In this document: positions 1 to 64,000 of the stretch, piece by piece
Layout of the letters: each line of letters opens with the position of its first letter
How positions within the stretch are numbered: position 1 is the first letter of the stretch
Assembly: GCA_903813345.2 (NCBI GenBank)
Contig: CAIIXF020000004.1
Location: 20,556,477 to 20,620,476, forward strand
Direction of reading: 5' to 3'
DNA length: 64,000 nt
Origin: Owenia fusiformis
Taxonomy: Eukaryota; Annelida; Polychaeta; Sabellida; Oweniidae
The notes under the pieces: model-generated
Told to the model about the DNA's origin: nothing
Seen by the model: the letters and a program-made list of their open reading frames with translations, nothing else
Databases searched by the model: none
Made by a program: the position numbers and the translations under genes

Positions 1-397
1 ACTTGGCTGGCTGTTGACGTTTGAAGCAATTAGGAAGAGCTAGTACGAAGCAGTATAGTTATCAAAATTTATAAACTTATAATATGTCATTCTACCGGTC
101 AAAACCCACTTTGTCCGGAAATATGATTAGTTGAGTCAAGATTAGAGCATCAGAGTATATTTTGGTCAAATTCCAAAGCTTCGACACACCATACATTATC
201 GTTATTGTGATTTGATGACAGAAAATCCAGTCTTAAAAATGATGACATTCATATTCAAGAAACGTTGCGAATTGCGATCTGGTTAACACAGTGAACTGGA
301 AACGCTGTGGTAATCTACTAGATATGTTTAGGAGTTAGCTTTACTATTTTGTCAATAGTTTTATGTTTTAGCACTCATGTAGGCACAACATCATCTA

Positions 398-594
398 CAC
401 AGCCAATATAATTCGACGCCGTTTCGGCATCGAAAAAATTTGGCACTGTTCCGGCACCGTTTCGACACCGTTCCGGCACCGAAACCTTTTGACACCAAAA
501 TTTGTTACCGGACTAGTCAGTCCATTTGGTGCCGAAACGGCACCGAAATTTGGCACCGAAACGGCGTTGAAAATCAGATTACATTTTGGGGGTG
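398..594. mobile_element. 197-bp foldback MITE inserted at a TA
   Basis: The two halves are an imperfect inverted repeat built from ccgtttcggcaccg-type motifs, so the element can fold into a long hairpin. The ends are cacagccaa and the mirror of ttgggggtg, flanked by TA on both sides (396-397 and 595-596). The paralogous site in copy 2 (about 3900-3910) lacks it and reads atctattgtagg. This empty site supports a real insertion after the duplication and a TA target, as for Tc1/mariner-type elements. No coding capacity. Confidence 0.75.
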
Positions 595-2767
595 TATAAT
601 GTAGGCTTAAGTCGACTTGTTGCACGTGTCGCACCACAAGGTTGGGACGTTTCAATCTGCCTAAAGTACAACATGTTTTTGAGAGATAGATCGATTCCGA
701 ACTCTTCTTTGATAATCTGAAAATAATATCGAAACAAAATGGTTAGAGCGTTTCTAAAATTTTGTCCAAAATCGACAGAGCATTTCGAGGAAAACAAGCC
801 ATTTCTCGAGAACAACTAATGGATTTGAAATGGGATTTTAGCAAATGATTTGAGAACATATAAACGAGATTGTGATCTACTACTTTAATATAATTTGTGG
901 CCAATTCGTCAATTCCAGATTCGTTCGATATACACTACAGAGCTTTGATCAAACACATATCAGTTTACTACCAGAAGTTGAATAAATAAGATCTTTGCTC
1001 AAGGTATTGTTCATCGAATGGTACATAATATGTCAACATAACGTATGATATGTAAGAGAAACGAGTGAAACAATACTTACGGTCATATTGGGATCTTCAT
1101 TAGCCCGGCCTTTTTATTTCGCCCCGCAGCGTTTCCGCGTGAATAAAATGCTCCGTCGTGCATGTAAGAGCGTTTGGGTTGGACACCGTAGTATAGCTAG
1201 GATCTAAAAAGACTGGGAAAATCTAAATAACTTTGATAAAAGACCTTTTGAGATAATATACTACAATGGGACCTTTTCCAAGTTTTTGATGAAAAAGTGT
1301 CTTACAGTATACCGAAGAACACGCCTGTTTGATCAACATTTTGGTTAGGCAATTGCCTCTCCTGCCTCGTGGCTCACCGAGGCCACATACTCACTAACAT
1401 ATAATAGTGATTCAATAGCAGTCATGTGATCTTGGGTTTAATTGCAAACTGGGTAATTGTCCCACGTGGTGCTTAAAAGAGGTTGTTAAAGAAAGAAGCG
1501 ACATTTTATTGCTTAACGATGTTTATATTAGTCCCTGTAGGATGGGCGATGTAACGGATAGTATACGGATTAAGAATGAGAAAACATTCGTCAAATGCTC
1601 GGGGGAATTCATTATGAGAGACTAACATGTTGTAGATGAATCTGAAATGAGATAGGACAAGGCATAGTATAGGCATGAGCATTTGTCGAATCTTGTAATT
1701 CTTAAGCATGTTTTTACATTACTGAAACAATTGATCAAAATAGCACGATCACGATACGATATTTAACACTTATTTCTGGGTTTCAATATTGCAAAACTTG
1801 TTTATAAATCTGATATTATGTTTTGTATAAAGACACCTTCCTCACATATTCTTACATTTTTCTGCTGCGTTGTAGCATTATCATTCTTCGGTCTTTCCCG
1901 TTTGGCATTTTGCTGACATTCAAGCTATTACAAACAACCTTTTATTTTTCACGATATGGTTAGGTGATTAAATTAAAGTTGATATTGACAATGATGTATG
2001 GCTTTCCGCAGCTTTATAACATCCGATAAGTTTCCTGCAATTATTGAAGTAATTGTCAGAGTTTTTATTGTCGGAAATTGGAAAATTGAAGGGGAAATGT
2101 GTGTTTGAAGCAGTGGCCGATGTAAGGTGTAAGACAATATTTGGATAACTCCGGAAATCCAATGTTACTCTGAGATTGAAGTGCAATCCATAAACGCCAA
2201 CCTATACGTACAGTGACCAATCGCCCATATAAATGCATTGCATAAATATTTTCCGTTCTCGTTTAGGTTGTGAAAAACATTGCAAGCTTAAACTCCCTAC
2301 TGTATTATATCTATATGAGTTATGCAATGTGAGCCAAAAAGGTAGCCCAAACAAATCTTAATAACTTAGTATACAGAATGAATGACAGGTCATATTGAGC
2401 AAAATTGACATTTGTTTGATGTTCCTCTATTCCTCAAAGATTTCTTGGTCTATTTCCAAATGTCCCGATTTCATGGACATTTTACGAAACATGCTCCAAA
2501 TGTCAAAACATACGAAAATGACCCAATAATGATATGAAACCCAAATCCCAAAAAGTATTTTGAGAAACTTATATAAGATAGACACTACCAGATCCGGGAG
2601 AAATGCGAAATGTGATAAAAATATTGAATGGTAAATTATGGCTGGCGACTTATCAGCGAATTTCATAATATCTGAATAAAGAGTAGTGGCACGATTGGAG
2701 CTGATCATACCCTCAGAGAAGACAGACGTGTACATCATGATCAAACTTAGTCCTACCTTTTAGTGTA

Positions 2768-3067
2768 CTATGGTTTGATTTGTGGTGCAAATACAGTATT
2801 TCTTGGCTGAGGTTCGGTATCATTTGAGGCCTCAATAATTACCTCCACTATCAAGACTAATATCAACCCTCCGACAAGTACACACACACCAACTATAATA
2901 CCAATAAACAGTCGTCGTCTATCCGGTATCGAAAATAAATCATCGATCTCCTCCGTTTTCTCAGAAATTGAAAGTCGTCTGAATTTCCCGCTTCGCATGT
3001 TTTGTCTGATATCCGTCGAACCTGTCTCAGGATTTTTGTGTGAAAACGAAAGTACCTTCGTCGTCAT
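2768..3067 (-). CDS. Small single-pass membrane protein, tandem copy 1 (unrecognised family)
   Basis: Complete 99-residue ORF starting at an ATG. I do not recognise it. A basic N-terminal half (MRSGKFRRLS at about residues 25-34) is followed by an acidic patch and the motif DDLFSIPDRR. Next comes a strongly hydrophobic stretch of about 22 residues (GIIVGVCVLVGGLILVLIV, about residues 57-75), then VEVIIEA and a polar tail ending QIKP. There is no signal peptide. The basic, positive-inside N-terminus suggests a cytosolic N-terminus and a single membrane anchor (inference). The same protein is encoded in copy 2 and, diverged, at 44461-44769 with the same start, core and stop, which supports real coding. 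Upstream exons or introns cannot be excluded; the alignment with the third paralog begins at the same MTT. Confidence 0.7.
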   Translation of the reverse strand: MTTKVLSFSHKNPETGSTDIRQNMRSGKFRRLSISEKTEEIDDLFSIPDRRRLFIGIIVGVCVLVGGLILVLIVEVIIEASNDTEPQPRNTVFAPQIKP

Positions 3068-3635
3068 TACTTAATGTGGTATCGCCTGCGCAGTGTCCAA
3101 GCTTAGTATTCCGGATTTTCGCCCATGTATTCAGTGCTGATCGATTGAGAAACGAGATGAAATATGTCAAGGAAGTAGTTTTAACATCTACGACTTAAAC
3201 AATGTTCATAGTGACTTAATACTCAGATACCGCTTAAGCATGCTAATTGCTTTCGTGGTCGCTGACACAAAACATTACGTTAATTAGATCCCAATTTGAG
3301 ATGATTATGACGAATCATATCAACTATAAGTTCCCAATAAGCAGTTGTTTTGTTCATACTTGTGCTTGTAGCTTTTCTAGATTTTAGTTTGTTGCAGCTA
3401 CAATAATCGAAAGTCTTCCCTATTTTATTTGGCAGATTTATCCTTATTTGTTAATCGCCCTTGAGATAAGTTAAAGATTAAGAGAAAAAATGAACGTCCA
3501 TCATTGAATAGATCTATTTGATGTTTACGCTTGGAGTGATAATATAATTCAAGGAAGCTCTGACACACTCTAGTCTTAATGAATATTCCATAAGCCTGGT
3601 ATTTATAATTTAGTCCCAAGTCTTCTAGGAATTTA

Positions 3636-6266
3636 AAATGTGATTAGTTGAGTCAAGATTAGAGCATCAGAGTATATGTTGGTCAAATTCCAAAGCTTCA
3701 ACACACCATACATTATCGTTATTGTGATTCGATGACCGAAAATCCAGTCTTAAAAATGATGACATTCTCATATTCAAGAAACGCTGCGGTCAGGTTAACA
3801 CAATGAACTGGAAACGCTGTGGTAGTCTAGATATGTTTAGGAGTTAGCTGGACTTTTTTGTCAATAGTTTTATGTTTTAGCACTCATGTAGGCATAACGT
3901 CATCTATTGTAGGCTTAAGTCGGCTTGTTGCACGTGTCGCACCAAAAGGTTGGTAAGTTCTAATTTGCCTAACAAGTACAACACGTTTTTGAAAGACAGA
4001 TAATAGTAATAGTAGTGCTTCAATAGCAGTCATGTGATCTTGGGTTTAATTGCAAACTGGGTAATTATCTCACGTGGTGCTTAAAAGAGGTTGTTAAAGA
4101 AAAAGCGACATTTTATTGCTTAACGATGTTTATATTAGTCCCTGTAGGATGGGCGATGTAACGGATAGTATACGGATTAAGAATGAGAAAACATTCGTCA
4201 AATGCTCAGGGGAATTCATTATGAGAGACTAACATGTTGTAGATGAATCTGAAATGAGATAGGACAAGGCATATTATAGGCATGAGCATTTGTCGAATCT
4301 TGTAATTCTTATGCATGTATTTGTATTACCTAAATAATTGATCAAAATAGCACGATCGCGATACGATATTTTAACACTTATTTCTGGGTTTCAATTCAAT
4401 ATTGCAAAACTTGTTTATAAATCTGATATTATGTTTTGTATAAAGACACCTTCATGACATATTCTAACATTTTTCTGCTGCGTTGTAGCATTATCATTCT
4501 TCGGTCTTTCCCGTTTGGCATTTTGCTGACATTCAAGCTATTACAAACAACCTTTTATTTTTCACGATATGGTTAGGTGATTAAATTAAAGTTGATATTG
4601 ACAATGATGTATGGCTTTCCGCAGCTTTATAACATCCGATAAGTTTCCTGCAATTATTGAGGTAATTGTCAGAGTTTTTATTGTCGGAAATTGGAAAATT
4701 GAAGGGGAAATGTGTGTTTGAAGCAGTGGCCGATGTAAGGTGTAAAACAATATTTGGATAACTCCGGAAATCCAATGTTACGCTGAGATTGAAATGCAAT
4801 CCATAAACGCCAACCTATACGTACAGTGACCAATCGCCCATATAAATGCATCGCATAAATATTTTCCGTTCTCGTTTAGGTTGTGAAAAACATTGCAAGC
4901 TTAAACTCCCTACTGTATTATATCTATATGGGTTATGCAGTGTGAGCCAAAAAGGTAGCCCAAACAAATCTTAATAACTTAGTAATACAGAATGAATGAC
5001 AGATCATATTGAGCAAAATTGAAATTTGTTTGATGTTCCTCTATTCCTCAAAGATTTCTTGGTCTATTTCCAAATGTCCCGATTTCATGGACATTTTACG
5101 AAGCATGCTCCAAATGTCAAAACATACGAAAATGACCCAATAATGATATGAAACCCAAATCCCAAAAAGTATTTTGAGAAACTTATATAAGATAGACACT
5201 ACCAGATCCGGGAGAAATGCGAAATGTGATAACAAATATTGAATGGTAAATTATGGCTGGCGACTTATCAGCGAATTTCATAATATCTGAATAAAGAGTA
5301 GTGGCACGATTGGAGCTGATCATACCCTCAGAGAAGACAGACGTGTACATCATGATCAAACTTAGTCCTACCTTTTAGTGTACTATGGTTTGATTTGTGG
5401 GGCAAATACAGTGTTTCTTGGCTGAGGTTCGGTATCATTTGAGGCCTCAATAATTACCTCCACTATCAAGACTAATATCAACCCTCCGACAAGTACACAC
5501 ACACCAACTATAATACCAATAAACAGTCGTCGTCTATCCGGTATCGAAAATAGATCATCGATCTCCTCCGTTTTCTCAGAAATTGAAAGTCGTCTGAATT
5601 TCCCGCTTCGCATGTTTTGTCTGATATCCGTTGAACCTCTGTCTGGATTTTCGAGTGAAAACGAAAGTACTTTCGTCGTCATTACTTAATGTGGTATCGC
5701 CTGCGCAGTGTCCAAGCTTAGTATTCCGGAATTTCGCCCATGTAATCAGTGCTGATCGATTGAGAAATAAGCCTAAAGGTAGTTCTGAACGAGATGAAAT
5801 ATGTCAAGGAAGTAGTTTTAACATCTACGACTTAAACAATGTTCATAGTGACTTAATACTCAGATACCGCTTAAGCATGCTAATTGCTTTCGTGGTCGCT
5901 GACACAAAACATTGCGTTAATTAGATCCCAATTTGAGATTATTATGACGAATCATATCAACCTATAAGTTCCCAATAAGCAGTTGTTTTGTCAATACTTG
6001 TGCTTGTAGCTTTTCTAGATTTTAGTTTGATGCAGCTACAATAACCGAAAGTCTTCTCTATTTTATTTGGCAGATTTATCCTTATTTGTTAATCGCCCTT
6101 GAGATAAGTTAAAGATTAAGTGAAAAATAGTCCATCATAATAGATATGTTTGATTTTACGCTTGGAGTGATAATATAATTCAAGGTAGCTCTGACACACT
6201 CTAGTCTTAATGAATATTCCATAAGCCTGGTATTTATTATTTAGTCCCAGGTCTTGTAGGAATTTA
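3636..6266. repeat. Tandem segmental duplication, copy 2
   Basis: Second copy of the block at 125-3635, in the same orientation and directly abutting it. It lacks the 398-594 foldback element and the roughly 690-1405 segment of copy 1. Because the foldback site is an uninterrupted empty site here, copy 2 shows the pre-insertion state. It carries the second membrane-protein ORF at 5383-5682. A one-base insertion near 5230 breaks the hydrophobic ORF that is open downstream of the membrane protein in copy 1. Confidence 0.9.
5383..5682 (-). CDS. Small single-pass membrane protein, tandem copy 2 (unrecognised family)
   Basis: 99 residues, nearly identical to the copy at 2768-3067. The differences cluster in the first 17 residues (SLENPDRG replaces SHKNPETG), while the DDLFSIPDRR motif, the transmembrane segment and the QIKP end are unchanged. 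The ORF starts at the same ATG and has no break, unlike the neighbouring downstream ORF, which is frameshifted in this copy. This contrast suggests selection on the membrane protein but not on that neighbour (inference from two copies). Function unknown. Confidence 0.7.
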   Translation of the reverse strand: MTTKVLSFSLENPDRGSTDIRQNMRSGKFRRLSISEKTEEIDDLFSIPDRRRLFIGIIVGVCVLVGGLILVLIVEVIIEASNDTEPQPRNTVFAPQIKP

Positions 6267-6610
6267 TTTCTAAAGGGGTACACTAATTGACTTTTGTAAT
6301 GAACTTATTGGATTTATCGGAAACAATGAAAACGTTTAGTATTTTCTCGTGTAGGATCACAAATTCACATTGTCTTTGAGCCATGTGCCTCAAATTGCAT
6401 AGAATACAAAGCCTACGTGTGATACTTTATAAACAGGCACCTACCCATTATATGTTGGTTGCCATGTAATTTGTTTTAACAGGATATTGCCTTTTGTTAT
6501 ATATTCTGCAAATTACAATACGATGTATTCATTTGTCTCACATCGCAATTTGATGTTAGAAACTGTACCCATATTTGAAGTGGTCCAAAAAGTGTTAGCG
6601 TTAGCGGAGG

Positions 6611-6757
6611 TAATGCCCTGGTCACATTTGTTCCAATCCATCGGCCGGCACCCGGCCGATTGAGTGTTTTGTTCAATACTGTATTCAATTTTGAACAACA
6701 TACTCAATCGGCCGGACGCCATTGTGAAAATCGGTGCAAATGTGACCAAGGCATTAA
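6611..6757. mobile_element. Short inverted-repeat MITE
   Basis: About 147 bp bounded by taatgccctggtcacatttg on the left and its mirror, ending accaaggcatta, on the right (about 20 bp, one mismatch). Internal cggccg-rich inverted repeats let the whole element fold. It is non-coding. The TAA/TTA at the ends could be a PIF/Harbinger-like target, but the exact boundary is ambiguous. The two short ORFs that cross it are by-products of the palindrome. Confidence 0.7.
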
Positions 6758-6953
6758 CAAACATACATGTATACATATCTAGATAGGGGACCTTAAGAAC
6801 TATTGGCTGCGTTCTTACTTTTCAATGATAAAGACCTGACAAACAAATGAATTTTGAATATGTTCAAGGCAGTTATAAAATAATTGAAGAACGTTCATGA
6901 GGTCATGATTTCAGATGACTTTAACATATACTTATCATGTTTTTACTTGATAA

Positions 6954-7174
6954 TATACATACTGCGTCGCAGTACAATTACTCTACTATTTCCACAATTT
7001 TATTCATATTAGGTGTCAACTACACATATATGAGTATATTTTAAGTCTCAAAACATGGAGATCGGGAATAGGCTTAATGCATACTGCGTTGCGATACAAT
7101 TACTCTACTATTTTCACAATTTTATTGATATTAGGTGTCAACTACACATTCATGAATCTATTTAAGTCTCAAAA
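6954..7174. repeat. Two-copy direct repeat, ~122-bp spacing
   Basis: Two about 100-bp segments, 6954-7058 and 7078-7174, share atactgcgt-gc-tacaattactctactatt and gtgtcaactacaca with scattered changes. There is no coding potential. Confidence 0.8.
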
Positions 7175-8285
7175 CGACTTACAAGTGTTACCATGATGGT
7201 AACTCCCAATAAACAATAAAACCGTTAAAGGCCCCATGTAAAGTTTAAACCACTTTGGCTTATATTGTAGTCTTACCCAATGTTATCAAAGTGTGATATG
7301 TGAAACTTTTTTTTTTAATTTCAAAAAGTGGTTTTTGATAGACTTTTTGTTCCAAAATTTGTGAATTTATTTAAAACCAACTTTTAGAGGTCACTCATAT
7401 CTTCTAATTAGCCACAAGTCATACCAATGCATAGCATTCATCCTCCCATTTTTTGCCGAAAAAATTAAGAAAATCCGTTGATAAACAAGCGAGAAATGAA
7501 CTTATCAGTGCATGAAAATGGTTCTGAAAAAAATGCATTTCAAAATTTCAGTTCTCATAGAAACCAATGGTACAATGATATCTAATTTAAAACATAATTT
7601 ATTCTTCGTTTTAACCTGGTTAGACAATCAACATTGGTTTTTTATGAAAGTCTAGCATATTTAGAAAAGATTGACATCGAAAAAAAAAATTCAATTTTTT
7701 TCAAAAAGTTTTTGTTACCTTAGTGACATCACTAATGTTTCAAAATATTTTTGATATGCTAAAACATTGAAGTGGCCCATTAAATATGACATTTTATTAT
7801 TGAAATAGTGTGTTTTGTTCAATCTTTGCATTGGTGTTAAAAAGATAATCTTTTTTGAAATGCATTAAGAAATATTTGATGATTAAGCAATTTCAACTTT
7901 TTTTGAAAAATGGCGGGAAATTTGAATATTTGAGAAATGAAATGCTCACAACTTTTTTTTCGAAAAATTTTTTTTGTTCAAAAATCTCTAAAATCACTTT
8001 TTAAGTCCTGACAAATAGTAAATGAATGATAAAAAAATATTTTCAAACTTTAGACGGGGACTTTAAGATTTGAAAAAGTCCTAAGACATTGCATTTCATT
8101 TTTGCCAAAGGTTTTACCTTATAATAACCTGATTTACATAATATTTACCAGGTACATTCTGAACTGCCCCGGGGTCCATGCACTTGTGTTACTATGGCAA
8201 CCATAAAATCGGCCAATCAAATGCCAGTCACTCCGATCCATACTTCGTATGTATATGTATAAATGTACAAGGTAAATATATGAAA
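7175..8285. other. AT-rich intergenic stretch, no gene seen
   Basis: Rich in runs of A and T and imperfect repeats of ttcaaaaagt and ttgaaatg. It may be an old decayed repeat. I see no ORF, RNA gene or clear transposon end. It abuts the truncated LINE. Confidence 0.5.
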
Positions 8286-9316
8286 TTACCTGAATGTATT
8301 GATTGCCTTTTTAAAATGTTTAACCTCATGTATGCTGATGACACTGTTATCTCATCAGAAACAAAGCAAGGTTTACAAAGTGGTCTTGATGCATTAAAAT
8401 CATATTGCGAGCAAACTAAACTTGTCGTTAATGCTAAAAAGACAAATGTTGTAATATTTTCTAAGAAAAAAACCAAAGAAACATTTAGATTTTTGTATGA
8501 TGGAGAACAACTCAAAATTGAAGACTCGTTCAAGTATTTGGGAGTCTGGTTCACTTATGATGGGAATTTTCGCAAAAATGTTAATTTATTATTACGAAAT
8601 GCAGAAAATGCTATGTATTGTGTCTTAGGCAGATGTACAGAGATGAGCTTGCCACTCGATATACAATTACATTTATTTGACTCATTAATATTGCCAATTT
8701 TTACTTATGGATGTGAGGTATGGGGATGCTCCAAAGCAATGCTCATGTGTGAAAAACTTCATTTAAAATATTGTAAATATATCTTGAGAGTTAACGAGCA
8801 ACACCATCATTTATGATATACGTAGTTAGGTAGATACCCTATTGAAATATCAATAAAAACAAGGATAATTAATTTTTGGACTAAATTAGTCACAAGTGAC
8901 ACTTTAAGTAGAAAAGTATATAAGACAATGCTAAAACTATACCAGGAAGGTATTTATAAGTCACAGTGGTTAAAGTGTGTAGAGAATATTTTAAATGAAT
9001 GTGGTTTTCCAAATATCTGGAATCTCAAAGTTTTGATAGTAGATTTGCACTGGAATTAAGAGTTAAACGCAAACTAAAAGATCAGTTTATTCAAAAATGG
9101 AATACAAACCTTCAGGAACGCGCATATCACTTATACAAGGCAATTAAGACCAATATTAACTTTGAATCTTATCTCCACCACCCATTGAGCATACGTCTGT
9201 ACATGACAAAGTTTAAGATGTCAAATCATAATTTACCAATAGAAACTGGAAGGTATAATAATATACCAAGACATTCACGAATATGTACACATTGTAACAA
9301 ATTAAGTGATGAATAT
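8286..9316 (+). pseudogene. 5'-truncated, broken LINE ORF2 (5' part of an interrupted copy)
   Basis: Reverse transcriptase remnant of a non-LTR retrotransposon. It begins just before the catalytic box (MYADDTVISS near 8328-8357) and runs through the thumb and connection region (YLGVWFTYDG, then PIFTYGCEVWG). A stop at 8814-8816 and a frame change follow. The text then continues with GRYPIEISIKTRIINFW and, in a third frame, to ICTHCNKLSDE at 9279-9311. There the full-length LINE interrupts it; the same frame resumes at 14209 with YHFILEC. Endonuclease and most RT motifs are absent through 5' truncation, and internal stops make it non-functional. Confidence 0.9.
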
Positions 9317-10343
9317 AGAGCCAGATAAACGAACATTGAGTGCATTCCCGGTTCAAAATTCTGAGTCATTAATTGCGCCCCCAAAGTCCAGTGCTACAAA
9401 GACTGGTTCAAAGAACACTACTAAGAGTGTCAATAGGATATTAAACGGCCAAGTTACAAAAACATTTGTGGATAAACCACCCACGACCTCCTCAACTCTG
9501 GCAGCTGCCATTCGGGAAGGTATCGTCCAAGGGGCTCACCCCCCTCGGTCGACATCTCCCCGAGAGGCACCCACAGCTGAGCAGGCCGAGGGTGGGGGGC
9601 TTAATTTTCAGGGAAACACAGCTGATGTCATTAGTATCACGCATGATGGATACAATCCAGGTATGCAGGCCCAGGCCATTGCTCCTCCATCGTCCTCTAC
9701 TTGCTCCATAGAGATCGTAATGAATATGTTCCAGAAACTTCAACAAGGCCAAGAGACAGTTCTTACTTCAGTCGCCCAAATTCGATCTGATATGGCCAAA
9801 CAAGAGGCCCGTATTATGGATAAGATTGAGGAAAAGATTGGAAAATCTGAAACACAGCTGAGATCTGAGATCTCTTCGGCCCAAGAAACTCTGCAAAAAC
9901 AAATCACAAATCTCGAGGTTGGCTCGACTAAATCGCAGGAGGTAATACAATTTGTGATAAAAAACTTACAAGCATCAGCTGATCATTCAGACACTGTCCT
10001 CATAAATAATCTTATTGAAACTGGACTTAATATTAAGGATGTAAAAGTAACTGGCACTGAACGTAAGCCAACTCGTCCTGGGTCTAAGTATCCGGGGCTT
10101 GTTATCGCATCTGTTAAGTCAAACCAAGCCAAACAAGCAATCATGTCAAAGAAGCGGGAGCTAAAAAACAGTGTTAACTACAAGAATATATATTTAGAGG
10201 ACTTTCTCACACCGGAAATGTCAAATGTCAATCGTAATCTCCAAACAGTGCTCAGAGCAGTTGGAAAAGAGAAAAATTTTATAATCCGAAATGGACGTTT
10301 TTATAACAAGACGGCAACTGGGGACCGTACCCACACCACATAG
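9309..10343 (+). CDS. LINE ORF1 protein (coiled-coil nucleic-acid chaperone-like)
   Basis: About 345 residues. The first ATG (9309) and the next two codons belong to the target LINE, so the native N-terminus is probably lost. The first 140 residues are low-complexity and rich in Ser, Thr and Pro. A heptad-rich coiled coil follows (about residues 150-215, with MAKQEARIMDKIEEKIGKSE), then an alpha/beta domain containing RPGSKYPGLVIASV and NIYLEDFLTPEM. The latter resembles the C-terminal domain that follows the coiled coil in many LINE ORF1 proteins (family knowledge). It likely binds element RNA as a trimer. The ORF ends at a single TAG (10341-10343), directly in frame with ORF2. Confidence 0.8.
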   Translation: MNIEPDKRTLSAFPVQNSESLIAPPKSSATKTGSKNTTKSVNRILNGQVTKTFVDKPPTTSSTLAAAIREGIVQGAHPPRSTSPREAPTAEQAEGGGLNFQGNTADVISITHDGYNPGMQAQAIAPPSSSTCSIEIVMNMFQKLQQGQETVLTSVAQIRSDMAKQEARIMDKIEEKIGKSETQLRSEISSAQETLQKQITNLEVGSTKSQEVIQFVIKNLQASADHSDTVLINNLIETGLNIKDVKVTGTERKPTRPGSKYPGLVIASVKSNQAKQAIMSKKRELKNSVNYKNIYLEDFLTPEMSNVNRNLQTVLRAVGKEKNFIIRNGRFYNKTATGDRTHTT

Positions 10344-13300
10344 GGGGACGGCCGACATCGGCTCTCCGTGGGCACTTGGAATGTAAATGGATTCTCAGTT
10401 ACCCAAAATGAAAACTCCGCTTTCAGGAAGACTATTATAAAGAATATGAACTTTGATATTTTATGCCTAAATGAAACATTCCTCCGAGATGAGCAGTTTC
10501 TTAATATTGATGGATACACTTGGATCGGCCATAATCGCAGCACCATTCATAGAAATGCACGCCGGGGATCAGGAGGTGTTGGAGTCCTGATAAAATCTGA
10601 TCTACTAACAGACTTTAAATATGAAGTTCTTGATAAATCAATGCCAGATACTATGTGGATAAAACTAAAATCAATCCACTCCAACTTCAGTGTGGTGATA
10701 TGCGCCTGTTATCTTCCCCCTATATCTAGATGTACGAGAAACAGTGATCCAGAAGCTTTCTTTAACAACTTACTTCAAGGAGTCTATGAGTTTCAAAATG
10801 AGGGTACTCTATGCATTATGGGAGATTTTAATGCACGCATTGGTGACAATAGTGACTATGTTGAAGGTGTTGACACTATCCCCCAACGCTCAACTGTTGA
10901 TTTTACTTTAAACTCATTTGGGGAACACTTTTTAAACTTCCTTGTTGATTCTAGTATTTGTACATTGAATGGCAGACAAGGAATGAATGACTTCACTTGC
11001 ATATCTCATAAAGGACGTTCCATAGTTGACTACATATGTACCCCACATGAGCAATTAAATGGTTTTGAAAATTTCTCGATTTGGAGGCCAACAGATCTAA
11101 TATCAAAGTTTAATCTACCCGCCCCAGCTGCACTACCAGACCATTGTATCCTGAGCTGTGATTTAATTCTTCCTTTGGACTTTGAATGGTATTCACCAAA
11201 TGAAGAACAATGCCCAACTGAAGAAAACTTAAAACACAAAAAATATAGGATAAACAAGGTGCCCGATAACTTTATGTTAGATAATAACCTAATAGCACAA
11301 ATTAATAAAACTTTAGATCGTATCTCAAGAACAAATAATACCACTGAGCGTATCAATTGTATGTACAATGAGTTTGTGTCAGCTATTGACAATGAAATGA
11401 GCAAAGTGTTCCAACCAGTCACAGTGAAGGCCACTGCTAAAAAACCCAAGTCATTCAGAAAGCCATACTGGTGTGATGAACTACAAACACAATGGAATAA
11501 AGTGTCTGCATCTGAATCTGCCTGGCTGAAATGTAAATCCACCCAAAAACGTAACTTGAAAGAACTTTACAAGATAGAACGACGAACCTTTGACAGAATC
11601 CATCGCAGAATAAAGCGACAATTCCAGAAACAAGAACAACAACATCTATTGGATATATACAATGAACCAAATTCTAGGAACTTTTGGGATAAAATTGGAA
11701 AAATTGGCATCGCCTCAGACCGAAAACAGGAAGTTCCTTGGGAAATTTTAAAACCAGACAAAACTGTATCAACAGACAAACAAGAAGTCTTAAATTATTG
11801 GGCCAACTCATACAATGAATTATATTCAGAAAAAGAGGACAATGTCAACTTTGATGAGAATCACTTGAAACAAGTCAAGGAAGAACTCTCCCATATTGAA
11901 AATGATAATGTTGACCCACTAAGTGCACCACTTAATGAGGACATAACCCTACAGGAAGTCATCAATGCAGTTCATCGAGCCAAAATTCGCAAAGCCGTGG
12001 GCATTGACTCAATCCCAGCAGAAGTATTGAAAAACCCAACTTGTATAAATATGTTGTATAAAATTATCATAGAATGCTTTGATAGTGGAATTGTCCCCCA
12101 AAAGTGGATGCAGACCATAATTAATCCAATTTTCAAGGATGGCGACAACCGTGACCCACTTAACTACAGAGCAATCAGCCTAATCTCAGTGCCATGTAAA
12201 ATATACTGTGATATTCTTAACAAGCGCCTTACAAAGTTCCTTGAGAGCAACAACTTATTGGTTGATGAGCAAAATGGATTTCGTGAAAAGCGCAGCTGTT
12301 TAGATCATGCCCACAGCCTCCACTCAATAGTTAATAATCGTAAGTTGGCTAAACTTGAGACATTTGTTTGTTATATCGACGCAACGAAAGCTTTTAGTGG
12401 TCTAAACCGTGATTGTATGTGGCTAAAATTAAACCGCATTGGAGTCAAGGGCAAAATATTCAATGCAATTAAATCATTATATCAGGATGTATCTGGAGCC
12501 ATTCGTGTCAATGGATATTTAACACCCTGGTTTACCATCAGCAAGGGTTCGAAGGAAGGCTGTCTGTTATCTCCAACAATATTTGCGATCTATGTGAATG
12601 ACCTAGCCGCAGAAGTAAAACAATTGAACTGTGGGATAAATATAGACAACACAAATGTCTCAATACTTTTATATGCTGACGATATAGCCCTCATAGCCAG
12701 CTCTGCAGAAGACCTTCAGAGAATGATTGACACTGTAAATACATGGTGCAGGAAGTGGAGAATGAAAATCAACCAGAGAAAGTCCAAAATTGTACATTAT
12801 CGCCCACCTTCAAAACCCCGTAGTAATCATCAATTCAACTGTGGCAACATGGAATTATCATATGCCAGCACCTATAAATACCTTGGTATATGGTTAGATG
12901 AACATATCAATTACAATAAAACTGCAAAAGAAATAGCCAAGTCAGCAAATCGTGCCCTTGGAGTTATAATCTCTAAGTATAAACAGTTAGGTGGCATGGA
13001 TCTCTCAGTGTATAACAAATTGTATGACACCATGGTTCAGCCTATTATTAACTATGGATGCTCAATTGTTGGGCTGTCAGAACATAGCTGTATTAACAAA
13101 GTGCAAAATAGAGCTGGAAAATTTTTCCTGGGTGTTGGAGCAAAGACCAGCAATGAAGCAGTAAGAGGGGATTTAGGCTGGACACAAGCAAAGGATAAAC
13201 AGAAAATTGAATGTGTACGCCACCTTATTAGACTCAGAAACATGAACCCCAACAGATTAAACCATAAGATCTACAAATGGTCTCTAAAAAGACGCTCAAG

Positions 13301-14208
13301 CTGGGATTCCAGAACACAGCACATAATACAACTAGCAGGCCTTGAACAACATTTAGGGACACAAACCCCATGTAAACCCTTCATGGAAAAAATTAGTGAT
13401 TATTTTCAACAAACTGATCCATTTCTTACAAATATTTGGAATGATCAACATAACCTAGTCAATGGTAATAAACTGAGGACATATAGACAGTTCAAGTACG
13501 GAGTAGTAACTGAACATTATAACAACATTTACATGCCAAGACATCATAGGAAAATTCTAGCTAGCTTTAGAACTGGGTCCCTTCAACTTAATGTTGAGAC
13601 ACAAAGGTATAATAACACACCTTTATTGGAAAGGAAGTGTAAACTGTGTGACTCAAATGAAGTTGAAGATGAATTACATTTTCTTGTTAAATGTTCACAT
13701 TATACAGAATTAAGAGACATGTTGTATCAGGAAGCCAAAGTTAAAGTACCTTATTTAAATACTTCAAGTGCCAATCCAACCTTAATTATGATCACATTAC
13801 TACATGCAAAGAACATTCAAAGCTGCCTTGCTGCTACTCTTTACAAAATGTTCTCAAAACGTTTATTTAACCTGGAACGTTTGTGATATTAAATATGTGC
13901 AATATTATCAACCAGTCATAATTACTGTATTCTCATTTATTGCATTTTGAAATCACATGTTTATATTGTATGTTATTTAACTCTAGTCATTTTGTCTGTG
14001 AATTGTTCACACTCTGCAAACTTACTCTACATCCTCTGTGATATTATTCGACATACCGATGTTATATTTTTCTATTGACTATCTTTGTATATTTATATGG
14101 TGTCTCGTAAGCCGATGTCGGCTGTTGGGTTTTTTAATACATGTATTTTACTTGTAATATTTTAGTAAACCTGTGACACAGAAATAAACTATTATTAAAC
14201 TAAAAACT
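9317..14208 (+). mobile_element. Near-complete LINE (ORF1 + EEP endonuclease/RT ORF2) nested in an older LINE
   Basis: The element is flanked by aatat at 9312-9316 and 14209-14213. Removing it and one aatat restores the older LINE's frame exactly (gat gaa tat cat ttt). It carries ORF1 (nucleic-acid-binding, coiled coil), ORF2 (endonuclease and reverse transcriptase), a 3' UTR of about 320 bp, AATAAA at 14183-14188 and a short A-rich tail. The 5' end is probably truncated, because ORF1 is already open at the junction and its first codons come from the target. There is no RNase H domain. Architecture fits the broad CR1/L2/Jockey-like group; the exact clade is undetermined. Confidence 0.93.
10344..13886 (+). 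CDS. LINE ORF2: endonuclease-reverse transcriptase
   Basis: The open frame runs from just after the ORF1 stop to TGA at 13884-13886 (about 1,180 residues). Numbered from 10368, the N-terminal EEP endonuclease shows GTWNVNG (start), CLNETF, IMGDFNARIG (about 149), GRSIVDYIC (about 215) and LPDHCIL (about 256). The reverse transcriptase covers about 540-830, with NPIFKDGDNRDPLNYRAI, CYIDATKAF and catalytic LYADDIAL (about 767). A CxxC...HxxxxC knuckle (CKLCD...HFLVKC, about 1090-1110) lies near the C-terminus. Odd points: motif A reads KAFS where KAFD is usual; motif B reads KEGCLLSP where QG is usual; the first in-frame ATG is at 10446, after the first catalytic motif. Confidence 0.93.
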   Translation, partial: GDGRHRLSVGTWNVNGFSVTQNENSAFRKTIIKNMNFDILCLNETFLRDEQFLNIDGYTWIGHNRSTIHRNARRGSGGVGVLIKSDLLTDFKYEVLDKSMPDTMWIKLKSIHSNFSVVICACYLPPISRCTRNSDPEAFFNNLLQGVYEFQNEGTLCIMGDFNARIGDNSDYVEGVDTIPQRSTVDFTLNSFGEHFLNFLVDSSICTLNGRQGMNDFTCISHKGRSIVDYICTPHEQLNGFENFSIWRPTDLISKFNLPAPAALPDHCILSCDLILPLDFEWYSPNEEQCPTEENLKHKKYRINKVPDNFMLDNNLIAQINKTLDRISRTNNTTERINCMYNEFVSAIDNEMSKVFQPVTVKATAKKPKSFRKPYWCDELQTQWNKVSASESAWLKCKSTQKRNLKELYKIERRTFDRIHRRIKRQFQKQEQQHLLDIYNEPNSRNFWDKIGKIGIASDRKQEVPWEILKPDKTVSTDKQEVLNYWANSYNELYSEKEDNVNFDENHLKQVKEELSHIENDNVDPLSAPLNEDITLQEVINAVHRAKIRKAVGIDSIPAEVLKNPTCINMLYKIIIECFDSGIVPQKWMQTIINPIFKDGDNRDPLNYRAISLISVPCKIYCDILNKRLTKFLESNNLLVDEQNGFREKRSCLDHAHSLHSIVNNRKLAKLETFVCYIDATKAFSGLNRDCMWLKLNRIGVKGKIFNAIKSLYQDVSGAIRVNGYLTPWFTISKGSKEGCLLSPTIFAIYVNDLAAEVKQLNCGINIDNTNVSILLYADDIALIASSAEDLQRMIDTVNTWCRKWRMKINQRKSKIVHYRPPSKPRSNHQFNCGNMELSYASTYKYLGIWLDEHINYNKTAKEIAKSANRALGVIISKYKQLGGMDLSVYNKLYDTMVQPIINYGCSIVGLSEHSCINKVQNRAGKFFLGVGAKTSNEAVRGDLGWTQAKDKQKIECVRHLIRLRNMNPNRLNHKIYKWSLKRRSSWDSRTQHIIQLAGLEQHLGTQTPCKPFMEKISDYFQQTDPFLTNIWNDQHNLVNGNKLRTYRQFKYGVVTEHYNNIYMPRHHRKILASFRTGSLQLNVETQRYNNTPLLERKCKLCDSNEVEDELHFLVKCSHYTELRDMLYQEAKVKVPYLNTSSANPTLIMITLLHAKNIQSCLAATLYKMFSKRLFNLERL

Positions 14209-14493
14209 AATATCATTTTATACTAGAATGTTTATTATTTAAAGATCAAAGGGAGAAATATTTAAATTCATACTTCCAAAACAGGCCAAATATGTATAAA
14301 TTAACTGAACTATTTTCAAACAAAAGGTATACAATTCAACTAAGTAAATTTTTACAAAGCATTTTGAAAGGATTAAACTAAATAACTGCCATTAGATATT
14401 GTATCAATTTTGTATTACATGTATATTGTTATGTATATGTATTTATACTCACAGGTGTGGGTAGAAATAAAATCTAAACTGAAAACTGAAAAC
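14209..14493 (+). pseudogene. 3' remainder of the interrupted older LINE
   Basis: Continues the ORF2 frame broken at 9316: YHFILECLLFKDQREKY through KFLQSILKGLN, then a stop at about 14379. The H...C of YHFILEC completes the CTHC...HxxxxC knuckle whose first half is at 9284-9297. A short 3' UTR with AATAAA (14466-14471) and a gaaaact-type tail follow. This is the direct proof of the nested insertion. Confidence 0.9.
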
Positions 14494-15609
14494 ATACTGA
14501 CCAAGTTTCATGACATTTGAAGCATAAATGACAAAATGCCAGGGTCATTGACGTTACTTCTTGGACACCCTGTAGTTTCAGAAATGACCGTTGACTCCGC
14601 ACCGAACGCTCAGTTCTACGGCACCAAATATTTCCTACAGGCTCCGTCTGCATATGATGTACATGTATATGTATGTTTTGAAATAAATACTGTATTTATG
14701 ACTGAAATTTCTGAAAATGTTAAAGTAGAAGGCTGGCATTGTTCTCCACTGCGTTGTCTAGCGTTTACGAAATATCCTGATAAGTAATTGTTCAATTTAA
14801 CAACCAATTTCACAAATCTCTCCGATTTAACATTTAATTGTTGCCAAGTAATCCTTCAATTTTGCACGTCAGGTTTGATTTTACGCCCTGTATTTTCATT
14901 TGCTGTTTCACTCAATAAATAATCAACGTTTCCATTGCTAAATTGTTGAATTTCAATAATATCTGGATTTTGTTGAACATTTACCATTTTGTTTACAGAG
15001 TTCGTATAGTTCAGTGCACGATAATGTAGAGATACATGTTCATCAAGAGACAAAAACCGTCATGTCTATTTTTGCACTTTGAATCTTAATAACTTTAGGG
15101 ATTGAGAACATATCAAGGATCTTTTTGGAGACATTATATTTGAGCTTGTAAGGCACACATTGGAAGATCAATTGTACATATTTGCAATATCGTCATTCCC
15201 TATAGATCTGATTCTGCCTTTAATCACAAATTGAAAAATATAATAAGAAGCTTCTGTGTATAAAAATATCATTATAAGACGTACCGTATAATCAACCAGT
15301 GTTTAATTGTATTAACTGTTTATTAGCTGTTTAACTTATTTCATTATTTGTCACTGGTATTAAAAATGTTAAGATCCGTCTTTGGTGCGCATTCAGTAGA
15401 TATAGTGAATTAGGTAATCGATATTTTGTAAAATGCCGCTCCGATTCCAATGAAGTTCAACTAAAAAATAAAGGCAAAGAGCATTGAGTTTAAATATACA
15501 CGTACAGTACCTCAAATTCACTGGTGATCGATTCAATTACTCTGGTTATCGTAAAACGGCTGATTTCCAACGATATAAGTTATCACAAATGTAAGTCATT
15601 TTCATATGT
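14494..15609. other. Intergenic, no gene; contains a dispersed repeat
   Basis: No supported ORF. The segment at about 15060-15222 (atttttgcactttgaatc ... cctatagatctgattctgcc) recurs in the same orientation at about 24540-24717 with roughly 70-80% similarity by eye, so it is a dispersed repeat of unknown class. Confidence 0.6.
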
Positions 15610-16376
15610 CTTACCTCCCTATCACACCAAACTAGTTCTTACCCGTTCTTGCCAGTACTCCTACGAAAAAGTCGTAAAACGGGCTAAATCTGGCTGTGGT
15701 CGGGAAATATGTCTAATATAATTAGCTACTTCGTTCATAAACAGTCTTCAATACGTCAATCTCATTCGAAGTTCGTTCAGGTCGCACCACGTCGGTGTGC
15801 AACGTCGTATAACGCGTCCCTTAGTCTGGAAGGTCATCATGACCTGATTACAGAACAGTATGGTCGCCATCACCTTAAAATCACCTTCCCGTCTGAGAAA
15901 GTTCATGAAGTTCGTATATAGACCTTAGAAAGTTGCAGCTACGTTCATTCCGTTCGCACACAGTTTAAATCCAGTTTTGAAGAACGCAGTGGCAACTCGT
16001 TCATAAGCAGTCTTTAATACGTTCTTAGTCAGTTTAAACCCGTTTGCAATTAGTTCTACCTCGTTCTCAATACGTCCTCAGACAGTTCAACTCGTTGTAA
16101 AAACGTCCCTAGTAGGATTGAAGTACGACGGTTCCGTTCGTAGTACGTCCAGCTCGTCGTTAGTACGTTGTCACTCGTTCTAATTGTAAAACATGACGAC
16201 CACGAGAACATTTTGAGCATGTTCTAAGTTCTAGAGGACCTACCCGTTCGAGTACGTTTGATTAAGTTTGTACATGGACCCCAAACGGTTCTAAGTACGT
16301 CTAGTCCGTTCGTACACAGTTGAAGCCCGTTTTCGAGAACGTAGTGAGAACTAGTTTGGTGTGATAGTAGTGTTAG
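15610..16376. mobile_element. ~767-bp non-autonomous TIR transposon, copy A
   Basis: The ends are tatcacaccaaactagtt and its perfect mirror, extended outward less perfectly (cttacctccc / ctaacactac). The interior is a degenerate array of motifs such as cgttc, tacgtcc and agttc at roughly 10-15 bp spacing. A second copy lies inverted at 40787-41552 and resembles it closely across the full length. There is no transposase. Short ORFs inside do not stay open in both copies. Superfamily unknown: no clear target duplication was found. Confidence 0.85.
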
Positions 16377-16812
16377 AAAATGTTTGCGAACAAAGCGTTC
16401 AGAATACAACAGAATCGTCAATTTAATACCCCACCTTTCTTACCGAAACAGAATTTCAAAAACGATTAAGATCTGCGCTTTTAACCCATTCCGTTTCGGT
16501 AACAATAGTGAAATATTTAATCGATTCTATTGTCTTCTGAAGTATTGTTCCGAACATATACATTTTCCTAAACATATAAACGGACACACGTTTTGAGATA
16601 AAAATCTCGTGTTAATTCTGCCTACAACGCGTGAAAATTTATCCCTTCGAGGTTCCGACATTTTGTTACCGAACGGTAACCAGCGTAATCGAGTGGATCA
16701 ATAACAATTGAACTGTCATTTTATAATCATTACTAGGGTGATAATGGAACTAGCGCAAGATGTTTAATTCAATTAGTACCACTCATTTTGCAATAACCTT
16801 TATCAGAGATCT
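16377..16812. other. Intergenic, no gene seen
   Basis: Sequence between two short transposons. The only ORF is a 70-codon open stretch (16384-16596) with no recognisable motif, and it starts inside the transposon end. Confidence 0.5.
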
Positions 16813-17016
16813 CAGGCCCGTAGCCAGGATTTGCCAAGGGGGGTTTAGTTTTCAAAAATTTCCAGGGGGCTTTCACATTTGACAATTTTGGCCCAACTAT
16901 GGCTTAAATCACTTGAGAAGTGCTCAAAATGGTGAAAAACTGCATGATTTTGAGAGAATTTGGCCAGGGGGGGGGTCGCCCGAACCCTGCGAACCTCCCC
17001 CCTGGCTACGGGCCTG
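16813..17016. mobile_element. 204-bp MITE with perfect 16-bp TIRs and 5-bp target duplication
   Basis: Starts CAGGCCCGTAGCCAGG and ends with the exact mirror. Both sides carry gatct (16808-16812 and 17017-17021). The interior contains G-runs (gggggtttag, gggggggtcgcccg) and no ORF. Its ends resemble those of the much larger insertion at 26200-34624 (CAGGCCCGTAAGA / mirror CAGGGCCGTCAGA), which also has a 5-bp duplication, so both probably depend on the same transposase class. That transposase is not in this window. Confidence 0.92.
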
Positions 17017-17893
17017 GATCTGACCTCAATCTGTTAAAACCAACATCAGACCTGCCAATCTACTATAATATTTAAGTAAAATTTATCGTAAAATGTTCCC
17101 GTCAAACATGAAGTATTATATAATTATGATGCAAATGCAATGCTGTCAAAATGTCGGTACCGGTACCTTACCTAAACTTCAAAGTATAAATAGTTGCCAA
17201 CACCAAAAACAAAAAAATCAAAACTTTAAGATAATGAATTGTTCTAAAATTGATGGAATTTTATGGCATGACATTGCTTAATTACTTTTTGTATCGGAAT
17301 TTTAATTATTTCAATGTTTTTTCGACCCAGAAAAAATGTCAAAACCCGGAAGAAATGACGGTGAATGAATGAACGTTCGAATTCTGCCGCTTTTGCAAAA
17401 GGCATATATCCTTTGTGAACACGATTATTTCCTCGTTTTTTCCTGTGAAGCCTTTTCGGACATCCTTCGCTTCGTTTTAGTCAAGTAAAAATGTGATGAA
17501 AGTATCAAATCAACGTATTCCCTGTTTTGCTGCTCGTACAAAAGTTACTCTATTGCAGACGATGCAAGTTGGAATGAAAGGGTGGAGGTTAGCAATTTCA
17601 GCTTATCTCGTCTTCAGTTTGCCAGTCAGAATATAGATATCATTTAAGAACGTTTTCTTGTGTGTAGCTGTCGTTTGAAGTTAACGTTTTTGTACATTAT
17701 ATATATCACCCCCTCCCCCTACGGATGAGCTTGACTCTGTTGTTTATCTCAGTTTTAGATTGTGTAGTAATAAGAGCCATTTGCAGCTAATGTACTACAA
17801 ACAATATTACTCGCCTGACACTATAAATCTATCGGGAATGAGTCCATTACTATACAATAACACATTTTATGATTCCCTTTGTTTGCATTATAC
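17017..17893. other. Intergenic, no gene seen
   Basis: Leads into the Ngaro-like element. There is a short pyrimidine run (cccctccccct at about 17708) and no supported coding sequence. Confidence 0.5.
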
Positions 17894-18053
17894 AAATGTA
17901 TTTTATTGCGTTTGAGTCACGTAGTACGAATTAGCAAGAAAATGATTTCTATTTGATCGTTTAGCGTTATGAAAATAGAACGGTAGTTGTATTGAGTGAA
18001 TGGTGTATGCATTAGTGAATAAAGTCACTTCGGCTCTAAGCGGCGAGATAAAC
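17894..18053 (+). repeat. Split direct repeat A1 (element 5' end)
   Basis: 160 bp, starting aaatgtattttattgcg and ending aagcggcgagataaac. Identical to A2 at 23153-23312. Confidence 0.95.
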
Positions 18054-18112
18054 GGACAGAAGGTTAGCATTTACAAAAGCAAAGCGTTACATTGAAAAAC
18101 AAGACGAACAAA

Positions 18113-18391
18113 ATGCAGGCGCAAGAATTAAAAGATATTTTAGACAATAAATTCCAACACATGGAGAATAAAATTGAACAAAAAATGACAACTCTAAAGC
18201 GAAAATTATCTGTCGACACAAAGGAAATGAACATCGTTTGGACGAAAAATGGGCACAAAAAACAACAATACACAGACGGTAAAGAAATGGACAAGAAACC
18301 TGAAGCCGCATTTACTGGCAAGGAAAATGGTCAATTTGATCAAACGATGGATAGTAAAAAAGGTAAAAAATTTGTTATCAAATATAAATAA
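18113..18391 (+). CDS. Small basic coiled-coil protein, gag-position ORF of the Ngaro-like element
   Basis: 92 residues from the ATG at 18113. The N-terminal half is a predicted coiled coil (ELKDILDNKF, then MENKIEQKMTTLKRKL). The C-terminal half is Lys/Gln-rich and basic, ending GKKFVIKYK. No zinc knuckle is visible. Its position between repeat A1 and the RT ORF is where DIRS-order elements carry their gag-like ORF, so a nucleic-acid-binding structural role is inferred from position and charge only. It is short for such a protein and could be truncated. Confidence 0.55.
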   Translation: MQAQELKDILDNKFQHMENKIEQKMTTLKRKLSVDTKEMNIVWTKNGHKKQQYTDGKEMDKKPEAAFTGKENGQFDQTMDSKKGKKFVIKYK

Positions 18392-18591
18392 AACCTCCAT
18401 CTTTAGCAGATAAGCATAAGGCTCAATGAGAGTCAATGGCCTAAAATTAGTTACATATATGAGTATAATAAAATAGTGGCGAAGATCTAAAAATATATAT
18501 GAAAACATAACAATTACATGAGTAGTATAATATTTAAGATTTGTGATTTATAACAATAGATACCAATCAAATAGTGAAAGTTTCAGGCAAG

Positions 18592-20694
18592 ATGACCTCA
18601 CAAACAGTGATGGGAGAAAGGAGAAATACGACAACCGGTAGTACAACAGAAAGAACGAGATGTGACCCTACAGGTATCACAGCTGCAGATTCATGGGACA
18701 ATTTACAGCAGAGTGTTACAGAAACAAAAAGTATACAGAATAGAGACACATCAAAGACAAAAAAGATAAGTACTAGTACTAGTAAAACTGCAAAAGAATT
18801 TGTCACCGTTAAGGGTAGTTTAAAGGAACATAGTAGATTTTGGCATAAAATAGAGGCTAACGATACTGTAATTGACATAATTGAAAATGGATATGTTATA
18901 CCTTTAGAACATGAACCAGATAAAATTATTTTGAGAAATAATAGGTCTGCATTGGAGAATGGTATATTCGTAGAAGAAGCAATAGAAAATCTGTTAGCTG
19001 GTGGGTATGTTATAGAACAAGATAATCCTCCATACATTGTGAATCCTTTAACTGTATCAGAAAATGCAAAAGGTAAGAAAAGACTAGTATTGGATCTCAG
19101 GCATGTTAATGAACACGTGGTTTTGAATCATATGAAATATGAAAATATAAATGATGTGATACCATATTTGCAAAAAGGTGGATTGATGTCTGTGTTCGAT
19201 ATCAAAAGTGGTTATCATCATATAAATATTAGGGAATCACAACATAAATACTTGGGTTTCAGTTGGAAGTTTAAAACTGGTATCAGATACTTTACATTCA
19301 CAGTTCTGCCCTTTGGTCTGCGTACAGGAGGATTGGTGTTTTCAAAGGTTCTTAGAGCACTGGTAAAATTTTGGAGGTCCAACAATGTGTGTATTGTTTT
19401 GTATTTAGATGACGGAATTCTAGTCAGTGAACAAAAAGAAAAGGCAATATTACAAGCAGAATTTGTCAGGAAAACATTGGCAATGGCAGGTTTTGTCGAA
19501 AATGTTGAAAAATCAAAATGGTATCCACATAGTTCGGTTACTTGGCTAGGGTTCGAAATAAACTTACAAACATTTGAAATTACAATGCCAAAGTCAAAGA
19601 TACAAGATACTGAGAACATGATTATTGACATTTTGAACAAGAAAGTGAAGGTCACAGCTAGAAGATTAGCAGCAATAGTTGGAAAAGTGATATCAATGAT
19701 AACTGCTATAGGCAATGTTGCAAGGTTGATGACAAGATGCTTATCTGTAGATATCAATGAAGCTCACAGTTGGGACGGCTATATTGAACTGTCAAAAAAT
19801 GCAGAGACAGAACTGAAGTTCTGGGTTAAAAATTTGACTACATTAAATGGCAAGGCCATATCAGAATCTCCAAGAAAAAGGCAATTGGTGTTTTCAGATG
19901 CTAGTGATTCAGGTTGTGGAGGTTATTCGGTAAAATGTGAATCTAAAATTTGTTTCAAAACATTTACAGAAAGTGAAATGAAAATGAGTTCAACGTGGAG
20001 AGAGCTTAAAGGTGTTCTGGTGGTATTAGAATCGTTGTTACATTTATTCACCGGAGAGTCTCTAAAATGGTTCACAGACAACAAAAATGTAGAAATCATT
20101 GTAAATAATGGAAGTTCAAAACCACATTTACAAAGCGTAGCTGTTGAACTGTTCAATATATGTGTGAAGCATAAAGTAGACATTGAAATACAGTGGATTC
20201 CAAGGTCACTCAACGAAAAAGCTGATTTCCTCAGCAAATTAGTAGATTACGATGACTGGGGAATCAAAGAGGTAGTTTTTGACAAATTAGATAAGATTTG
20301 GGGTCCACACACAGTGGATCGTTTTGCAGATTACAACAACAAGAAACTCAATAGATATAATGCTAAGTACTGGAATCCGGGCTGTGAAGCAGTAGATGCA
20401 TTCACACAAAACTGGTGTTCAGATATCAACTGGGTAGTTCCACCAGTAAAGCTGGTAAGAAGTGTAGTCAAACACATGCAATACACAAAAAGTTCAGGTA
20501 CGTTAATAGTTCCAAAATGGCAATCGGCTAGTTTTTGGCCAAATATACACAATGGTACAACATTTCGCCCCTTTGTCAAGCAAGTCCTTGAATACAATGG
20601 TTCAATTCTAAAATCAGGATCACAATTAGAATCAATATTTCAAGAAAACCGTTTCACAGGTACTTTAATTGCATTGAAAATATGTTGCAAGTGA
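18592..20694 (+). CDS. Reverse transcriptase-RNase H polyprotein of the Ngaro/DIRS type
   Basis: 700 residues from the first ATG (18592). RT motifs are LVLDLRHVNEHV (about 165), FDIKSGYHHINI (about 200), VLPFGLRTGG (about 238) and the catalytic YLDDGIL (about 270). The DIRS-type RNase H follows: FSDASDSGCGGY (about 433), WRELKGVLVVLE (about 470), FTDNKN (about 495) and IPRSLNEKADFLSK (about 535). A C-terminal stretch typical of DIRS/Ngaro polyproteins comes next (WGPHTVDRFAD, then PPVKLV and SASFWPN). It copies element RNA into DNA. No frameshift or stop interrupts it. The last 40 residues are less typical and run into the minisatellite. It sits 200 bp after the small ORF, in the same orientation. 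Confidence 0.93.
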   Translation: MTSQTVMGERRNTTTGSTTERTRCDPTGITAADSWDNLQQSVTETKSIQNRDTSKTKKISTSTSKTAKEFVTVKGSLKEHSRFWHKIEANDTVIDIIENGYVIPLEHEPDKIILRNNRSALENGIFVEEAIENLLAGGYVIEQDNPPYIVNPLTVSENAKGKKRLVLDLRHVNEHVVLNHMKYENINDVIPYLQKGGLMSVFDIKSGYHHINIRESQHKYLGFSWKFKTGIRYFTFTVLPFGLRTGGLVFSKVLRALVKFWRSNNVCIVLYLDDGILVSEQKEKAILQAEFVRKTLAMAGFVENVEKSKWYPHSSVTWLGFEINLQTFEITMPKSKIQDTENMIIDILNKKVKVTARRLAAIVGKVISMITAIGNVARLMTRCLSVDINEAHSWDGYIELSKNAETELKFWVKNLTTLNGKAISESPRKRQLVFSDASDSGCGGYSVKCESKICFKTFTESEMKMSSTWRELKGVLVVLESLLHLFTGESLKWFTDNKNVEIIVNNGSSKPHLQSVAVELFNICVKHKVDIEIQWIPRSLNEKADFLSKLVDYDDWGIKEVVFDKLDKIWGPHTVDRFADYNNKKLNRYNAKYWNPGCEAVDAFTQNWCSDINWVVPPVKLVRSVVKHMQYTKSSGTLIVPKWQSASFWPNIHNGTTFRPFVKQVLEYNGSILKSGSQLESIFQENRFTGTLIALKICCK

Positions 20695-20789
20695 AAGACT
20701 GAAGTATAACAAAATGTTAATATTGACAAAGAAGAGATATGAAAGAAAAATATTTGAAGCTATTGAAACGGAAGGTGCATAAGATAAAG

Positions 20790-21720
20790 GGAATAATATT
20801 GTAGTACCCATTAATAAAAGTCGTAGTGCACATGATAAAGGGAATTGTAATACTATGATAATGGAAAATGTAATATATATGATAAGGGAATTGTAGTACC
20901 CATAATAAGAAAATTTGAAGTGACAATATAAAGGGAATTGTGATACTTATGATTAGGGGAATTGTAGTACCCACAATTAGGGGAATTGTAGTACCAAAGA
21001 TGAAGGGAATTGTTGTTCCATGATAATGGGAATTATATCAATTATGATGATAAAGAGAATTGTAGTACCCACGAAAAATTAAACTTTTTACTGTACATAA
21101 TAAAGGGAAATTGTAATACCCATGATTAAGGGAGTTTGTAGTACCCAAGATGAGGGGAATTGTTGTTCCATGATAAAGGGAATTATATCAATTATGATAA
21201 AGAGAATTGTAGTACCCACGAAAAATTAAACTTTTTACTGCACATAATAAAGGGAAATTATAATACCCATGATTAAGGGAGTTGTAGTACCCAAGATGAA
21301 GGGAATTGTTGTTCCAAGATAAAGGGAATTGTATCAAGCATGATAAAGGGAATTGTAGTACCCATGATAAACTAAACTTTTCAATGCACACGATAAAAAA
21401 AAATTGTAATACCCAAGATAAAGGGAATTGTACTGCTGATGATTAAGGGGAACTGTAGTACCCATGATAAAGGGGAATTGTAATACCCAAGATAAAGGAA
21501 ATTGTACTGCTGATAATAAAGGGGAACTGTAGTACCCATGATAAAGGGGAATTGTAGTACCCGAGATAAGGGGAATTGTAGTACCCGAGATAAGGGGAAT
21601 TGTAGTACCCGAGATAAGGGGAATTGTAGTACCCGAGATAAGGGGAATTGTAGTACCCGAGATAAGGGGAATTGTAGTACCCGAGATAAGGGGAATTGTA
21701 GTACCCATGGTAAGGAAAAG
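20790..21720. repeat. 24-bp minisatellite inside the Ngaro-like element
   Basis: Degenerate copies of a roughly 20-24-bp unit (gggaattgtagtaccc plus a short spacer) cover the region. The last part, about 21538-21713, is a near-perfect run of seven 24-bp units. Because 24 is a multiple of three, several frames stay open on both strands (8-residue periods such as RDKGNCST or GTTIPLIS). That openness is a consequence of periodicity and not evidence for a protein. It lies between the RT-RNase H ORF and the recombinase remnant. Confidence 0.92.
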
Positions 21721-22327
21721 CGAAGTAGCCAAAAGAAGTTTTGTATAATCGTCATATTGGTCATTTGATGGATTTACCGAGCCTCAGGGCCTATTGGTTG
21801 TCCATCAGACAATGGCACTCTATTTTGTATTCATAAAATCAGTGGAAATATATTGGTAAGTGGTGGTTTTACATAAGTGAAAATATTTGTATTAAACGTC
21901 CTATTGGTAAGTGGTGGTTTTACATGAGTGAACATTTTAAAAACACTTTACTTTTCTAAGCTGTTATGTGCATAATGTCATTTAATAAAACTTTTAAATA
22001 TAAGTTATAGGCTATTGTGAGGAAGAATTGAAGTACAAGGTTGGACGAAACATGTACGTGAACATCAGCGAATTATTAATTGATATTATTTGTTATTGTA
22101 GTGATAACTTTACATAATAAATGTAGAAGGATGTCATCCAAAAATCGGTTCACTGTGACAGGTCGCAAAGAACATAGCAGAGATGGCGTATTGTTAAAAT
22201 GGCAGACCCTGTATAATGTTTTTGTCTTTGTGATAATATGACGTTGAATTTTTATGTCTGAAAAGTACAATACTGGTTTTCAGTGGCTATCAAATCACTC
22301 AATGAAAAAGTACTATGGTTGAGCATC

Positions 22328-22855
22328 CAGATTTAACAGCAAATCCCCCAGCACAATAAGGTCATACGGCAATGCATTCGACAGATGGTAAATGTTGACG
22401 AACAATTAACCTGAAGTAGGTCTTTTACCAGCTAAATCGGAACACGTTGCTCTTTATATAACTCATCTAATACAAACTCCAAACACTGCTGCTACAGTTA
22501 TTACAGCAAACTGCGAATGAGCTCAATACCAATAAAGATAGTTTGCTCAAGACAATAGAAGAATAAGCCAAAAGGACACCAGCGAAACCCACATATAAAA
22601 AGCAGCCATTTGCAACAGAAATGGTACAATGTATTATCAGATCACATATTACAAACATTTCAGATTCATTTAAATTGCGAATTATAGTCATCATAGTCTC
22701 TTGGGTTTGAGGAGTTTTATAAGAATTGATGCAATTTGTAATATTAAAAAATAAAAAGTTGTACTTTATGAGACTCATGTTCGTATTAAGATAAGACATT
22801 CAAAAACAGATGTATATAGAAATGGTAATGAATGTTAAATTGCAGTAACATGATC
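22328..22855 (+). pseudogene. Decayed tyrosine recombinase of the Ngaro-like element
   Basis: Reading through stops and frame changes on the plus strand gives a recombinase trace. The segment SKSPSTIRSYGNAFDRW is followed by stops, then LPAKSEHVALYITHLIQT (core-binding region). Next come AKRTPAKPTYKKQPFATEMV and GFLRID with the catalytic-type Arg, then ETHVRIKIRHSKTD with the Lys-containing strand. These match the order expected for DIRS/Ngaro recombinases (family knowledge). At least three stops and two frame changes are present. I cannot find the C-terminal HxxR...Y box before repeat B1, so the catalytic end is lost. Confidence 0.8.
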
Positions 22856-23090
22856 ATTTTTTGGGGGTTCAAAGGTAAATGTAAGCAATGAAGAATACAT
22901 TTTTTGAGAAATATTACAAAAGAGTATATGTTAAGGTCTATGTTAAGGTCTAGTCTAGGTCTAGGTCATGTTATAAAACAGGGTTATAAAAGATTTATTT
23001 CAAGAATATTGTAATTTAAGAATCGTAGTGTACATTTTATGCAGATACTTGTAGTTAACAATCAATTTATATTCACTTACTTTAACACTT

Positions 23091-23154
23091 CACGCAGCCG
23101 CAGAGCCACATGCTAATAGAATGTTATGTTTTATAAGTGTAAGTTAGAATAGAA
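23091..23154 (+). repeat. Split direct repeat B1
   Basis: 64 bp from cacgcagccgcagagcc to gttagaatagaa. Identical to B2 at 23674-23737 and overlaps the first two bases of A2. Confidence 0.93.
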
Positions 23155-23312
23155 ATGTATTTTATTGCGTTTGAGTCACGTAGTACGAATTAGCAAGAAA
23201 ATGATTTCTATTTGATCGTTTAGCGTTATGAAAATAGAACGGTAGTTGTATTGAGTGAATGGTGTATGCATTAGTGAATAAAGTCACTTCGGCTCTAAGC
23301 GGCGAGATAAAC
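23153..23312 (+). repeat. Split direct repeat A2
   Basis: 160 bp identical by eye to A1 (17894-18053); follows B1 directly as in PAT/Ngaro elements. Confidence 0.95.
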
Positions 23313-23335
23313 CAAGTAAATCTTATAATTTATAA

Positions 23336-23500
23336 GGAAAAATTTTCGGACAAACCTTTTTCCTTTAACCTCAATTGTTGAGGATTTCAAGAATTTTTAG
23401 CATCATATTCTTAATAGTATAATAATGGGAATTAATAGGTTTGTGATGCTAAAGATAGAAAAGGTTTTACGGGTGGTCGGAAAGTTTTTAAGTTGAAATG
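23336..23500. other. Imperfect ~160-nt hairpin between A2 and B2
   Basis: The arms include tttcggac...aaccttttt near 23343-23362 pairing with aaaggtttt...ggtcggaaa near 23460-23488, and tagcatca (23397-23404) pairing with tgatgcta (23444-23451). It lies in the unusual 361-bp gap between A2 and B2. It could be an RNA or DNA structure used in replication, or an inserted hairpin. Confidence 0.6.
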
Positions 23501-23572
23501 TTATAGATATGTTAGTAATTGTTTATTAAGTAAATGCATCACTTGTTAATTATAAACAATTTGATATTTTAC

Positions 23573-23599
23573 AGCGGCGACGCAGCCGCAGAGCCACAT
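23573..23599 (+). repeat. Chimeric A-end/B-start junction
   Basis: agcggcga (the end core of repeat A) is directly followed by cgcagccgcagagccacat (the start of repeat B). It is a third, partial B copy and an A/B fusion lying inside the A2-B2 gap. Confidence 0.7.
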
Positions 23600-23673
23600 T
23601 TTTGGCAAACACAGTGTCATGCAGATATGTGAACATTATTGTACAGTCAAATAATACACTCGGTTTTCTGCAG

Positions 23674-23737
23674 CACGCAGCCGCAGAGCCACATGCTAAT
23701 AGAATGTTATGTTTTATAAGTGTAAGTTAGAATAGAA
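23674..23737 (+). repeat. Split direct repeat B2 (element 3' end)
   Basis: 64 bp identical to B1 (23091-23154); marks the 3' end of the element. Confidence 0.93.
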
Positions 23738-26078
23738 TTATAATTATTTAAAGGATCACCATAAATGTCTTCTGACCCATTGTGGTAATTTCTTGAAGAT
23801 GCTTAGAATTTATATGTCTATTATCTTTGCAACCATACCTACTCTGCCATAAACACTCACACGTAATTACAAGTTTATCCAATAGGAATCAGTTACACTG
23901 TCACACGACCTAAGCTTTGCCAACAGGTTAGCTATATCCTGAGTAAAAGAGGTTGTAAAACAAAAAACAAGATTTTACTGCCAACAGTAATGCATTTTAC
24001 ATTTGTCCTTAACTAATTACGCAAGTTATACAAGGCATGGATCGTGTATTCTGATAAAAATTCTCATATTGTTTAGAATTTTTTAACGTGTAATTATCGC
24101 GGAATAGTGAAAAATATATAGGCTAGTGCATAGCAATGGCGTAGCGTTATATACACATAAAACGCCATGGTGTACTCTCAAAATTTAGAGAAAAATTGAT
24201 TTTTAAATTGAATTGCCCCACACTTTAAACATGGATAGAAATGGCCAATATTTTACATTTTATTAGTCCATATTTATTCAGAAATTCGTATTTTATGTAA
24301 GAAAATTAGATGCATTTGTATAGGGCAACTTTTGCGTACGGGTTGACGTATCAATAGCGAGCAGGCTAAACACAAAATTCTTTCAATTTTAGAAAAATTT
24401 TGTCTCATGTCATTCCTTGTCATGTCTATTTTCTAAAAATCACAAAAGTGCATATATTATTCCAGGAAAACTAAAGATTTTTACAACAATGTATTATTTT
24501 TCTATAAGAATGGTTACCATTCTTATTATTTCGGAGAATTTAAACATTTGCCACTCATTTTTGCACTTTGAATCATTAATAACTTTACCAATTTACAATA
24601 TATTGTGAATCTTTTTGGAGATATTGTATTTGATATTGTAAGGAATAGATTGGTAAGTCAATTATACATGTTGCTTGTAATTTTGTCACCCCCTATAGAT
24701 CAGATTCTGCCTTTTAAGTCTCGATTACCCACTTAACGCAACTGAACTGTATAGGATGTGTAAAATTTCAATGATAACCAAGGTAGCTGCTAATATTTCT
24801 AATACAACAAATTGTGTGTGAAGTAAGTATTTTTGCAGGCATTCCTTGTACGTAATGTCATCTATATTCTTTTAGACGGATACAGTAAAAATTGCAAAAT
24901 AATTTAAATATTGATTTTTTCGGATAGTAAACTGAAATGGCTTTTACCCCCCCCCCCCCCAACTAGACTTATTAAGTTTCCTATCAGACATTGCACTTTT
25001 GATGTCTCCCCTTAAAATGTATATGTTCAGTGTCTTCAGTTTTTTGAGTCTGTTTTGAACAGTACATTATTAATATTTTTAAGAGTATACATCTTAATCC
25101 AAGATCTATTCTCTGAGGCAGATACAGTCCACGTTAAATCATTATTTGCTGGTTTTGTTTAACTAAAAACATTGTATTGTCTAATCATGTTCTTTTTAAC
25201 CCATCAAGCTCACGTTGTAATGATAAGCGTTGACCATCTGCCTGTGACAGAATTATATCAAGGCTTTATACGATAATAATTTCAAGTTGTATTTGGCTAA
25301 CCGAAATAAACAGTCTTCAATGTGTCAAAGTATATACAAAGTCAGATAGTGTGTTCCATTTTAACAGTTTATTTTCTACGTCAAACACGTCGTTTTATAC
25401 AACACTGAATAATCATTCTCTCGTTTTTCAACACATCAACGCAACAACTAAATAGCCTACGTTACAACTACAGTAGAAAATTGACTTTTGTCTAATTTGG
25501 AGATTTTCAGGTTCAATAGATCATATTAAACTAACTTGCTTACCTTATATGTTGCCAAAGCAACTGTATCTTTACATCTAGTAAACGACGAAGTACTATA
25601 GTAACAAATTGGGTTTTATACAGAAGCGTGGGTAAAGATAAAGAACTAATAAGAACTGCCTATCCAATACAAACATAACCGTTACATCATATTTCATCTG
25701 AAAACGGTGGATTCTTTGCTTACCTTGATATTTTAACAATAGCTTATGGAAACTGTTGTCTAAAGCATCTCCCTGTTTTCTGTCGTGTTTGCCAAAACTT
25801 CAGAGGTGTAACAATCATTTCATGCTTCGTTGCTCTTATCTTTATTCAAACAAAACCTTACTCTAACCTTTAGATACTCTAGCGATGTATAAGTGTCAAC
25901 GCTATAAAGAAGTGCTTCCTATTTACCCCGTGTAATAGTCTGATGAATTGGAAGCAGGGATATGAGGCCATTTATCTGTCTGGATTGCGTTTGGCGAAAA
26001 TTGATGGTTAATGAGTTATCAAGATAACTTATGGTACGTAATATGTGTGTAACAAAACCTACTGCTCCAAACACGTGA
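23738..26078. other. Intergenic, no gene; dispersed repeats only
   Basis: No supported gene. About 24540-24717 is a diverged copy of 15060-15222. About 24310-24360 (gatgcatttgtatagggc...) is a distant relative of the dispersed segment at 41885-41998. A C-run of about 14 lies at about 24948. Confidence 0.55.
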
Positions 26079-26199
26079 ATGAAATGATGACTTCATGACT
26101 TCAGTGAGGATGAATGAAATGTCGCATAATTTTGTTGCTTTAGATTGTGATGATGTATTTATGACTTCAGTGAGGATGAATGAAATGTCGCATAATCTT
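26079..26199. repeat. 66-bp satellite, left fragment (about 1.8 units)
   Basis: Contains two copies of gacttcagtgaggatgaatg...gtcgcataat, the unit of the array at 34625-35231. It breaks off exactly at the left end of the 8.4-kb insertion, after ...cataatctt. Confidence 0.9.
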
Positions 26200-27960
26200 C
26201 AGGCCCGTAAGACACTTTTCTCCAAGGGGGGTGCGGTTTTTTGCTTAAGAGAATATAAAATTGTCATTTTTTGCCGCGTAAATCAAATCGCGTAAGACAG
26301 AGGGGGGGGGGGGGGGGGGGTCAGTTACTCCCTGTATTGGTTTGGAATTAACAAATGCATGCAACTTCCAAACATTCCAATTGATTTGTGGGGGGTGTGA
26401 GGAGTTGACCACTCCCCCTAGAAAATTTTATAGTTTTGAGATGCTATTTGGTGCTCTCTGGGCACTTTCAAAGTGTAAGTTTCTAAGTAGTACGCCACCA
26501 CCACGGGAATAAGAGTTGAGTGAATAAAAAACTGAGCATTCAGGGGGGTCTGGGGTTTCTCCCCCAGGAAAATTTTGAAATTTGGTTGTATTTGGAGTGA
26601 ATTTGCAATCATCTGGTACGCCTGTGCGTTATGAGTCAATAAGAAAAATGTGATTTTTTCAAATTCCTTTGGGGGTGTCAAAGAGGATGAGAGGGTGAAG
26701 TGGGGTGGGGTGCCAGTAGGGGAGCAAGGGGTTGTCCCCCAGAAACATTGACCATATCAAGGTGCTATTTGATGATGTCTGGGCACTTAAAAAATATCTG
26801 AGACAATACATGAAATTCAGAATATTTTCTTTTGTTTTGTGGGGGATGTGAGGGGTGGCTAACTCTCCTCGAACATTTTATAATTCAAAGATGATATTTG
26901 GTGCTTCTGGGCACTTTTAAAGTGTATTAGTCAATAAAAACATTGAAAAACAATCACAATTTTTTTCAAATTTTGGGGTTGTCAAAGGGGGAGGGGTGCC
27001 AGAGGGGGAGGTGGGGCTGGGGTACCAGAGGGGGAGCAAGTGCTTGTCCCCCATATCAAAATTTACAAGATCAAGGTGCTATTCGATGAAGTTTGGGCAC
27101 TTAAAAAGTGTCTGTGCCTAAAAGTGCCTATTTCCCAAGAAAATTTTACAATTTTAAGATGCTATTTGGTGCTTTCTGGGCACTTTCAAAAGGTATGAGT
27201 CAATAAAATTTTTCAAAAATCTCTTTTTTTGGGGGGGGATGGTGTTAAAGGAGGGGGGCTGCCAGAGGGGAAGGTGAAGTGGGGATGCCAGAGGGCGAGT
27301 AAGTGTTAGTCTTCCAGAATCATTAACTTTATCAAGGAGCTATTTGAAGATGTCTAGGCAATTTAAAAGTGTCTGAGACAATACATAAAACAAATTCAGA
27401 ACTTTCCATTTTTTTGTTTGGGGTGTGAGGGGTGAACCACTCCCCCTAGAAAATTTTACAATTTTACGACACTATTTGGTGCTTTCTGGGCACTTTCAAA
27501 GTGGATGTGTCAATTAAAGAATTTGAGAAAATCACAATTTTATTTTTGGGGGGGGGGGGGGGGTCAAGGGAGGGGGCGCCAGAGGGGGGAGGGTTATGCA
27601 AGTGCAAGATGCAAGAGGGGGAGTAAGTCCCCCAGAAACACTAACTATATCAAGGAGCTATTTGATGATATCTGGGCACTTTAAAAGTGTCTGAGACAAA
27701 ACTCTAAAATAAATTTAGAACTTTTCCATTGTTTTATGGGGGGTGTGAGGGGTGGCCAATACCCCTAGAAAATTTTACAATTTTAAGATGCTATTTGGTG
27801 CTTTCTGGGTATGAGTGTATGAGTCAATGAAAAAAAAATTACCAAAAAAATATTTTTCAAAAAAGAAATTTTTTCAAATTTTTTTTTCAAATTTATTTTG
27901 GGGGGTGACAAAGGGGGGTGCGGTCGCACCCATCGCACCCCCCCCCATCTGACGGCCCTG
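26200..27960. mobile_element. Internally repetitive GC-rich non-autonomous element
   Basis: About 1.76 kb with the same ends as above. The interior has four to five diverged units of about 310-450 bp. Each contains gggtgtgaggggtg, agatgctatttggtgctttctgggcac, ccagagggggag and tgtctgagacaa. G- and C-runs are common (for example 26303-26320, 27551-27562). No ORF is maintained. On the right it ends in acggccctg at 27960 and is followed by gatac, which does not match the left flank. Confidence 0.75.
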
Positions 27961-28246
27961 GATACATGGCAGCTCCACCATCTCAGTAAACATGAATGAT
28001 GTTATACACTGTGTCCCAAAAACGTAACAAGTAAAAACATTGTCAAACACAAAACCAGTGATGATACCATGAAGCCAGGTCAGGTCTGAACAAAGCTCTA
28101 AAACCAGACATCAACAAAAGGTTGAACTACGCTTTTACAACCTTGATGAAATCAAAAAGATTTTAATTGTCTAACGCAAATAAATTTTAAATGTAAATAA
28201 GTTACAAGCTAAGGAACTTTAGTGGTTTTCAGAAAAACAAAAATAA

Positions 28247-31225
28247 AAAGAATCTACAAAAACACCAAAGGCTAACTTTAGGGAATGGCTAGATACATTG
28301 GAAGAACTTGTAATCCAGATGCAAAATGAAGGAGATGTGTGTGTAATAGGTGATATGAATTCTGATATAGGTAATATGTACAATGTACGTGGCGCGTATC
28401 CGCCATCTTGTAACGGTACTGCACTTAACCAAATGTGTATACGACAGAGTCTAAGGGTAGCTGATTTAACTGACAAATGCACTGGGCCAACATATACATT
28501 TTACAGGCACTATACTGGCAAATCATATGTCGACCATTGCATTGTGTCAGAAAGGTTATTCAATTGTTGTAACAAAATATATGTGATGGATGATGAATTG
28601 ATAAACACATCTGATCACCTCCCAGTTTGCATTGAATTATCAGTAGAAAATATATGTGTAGTCAAGTCAAGTAACATAATAAATACAGGACCAACTAGGA
28701 TAGCATGGACTAAAGTAACAAATGATAGCAAGAACGTGTATCAACTATCATTGGAACCAGAGCTTACACAATTATATAATGAAATTCAAAGTAAGGAAGG
28801 TATTCTTACAGATTTAAATATCGAATTGTATTTTGAAAGATTGACACAGCTACTTAAAAATAAGGCAAACGATGCCTTTCCCAAGAAACGCTTTGTAAAA
28901 TACTTGAAGCCATACTGGTCAGAAACACTGAAACGTCTTGTTAAGGAGAAAAAGTCGACATGGAACAAATGGGTTAAGGCGGGTAAACCAAGAAATATTG
29001 AAAATGCTGTATGGCGAAATTATAAACAAGCTAAGAGGGAATTTCAGAGAGAATTAAGACGTGCTGAATACCAACATCAACTAAAGCTACAGGAAGAAAT
29101 AGATAGTGCTTCAGAAATATCCATGTCGTTTTTCTGGTCCTTAGTTAAAAGTCGCAGACGCACTAAGCAAACTACAAGTAACATTAAGAGTGATGATGGT
29201 GTACTGCTGACCAATCCTTCAGACATTAAGGATGAATGGAAGAATTATTTTTCCAAACTTGTGGCATTTAATGACAATGATCTTTTTGACAAAGATTTCA
29301 GTCAATACATAGACAGTGAGATTGAGAAAATAAATGCTGAGCCATCTGACATGAACGATAAGGCTTTTAAGACACCAATCACCGAGCATGAAATGTCAAA
29401 CTTATGTACCAAGCTTTCCAGCAACAAATCTCCTGGATGGGATGATATATGCTCCGAACATTTAAAACTAGGTGGAGCCAAGCTAATTAGTGTTTTGACA
29501 ATTTTGTTTAAGTGCATTGTACAATCAGAGTATATCCCAAGGGGCTTTAAAACAGGAGTACGTATTCCACTTTTCAAAGGGGGTAATAAAGACCCATTGA
29601 ACAAAGATAACCATCGTGGAATCACCCTAATGTGCACATATATGAAGTTACTCGAAGGATTAATGGCCAAAAGGGATCGAGAATGTCAAGAACTTGGATA
29701 TCATGATGAAAAACACGAATTGCAAGGTGTTAGTAGAAAAAACGTCTCCAGTCTGCATACGTCATTTCTGGCAAGAGAGGCAATAGCCACAGGGCTCGAA
29801 AGAGGAAATGACGTCATAATAGTAGCACTCGACATCAGGAAAGCATTTGATGGGGTGTACCACAAGGGTCTATTATATAAGATGCATGAGCAAGGTATCC
29901 GAGGGAAACTTTGGAGGCTATTGAGGAATGCGTATGATGATTATAACTGCACTGTGCGTGTCCAAGGGTGCAATGACCTTTCAGAGTCCTTTAGTGTAGA
30001 ACAATCTGTTCATCAGGGCGGGGTCTACAGCATGGAGCTGTACGCCAAGTATACAAATGGACTGATACAAGAAATATGTGAGAGTGGTGTTGGCTCATCT
30101 ATAAATGGACTAAATACCCGGGACTAAATACTACAATACCGACGTATGCAGATGACACCATGCTAATTGCATACCATGTGCCAGTCATGCAACAGCTCTT
30201 AAATGCAGTGTACCAATACAGTCTAAAATGGCGCTTTACGTATCACCCCCATAAATGTAAATCAGTAATATTCAGTAAGGGGAGATCGACCCAGAAATGT
30301 GAACTATCGATAGGTGGCGTAGATATTCCAGTTGTAGATCAGCTAGAACACCTAGGGCTCCCTCTTATACCTAATGGTAACTATACTAATTTCATAGAGA
30401 ACATAATTGGTAAAGGTAGAAGGGTGATTAACTCCTACGTTGGGGTGACATCGAGTCATATCAATCCATCTAACCCACTGACAATCTCGAAACTTTATTG
30501 GACCGTTGCAATGCCATCTATGTTGTACGGACTTGAAATTATACCACTGAAGGAAAGTGATTACACAAAATTGAGCCACGGGCACAAGGTAATTGCAAAG
30601 AAGATCCAAGGACTCCCGATAAATACAAGTAATCCTGCAGTTTTACCACAGCTTTGATGGAGCGAGATATCGTACATCATTGACCAAATGAAGTTAATGT
30701 TTATATGGCAATTGCTTGTTCTTCCAATAAGTAGCATTTACAAACGCTTAACAATCCAGCGTTTAATTGAAATCATCTCTAAAAATCTTCATGCACAATC
30801 ACCGATAAGGGACATTGTTTACACGTGTAACAAATATGGATTATTGCCAGATGTAATGTCTATGGTAAAAACAGCTCTCATTCCAAGCAAATCGTCATGG
30901 AAAAAGACTGTCAAAGATGCCTTATGGGATCACCAGTAAAATTCCTGGCATTTGGAAATGTTAACATATAGAAAGTTGAATGTATATGCAGACGTTGTCA
31001 TGTTTATTAAACCGATATCATGGTGGTGTGTGAGTAAGAGGTATCCGAAAATAGTAAAATATGTTCGTATTGTAATGACACTATTATTGGGAGAAGGAAA
31101 CTTGCAAATGAATAAGGCACAATGGTCAAACGAGAATGACAGAACGTGTAAATTATGCAATATTGATGAAGAAACCTTAATACACATGGTACTTAAATGT
31201 GAAAAGTTGAATGAGGAGAAGGGTC
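28247..31225 (+). pseudogene. Broken LINE ORF2 (endonuclease C-terminus, RT, knuckle)
   Basis: A different LINE from the one at 9.3 kb. The frame opens at 28247 inside the endonuclease: VCVIGDMNSDIG (about 28336), GKSYVDHCIV (about 28520), SDHLPVCIE (about 28611). RT motifs follow: IPLFKGGNKDPLNKDNHRGI, IIVALDIRKAFDGVYHKG, then QSVHQGGVYSM. The first frame stops at 30125-30127; the catalytic TYADDTMLIAY continues in another frame at about 30146. Further breaks occur at 30655 and about 30940. The last part holds CKLCN...HMVLKC (about 31147-31200). The endonuclease N-terminus and the 3' end are missing. The 3' side runs into a tRNA-like remnant. Confidence 0.88.
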
Positions 31226-31373
31226 CATGTAAACTGCAACCACACTCCTATTGTTACTATAGTTGTTACATCATAACAAATTGTAACTTGACCAATAAGA
31301 AGCATACTTCGTTCGACCAAGGACGTCTTGGGTGGTACGAAGAACGTTGTTCTGTCAAATCAAAAGAAATTAC

Positions 31374-31440
31374 TCTGCGAGCAGGGTTCGATCCCATTGG
31401 ATTTCAAATCCAACGCCTTAACAACTAGGCCATCACAGCT
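31374..31440 (-). pseudogene. tRNA-Ser pseudogene (variable arm deleted)
   Basis: The minus strand reads agctgtgatggcctagttgt...ggatttgaaatcc, then directly a T-arm-like gggatcgaaccctg. The variable arm and part of the T stem are missing. The anticodon position would be TGA. Confidence 0.75.
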
Positions 31441-31722
31441 ACTTGTTGCTAGTTACTACAAAAAAAACGATCTGGTATGGCATTTGTAAAAAAAGATCGC
31501 ATTAAGTGAAAAAGAGAGTAAAAATGTTGGAAGAAATGGAATCTGCACTACTGTCTGTTCGGTTCTTCAATCATAGGCCTACATATACATTTCATGGAAA
31601 GTTAAGACATTGCACCCTCCAGTTGTTGTAATGTTATCAGTGAACTTGTCTCTTTCCTAAGATCTTCTTATCTCTTGAACTCGTCCCTTCTGAGATTATC
31701 GATGATACCGACAAAAAAGATA

Positions 31723-31804
31723 CGCTGCGAGTAGGGATCGAACCTACGCGGGAAGATCCCATTGGATTTCTAGTCCAACGCCTTAACCACTCGGCCATCG
31801 CAGC
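31723..31804 (-). tRNA. tRNA-Ser (anticodon AGA), intact
   Basis: 82 nt on the minus strand. The 7-bp acceptor stem is GCTGCGA/TCGCAGC with discriminator G. The D arm is GCCGAGTGGTTAAGGC and the anticodon stem TTGGA/TCCAA with loop CTAGAAA (anticodon AGA, decodes UCU). A long variable arm typical of tRNA-Ser follows, then T arm GTAGG-TTCGATC-CCTAC. A and B boxes match consensus. It is the only copy in this cluster with no lesion. The downstream flank (to about 31600) is shared with the other copies. Confidence 0.93.
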
Positions 31805-32683
31805 TGTCATACGTTATTTGCAGCTGTGGTTTGTCATTGTGTTTGTTAAAGAAATTGAAAAGGAAAGAAAGTTTTAAATTTTACAAAAGATAGAAGAAGA
31901 AAAGAGCTTTAAAATACCTTTTATTTAAAACTTCTAGCTCAATTTTGAAGGAAATTACATCGATTTTTTGAGTAATTCAAAACAAATCTTAAAAACAATT
32001 TTTGGCTCGTTTATGCCACGATCAAAAAATTGGCAATCATACCCCATCCCATGCAGTACGTAAGTAGTTATGATTTGGACTTTTCCCAAATCATAACTGA
32101 ATACTGACTGTGATGAAATGCATATATTGTGAAGAAACGGACAGTGCGGATTTCATTAATTTTTTAGAGGCTTTGATTTTTCAAAATGTTCTAACTTTTA
32201 GGGATATACTTTTATGCATTCTAAAATTATTTTAGAAAACAAAGTTAGGTTGAAACATTTTACACCTTCTTTCCTTTTCAATTCAGCCATTTTAGTTAAC
32301 ATTGATTTGTCCATTTCTCTCGTGAAATCCACTTTTGGACCATTTGTTTTAAAACCTCTATCGATAGGATTCCTGTTTTAAGTTATTTTTGTTCAACATC
32401 AGAGAGATTTCGCTTATAACGTATACTTATACTTATAAGTAAACGTACAAGGTGTTTCATAATGTGGGCTTTTCGTCAGGGTCAAGATGTTAGTCTCAGC
32501 TGTAATGAACAAAGCCCAAAGGGATGCCATTTGTACTTTCTTGAATTGTAGCATGTTTAGTTGATCCAAATGTGTTTGTCTAGAATAAGATAGGCTCATA
32601 TATAGTACATATGTTATAGACCCATCTCTTCTCAAATTGACTTTTTGAGATGCTCGTTATGAAACACCCTGTATGTCATTTGT

Positions 32684-32753
32684 TGAGCTGCTGAATGGGT
32701 CGTTTCCAGGAACAGTTCTAGCAATTCCTGGAAACGACCCATTCAGCAGCTCA
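32684..32753. other. Perfect 29-bp hairpin with 12-nt loop
   Basis: The arms 32684-32712 and 32725-32753 are exact reverse complements (left arm begins tgagctgctgaatgggtcg). Both ends are tgagctgctg / cagcagctca. A perfect short palindrome is usual for a tiny foldback transposon. A small-RNA precursor is possible but would normally contain mismatches. Confidence 0.9.
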
Positions 32754-33116
32754 CTACTGGTTTGATTGGTGTTTCAAATTGATGGTTAAAGTATTTGATT
32801 GGATACTGTTCCTACTCAGCCAATTAATTTTAAAAAATGCTTGCGGTCAACATGCAGGTAAAGCTTTATACGGAGATCCAATACCGTATTGTAAGTTCAT
32901 TGAACTTATACTGATCATGAAAACTTTGAAATAATCAACTTGTTTATGTAATGACTCACTTTAAAGGATCATGACTCACTTTAGAGGATCGTGTTAATAA
33001 TACACTACAACTACTAGGACACGGAAGCAAGCATTTAATTATAATGTGCAAAATCCCCCCCCCCCCCCGCAAAAGGGCATGACAAAACACAGCTGCTTTC
33101 TAGTCACATATCAGCA

Positions 33117-33197
33117 GCTGCGATGGCCGAGTGGTTAAGGCGTTGGACTTGAAATCCAATGGGATCTTCCCGCGTAGTTCGAACCCTACTCGCAGCG
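33117..33197 (+). pseudogene. tRNA-Ser-like copy (anticodon TGA) with a T-stem deletion
   Basis: Plus strand: acceptor stem, D arm and anticodon stem-loop (CTTGAAA, anticodon TGA) are normal. The T arm reads gtag-ttcgaac-cctac, one base short, and the total is 81 nt against 82. Folding of the T stem and the B box are both affected, so a pseudogene is likely, though a weakly functional gene is possible. Upstream (cagctgctttct) and downstream flanks match the 34.3-kb copy. Confidence 0.8.
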
Positions 33198-33850
33198 TAC
33201 CTTTTTGTCGGTATCATCGATAATCTTCATATCAAGAAGGGACGAGTTCAAGAGATAATAAGATCTTTGGAAAGAGACAAGTTCACTTCACTGCTTTGGA
33301 TATCAAGCTTTTGCAATACTTTCAAAAGTCAATGTTTAAACGTCTATCGGATAAATTTGTACTTTTTTGCATTTTAAATCAATAAATTCCACATTTGGCC
33401 AGATATGTATTTTTCAGAACACAAAGGATCTTGTACACCTGCCATTATGATCTCCCCATGAACAAAAATAAATTCATCTGATTTTTCAAAATAAATATAC
33501 TGCTTTTATTATTACATTTATATGTACACTAGTATCTTGTTGACCTATATTCAGCACTGTATTGATGAATGGGCCACTTTTTAGGGCAATATTCAATCAT
33601 AAAGTGTACAGGGGTAGAGATGCCAAACCAGGAAGTCGTTTTGTGTCTGTCAAAATCCATTTGCATCCTACACATCCCTGCATCTTATCAAAATATGTTA
33701 TTAATTAATGAATCATAACAGTATAATCTTTGGATTTACAAAGTTGTATGGGATTTCATAAGTGTAAAAGTTGCTTTTGAAGCATTTTTCTATAGCCATT
33801 TTGTAGGAAAAAAATTATGAAAAAAATGAATAATCTTTTAATTTGAAGTA

Positions 33851-33949
33851 TGACCTGAATCGATTGCAAACTTTATATTTGCACATCTGATCTGAAATAC
33901 CATTTGTGTCATATTGTGAAATTATTTAATTTGCAATCGATTCAGGTCA
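33851..33949. other. Hairpin with 20-bp perfect arms
   Basis: tgacctgaatcgattgcaaa at 33851-33870 pairs exactly with its reverse complement at 33930-33949. About 60 nt of AT-rich loop. Probably a small inverted-repeat transposon. Confidence 0.8.
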
Positions 33950-34113
33950 TAGTGTATTTTAGGTATTTTTGTGAAAATCAATAGAAACCAATGGCCTCCA
34001 TTGGAATCTGATGGTATCCACATGTTAAGTCAATAGAACACATCCAATGTCAAGTCAATACACCCTTGCTCAGGGCTGAGAAGAAACGAGATGTCATGGT
34101 TTATCATGATGTT

Positions 34114-34175
34114 AGCAGCTGTGATAGCCGGGTGGTTAAGGCATAGGTGGGTTAAGGCGTTGTACTTGAAATACA
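34114..34175 (+). pseudogene. Degenerate tRNA-Ser fragment
   Basis: gcagctgtgatagccgggtggttaaggc, then an insertion repeating ggttaaggcg, then gtacttgaaatac. It matches the 5' half of the tRNA-Ser copies nearby. The 3' half is absent. Confidence 0.7.
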
Positions 34176-34320
34176 CCTTTGGACCATTTGTTTTAAAACC
34201 TCTGTCGATAGGATTCCTGTTTTAAGTTATAATTGTTCAACATCCAAACAGAAAATCCCCCTATTACTCCTCGCAAAAGGGCATGACAAATCACAGCTGC
34301 TTTCTAATCGCATACAAGCA

Positions 34321-34402
34321 GCTGCGATGGCCGAGTGGTTAAGGCGTTGGACTTGAAATCCAATGGGATCTTCCTGCGTAGGGCCGAACCCTACTCGCAG
34401 CG
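34321..34402 (+). pseudogene. tRNA-Ser-like copy (anticodon TGA) with a mutated T loop
   Basis: 82 nt with normal acceptor, D and anticodon arms (loop CTTGAAA). The T loop is gccgaac where ttcgaac is expected, so the TT of the TTC motif in the B box is changed. Together with the lesion in the 33.1-kb copy, this suggests decay after duplication. The downstream 90 bp (tatcatcgataatcttcat...) is shared with both other copies. Confidence 0.75.
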
Positions 34403-34624
34403 TATCTTTTTTGTCGGTATCATCGATAATCTTCATATCAAGAAGGGACGAGTTCAAGAGATAATAAGATCTTAGGAAAGAGACAAGTTCACTGATAACA
34501 TTACAACAGCTGAAGGGTGGAATGTTTTTTAACTTTCAAATTTTTTTTTCAAATTTATTTTGGGGGGTGACAAAGGGGGGTGCGGTCGCACCCATCGCAC
34601 CCCCCCCCCCATCTGACGGCCCTG

Positions 34625-35231
34625 ATCTTGTTGTTTTAGATAGCGATGATGTCTTTACGACTTCAGTGGGGATGAATGAAATGTCGCATAATCTTGTTGC
34701 TTTAGATAGCGATGATGTCTTTACGACTTCAGTGAGGATGAATGAAATGTCGCATAATCTTTTTGCTTTGGATTGTGATGATGACCTTATGACTTCAGTG
34801 AGGATGAATGAAATGTCGCATAATCTTGTTGTTTTAGATAGCGATGATGTCTTTATGACTTCAGTGAGGATGAATGAAATGTCGCATAATCTTGTTGCTT
34901 TAGATTGCGATGATGACCTTATGACTTCAGTGAGGATGGAAGAAATGTCGCACAATCTTGTTGCTTTAGATTGTGATGATGACATTACGACTTCAGTGAG
35001 GATGAATGGAATGTCGCATAATCTTGTTGCTTTAGATTGTGATGATTTCTTTACGACTTCAGTGAGGATGAATGAAATGTCGCATAATTTTGTTGCTTTA
35101 GATTGTGATGATGACAATGACTTCAGTGAGGATGAATGAAATGTCGCATAATTTTGTTGCTTTAGATTGTGATGATGTCTTATGACTTCAGTGAGGATGA
35201 ATGAAATGTCGCATAATCTTTTGTTTATAGA
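34625..35231. repeat. 66-bp satellite array (about 9 units)
   Basis: The unit of 66 bp reads gatgatgtctttacgacttc...gttgctttagattgt. It is divisible by three, so both strands stay open (plus-strand 22-residue period with TSVRMNEMSHNL; minus-strand RLCDISFILTEV). Units differ by scattered substitutions. The array is the right-hand continuation of the fragment at 26079-26199. Neither strand has a recognisable protein, and I call it a satellite. Confidence 0.9.
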
Positions 35232-38200
35232 TTGTGACAACATGTTATAATGACTTAAATAGTGCATCGATGCAATGCCATATAGGGAAGGGGTTATTGT
35301 AGAGATTGAACACATCGTTTCTTTGATCGTGCTTAAATCGAATGAATTCATCTCATCGAAAATAGCGGCTGTCGTACCCACCATATGTACAGTATATTGT
35401 TTATTGCATATTAGCATCTCGTTTCGTTATTAAGAGTAGAGATTTGCCGATAAACGGGCAAGTGGTAGGTCTGATCCACTGTAACTCAGGAATCGGGTCT
35501 AAGTCATTACGTAATAAATATTTTCATGAACATAACGAATAATTGGTGGAAAAACCATTGGTGGAAACATACTGTCAAAAGCTGGCAAAAGTACGTAAAT
35601 GCTGCTGCAGAGAGGACTTTAAATTTATAGTGAAAGAAAATACTGAGATTTTTTCTGACCAATCACAAAAATGTTATTTCTACTCACATCTAGTCTTGCA
35701 GTAGTGTAATCTTCTTTCTGTTTTGTTTATATGTTGTATGCTATTTTAGTATATCCGGTAACATTAATTCTTGAAATGTTACCGCGTTCCCTTGGCGATG
35801 ATAAACGAATTACTTTTTAACATTTTCCAAAATATCAATTCCAGGACATTTACACTCAGATCAGAAATTACAGCACCCTTGAGATAGACTCATAACCCAG
35901 GAATAGATAAAGTTCTACATTCCAATAAAGTCTGAAATTATTGACAATATATTCCAAAACGTAAACCGTGGACTTTGGCTAGTACCTACTTGGCTAATTG
36001 CATGGTATGTCTCTATTTATGTTTTTTTATTCAACAGTCAACAAATCAATGGAGTGATAAAAAATAAATCTTAGTACCCCACAATTAGTAACAAACTTTA
36101 AAACTTGTTTTAGACACTTTCTATTTATTGAATCATCATGAAATTTCACATGGACAAACAATCAAATTTTTTTGATTTGCTTGAATTTTGATTTTTAAAT
36201 TTTGATAGACATTTTTAAGATGAAGCTCATTTTATGCTAAAAGGGCAGGTACTTTATTGCAAGCTTTTTAGACAGCTCATTATTTCAGTTCGAATACTTA
36301 TTTGACTACAAAAACAAATGCGTTTGTTTGGCCAATATGTTATCTTCAATAAGAGGCAATAGAATGAAAGTAAAGCTGTTATTAATCCACCTATTATCAC
36401 CAATTTCCCCCAATTATGAGCTAATTTTCACCCAAAATGCAGCATTTTATTTCAATTTTACGACTAAATTGAAATGTACTTATAAGTCACGATTTACCTC
36501 TGAAAAGGAAAGTGAGTCTCCTTGGGATTAGGATAATCCGAAAACAATGGAAATTTTAGGTCAACTATCTGGCTCAAAGGCAACATTTTTTGATACGGTT
36601 AATGTACAAAAAGATTGGGGGATATTACATAATTGATCTCCAAAAAGAAAAAAATAACATATATTATCTATTTGTCCACATGTTAAAAAGGGGATATAAA
36701 AGAACATATTAATATTTTGTTTGACAGGAAATTGAGTGTTGAGAAAATGTTTATCCGTACTAAATCTGTTGGGTGTTTTCTAGATATGTTTAAAATGTAA
36801 TGTAATACCTTTTAGTAATTTCCATATTTATTTTTTCATCGAGCTCCAACATGGCAGAACATTTCACTAATAGTAAAACTGCAATAGTCATTCAGTATTA
36901 TCCATTCCTACTAAAAATGATCTACGCAGCGTGGCTCTAGAAAAAGTGATATCTTTTCAATGGGTGAGTGGTTTACAAAACCCAGATCACGATCATTTCC
37001 TGATATTGCCATTATTGCTTTTCAGAGCCATTAATTTGCTTAGCTTCTTAGATGGGTCAGTGTGTTCCTCAATTATGTCAATACAAGCGATCTCTATGAT
37101 CCCCTTGGCTTCCATTGAGCAATGAAATAGATAGCTTTGCCCATTAATGGCTTTGAGTGGCACTAATTTCTATATCAAAACGACAATTGTGTCTCAGACT
37201 GCCACACGGTGACCTTGTATTCTACGATACGAAAACACGGTGTAATCAATAATCGATGCAGGCATGTAAGCACAATTGTCAAAAGGCAAGGGTGGAACAT
37301 TTAATCGAAAAGCATAACGTAAATACGTGAGCGAAACTGTAAATGTGCGTGACCAGTCCTAAAGGAAATGCATAATACCAAGAGGGAAAACCCCAGAGAG
37401 GACAGACATAATTATTAATTACGTCTCTTGCTTACCACCTTCGTTTGTCAAACTTTTCACCGGCTAGTTTACGAATACAACAGGTCGTTGTGATGTTTTA
37501 ATCGAAGTTAGCACATTTCTTACATATTTCTTCATCTTGAAAGCTATGATATTAAAAGATAAGCCTGAAATCGACATAATGTGTGATTCAAAGCGTGTTT
37601 AGAAAAGTTTGAAACTGCCATTGAATGACGTCATTTGACTGTGGGTTTCGCCAATCAGCGACCATATATCTTCTCAGTAAAAATTTGCATTTTAGACATA
37701 TGTCTTCTCTTCCCCCAAATTACAATCTCTATCAACATGAGAAACCATTGATCAGCCAGAAAGAATCCATCGATAACGTTTATGCCTTATCATAACATAG
37801 CCTCTCATTACAACCGTTTTATTTGAAAACGTGTTCTAACATTAGTTTTACACTAAATGTAAAATTAATAGCGAGATAGAGAGCAATAATAGGCTGCCAC
37901 TAAGCAATTTAGGGTAAATTGGCTAAGCCTTTAATAGAAGTGTTCGTTTTAATCTAATATCAATATAACGTAAACTGTTGAAGTATGCATTCGAGTAAAA
38001 TTGGAACTTATATGGTTTATTTATACATTAACAGTTTGTCAGTGATTAATACATCCAGTGAGTATTACATTTTGATTTCCCTTGAAAATGAATTTCCACA
38101 TTTTTAGTTATATCCAAATATTACCTTGCGTAATAACAGTTACCTTCTACACATCTTTGCACTTAACTATCTAATTTCCGTCAATAAAACTCTAGACGAT

Positions 38201-38792
38201 TATTGTAATACTGTATATTATTTACTGTATAATATATTGCTTAGCTACCGATTGCCATACATCAACGTCACAATGCAACAGACTAACAGACTAATCATCA
38301 CCTGACTGTATCTCATTCCTGAATGCTTATGGGTTGATTAGATCAGATAATACGAGTATATGAGGAAAGAGTCGGTGTTATTCCCTCTTAGCCAAGTGGT
38401 GGGGGGCTTAATAATTTGTTCGGTGTAGTTTTTTTGTGTTAAAAGATATAAATATGTTGACAAGATGGCATAAGGAAAAAAGCGCAATTATTTATAACTT
38501 AAGGAAACTGAACACCCAAAAGAATTGAGAAAACGACAGTGAAGCAGTGTCAAAGGATAAGTTGAGATTTGGTCATTTGTTTTCTCGTCCTTTGGTGTTT
38601 GAAAATAGTAAATTATGCTTTTAACAGCAGGCTGACACAGGGATTTGTTTTTAACCAAGCTAGTAATCGCAAATGCAAACAACCGCCGTGAGCTTTCCGG
38701 ATTGAACTATCATTCCGTGACCAACTCATGTAAATATGAATGGAATAGTGGCAGGAACTATTCATATTTAGATTCACCTGACTGTATTATAT
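35232..38792. other. Intergenic, no gene seen
   Basis: 3.5 kb of AT-rich sequence. The open stretches (for example 36328-36531, 36931-37125, 38488-38682) are short, lack motifs, and show no splice-site support. No obvious transposon ends. Confidence 0.5.
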
Positions 38793-39834
38793 AGATTTAT
38801 ACCCTGATCACTATGGTACATGTATATGGTTACTCATAATGATAAACCATGATGACATCTCAGTCATGAGGTGCCATGGTGTCTTTGTATAGATTTATAC
38901 TCTGATCACTATCTGGAACATGTATATGGTTACTCATAATGATAAGCCATGATGACATCTTAGTCATGAGGTGCCCTGATGTATTTATATAGAATCATAC
39001 TCTGATCACTATCTGGAACATGTATATGGTTACTCATAATGATAAGCCATGATGACATCTTAGTCATGAGGTGCCCTGATGTATTCATATAGATTTATAC
39101 CCTGATCATTATGGTACATGTATATGGTTACTCAACATGATAAACCATGGTGACATCTCAGTTATGAGGTACCATGGTTTATTTATATAGATCCATACCC
39201 TGATCACTATGGTTACTCAACCTGATAAACCATGTTGACTTCTCGGTCATGAGGTGCCATGCTATCTTTATATAGACCCTGAACACTATGGTACATGCAT
39301 ATTACTCATCACGACAGACCATGATGACATCTTAGTCATGAGGTGCCCTGATGTTTTTATATAGATTTATACTCTGATCACTATGGAACATGTATATGGT
39401 TACTCATAATGATAAGCCATGATGACATCTTAGTCATGAGGTGTCCTGATGTATTTATATAGATTTATACCCTGATCATTATGGTACATGCATATGGTTA
39501 CTCAACATGATAAGACATGATGACATCTCAGTCATGAGGTGCCATGGTGTCGTTATATAGATTTATACCCTGATCACTATGGTACATGTATATGGTTACT
39601 CATAATGATAAACCACGATGACATCTCAGTCATAAGGTGCCCTGGTGTCTTTATATAGATTTATACCCTGATCATTATGGTACATGCATATGGTTACTCA
39701 TCATGATTAGCCATGATGACATCTCAGTCATGAGGTGCCATGGTGTATTTATATAGATTTATACTCTGATCACTATGGTGCATGTATATGGTTACTCAAC
39801 ACGATAAACCATGGTGACATCTCAGTCATGGTGT
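38793..39834. repeat. 98-bp satellite array (about 10.6 units)
   Basis: Unit starts agatttatac-ctgatcactatgg and contains catgtatatggttactc, gataa-ccatgatgacatct and agtcatgaggtgcc. The first two unit starts are at 38793 and 38891. Units vary by substitutions and short deletions (one near 39200 lacks about 15 bp). No ORF. Many units contain near-palindromic catgat...atcatg pieces. Confidence 0.95.
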
Positions 39835-40786
39835 TCGGGATTAGATCGGTTATTCAAGGGAGCCTAGATGTGAGATCAGATGAGCTACAATAAAAAGTGC
39901 CTCATTGCATCAGAAATAGAAATGTGATGAGTATCAGAAATCAGAATGATTGATTGATTAAGTTATTTGAAGCGTAACGAGCGAAAATTTGCGATATCAT
40001 GAATAATGTATTTCAACAATAATTCCATGAACTATCTCAACAAACGACAAAGAATAAAAAGGATACAATATTTAATCTAGATCGTGTAATGCAGTAAGTG
40101 CAACGTTCACACTTTAAACACAGATACATGTATGATGAATTAGTCAGTGATCCACCAATGAAGAAATAATTTATTCCCATACATTCATAAACAAAATAGG
40201 GCAGTTAGTGTTCCAAGAAGTTTGCAAAAAGAACACGTTTTACAAACGCACTCAATGACATGAATTAATGAAAATGTGCAGCAAGTGGATTTATCTTCCT
40301 GAAATGATGAGAACATCTGACTCCTCGCCCTCTCGCTACCATGCGTGTTAAACGGCCTTACATTAAAAGGTACGATTAGGTGTATGATCATATATCTGTT
40401 AATCAATCGCAACATGAAAAAATTGTAAATATAATATTCGTTGGACGTCTTGGACGTTATCTTTTTGCATTAACTAGTGAAAGAAACGTCAGATTCTATA
40501 TATATATTACCGAGTTTTAGTAGTCCCTAAGGAACTTGACATGTAAGTAACACATCTATCAACAGATTTTAGAAAATAAGAAAACATAAAGAACGTACAT
40601 TAGGGAATTCCATATACGACAGATTGATAAATTATCATTGGGATTACAAGGTGTGGATGCATCACATAAATTATGTATGGAACGTTCTATCCGCACGAAG
40701 GATTAAACATAGTGAACATCTTAAACACCTTCACATAATGATGGGCTTTTAGTACACTCTGAAACTTAAATACTTGGAATATTCAG
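39835..40786. other. Intergenic, no gene seen
   Basis: Follows the satellite. No supported coding sequence or RNA gene. Confidence 0.5.
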
Positions 40787-41552
40787 CTAACCCTACTATC
40801 ACACCAAACTAGTTTTCACTACGTTCTCAAAAACGGGCTTCGACTGTGTACGAACGGACTGGACGTACTTAGAACCGTTTGGGGTCTATTTAAACTTCAT
40901 CGAACGTACTCGAATGGGTAGGTCCTCTAGAACTTAGAACATGCTCAGAGTGACGACCTACTAACGTCGAGCTGGACGTGCTACGAACGGAACCATCGTA
41001 TTTCGATCCTACTGGGGACGTTTGTACAACGAGTTGAACTGTCTGAGGACGTATTGAGAACGAGGTAGAACTAATTGCAAACGGGTTAAAACTGATTAAT
41101 AACGTATTTATCAACGAGTTAGCAAAATATAGCTATCACACCAAGCAAGTTGCCACTGTGTTCTTCAAAACTGGTTTTAAATTGTGTGCGAACGGAATGA
41201 ACGTAGCTACAACGTTCAACGGTCTGTTTACGAACTTCATGGACTTTCCCGGACGGGGAATGTGATTTAGAATTTTGAATCGATTCAAGATTCGATGGCG
41301 ACCATACCGATCTGTAATCAGGTTATGATAACCTTCTAGACTAAGGAACGCGTTATACGACGTTGCACACCGACGTGGTGCGACCTGAACGAACTGCGAA
41401 TGAGATGGACGTATTGAAGACTGTTTATGAACGAAGTAGCTAATTATTTTAGACATATTTTCCGAACACAGCCAGATTAAGCCCGTTTTACGACGTTTTC
41501 GTAGGACTGGCAAGAACGGGTAAGAACTAGTTTGGTGTGACAGGGGGGTTAG
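40787..41552. mobile_element. ~766-bp non-autonomous TIR transposon, copy B (inverted relative to copy A)
   Basis: The ends are ctaaccctactatcacacc and the mirror of ctaaccccccctgtcacacc. Read in reverse it matches 15610-16376 along its length, including cgttctcaatacgtcctcag and gtcgcaccacgtcggtgtg. It contains one extra internal copy of the terminal motif (ctatcacaccaagcaag at about 41131). The 125-codon minus-strand ORF within it does not persist in copy A, so it is not counted as a gene. Confidence 0.85.
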
Positions 41553-41884
41553 ATTTCCAATTTCTGCGTTTCTCAGTTCATTGGTCTTTAGTCCATATCA
41601 ATGGCAACGTTGATAGTCGAAGCTTTACATATTGCGACTGGTTTAGAATACTAGGTAAAATATTCATACGGTACTTAATTTAAAATTGCAATATGTACCC
41701 TTTCAATTTATCTTATTACGCCTTAATTAAAACTATGAACACGGATTCCCCATAAAGCATAATATATTGCCAATGAGTAAATATTTAGAAGGGATAAAAC
41801 CTATTTTCTTGATAAGCATTAGCATCATACAATACATGGCCATGGTATTAGTAATGAGACATTGACATTGACGCAACATTTGAA

Positions 41885-41998
41885 ATACTAGGGAGTTTAA
41901 GCTTGCAATGTTTTTCACAACCTAAACGTAAATGGAAAATATTTAAGCGATGCATTTGTATGGGCGATTGGTCATACGTATAGGTTGGCGTTTCGATT
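41885..41998 (-). repeat. Inverted dispersed copy of part of the 0-6 kb duplication
   Basis: gggagtttaagcttgcaatg...acctaaacg...ggcgattggtcatacgtataggttggcg is the reverse complement of about 2196-2310 (and 4810-4925), with a few differences. It indicates a dispersed repeat shared by the two loci that carry the membrane-protein genes. Confidence 0.8.
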
Positions 41999-43455
41999 TT
42001 ATATGCAAGCTTAAACTATCTATTTACTCATGTATAACAGTAACGCAACCTTACTATATGAATTGACACTATCATGTATGTTTCAAAAAGTTTCCCTAAC
42101 GTAGATGATAAATGCACCTCAATACACGACCATTTGGTGCAGTCAGGGGTAATCAGACTTACAAGTTAGTAGTACGTACAACCCATCAGTAGGAAATAAC
42201 CCCAGAATCACAAACTATCTCAAACGTATACAAAACATAATTTTCAGGACCCCTCAACCCCCGGGCTCTCATCGCTACTAGAAATTATTATCGTAATCCA
42301 AAACACAAGACTTCAGGTTCGTGAAAGTATTCCAATGGAGAATTTTTATCTATAAATGTAACTATTAAAGAAGTATCAAAAGGCTATAGCTAAGACTTTA
42401 ATGATCAAGCTCTCGCTGTTAACGGATTAACAATTCTGTCTCAAGCGGACTATGGGTATCTAGATCGATCGATAAAGTAAATCTGAGGTTAAAGAACAAA
42501 CAGTATAACGTGTATGATAGCGCCGGACGTAACCACCTGTTTAATCTGAAACACGGCCATCAAATTAGAATAAAACAGAAAACGTTGATGGATTACGTGC
42601 TTTTATTGAAGGAATTAACGGAACTTTATGGCAGGATTACATGACTTAGTTTCAGATCATCCGTTCATCGACCCTGGGGATATTTTCAATTTTCAAACTG
42701 TTGATGAGTAGCGTAAATCCACGGATAAGCTAGACCATCATATGGAATTTCTATTTTGCATATTCAAAACAGCTTGAAAGAGTGTACACGACGTTGATTG
42801 ATTACACGGTATGTACGTATAGTTTTAACCTCATTGCTTATGTAACTATTTAACTTAATTATAGTCAAAATCTAAAGAAAGGATGTGGCATTATTTCCTA
42901 ATTTTTTACATATAGGTTTAAAGGTGATGATGTATGTAATCATTCCACTGGACCCTCAAACTAGTAGCAAGAATGCAACGTTCGTATTCTAACAGTGTTA
43001 CATTCAGATGCAGATGTACTAAAATGTTCTGCAGTTTTAACTATTTTTCCTGATTATATTTAAATTCTTTGCTGCACAAGAATGCAAGTAGCAAATTTTG
43101 AGTTTCTTCATGTAGAAATATATGCAATGTCTCAGCATGGAGTTGAGTTGAGCGCGAGATGTCATATTTAATTGATCTACTACAAGCAGCGGATGGCCTA
43201 TTTTTCTGTTCTCGGAACGAAGTTATATTTTAACTTATCTGAAGTATGATTAAAATGACAAATCATCAGTTAGCATGGTAACAAAAGAAGTGCAAATAAA
43301 ACGAGAAAATTTGAACTGCTTAATACTGGTATACGTGCATAAGCATTTTCTTTATCTCGGGTATAAGATGGCGTTTTTGCATTCTGTGTTTTTTATTTAT
43401 TGCATGATCTGTAAAATGAAGCCTTCTGATTGGTCAGTTCTTGTGCTGTACCAAT
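41999..43455. other. Intergenic, no gene seen
   Basis: No supported ORF or RNA gene. A plus-strand open stretch at 43275-43538 ends inside the first palindrome of the next cluster and has no motif. Confidence 0.5.
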
Positions 43456-43546
43456 CTGTATTGCTACTGAGATTGTCCCCATTCATCATCTCCGTCGCAA
43501 TACAGAAAATATTGGTACGGAGGGGACATTCTCAGTAGCAATACAG
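43456..43546. other. Palindrome 1 of cluster
   Basis: ctgtattgctactgaga (43456-43472) pairs with its exact mirror at 43530-43546; pairing continues inward with ttgtcccc / ggggaca. Confidence 0.85.
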
Positions 43547-43571
43547 ACGATAACACGAGAAAAACGTTAAA

Positions 43572-43686
43572 GAATGATTTGAAGTGCAATACAGGATATA
43601 TTCTGCTCTCGATATTCTGTATTCGTCTCGTTCCAATACTGAATTTCTCGATCAGAATATATCCTGTATTGCACTTCAAATCATTC
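43572..43686. other. Palindrome 2 of cluster, 34-bp perfect arms
   Basis: Arms 43572-43605 and 43653-43686 are exact reverse complements, starting gaatgatttgaagtgcaat. Loop of 47 nt. Confidence 0.9.
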
Positions 43687-43897
43687 AATAACTTATAGTA
43701 TTACATACCTAGCGAAGCATTTGTATGGAAGTCAATGGGAAAGTTAGCGAGCTATATCCACCGATATTGCCCGATTACCCCGATATAGCCCGCTTACCTC
43801 GTTTTGATATTAGATTTCTTTAATAACCATGATAATATCATGACGTCACGTCATTGATACAAAGTAACCATGGGAACAAAGGCATGTAATACATCAG

Positions 43898-44007
43898 TTA
43901 TGTCACTATGACGTGAAATATGCCTTCGTTCTTGCCCAAATATAGAGCCTCCCAAGGTCGGCCTATATTGGGAGAACTCAGGCATATTTCACGTCATAGT
44001 GACATAA
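43898..44007. other. Palindrome 3 of cluster, 28-bp perfect arms
   Basis: Arms 43898-43925 and 43980-44007 are exact reverse complements (ttatgtcactatgacgtgaa...). Loop of about 54 nt. Confidence 0.9.
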
Positions 44008-44460
44008 CCTCTTAGTATTGTGTAATAATTTATTTTATTATCCACAATAGCAGCTCATTTAAACATTGTAATTTACATTTTGAATGTTCGATAAATGTAT
44101 TTTGAAATTCAAATTGGTCCGAAAACTCTCAAAAATAAGACGAACATTCGCATGTTCATTTAACATATGCTGCCGTGTTTTAAAACCACAAACTACACGT
44201 ATTATGAGTTATACGTAACTTATGTGTGCAAATTGTGCCAACAAGTGGTTCTGTTAAAACGGGAGCAACGATTTATTAATATGCGGTGATTTGGTTATAC
44301 ATTGTGCACTTGTTCAACATTGAAGCCCTTCATAGGCGATTATCAATTACTCTCTGTAAATTACTTTCAGATAAACCTTCGCCTTCGAGTGCCGCTAATA
44401 GCTGACAGGACCTTCCGGGTTTCAAACATGGGCAGTGCACGCACGACAGCACCTAATGCG

Positions 44461-44769
44461 ATGACGACAATGGTTCCGTCAATCTTACTCGAAACGCCCA
44501 AAACAGACATCAACATAGACGGTTTTGATCACAAAACCCGAAAATCAAAACGACTATCATACGCTGAAAAAAGATTGTCCACAGAGGACAACGATGATTT
44601 ATTCTCAATACCAGATAGACGACAAATTTTTGTTGCAATAATAGTTGGTGTGTGCATACTCGTCGGATTGTTAATTTTAACATTAATTGTAGAGGTGATT
44701 ATAGAGGCCACGAATGATACGGAAACTCAGCTAAGAAGTACGATGTTTACAACACAAATGAAACCCTAA
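44461..44769 (+). CDS. Small single-pass membrane protein, diverged paralog (unrecognised family)
   Basis: 102 residues from the ATG at 44461, chosen because it aligns with the MTT start of the two copies at 2.8 and 5.4 kb. An in-frame ATG at 44428 would add 11 residues. From DDLFSIPDRR to the stop, 43 of 58 residues match those copies. Changes inside the membrane segment are conservative (IIVGVCILVGLLILTLIVEV against IIVGVCVLVGGLILVLIVEV). The N-terminal third is diverged in sequence but similar in charge. It is in opposite orientation to, and about 39 kb from, the tandem pair. Conservation of start, core, C-terminal KP and length despite this divergence supports a real protein. Function unknown. 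Confidence 0.75.
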   Translation: MTTMVPSILLETPKTDINIDGFDHKTRKSKRLSYAEKRLSTEDNDDLFSIPDRRQIFVAIIVGVCILVGLLILTLIVEVIIEATNDTETQLRSTMFTTQMKP

Positions 44770-45032
44770 AACACATGTGGTGTATATACAAGACGTCCAA
44801 TGAGTACAGGATGGTCCAAAAAATTTGGAACACGTCTTTTAACGGAGACCCAAACATTATTCCTTGATACTTAATATCATAGATAAATACCAAGAATGAG
44901 GAAATGGTATCTCTAGAGGTATAAATTATTATTATATACCCAATATGTAACACTAATCATGATTGGTCAATACCTAGTCACGTGTTCCGAAATAGATTTA
45001 CTATTTCCCTTGGAAAGTTATATTCCCTCAAA

Positions 45033-45082
45033 TGTGACGTCAGCGGGAATATTTATTTGAACTATTGCCCGCTGACGTCACA
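45033..45082. other. Palindrome 4 of cluster with CRE-like cores
   Basis: tgtgacgtcagcggg (45033-45047) pairs with cccgctgacgtcaca (45068-45082). Each arm contains TGACGTCA, the consensus CREB/ATF site. Just downstream, cgtctgcgca (45109-45118) pairs with its mirror at 45126-45135. Confidence 0.8.
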
Positions 45083-45463
45083 ATTGCAACTTCTATTACC
45101 CTTGGAAACGTCTGCGCATCATCACTGCGCAGACGAAAAACAGAAAAATGGAGGATGAGCACAAACACAAATCTACTCCGTTCACCATGACAGACGTGCG
45201 TGAACGATACAATATAAGCAACGTGTATAAAGTTCCCTAAGCTCAATACGTCTGTGTAATTTCAAGTGTTATGATAATCTATTCCGCGTGTTAAACGCGA
45301 TTGAAATTGTCAAGTGAGAGTCTCAGAGGCAAAAATTTCTGTTGAGCATCTGATGACGTCACCGCTTATAATGCTAACAATGGACCCGGGGAGGGGGCTT
45401 TCTAAGCCTTTTTGGCCTTCGCAGAGGAAACGGGACAAGAGTCAGTATAGGGTATATAATAAA

Positions 45464-45634
45464 ACAAATAGTGACTGCCTAATTTCGAGCAATAGTGTAA
45501 ATGATTTCCCCTTGGGAATATCCTCTACAATGTACTATTCCCTCAGCCTGCGGCTTCGGGAATAGTACATTGTAGAGGATATTCCCTCGGGGAAATAATT
45601 TACACTATTGCCCTCAATGGCAGTCACTATTTGT
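45464..45634. other. Palindrome 5 of cluster, 171-bp near-perfect
   Basis: The outer arms are acaaatagtgactgcc (45464-45479) and its mirror at 45619-45634. The inner arms, 29 bp and perfect (45514-45542, 45558-45586), start gggaatatcctctacaat. The centre is a 15-nt GC-rich loop. Probably a foldback transposon. Confidence 0.9.
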
Positions 45635-46343
45635 ATAATGTACTGATCACGTTCATATATGCTTTAACCCTTAAGTAACAGAGAAGATGTACTAATTTAT
45701 GAATAAATTGTAAATATCATTTTCAACATTTATTCATTCTGTTTGTTATTAATATCGCAAAATTCTATATGTCATCCAAAGCATCTGATCAGGATTTAAT
45801 AGGGCCTGCTAACATAAATGCTGCCGACGATACGTCACGCTTCCGCCCTAGTCCTGATATGCACTTGTAGTAAATTGTTTTCCTGGATGCCGACCCTATG
45901 CTCCATGACGACGATTTTGGACTCCATGTTTTAACGGATCCCCATTCCCATCTGACCGAAAATCTTGGCTAAAAATAGATTTGAGAAAACATATAGGGAG
46001 GAAGGTAAAGTACGTGGGGATGGGAGAATCAGTCCGTGCAATGGCAATTGGTAAATGCAAAGGGTTTCAACACGTACCATATTCGTTTGCCTTTTGGTTT
46101 ATCTCGGTTGCTTGCAATGGCGTCGGTGATCTTACTTTTGTATATTACTATTATTTTATACTATCTAGAGTACTGAGACTACAATAACATTTGTAAAAAT
46201 AAGCAATGATGGAAAACTGTCACATCTAAAGTCCGATATCACAAATATCTAAATGCAAATAAATGAAATACAATAATTTTCTGTAAATGAAATGTCAGGG
46301 TCTTCCACAATATTGTAAAACATCTGTGTATGAGCAATATATA
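45635..46343. other. Intergenic, no gene seen
   Basis: AT-rich sequence between the palindrome cluster and a foldback element. The only open stretch (45981-46187) lacks motifs. Confidence 0.5.
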
Positions 46344-47336
46344 CAGGGCGTATCAAAAAAACGCAACAAGAAGTTATCTTGTAAAATCAAAAAAACTAGT
46401 GATGACGACATCAATTTCATTTAATGTATCATAAAGACACATCTCTCCTCTTTCCGATGATATGTCTATCATTCACATGTGATAATGGTTGGGTGAGAAA
46501 TCCTTACGTTTACACAGTGGGTCAAAATCGGCCCTTGGCCAAGTTTTAGATATTGCAAAAATCAGTGCTAGGGCTAAGTGCCAATGGAAGTTCCTCTGAA
46601 TTGAATTGTTGTGAATTTTTCTTTTGGAGCTATCTCAGGAGCATCTTTGCTCACAATTCCTCCACTAAATATTGCAAAATCTCGAGAAAGAATTGCCCAT
46701 GGGCTGCTTTTCTCTGCTTTAACCCACATATGACTCGAGGCTGAACCATGCATGACGTGGGCAGATGAGCGCATCTTTATGTGGAAGGAAGTGGTGGCAA
46801 TTTGGAGAGGTATAGGATATATTCTTGCAAGAGTATGAGTATGGACACTTTACTGTCTATGCCACACCTGTCACATCTTCTTCCAATAGCCCCTATGCCC
46901 TTTGTACTGGCTTTTGCAATTTTAAAACTTGGGTCCGAGCTGAATTTTGCCCCACTTTGCAAAATTAATGATTATTCGGCCAGTCATGACTCCCTGTGAA
47001 TGAATGATAATCCATTGCAAAGAGGAGTAATTTGGCTTTTTGGTACATTGAATGAAAAGGATGCAGTCAGCATTGGTTTTATGTTTTTTTTCCAATATTG
47101 CATCAGGCTCCGTACACTGACTTTTACGATGTTTATAACTTGGCCAAAAGCTAATTTTGGCCCACTTTGCAAATGGAATGATTACTCGCCCGACCATGAC
47201 CAAATATCATTGAATGATATATCATTGTGAAGAGGAGACACATGGCTTTATGGTGCATTGAATGAAATTAATGCTGTTATCATTGGTTTTGTGCTTCCCC
47301 GAGATAACAATCTGTTGCGTTTTTTTATGCGCACTG
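46344..47336. mobile_element. ~1-kb mariner-like foldback element with long arms
   Basis: Ends cagggcgtatcaaaaaaacg and the mirror cagtgcgcataaaaaaacg, with TA on both sides (46342-46343, 47337-47338). The first about 230 bp and the last about 230 bp are inverted copies of each other (tcataaagacac, agtgggtcaaaatcgg / agtgggccaaaattag). The right arm is also duplicated in tandem (about 46875-47085 and 47090-47300). Open stretches are fragments with no transposase motif. It lies 60 bp beyond the last recognised exon of the lipid transfer protein gene. Confidence 0.8.
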
Positions 47337-47398
47337 TATACCGTGCAATATATTGCTCAATTGTTCACAAATAAAGCAATATTATAAAGTCTACCTAC

Positions 47399-47584
47399 CG
47401 GCCACCAGCTAACTTTTACTCTGACTTTAGTGCGAATCTGATACCACGCTGAGATGCTAACGGTCATGGGATCATGCCCGTGGTAAAGACCGACACATGT
47501 TGAAGTAAAGACACCTACCCGTCCATCACCCTCGACAAGATAATTGAGGTTTACACTGACTCTGATACCACCTCTGACGACTGA
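47399..47584 (-). CDS. Lipid transfer protein exon 8 (last recognised)
   Basis: Acceptor tttttatag, donor gtaggt. 62 codons in phase 0 at both ends, continuing the beta-type pattern of exon 7: SVVRGGIRVSVNLNYLVEGD, then VSISAWYQIRTKVRVKVSWWP. If the donor is not used, the frame stops at 47357-47359 after 14 more codons, which would make this the terminal exon. No AATAAA is visible just downstream, where a foldback element starts. Confidence 0.8.
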
Positions 47585-47911
47585 CTATAAAAAGTAAAAC
47601 CAGTACTATTTTGATTGTATTTTTTCGCTATAATATTATTATGGCAATATTAATTGAAATATAATCCTACATTTTTTTATAAAAAAAACTTATTTCAAAT
47701 AATTAAAACATTTGGTTGAGATTTCAGGGACCCATACTACTGCCTCAATGATAGCTTAGCAATATAAGGAATAAACACTTGATGTGTTAGTGTCCCCATT
47801 CGCCTAATGTATACTAAAATTTCTGATTGATTCCAATGGCATATTTTAATTAATTATTAATTTTTCCCTTGAGCGCGCCTATGCCTTCACAAACATTATT
47901 GTTCAACTTAC

Positions 47912-49213
47912 TGCCAAACTAGCTGTAGCTCCTCCAGTTATTTGTAGAGTCACTTTCGGAGTAACTTTGGCACAGACTGCACACCCAGTGGAGCAAGGAT
48001 ACACCTTCACCGTAAAGTGTACACCTGGTTTTATGGTAATACTCAGAGTTAAAGAACCAACGTATATATTGATACCCCATATGTCGATATTCCACTGCCA
48101 ATATTTTGACCACGTTTGCGAGTAAGATGGCACGTTGTACGTCAGTGTATAATCAACATGAGTCTTACTTCCGATCTTTAAGTAAGCTCGTAACTTTAAC
48201 GATGTTCCATATTTGTACTGGTAAAAGTGGGCTGACACGATCGAGAAACTTTTCCCGAGAACATGTGCATCGGCGTAAACCCTTGCAAAGAGCTTCCAAT
48301 TACAATACCGTCTGTCAATTCCTGCGAACGCCCCTGCGTAAAGGTTGGCATTAGCACTACTGACACCGATATAAAAGTGGGCCAAGCAGTGCATGTTGTC
48401 TGGATATCTCAAATTATCTGTTGAAAAATCGGCAGGAGTTTGTATGCTCGTGTACCGGGAGCCATATGGCCCCCATATTGAACAAGAATAGTGGGATAGA
48501 CCGCGTTTCGATTTACCACCAGAGGTCAAAAAGCCTTTGCCTTTGTTATCAGGTTTGTCGCTAAAATACTTAATTATTTCATCATGTATACAATGGAAAT
48601 CTCCGATGTTGTCGTTATATATTTCCTTTAGTCTCAAGTCAAGACTGTTGTATGTCTCTCTTGGCCACGACCCATGTTTGCCTTCGACAATATCGCTACT
48701 TATTTTATCCCTCATGCTCCCAATAACTGTTAGTTTAACGTCACACACGGCATTTTCAATCAAGAACGTGTAGTATTCAATTACACGTTGATCTGAGCAA
48801 ACTTCTGCCAATGCGTGGACTGTTCCCATAACCAACGCGGGTTTATTCGTGCAATCTTTTCCTATTTGAATCATACGATCTATAATCGCCGGATCTGCGA
48901 GGTTTCCAGTGGCTTCTAACACATTAAATACGCTATCATCAGCTTGACAGTTGTCCTTGTTTATATTCGCTACTTTGTCGAGCATTGATTTAGTTATCGT
49001 CGCTCGCAATTCTTCACTAACAGATCCTTCGCCGGCTAATGCAGTCATTGTAAACATTAAGGTCACTTTCACTTCCTCTGAACGTTCCTCTTGATACTTC
49101 TTCCTGACAGCGTTCACTAATGATTCGCTGGGATTTCTCATTGAGGTTAACATTGACAGGAATTCATTGACGTTTTTATCAGAAAGTTTCATCATCAACA
49201 TTGCTTTGATCAT
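47912..49213 (-). CDS. Lipid transfer protein exon 7 (helical superhelix plus unusual C-terminal region)
   Basis: 434 codons between acceptor attgtag and donor gtaagt. The first Met is internal, since the frame joins exon 6 (AGEK-MIKAML). Residues about 1-215 are paired amphipathic helices as in the vitellogenin-N superhelix (LSDKNVNEFLSML, VFNVLEATGNLADPAIIDRM, ALVMGTVHALAEVCSDQRVI). From about residue 235 a different region begins after a Gly/Lys-rich linker (KGKGFLTSGGKSKRG). It is rich in Tyr, Trp and Ser (HYSCSIWGPYGSRYTS, RRYCNWKLFARVYADAHVLG, SYSQTWSKYWQWNIDIWGIN), with short alternating hydrophobic stretches that suggest beta-sheet and an ending of CSTGCAVCAKV. I do not recognise that region as a known vitellogenin domain. 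Confidence 0.88.
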
Positions 49214-49806
49214 CTACAATTTTTATTAAAGCGGAAATGGATTTGCATATATGTACAAAAAATATGTTATAGTAAAATGTTTATATCAAATTCAATATGA
49301 AAAAGGTGTTTTGATCATAACGATTCAGAATTGTTCTACATACACATTATTTCATATAATATTGACAAATCTTAATGATTTTTTACCAGCGATGCATCAT
49401 TCAAGTATCTGTCATTAAAATCTGAAGACAACTGTTTGGAATATAATTCAAAAATAGGAATTGTGGTGGAAGGTGATTTTTTAATCAATTTTAATTTCTT
49501 TATCACCTGTGACTAATCGATCAAGTGTCATAAAAAAGGAGAATGACTCAGAAGACATTGATCCTTGCATAGAACAACAGTCGTGTCATTCTCTTTTCAG
49601 ACTGCTGAGGTTAAGATGTCTCTCAACGTCAACATCGATGGACCCTGGCCAGTGCACTCTCACGTGATTAGCTTAAAAGTATAGCCCAATCCATGCTTGA
49701 CCATATAAATGTCTTTAATTCAAAGCATGAATAAAATAAAATGACATAAGTTAAAAGAGAAATTAGATTGCAACTGCAGTTTGTCACTATATCTATGGAA
49801 TGTTTT

Positions 49807-50771
49807 CTGCTTCATTATTCGTATTTTACTATATCTATTCGTAAATTGAACTTCTGTACTTGTTAAATGCACATTTATTTTCGTAACTTGAGTATTTTCA
49901 TTCATTGTTTGCCTTTTCTGTTCGTTAATCTATTTTGTTTCGTTAAAACGTATATGTATGTGTTTTATACTGAAATACATTCAAAAGTCCTTAAACGCAT
50001 TTGTTAGTGACACATTGTTTATCCGTATACAAATAAAATGAGTTCATTTTGTACCTTTATCATTGTTTCTGCAAATATATTAATTTGATATCTAAGAACT
50101 GAATGTCGAATTTATCAATGAATAGGTACTAGTCTTGGCATTTTTATTTTTTAATTGTCGAATCTATTTTCGTAACACGGTAATATGTTTTCGTAAAAGT
50201 GCACATTTATTGTTCGTAAATATTGTCATTTATATTCGTAAATTGCACTTTTATATTCGTTTTTAATTGGTTTTTTAAGATCACGTGATCATTCTCAACG
50301 AGACATGGTCACCCCATGGTCAAAGTCATCGCCCCCTCCCCCTCACATGTCACGTCACGTGACCTTTGCCTCGAGACTTGCAGTTTATATTCGTTAATTC
50401 ACATTTGTATTCGTAAACTCACATTTATATTCGTTAAGTTTCATTTTATCATTCGCTAATGTACGAATATTCCTTTGCTTTCTGCAACAATTCATGGGTA
50501 ATATGCCAGCTTATTATTGGTAAAAATACATCTCTTCGATAAAATAACAGGCAATTTTGGGGAAATCTATGAATTGTAAGCTGTAGTAGGCGAATAATAA
50601 ATTGTTAGTTACAAATATTTCTAGTCCTTACAAACATAAAATGCACCAGAATTTAGTATATGTTTGTTTATTTGATACATCATATTTGTATTTGTAATTT
50701 GGGAATTTTATTTGTAAATGTTACATTAATATTCGTATAAGGGAATTTATTCTAAACGAATAATGAAGCAG
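49807..50771. mobile_element. ~965-bp TIR element with ATTCGTAA array, in an intron
   Basis: ctgcttcattattcg at 49807-49821 is mirrored exactly at 50757-50771. The interior is a degenerate array of tatattcgtaa / cgttaa units at roughly 20-25 bp spacing (dense between 50150 and 50460). It is non-coding and occupies half of the intron between exons 6 and 7. Superfamily unknown. Confidence 0.75.
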
Positions 50772-51212
50772 TTATGACGCTATATATATCTGATAACAGA
50801 TTTGATTAGCAAATTGTGTTTCTTTCCTGCGTAAATAAAATGATAAAAAAGAAAAAGGCTTAGCACTAAGCTAAATGATAACTATGATTATGAAATTGAA
50901 ATATGATGCGAATACGTGTCACATCAATTTTGACACATTGAAATGGCATACATTATGTACAATAACCATCATGAACGGATATTTGATTGAAATTTGTGTT
51001 GTAATTACTGGTCCTTGGGAACCCATAACCCTTTCATGAAAGTGAAGGTGTATAAAAATCTAAAGTATATCTCCTCTTCAAATTATCAAGGTTTGAAGAT
51101 AGTTGAATAACATATCACGTCATGTGATATGATCAAAGATAATTGTCCATTCAACGCGTCTGTGTTAAAACCGTAGATAACTTATTGATCTTCCTATAGC
51201 CTGGTTACCTAC

Positions 51213-51299
51213 CTTTTCACCTGCAGCTTGACCGCCAACAATGTAGAGATTGACGATACCTTTACACAGTTCCCATTGAGTGAGACAGTCGGTCAATTT
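51213..51299 (-). CDS. Lipid transfer protein exon 6
   Basis: Too short for a simple ORF call but clear: acceptor gtttttttag, donor gtaggt, 29 codons in phase 0 at both ends. It encodes KLTDCLTQWELCKGIVNLY, then IVGGQAAGEK, the start of the helical superhelix. The preceding exon is about 10 kb away across a transposon-filled intron. Confidence 0.85.
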
Positions 51300-51332
51300 C
51301 TAAAAAAACATGAATATCTATACTCGTATATT

Positions 51333-51848
51333 AGTCCGGGCTGTTAAGTGGTCTCGTGGGAAATTTTTGTTACAGCTTGGCAACATAGTGTACTTTATAG
51401 AGTTTGAGGTGCTGAATAAGAATTTTGATGTTGCCAAATCTGTAACATGAATGTTGTTGCTAGGGGCAACCATTTCCATAGCAACCACAAATTTTACCTT
51501 GCAACGGGCCTAAAAATACAAAAGTTGTTGTAGATTTTTTTAGTTATAATCATTTTTGATAATATTTATTGTGAAGTAAAGGGAAGTAATAGGGGAATTT
51601 GTTATTCAACACAATTTGGTTAACAATTGATTTTTGAGCTATTGTGATGTCATAATAGCCCAAATTTTGTTATTTTTCCTAATTTACATATAATTCCACA
51701 TTACAATTACTTTTTTTACCTCTTCAAAATACCGGAAGTAGGTAAGCCATTTGCTACATTTGTTATTTCTGATGTGCTCTTTCCAGCGATGGCTTTGGAT
51801 TTGCATGAAAATAAAACAATCTTGTTCTAGGAATGATTGAAACTAGGG
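51333..51848. repeat. Left long terminal inverted repeat
   Basis: Matches 59703-60218 in reverse with scattered substitutions. Contains the X-box-like palindrome gttgctaggggcaac (51456-51470). Confidence 0.88.
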
Positions 51849-52027
51849 TGGTATCTGAATAGAATGACGTTAATCTACCCTAATGACAAACCTACTTTTC
51901 GAAATATTTTGATTCTATGTATTTGCGGCTATATGCAAGAAATGTTTTCATTACTATTGCAATTTTTGTTTCAAAGTGGTTAATAAATATTTTATTGTGG
52001 TAAACAGGAGTTTCATGTTGCTGGGTA

Positions 52028-52356
52028 CAGGGGCGGATCTGGGAATCAACAAGGGGGGGGGCCCAAATTCAAGTCCGAGAAAAAAATGTCCGCGCTTGCG
52101 CGGAAAAAATTTTTGGGCCCCTATTACCCAAAAGTGGGCCCAAATTTTGAAATTTTGAGGCCCATTTTCTTCAAAATTTGGCCTGAAATTAAAAAATAAG
52201 GCCTTAAAAGGCCCAGTAGTGACCAAAAAGGCCCACTTTTTGAGGCCTGAAGGCCTTTCTTGGCCAAAATTTTTTATTGGGCCCAAATTTTTTTTCTGGG
52301 CCCACCCAAGGGGGGGGGGGCCCGGGCCCCCAGGCCCCCCCCCTAATCCGCCAGTG
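52028..52356. mobile_element. 329-bp GC-rich MITE with 5-bp target duplication
   Basis: Begins caggggcggatctgg and ends mirroring cactggcggatta; flanks gggta on both sides (52023-52027, 52357-52361). The interior is unusually G/C-run rich (gggcccaaatt repeats, cccgggcccc). Non-coding. It inserted into the inner part of the left inverted repeat of the 8.9-kb transposon. Confidence 0.88.
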
Positions 52357-53007
52357 GGGTATGATGTTGAGCACCATTGCTATGGAGACTATTTCCTTAG
52401 CAACCAGCCATGACCATGTCCTTTAAGCTTGATGTTGAGATTGAAAACTTTTACTAAAATAAAGTTATTGTTTACAATTTTTAAGGTACATGTTGACGAT
52501 GATATCCAGTCAAACTAAAAAGTATAAGTAATGACAGCATCTCAATTTTTTGTAATAAAACCCCATTATGATGTCATTATGGACCAGTACTTTGACAAAC
52601 GCGCTTTCATCAATTGGTTAATAAGTGGTTTTATAATGCTAAGTCATTTTGATCAACTGAATAAAACATGCCTGGATGAACAGCAGTATAATTAATATGT
52701 TTAATCAGGATAGATGGTTGGATATTATGTATGTTAAGGTTTTAACTTGTATTATTGTTGCCTAGCAACCACATGACAACAGGAAAAATTAAAGAATAAC
52801 ATGGATGGAGTTTCATTAATTGACTGGGCGATTGCTTAACATGATTCAGGAAGATTCCCATTGGAAAGACCATGTGACATCATGAATAGTGTGATTGACA
52901 ACCTGGAAAGACAGGTAAATTTAATGATGGGTTCAGGAAACAGGGCATGTAAGTCATGGCCGTGATGCCACAAACACAATGTTGATATTAGAGAATCAGT
53001 AGTTTGC

Positions 53008-53058
53008 TCTGTAGCTCAAGTGGCAGAGCACTCGGCGTGTAATTGGGAGGTTGTGGAA
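53008..53058 (+). other. tRNA-like sequence, possible SINE head
   Basis: gctctgtagctcaagtggc, then agagcactcgg, matches an acceptor/D arm with a good A box. An anticodon-arm-like segment ends ggaggttgtgg, but the TTCGAAT of a B box is missing. It may be the 5' part of a tRNA-derived SINE. Confidence 0.45.
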
Positions 53059-53108
53059 AAAGCTAGTATGTCTTTGCTGTATTTTTAATGACTTATTTTG
53101 ATAATCTA

Positions 53109-53170
53109 GTGGGGAAAATCCCTTTGGGGTGGCCGAAGTGGGGAAAATCCCTTTGGGGTGGCCGAAGGCT
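53109..53170. repeat. 30-bp tandem duplicate
   Basis: gtggggaaaatccctttggg-gtggccgaag occurs twice in a row, and a related aatccctt--tggccgaaggc appears again near 53220. Confidence 0.8.
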
Positions 53171-53239
53171 ATGCCCAAATTTTCTGTAATTTCAATTTTA
53201 TTTCAAAAGTCCGCTTGGAAAATCCCTTAATGTGGCCGA

Positions 53240-55080
53240 AGGCTATGCCAAATTTTGCTCTATCTATAATGGTTTATTTTGATGTTGTAATAAGATGATC
53301 CATTCGGGTTTGCCTAAGGCTATATGTCAAATTTTTGTCTTATTGTTCATTTCAATTCTGTTTTGTATATTGTTATATTAGTCAATATTTAATTGTATGC
53401 CTACAATTGGCCATAATGGCCAAACTGTTCTTGTGCATTTTCTCTTCTCCAAAATTCAAAACACTGCAATTTCCTAAAGATTCCCTTTACCTGTTTAAAA
53501 GAAGGAATGTCGTCATATGAACTGATACACTGTGTGTTTCTTACATGTATATTACGTAGAGTGTCTGAAACACTTTAAAAATCTTGAAAATCTGTCAGAT
53601 CTCTTATAATCTATGAACATTGAAATAATTCAAATATAGTCTAGAATATTTTCAAAATAAAAGCCTCTAGAAAGAGAGAGTTCTTACATTTTTGCGAGCA
53701 CCCTAGAGACCTGTATCAAAATAATCCTTTATATCTTACAAACGATTTGTGAGATTTGCCAAAGTGAGCGAGGTGTCGAAAGGCACTAATTAGACGATTA
53801 ATTAGTATAGCATTCCTCATTTCTTAACTAGTTCAATCAATACAACCAGTGTTGATCACCACTTAAATGCCAAAACAGCTATGGTCAATGTGTCAATTGT
53901 TTCATGCTGGACATGTGCCAGTGTTTTGAAAAATCCATAGATTACAGTACTCAATCTGGTTTGATTAATTTTACTGAACTAGTAAACCCAATAATCAGAA
54001 TCACACTACAGCATTGCAGCATTATCTGATCCTGAGATTCTCTCATAAGGGAGCTACTGTATTTATAAGTTATAATTATCACACAAAAGTACATGCTTAT
54101 TTGATATACCGAATGGTTATTTTACTATACTGTAATTAACCCATAATCAAGTCACGTTGTATTATGTGTTAAATAAGGTAGTCTTGCTTCAAGCCTCTGT
54201 GACCCCTCCCCCCTCTACTTGAGTAAACATCTTCTCACACATTGCCTGAGCTAGACACACAACAGTGCAATTAAGAAAGGATATTTTGATGTACCAAGCT
54301 AAGAGGATACTTGGTCTTGATCTTGACTTGTGTGCCATGACTGTAACAAAGAGTTTTCGTAACATGCTTGATATTTAAAATTGATGGTACCAATGAAATT
54401 ACAGGCAATAAATAAATGAGAATAATTATGAAATAGAAGATGAAGGTAAAAATCACATTAAGATATATGTCAAATGTACTTGTATTAATCATGAGTTCTA
54501 CATTCATACCAGACATACACTGCACAATGGAATGCAACGCTTATTGGTCAGTGCCAATGAGCCCAGTGTCTAGGATCAAATGTACTGCTAGGTGCAAATA
54601 TGATAAAAGATTGATGCAGTTCAAATCTTTGCTAATTGTTAATATTAAATACTATTTGAATCAACAATTAACATTGTTAATGGTGATGCTTTCAGTGTTA
54701 GTGTTAATTTGATTGAGAGAAGTATTTTAAAGATAATTTTGTATCAAAGGATTTCCTATTTATGATCAATTTTTACAAATTTCATTGACCACGTATCTTC
54801 AGCTTGTAATAGAGGATACATTAAAATATTCATTGTAGATATCCACTACATCACAGATAATTATATGGTGTTTTCATTAACTAACTTTAGAACTGGAATA
54901 TACATAAAACAAAGGGTATACATAGCTTTCTACCAGCTGAGGGGGGAGGCTGCGATCGTATTATTTTAAAAATTGGTGCAACTCCTTCAAAATTGAGCTA
55001 GAAACTTCAAAAAGCATTCTAAACCTCTCATCTCTTTTATTGGTTTTATTGAGATCGCACCAACCGCAACCCCCTTAACT
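53240..55080. other. Transposon interior, no gene seen
   Basis: AT-rich interior of the 8.9-kb element. Open stretches (53335-53520, 54440-54712) have no recognisable motifs. Confidence 0.5.
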
Positions 55081-56220
55081 CCTTGCAGTAACGTTAATTC
55101 AAGTGCCTTTGAATCGCAAGATACAAACCACAAGACAATACCTCAAACAGCTTCGAAAATCTCTCAAAATTGATAACAAATAGTTGTTCTCACTTGTTTT
55201 ATAATCAATCGGACTATATTTGTTAAAATTTAATTTCAAAAAAGATATTTCAATTTTTGAATTTCTCTTGTAAAAACGCATTTCACCCGAAACACATTTT
55301 GACACCTATTTCATCTTGGTAAATCTCAGTATCAATAAAGGAACCCTTGATTAAACATGGTATATTTCGTCAACAAGACTGTATTTCATATAATAGTTTT
55401 TTTAAAAATGTTTTTTTTAACATAAACTTATTTTTGCAAAAACTCATTTTTTACCCAAAAACTTACTTCGTCACCTATTCCATCTTGGCAAATCTCAGTA
55501 TCAACAAAGGGACCCTTTACTCTTCAATTCGTATATGCCATGATTAAGCTGCTCGTCAAAATATGTTAATGGTGTCATCATGTTTTGAACACACTCGTTT
55601 TAGTTTATATTACATGCAAATCACAAAGAAAAAATTGTTAAGCTCCCAAAATCCCCTTAGTTGATTAAACATGGTATATTTTGACTTTTGAGAGTCAACT
55701 AGACTGTATTTTATATAATAAATTTTCAAAAATATATTTTTATCAATTTAATTTTGTTTTTGCAAAAAACGCATTTTTTACCCAAAAACTCGCTTTGACA
55801 CCTATTTCATCTTGGCAAATCTCAGTATCAATAAAGGAACCCTTTACCTTTCAATTATTAACCATGGTTAAGCTGCTCGTCAAAATGTGTTAACGTTGTC
55901 ATCATATTTTGAACACACTCGTTTTAGTCGATATTGCATGCAAATCCCAAAGAAAAAACTATTAAGGTCCCAAAGTCCCCCCCAAGTTGATTAAACATGG
56001 TATATTTAGACTTTTGAGAGTCAACTAGACTGTATTTTATATAATTAGTTTTCAAAAATATTTTTTATCAATTTAAAAAAAAAATTTGCAAAAAACACAT
56101 TTTTTACCCAAAAAGTCACTTCGACACCTTTTTCATCTTGGCAAATCTCAGTATCAATAAAGAAACCCTTTACCTTTCATTTGATAACCATGGTTAAGGT
56201 GCTCGTCAAAATGTAAGATG
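55081..56220. repeat. ~320-bp tandem repeat, three units plus a partial one
   Basis: The unit mark ttaaacatggtatatt occurs at 55351, 55665 and 55991 (spacing 314 and 326 bp). Each unit contains tttttacccaaaaa-tc, catcttggcaaatctcagtatc and gttaag-tgctcgtcaaaat. A partial unit precedes. Non-coding. Confidence 0.9.
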
Positions 56221-56483
56221 TCATTTTATTTTATACATGCCTATTCTAGACTAATAAGAGAAAGAACCATGTTGATATATAATAATTTTCACCTTTCCTG
56301 CAATATTGCAATCTCATTAAAGTTTCATGCTAGTTTGTGCAATTTAATTTTTTTAGTTCAAATAAATAATTCTTACTTTTGATATTATTTTTAAGAGGTA
56401 AAAAAAGTAATGTGCTCTTGGTATTCTGACTGAATGCTGAATGTGAAAAATGCCCCAACTGACCGCTACTATTTTTCTTTTAT

Positions 56484-56620
56484 TAGACTCCAGATGCAAA
56501 TCTGGAGTCTATTGTTTTTGCTTCTTTTCTTATTAGACTCCAGATGAAGTCCGGAGTCTATTGTTTTTGCTTCTTTTCTTGTTATTAGACTCCAGATGAA
56601 GTCTGGAGTCTATTGTTTTT
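56484..56620. repeat. Three tandem perfect hairpins
   Basis: attagactccagat-----tctggagtctat appears three times at roughly 55-62 bp spacing, separated by tgtttttgcttcttttctt. Each has about 12-bp arms around a short loop. A reversed single arm (catctggagtctg) is found at about 57768, so the unit may also mark one end of a 1.3-kb sub-element. Confidence 0.85.
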
Positions 56621-57033
56621 GCCAGTATTCTTATTATTAGAATGCCGGTTTCGAAGACAGTCTACAATCTTGAGTCTTAACTTAGTTCACAATTTACCAT
56701 TCTAGTTATTCTTAAACATAGCACGTTCTCTCAACAACCATAAGACATTCAGTAAAGACAATCATATGGTCAATTAAAGTACTATATCTAGTTCCTAGGA
56801 AATTTGTTCAATGTTTTATATAGGTCAATAACTAGGTAAAATCCAGTACTTTGTCACTTATTAAATTTTCATGGTCATCCTTCTATATTTTCACTCCGGT
56901 TTTTTTCATTGTGTTCCTCATAAAAAAGTAACATAATGTAGATTTGTAGCCGATTTCGAGATATCAGTGTCTGAAAACGAGGTCCGAAAAAAGTACTACT
57001 TCCAGTTTATGAGCTATGATCAATGTAATAAAT

Positions 57034-57700
57034 GTATCAAATCAAAAAATCAAATCATATAATATCATATCAATCATATTGATCATATCATATCATATAT
57101 CATATCAAATAATATCATATAACATATCATTATCATATTAAACCATATCATATAACATATTATATATCATATTATTTAATATCATATATCATCATATGAT
57201 ATGTCATATTGTATATCATATCGTATATCATATCATATATCATATCGTATATCATATCGTACATCATACTGTATATCATATCTTATCCTATTATATCATA
57301 TCGATCATATCATATATCATATCATATAGCAAATCATATCATATCATATATTATATTTAATCATATCATATAACATATTATATATCATATCATTTAATAT
57401 CATATAACATCATTTGATATATCATATCGTATATCATATTGTATATCATGTAATATATCATATCGTATATCATATCATATCAAATATCATATTAAATCAT
57501 ATCGTACATCATGCTGTATATCATATCATATATCATAAAGTATATCATATCGTATATCATATCATATCAAATATCATATTAAATCATATCGTACATCATA
57601 CTGTATATCATATCATATATCACATCCTATTATATCATATATCATATAGTATAATATCATCTCATATTTCATATCATATATCATATATCATATCATACAT
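57034..57700. repeat. ATATCATATC microsatellite, ~670 bp
   Basis: Degenerate run of atatc/atcat units with higher-order repeats (blocks beginning atcgtatatcatat). The 107-codon ORF within it is low-complexity (IYHIVYHIVYH) and is not a gene. Confidence 0.95.
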
Positions 57701-57883
57701 CACCTATTTAAAACCTATCTATCTATCTAAAAACTAAAGACAATTTAAAAAAAAATCAGTCATCTGGAGTCTGAAATTGAACTTTTTCCAATTTCTAGTT
57801 GTTATTTGAAATATTAGCTTCAAAATTAATGAACCATTAAACCATCTAAAGAACCATTTCAAATACCCTCTAAGAAATATGTA

Positions 57884-59219
57884 TTGAAGACCCATCAGAA
57901 CAAAGCAATCAAAGATCATGTACATGTTGTCCACCTAAAACACATGGTGATTCCTTTTCCCTTTTTTCAGGAAGGCCAATTAAATCATGTCAGACTCTGC
58001 ATTTCCTGCCACTCTTCCAACATAGTCAAGAATCCAAATCCAAAATCATGTGACCTCTTCTATCAACGACTTAAAGTACGTGTACAACACGGAGATTCAA
58101 AATGCATTGAAATCAATGATAAACTGTCAAACCAAAGAGATAACGAGAACAAAAATGTGTCATGGTGCCGTGGCTGCTATAGTGAAGTAGTGAACATCAA
58201 TAAACTAAAAAGATTTGAAGACAAGTACAACAAAAAACAAGAAAATCTAGCCAAAATATCAACCAGTCAACAGTCAGTGCCAGCACTTGAAACAAGTGCC
58301 AGTGTTTATCTGAGATCCTCAAATAAGACTAAAGCAGGGAGAGGAGAAGCATGTATTTTTTGCTCAAAATCTGGGAAAAAGTTAAGAAGGGCTGGTGAAG
58401 ATGTCAGGAAATATTTGACAAAAATTGCTAAGTCAAATTCAGAATGGTCAGTGAGGCTACAGAGCAAAAACATAGTATACCACCTTGCCTGTTATGTTCA
58501 ACACCAAAGGTCAGTGTCCTCTCATAAAGGAGGCAAAGATGATGTCCAAAGAGCATTTTTGCAATCAGTACGAAGTAAACTTGACCAAAGTAGTTCATCT
58601 GAGAACAGCATTGACATGTCCTCAGTTGAGGAAATATATTCCGATGAAATTCGGAAACATGGAATTGATGATATTCAACAACCTCACAGAAAAACAATAA
58701 AACTCTTGCTCAAGGGGAGTTTCAATGACATTGAATTCACTAGGCCAAAGCAGCTTAATAAATCAGAATTGGTGGTCCTCCCAAATTCCAACACACGCAC
58801 TGGATACAATTAAAGAGACAGCAGACATAGTTCGCAGTGATATTTTACTATCGAGATCTGATTGGAAATTTCAAGGCTCACTGCAGCAAAACAACATTCC
58901 TCAATCACTAAGAAACCTTATCAGTCTACTCCTCTATGGTGATATTGGCAGTAGGGAAGGAAATGGTGCCTCTTCTGAAGTAATGGTGAAGACACTATGC
59001 AACCAAATCATATATTCAGTACAATCTCCAATACAGTCTAAAAAGTTTTACCAATGTCAGAATGAATTTCTATTTTTAGGCCTCTTTCTGTGCTTACAGG
59101 TCTGGTTGCTATGGAAACCATTGCAACCAGAAACAGTTTTCCAATTACTGATGTGTCCATATCTGAATTTCTTAACCAAAGACATCATTGAAACAAATAT
59201 AGTAAAATTAGCACAGTAA
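57884..59219 (+). pseudogene. Broken gene with zinc-finger-like cysteine pairs, inside the 8.9-kb transposon
   Basis: Two overlapping frames, 57884-58813 and 58725-59219, appear to be one gene with a frameshift around 58750-58800. Features of the first frame are CISCHSSN (about residue 39), WCRGCYSE (about 94), CIFCSKSGKK (about 157) and NIVYHLACYVQ (about 196). The CxxC...HxxxC spacing suggests zinc binding. The second frame gives ADIVRSDILL, then SDWKFQGSLQ and LRNLISLLLYGD. I recall this domain arrangement in lineage-expanded invertebrate proteins of unknown function but cannot name a family. It is the only coding candidate in the transposon, so a role in transposition is possible. No DDE/DDD motif is visible. 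No ATG marks the start. Confidence 0.6.
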
Positions 59220-59702
59220 CAAGCATTTACTTTGTTGAAATACAATTATTTTCATGGGGATGAAAAGGAAAACTAAAATGTGAATTTATTTGAGTTTGAA
59301 AAAGAGCCCAATTCGAGCTATCATGAGTCATGACATCACAATGGCGAACAAATCGATTGTTTAAACGTAATTCCAAGTTTTCCTTATTTTTCTTTAATTT
59401 CTAGTAATGAGCAGGAAAATGATAAAAACTCTACAATGTACTGCTTCCTCATGTATTTTATGTCTATTTCTAAGCTAAAAGTACGATTTCTATGGACACT
59501 GTTGCCCCTAGCAACGACACTTAATTTTACAGACTGCAACATCAACAACTCCAACTAAATAAAATGCACAACTGCCAATTTGAAACAAAACTTGCATAAG
59601 ATGAGGAAACATTTCAAATAAAAATATATCATAAATTAGTAATTCAAAAAATTGTGAATGTTATGTTATTTAGATCTATGAAATTGCACTATTGTAGTGG
59701 CC
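59220..59702. other. Transposon interior; inner, weaker part of the right inverted repeat
   Basis: Contains gttgcccctagcaac at 59501-59515 and tttgtttcaaattgg-type matches to the left side. No coding sequence. Confidence 0.5.
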
Positions 59703-60218
59703 CCCTAGTTTCAATCACCCCCGGAACAGAATGGTTTTATTTTCATGTAAAGTCAGTGCCATAGCTGGAAAGAGCACATCAAAATTAACAAATGTCCCAG
59801 ACATTTACCTACTTTCGGTATTTTGAAGAGGTAAAAAAAGTAATTGTAATGTGGAATTATATGTAAATTAGGAAAAATAACAAAATTTGGGCTATTATGA
59901 CATCACAATAGCTCAAAAATCAATTGTTAACCAAATTGTGTTAAATGACAAATTCCCCTATTACTTCCCTTTACTTCACAATAAATATTATGAAAAATGA
60001 TTATAATTAAAAAAAATCTACAACAACTTTTGTATTTTTAGGCCCGTTGCAAGGTAAAATGTGTGGTTGCTATGGAAATGGTTGCCCCTAGCAACAACAT
60101 TCATGTTACAGATTTGGCAACATCAAAATTCTTATTCAGCACCTCAAACTCTATAAAGTACACTATGTTGCCAAGCTGTAACAAAAATTTCCCACGAGAC
60201 CACTTAACAGCCCGGACT
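59703..60218. repeat. Right long terminal inverted repeat
   Basis: Reverse match of 51333-51848. Contains gttgcccctagcaac (60081-60095), the mirror of the left-arm palindrome. Confidence 0.88.
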
Positions 60219-60320
60219 ATATTGCATAGTAAATTCATTTGTTCTCAAAATGTCACTACTAAAAGTAACCAAAAGCTCAATATTTAATTCACACAAATTC
60301 AACAATTCGCATTCTTGGTA

Positions 60321-61264
60321 CAGGGTGTCCAAAAAACAGGACCGTAAGAAAGTTGAATAATTCGGTCAATTTTGCATATTTTGCCTTGAATTATTTAGTT
60401 CATTTAATGTGATTTTTGTTCTGAAAGTTTGATGATAATCTGTTTTTGTGTCAAAAACTACAGTACTTTACAAAACATTCTCAAATGGGCACTTCTCTCT
60501 ATGCACAAATGAATCCTGCGAACAAAGTTATTAATGACCCTGACCTGACACATCAATGCGGATGGTACATGTTGGGGTTGTTATTGCCCACTTAAGATTG
60601 TTAGGGGACTGTCGGTATATACATTGGCTTTGAGAAATCCCCAAAAGATAAAGATCTGGGGATTTAGATCTGGCGAATGAGCTGCCCATATGGTTTGCGT
60701 TCTGCGACTGATGAGCTGACTACCAAAGCATTGCCTTAACCATTTCAGCATATCATTTGCATTGTTGGGGTGGTATTGGCTTGTTTGAACCACTGCTTAT
60801 CTCCTTAGATGCCCCTTCTTGTGCTCAGTGACCTCCAAAACTTAGTGAGAACTTGAATATACTGGTCCGTGTTCATTGTGATAGCACGCCCCCAGTCATC
60901 TTCGAAACCAAAAAGGACTGATGATCCCATGTTTGCTCATTGCCACCCAGGCATGGCATTGTACATAATGCAATGGATGCTGTAACACTTCATCAGGAGG
61001 ATGTAAGCCCCAGTATACGTAGAAATTGTTCTTGGAATAAACTTGTCCATTCAGAAAGCCATGCGTGTAGGAGGATCATCAACAACTTTGTTCGCCGGAT
61101 TGAATTGTGCATAGAGAGGAGAGGTGCACATTTGGGGCATGTATTGTAAGGAATTGTAGTTTTCGACTCAACTGGCAGATTATTATCAAACTTTTACAAC
61201 AAAATTCACATTGAATGTATTGAATCTACTCAACTTTCTTACGGTCCTGTTTTTGGACACCCCG
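60321..61264. mobile_element. Mariner/IS630-like foldback element (944 bp)
   Basis: Ends cagggtgtccaaaaa and mirror cggggtgtccaaaaa, with TA on each side (60319-60320, 61265-61266). About 250 bp at each end are inverted copies of each other, and both arms include the C-terminal coding part of a mariner-type transposase. Left arm on the minus strand: RVINNFVRRIHLCIER. Right arm on the plus strand: RIINNFVRRIELCIERRGAH. It lies about 20 bp from the exon 5 donor. Confidence 0.85.
60480..60930 (-). pseudogene. Degenerate mariner/IS630-type transposase fragment
   Basis: Minus-strand trace containing NANDMLKWLRQCFGSQLISR, then WAAHSPDLNP and FWGFLKANVYTDSPLTI. In this family the third catalytic Asp lies in the SPDLNP box (family knowledge), and it is retained here. 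Upstream the frame is broken by stops, and the N-terminal DNA-binding domain and first catalytic residues are absent. Non-functional. Confidence 0.8.
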
Positions 61265-61285
61265 TATATACGACTGAGTACTCAC

Positions 61286-61434
61286 CGATTTTGTTTCCTT
61301 AACAACTCTGTCGATCAAACTGACACGTGGTGCACTTTCTCCTTTCTTGAGGTTAATGCTGTCATGGTCTTTGGAAGACGCACGTTTTGCACTTATGATA
61401 TTTTCAAGCTGTAATGCTTCTCTCAGGTGACGTA
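61286..61434 (-). CDS. Lipid transfer protein exon 5
   Basis: Acceptor attttcag, donor gtgagt. The first two bases complete a Leu codon with exon 4, giving DILRHLREALQLENII across the junction. Ends RVVKETKS in phase 0. The donor lies only about 20 bp from a mariner-like element. Confidence 0.85.
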
Positions 61435-62139
61435 CTGAAAATTGAAGGAATTGAAGACGAACAATGTATAGTATAAAATTATTTAATGTATCATCAACTA
61501 TTCTTGAAAGATATTATTTTTATTTCAACTGTATTTTTACCCTATGAATATATACAAAACTTACACTTTTATTCTCATGGCTCATAAATAACTAATAAAT
61601 CAAGTTCAATTATGAACGAAACCAAGAGAAACCCTGTCCACTTGACCATTTTCCATAAAGTTATTAGAGAAAAATTAAAATATGGCAGTGTGAGAGCTGT
61701 TACAAGTTTAATATCCTGAGATGTAGCAGAAAATCATTTAATTTCTTGATTCTTCAAATATTTCCATTTGGATTCATGTGAAACTCGATTGGCTATATGA
61801 CTATATGATATAACACAAAAAATCGTGACCATCAAATTTGATATTTAAAGCCATTCAACATTGTGTCAATTGGGAGATACTGGAAATTTGAAGAAATGTA
61901 AATAACTGTGCAAATCAAAGTTGATTTAATAAAAAACAAAATGTAGAATTCAAAAATGCCATCAAAATGAAGAAAATTTTCGTCTATGGAGGTTAAAAAT
62001 GCAGATATCCTAAAATCGCATTAAAATGAGACTATGACGAGATTTCAGACCTATATGGCAAAACCTCAATAAATGGCTGCCATGCAATTTTATGCTCATA
62101 AAATCAGAATTTAAGCCCGTCAAAATACGAATGACTCAC
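61435..62139. other. Intron 4-5 of the lipid transfer protein gene
   Basis: About 0.7 kb between exons 4 and 5. No transposon ends or ORFs seen. Confidence 0.75.
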
Positions 62140-62247
62140 ATATATCTACGTCCGTGGGGTTAGCATAGAATCGCTTAAGAATCTTTACTAATCCCTCTTC
62201 TTCGATGAGTTCTAAAAGCTTTTGATATCTGTGCTTCTTGGCGTTTT
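62140..62247 (-). CDS. Lipid transfer protein exon 4
   Basis: Acceptor cctttcag, donor gtgagt. 35 codons with split codons at both ends: NAKKHRYQKLLELIEEEG, then LKRFYANPTDVDI. Helical and charged. Confidence 0.82.
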
Positions 62248-62563
62248 CTGAAAGGAGATAGAATGACATGAAATTTGTGAACTGCAACACAAGAGGGCTG
62301 TGAACTGTCGGCTCTGGTCGAAACTGTCTATGACCCTCTCAATGTGGAATTAATCAGGTCATTACTGAATAAATGAGAAAAACTGTTCTGTCTTGTTTAT
62401 GCTTACATATGAATAAAATACGACAGGATAAAATTTAAGAAGTATATATAATTATATATATATAATTATTGCTCAGATTTTACGATGAACTCTGGAAACG
62501 GAATCGTGGATGTTTGAAACTTGAATCAGTTAAAATTATTTAATATAGGAACAAAAGCCTTAC

Positions 62564-62783
62564 CTCGATTAAAATCTCCAAGCAGTGAAGTTGTTACAAA
62601 GGAATCTTCACTTTGGCTGGTATTAAGTTCCACCATGCGTGTTTTGCGATTTAAGGATCGTTTTGTTTTGTTTTCTAATATCATATCAAACGTATTGTCA
62701 GAATCAAAGTTATCAGCGATGTCGACATCGTTCGCTCTTATATAGATAGTATGAGGATTATTTTCCTCGTTATCTCTTTTTTC
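62564..62783 (-). CDS. Lipid transfer protein exon 3
   Basis: Acceptor tctcttag, donor gtaagg. Phase 0 in, phase 1 out. 73 codons beginning EKRDNEENNPHTIYIRANDV and ending SLLGDFNR. It would lie at the end of the beta-barrel and the linker in a vitellogenin-type protein. Confidence 0.8.
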
Positions 62784-63051
62784 CTAAGAGAATAATAATT
62801 CAAATATGTGATCGAATGAAAACAGTGTGGCTCATTACAAAAAAGATGCTAACATTCTTGATCAGTTGAACGGAATTATATTTTACGCATAATAATATTG
62901 CTTCGTACATTATGCAATTTGAATCTGGAAAATAGTTATTTTAGAAAAAACTGCACATTAATCAGCATGTTTATTTAGCTGAATATTATTAAATCAGGTC
63001 CCGAAATACATTTTTAATAATTTAATAAATGTGTTTCAATAGTTGAATTAC

Positions 63052-63247
63052 CTTCTCTTTATTTCTCTTTAGTCTTATCTTTATGACACCTTTAGACTCA
63101 GTGATTCTGTTTGTCTCGTCAACTGTCAATTCTTCCTCAACATCGACGTCGATGCTATCTTTATTAACGTCATTATTACCAAACCTTTTCATATCGTCTG
63201 TCTTGTATGATTTTCTGATCTTTTTAGTGTGATTAAAATGCATAACT
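63052..63247 (-). CDS. Lipid transfer protein exon 2
   Basis: Acceptor atattttag, donor gtaatt. It starts with one base completing the previous Lys codon and ends in phase 0. It encodes VMHFNHTKKIRKSYKTDDMK, an acidic stretch (DVDVEEELTVDET), then GVIKIRLKRNKEK. Confidence 0.8.
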
Positions 63248-63495
63248 CTAAAATATTGATAAAATAGATATCAATATACGTTCGTTTATTAAGCTGTTCT
63301 ACCAGCAATTCAATTGGCCTTCTTGGATTATTCTTTAATATATCCGAGTATATTCAAGCTTAAGATTGTTAAATGCTTCTCTAAGATGTCATACTTTAAC
63401 TTTGATATTTGGTAGTAGTAGTTCCGGTCCATCTATATACATTTAGCCAACATTTTTAGATTTTTAGATAATCAAACGTGCGAGTGGAAACTAAC

Positions 63496-63616
63496 TTAAA
63501 ATGTGTTGTATGTTCACCAAGCACGTCTGTCTCGTCCACATCTTTATCTTGATCATCATTGTGTGTTTGGAATGCACTCAGCACACCCTTTTTGAAATTA
63601 ACAACCTCCGTGTTCT
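63496..63616 (-). CDS. Lipid transfer protein exon 1 of those visible (N-terminal beta-barrel)
   Basis: Acceptor tattttag before the exon; donor gttagt after. Begins with two bases of a split codon and ends in phase 2. It encodes NTEVVNFKKGVLSAFQ, then ETDVLGEHTTHF, which matches the 'K+G(I/V)LS.LQ ... V.G.C...Y' pattern of the vitellogenin N-terminal sheet. The Cys usually found after the G is replaced (GEH). Preceding exons lie outside the window. Confidence 0.8.
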
Positions 63617-64000
63617 CTAAAATAAAAGCGTTTGGTGCATGCCAAAAATGTTTTCATCATCAATTATAGCAAACAAATCAAAGCGGATCAAAATTGTTCA
63701 CAGACAGCATCCTTTTTCCATATAAATCGAAAATAGATGGCATCATGGGGTATTGGTAGGGCTATGGTAGGGCTAGAATACATGTAAATGTATTACCAGA
63801 GTCACTTAATCTTTTCATTTAAGAAGTAATTCCATTTGGATCAACCCCATTGGAATATAACTATATAATCTTAATGACATGTGGATTGTGATTTCGTATT
63901 AAAATTGTGATCCTTGTGAGAGTAAATGAACTTTTAAAGGTTTTTCAGCATTGTGTCAATGGGGATTTAGCCCGACCTTTTTTTAGACAACTATAAAATC
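63617..64000. other. Intron upstream of the first visible exon
   Basis: Follows the acceptor at 63617-63620 on the minus strand. No further exon recognised before the window ends, so the 5' end of the gene lies beyond. Confidence 0.6.

Follow-up and report, generated by a model that had tools for sequence, protein, structure and literature searches.

A probable local family of four small single-pass membrane protein genes in the annelid Owenia fusiformis

For a stretch of 64,000 nucleotides from the genome of Owenia fusiformis (contig CAIIXF020000004.1, positions 20,556,477 to 20,620,476; here called the window), a reading of the sequence alone pointed to three short open reading frames (ORFs), which were proposed to be copies of an undescribed family of membrane proteins. 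This raises the question whether these ORFs are genes, where such genes would begin and end, and what kind of protein they would encode. Here, the comparison of the copies suggests a local family of four paralogues, each with a single coding exon for a membrane protein of ~100 residues spanning the membrane once. A probability of roughly 0.6 is assigned to this reading.

Four copies, their history and the constraint on their reading frame

All three ORFs proposed for the window are real, and a fourth copy was found to the left of it (Table 1). Copies 2 and 3 translate as claimed. The ORF of copy 1 had been given without a strand; it lies on the minus strand, where it translates to 99 aa, the plus strand being interrupted by stops. 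The four copies are all intact, none of them containing an internal stop, and all are located inside 54 kb on one contig.

Table 1. Positions of the four copies and of the features around them (window numbering, except for copy 4)
Feature	Position	Strand	Description
Copy 1	2768-3067	minus	99-aa ORF MTT...IKP, stop TAG
Copy 2	5383-5682	minus	99-aa ORF, stop TAG; 95/99 residues identical to copy 1
Copy 3	44461-44769	plus	102-aa ORF, stop TAA; 113 aa from the in-frame ATG at 44428
Copy 4	G000:C4:20547328-20547636	minus	Outside the window, 9 kb to the left; stop TGA; coding match 20547331-20547636
Left unit of the tandem duplication	119..3635		~398-596 and 692-1400 unmatched in the right unit; abuts the right unit
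Right unit of the tandem duplication	3636..6266		Abuts the left unit
Conserved 5' flank of copy 1 (-70..-1)	3068..3137	minus	22-nt deletion relative to copy 2 further up
Putative 5'-UTR part of the copy 3 coding exon	44371..44460	plus	After acceptor-like TTACTTTCAG ending at 44370; holds the in-frame ATG 44428; putative splice site
Matching 90 bp of copy 2	5683..5772	minus	After acceptor-like TACCTTTAG, AG at 5773-5774; putative splice site

A protein search of the animal's own genome (498 Mb, 525 contigs; E<=0.01, five candidates scored) returned four matches, which are copies 1-4. No fifth copy was found in this genome at E<=10, neither with the whole of copy 4 nor with the C-terminal 61 residues of copies 1/2 as query, the same four being returned each time (four of four candidates); this search scores the best candidates only, and weakly similar paralogues may escape it. 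A profile of the four copies, run against a region of 199 kb surrounding the cluster (frames of 40 residues or more), revealed no further convincing member. The weak hmmsearch rows in this region (E >=0.025) stem from the copies read antisense or in a shifted frame, or from scattered frames, and were taken as chance, as was the frame near 398-742 (E 0.33), to which the following candidate belongs. Positions 380-556 (minus) were considered as a decayed fifth copy, with tblastn E-values of 0.016 and 0.020 to copies 1/2, a FSMPKRRR motif and one internal stop. This candidate was dropped by judgement: it lies mostly in ~398-596, a stretch without match in the duplicate unit, a GGCACC-type tandem repeat is present at 442-481, and the match is broken by the stop.

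Copies 1 and 2 sit in a head-to-tail duplication, in which 1401-3635 and 4009-6266 are 95.9% identical over 2266 aligned columns. The two differ at 10 of 300 sites in the coding sequence (CDS) and at 45 of 1927 sites in the flank; in this pair the CDS is no better conserved than its surroundings, which counts against the gene reading. Copies 3 and 4 have in common a three-residue insertion relative to copies 1/2 and agree at 76/102 residues; between the pairs {1,2} and {3,4}, 58-59/99 residues are identical. The dS values amount to ~0.09 (1/2), 0.37-0.49 (3/4) and 0.90-1.73 (between the pairs). Based on the insertion, the identities and dS, we infer one old duplication, followed by one younger duplication in each branch. 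Between copies 1 and 2 (3000-3067 vs 5615-5682), seven of the ten CDS differences fall into the N-terminal 41 codons, six of them within ~25 bases, and in the alignment copy 2 matches copies 3 and 4 at several of these positions.

Selection on the reading frame was studied by dN/dS (NG86, ML and YN00), with the 58 codons from DDLFS to the end defined as core. In the core, dN/dS ranges from 0 (1/2, the pair for which YN00 failed) to 0.23 over the six pairs, which is well below 1 and speaks against a non-gene reading; for the whole ORF it is 0.16-0.48. The N-terminal 41-44 codons yield scattered values of 0.26-1.33; for five of the six pairs, YN00 failed here. In a re-placement test, the observed base changes were redistributed at random among sites sharing their starting base (20,000 draws). 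Here, fewer amino-acid changes were observed in the core than expected: 15 vs 24.4 (1/3), 12 vs 23.2 (1/4), 15 vs 25.9 (2/3), 12 vs 24.2 (2/4) and 8 vs 16.0 (3/4, P 0.00005), with P<=0.0001 in all of these five pairs. The sixth pair, 1/2, is too close for a firm test, its 3 nucleotide changes causing 0 amino-acid changes where 1.8 were expected (P 0.06). In the N-terminal 41-44 codons, P lies between 0.014 and 0.31 over the six pairs, which indicates little constraint. The chance of a whole ORF staying free of stops was ~0.03 in each of the four between-branch pairs, 0.06 for 3/4 and 0.80 for 1/2.

The stop codons listed in Table 1 all stand at the same position, and the homology ends there: between the branches, the similarity at +1..+100 and +101..+300 is at shuffle level in all three pairs compared. 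The dN/dS of the core, the re-placement result, three different stop codons at one place and homology ending at the stop together argue that the ORFs are very probably protein-coding. The proposal of a small real gene family is thereby supported, with purifying selection on the core and the full length kept. Homologs outside this locus were not found within the own genome, which the sequence-only reading had named, in combination with a dN/dS near 1 and a lack of transcripts, as speaking against a gene; the core values are well below 1.

That reading had also considered that a known transposon might include the ORFs. Decayed remnants of a mobile element, or sequence carried along with one, would be in line with the several reverse-transcriptase frames and short repeats nearby, as well as with the recent duplication that holds copies 1/2. 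However, only four occurrences of the coding DNA were found, on one contig and within 54 kb (repeat counts being lower bounds), and the core of the ORFs is under purifying selection. This is unlike the short dispersed element at ~2400-2545 beside copy 1, for which at least 39 further rows were found elsewhere in the genome (40 of 97 candidates scored). A mobile origin is accordingly regarded as very improbable and host genes as the preferred reading.

Several other frames are present in the surroundings. At 10368-13883, a LINE-like frame matches endonuclease and reverse transcriptase, and a second frame, at 18574-20691, matches reverse transcriptase and RNase H. At 34539-35417 (minus), a 293-residue frame includes 9.3 units of a 66-bp tandem repeat (34625-35237); it has a Pfam CCHC zinc finger row with E 9.8e-14 for the whole protein, with no single stretch passing, and DNA similar to this region is found at 26084-26199. 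Two frames that overlap each other, 309 and 164 residues long (57884-59216), follow shortly after a 650-bp ATCAT-type repeat and gave no Pfam match at E<=0.1. Furthermore, a family of ~430-residue frames is present in at least three mutually similar copies: 47906-49213 (minus) in the window, and G000:C4:20660775-20662124 and 20679251-20680474 (plus), the last of which extends to the limit of the sequence analysed. The window copy matches Vitellogenin_N weakly (E 0.16) and the other copy scanned does not; these frames are possibly exons of a lipid-transfer-like gene. Three frames similar to each other (L008, L010 and L012), which begin ~11 kb to the left of copy 4 and continue outward, give, by eye, the impression of organic-cation-type transporters; for one of them, a Pfam scan at E<=5 gave no match.

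Edges of the putative coding exon

On the upstream side, the homology reaches ~170 bp. For -70..-1, none of 300 shuffles was as good in three of the five pairs, and 10/300 (3/1) and 7/300 (3/2) were in the others. For -170..-71, the similarity is clear in 4/3 (0/300) and 4/2 (1/300) and unclear in 4/1 (29/300), 3/1 (82/300) and 3/2 (65/300). Beyond -171, none of the five pairs displays similarity above shuffles. The upstream block contains TACTTTCAG in copies 3 and 4, aligned to TACCTTTAG in copy 2, 83-90 nt ahead of the ATG of MTT. This conserved acceptor-like site makes it likely that the coding exon follows a 5'-UTR intron; the site could instead be part of a promoter. In copy 1, a 22-nt deletion relative to copy 2, above the -70 flank, removes the aligned site.

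The start codon itself differs in its options between the branches. Copies 3 and 4 carry an in-frame ATG 11 codons above MTT (MGSARTTAPNA- and MDNTQTTPPIV-), in what we take to be good context; in copies 1 and 2, TTG replaces this ATG and an in-frame TAA is present ahead of MTT. Since 7 of the 11 upstream codons differ between copies 3 and 4 (4 being identical) and all 7 alter the residue, we regard MTT as the start shared by the whole family; copies 3 and 4 may also use the longer form. Expression of copy 1 may be poor, because this copy has lost the upstream ATG as well as the acceptor-like site.

An acceptor-like site upstream would also fit a longer membrane protein of which the ORF is the final exon and in which the ATG is incidental, and the frame of copy 3 is indeed open for 57 codons upstream. 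On the contrary, in copies 2 and 4 this site is separated from MTT by in-frame stops, copy 1 has a stop just ahead of MTT and no such site, and MTT is invariant in all four copies. A longer protein is therefore improbable, and the single coding exon starting at MTT is retained as the preferred reading.

The predicted protein and its relatives

On protein level, MTT, R31-x-S33, D42-D43, FSIPD, IIVGVC, LVG, LIVEVIIEA, NDTE and KP are invariant in the alignment of all four copies, as is C62, in addition to R31 and S33 (copy 2 numbering). From the motifs originally proposed as common, the MTT start, VEVIIEA and the terminal KP hold in every copy, and DDLFSIPDRR is altered to DDIFSIPDKR in copy 4. 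The identity reported for copies 1 and 3, 43 of 58 residues over the core, is exact. The N-terminal ~40 residues evolve fast, whereas the juxtamembrane segment, the helix and the C-tail are slow. This tail, (S/T)NDTExQxRxTxFxxQ(I/M)KP, follows the helix end IIEA; its NDT sequon is probably too near the membrane for glycosylation.

A conserved tail behind the helix would also be expected from a membrane-anchored propeptide, which releases its C-terminal ~20 residues as a secreted peptide. Against this, the tail has no dibasic pair in the alignment and ends in KP with no amidation signal, and the hydrophobic segment is not N-terminal, so that a propeptide appears improbable and a membrane protein retaining its tail is preferred.

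The claim of one membrane segment is supported by hydropathy in all four copies, each of which has one hydrophobic segment (Kyte-Doolittle maximum of 3.1-3.2 over 19 residues), and by the predicted helix of copy 2. For the latter, AlphaFold2 with the four-row alignment places helices at 38-44 and 48-83. Block means are 89, 95 and 88 for residues 51-80 and below 50 for residues 1-37; the model has a mean pLDDT of 61.4 and a pTM of 0.31, its confidence being low except in the main helix. The net charge is -1 in the 15 residues ahead of the segment and -3 to -4 in the 15 after it. Following the positive-inside rule, this charge difference modestly favors a cytosolic N-terminus, with the C-terminal ~25 residues probably outside or in the lumen. 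Since the difference is modest, the topology could also be reversed.

Searches for relatives gave no significant row in Pfam-A (hmmscan, all four members, E<=10). The weak rows, whose scores, where given, lie under the gathering cut-offs, were CwsA (0.053), SHR3 (0.098), TMEM171 (0.15), CSG2 (0.25), Syndecan (0.31) and DUF6724 (4.7). No convincing match was present in NCBIfam (best E 0.014, fa_ox_alpha_mit, one of four members) or PHROGs (best E 0.071, one of four members), and a PDB profile search returned one row, integrin beta-8, with E 2. Integrin beta-8, Syndecan, CwsA and KdpA were rejected as relatives, as these rows look like membrane-helix matches. In viral contigs, none of 76 pattern matches was confirmed and hence no virus-derived relative was found there; in bacterial and archaeal genomes, none of 144 was confirmed. 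The family was not found among the literature matches listed, which is not proof of unpublished status. Within the scope of Pfam, NCBIfam, PHROGs, PDB, viral contigs and prokaryotic genomes, nothing contradicts the label "undescribed", which is a possible one. The family is probably lineage-restricted; it is possibly new, but of an ordinary kind, namely lineage-restricted small membrane proteins.

Nevertheless, a distant member of phospholamban/sarcolamban, FXYD, KCNE, Hemotin/Stannin or similar, beyond the reach of profiles, has to be weighed. The size, the one helix and the basic R-x-S on the presumed cytosolic side resemble the phospholamban type. None of these families is among the six Pfam-A families obtained at E<=10, a search in which HMMER filters drop most weak matches. 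Membership in a known small family is considered unlikely, and a separate local family remains the preferred reading.

Proposed role and comparison with known small membrane proteins

If these proteins are made, an accessory or regulatory subunit would be the most likely role, a proposal that is tentative. The conservation pattern, with slow segment, helix and C-tail and a fast N-tail, suggests that juxtamembrane DD(L/I)FSIPD(R/K)R, the helix (IIVGVC, LVG) and the C-tail would together engage one partner, most probably a further membrane protein, and that the small protein would thereby act as such a subunit. The fast-evolving N-tail with its invariant R-x-S might serve as a modifiable cytosolic lead. 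The family would have been born within the lineage and expanded by duplication at one place. A further, highly improbable reading is that of single-helix regulators born in this lineage and switchable by phosphorylation, which would act on a membrane transporter, perhaps one encoded by the nearby repeated transporter-like frames, and would have expanded beside this target.

Small lineage-restricted membrane proteins are easily overlooked by gene predictors. The set of four copies, with its selection pattern, conserved 5' block and fast N-tail, represents a defined case for studies on gene origin and partner finding; otherwise, it would be one among many orphan families.

KCNE channel accessory subunits have a single coding exon, ~100-130 aa and one helix, with the N-terminus outside and a long cytosolic C-tail. 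The family resembles them in its single coding exon, size and one helix, and in the accessory role proposed here. It differs in lacking a KCNE Pfam match and in the orientation and long cytosolic C-tail of KCNE. The SERCA regulators phospholamban and sarcolamban have a cytosolic N-part with a basic R-x-S site ahead of a single helix. Here, too, a basic R-x-S on the presumed cytosolic side precedes the single helix; in contrast, the chain of the family is about twice as long and has a conserved tail past the membrane. A phospholamban-type profile, which the Pfam library presumably includes, was not among the families at E<=10 for the four members. The same holds true for the Stannin family, which we likewise take to be part of this library and which is absent from the rows listed at this threshold.

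Hemotin of Drosophila and Stannin of vertebrates are described as hydrophobic membrane peptides of 88 aa encoded by small ORFs, with an N-terminal helix and a C-terminal cytosolic helix (PMC4807881). The likeness is that both they and the present family are short single-helix membrane proteins from small genes (PMC4807881). In the family from O. fusiformis, however, with no helix predicted past residue 83 of 99, the membrane helix stands behind a lead of ~50 residues and is followed by another ~25.
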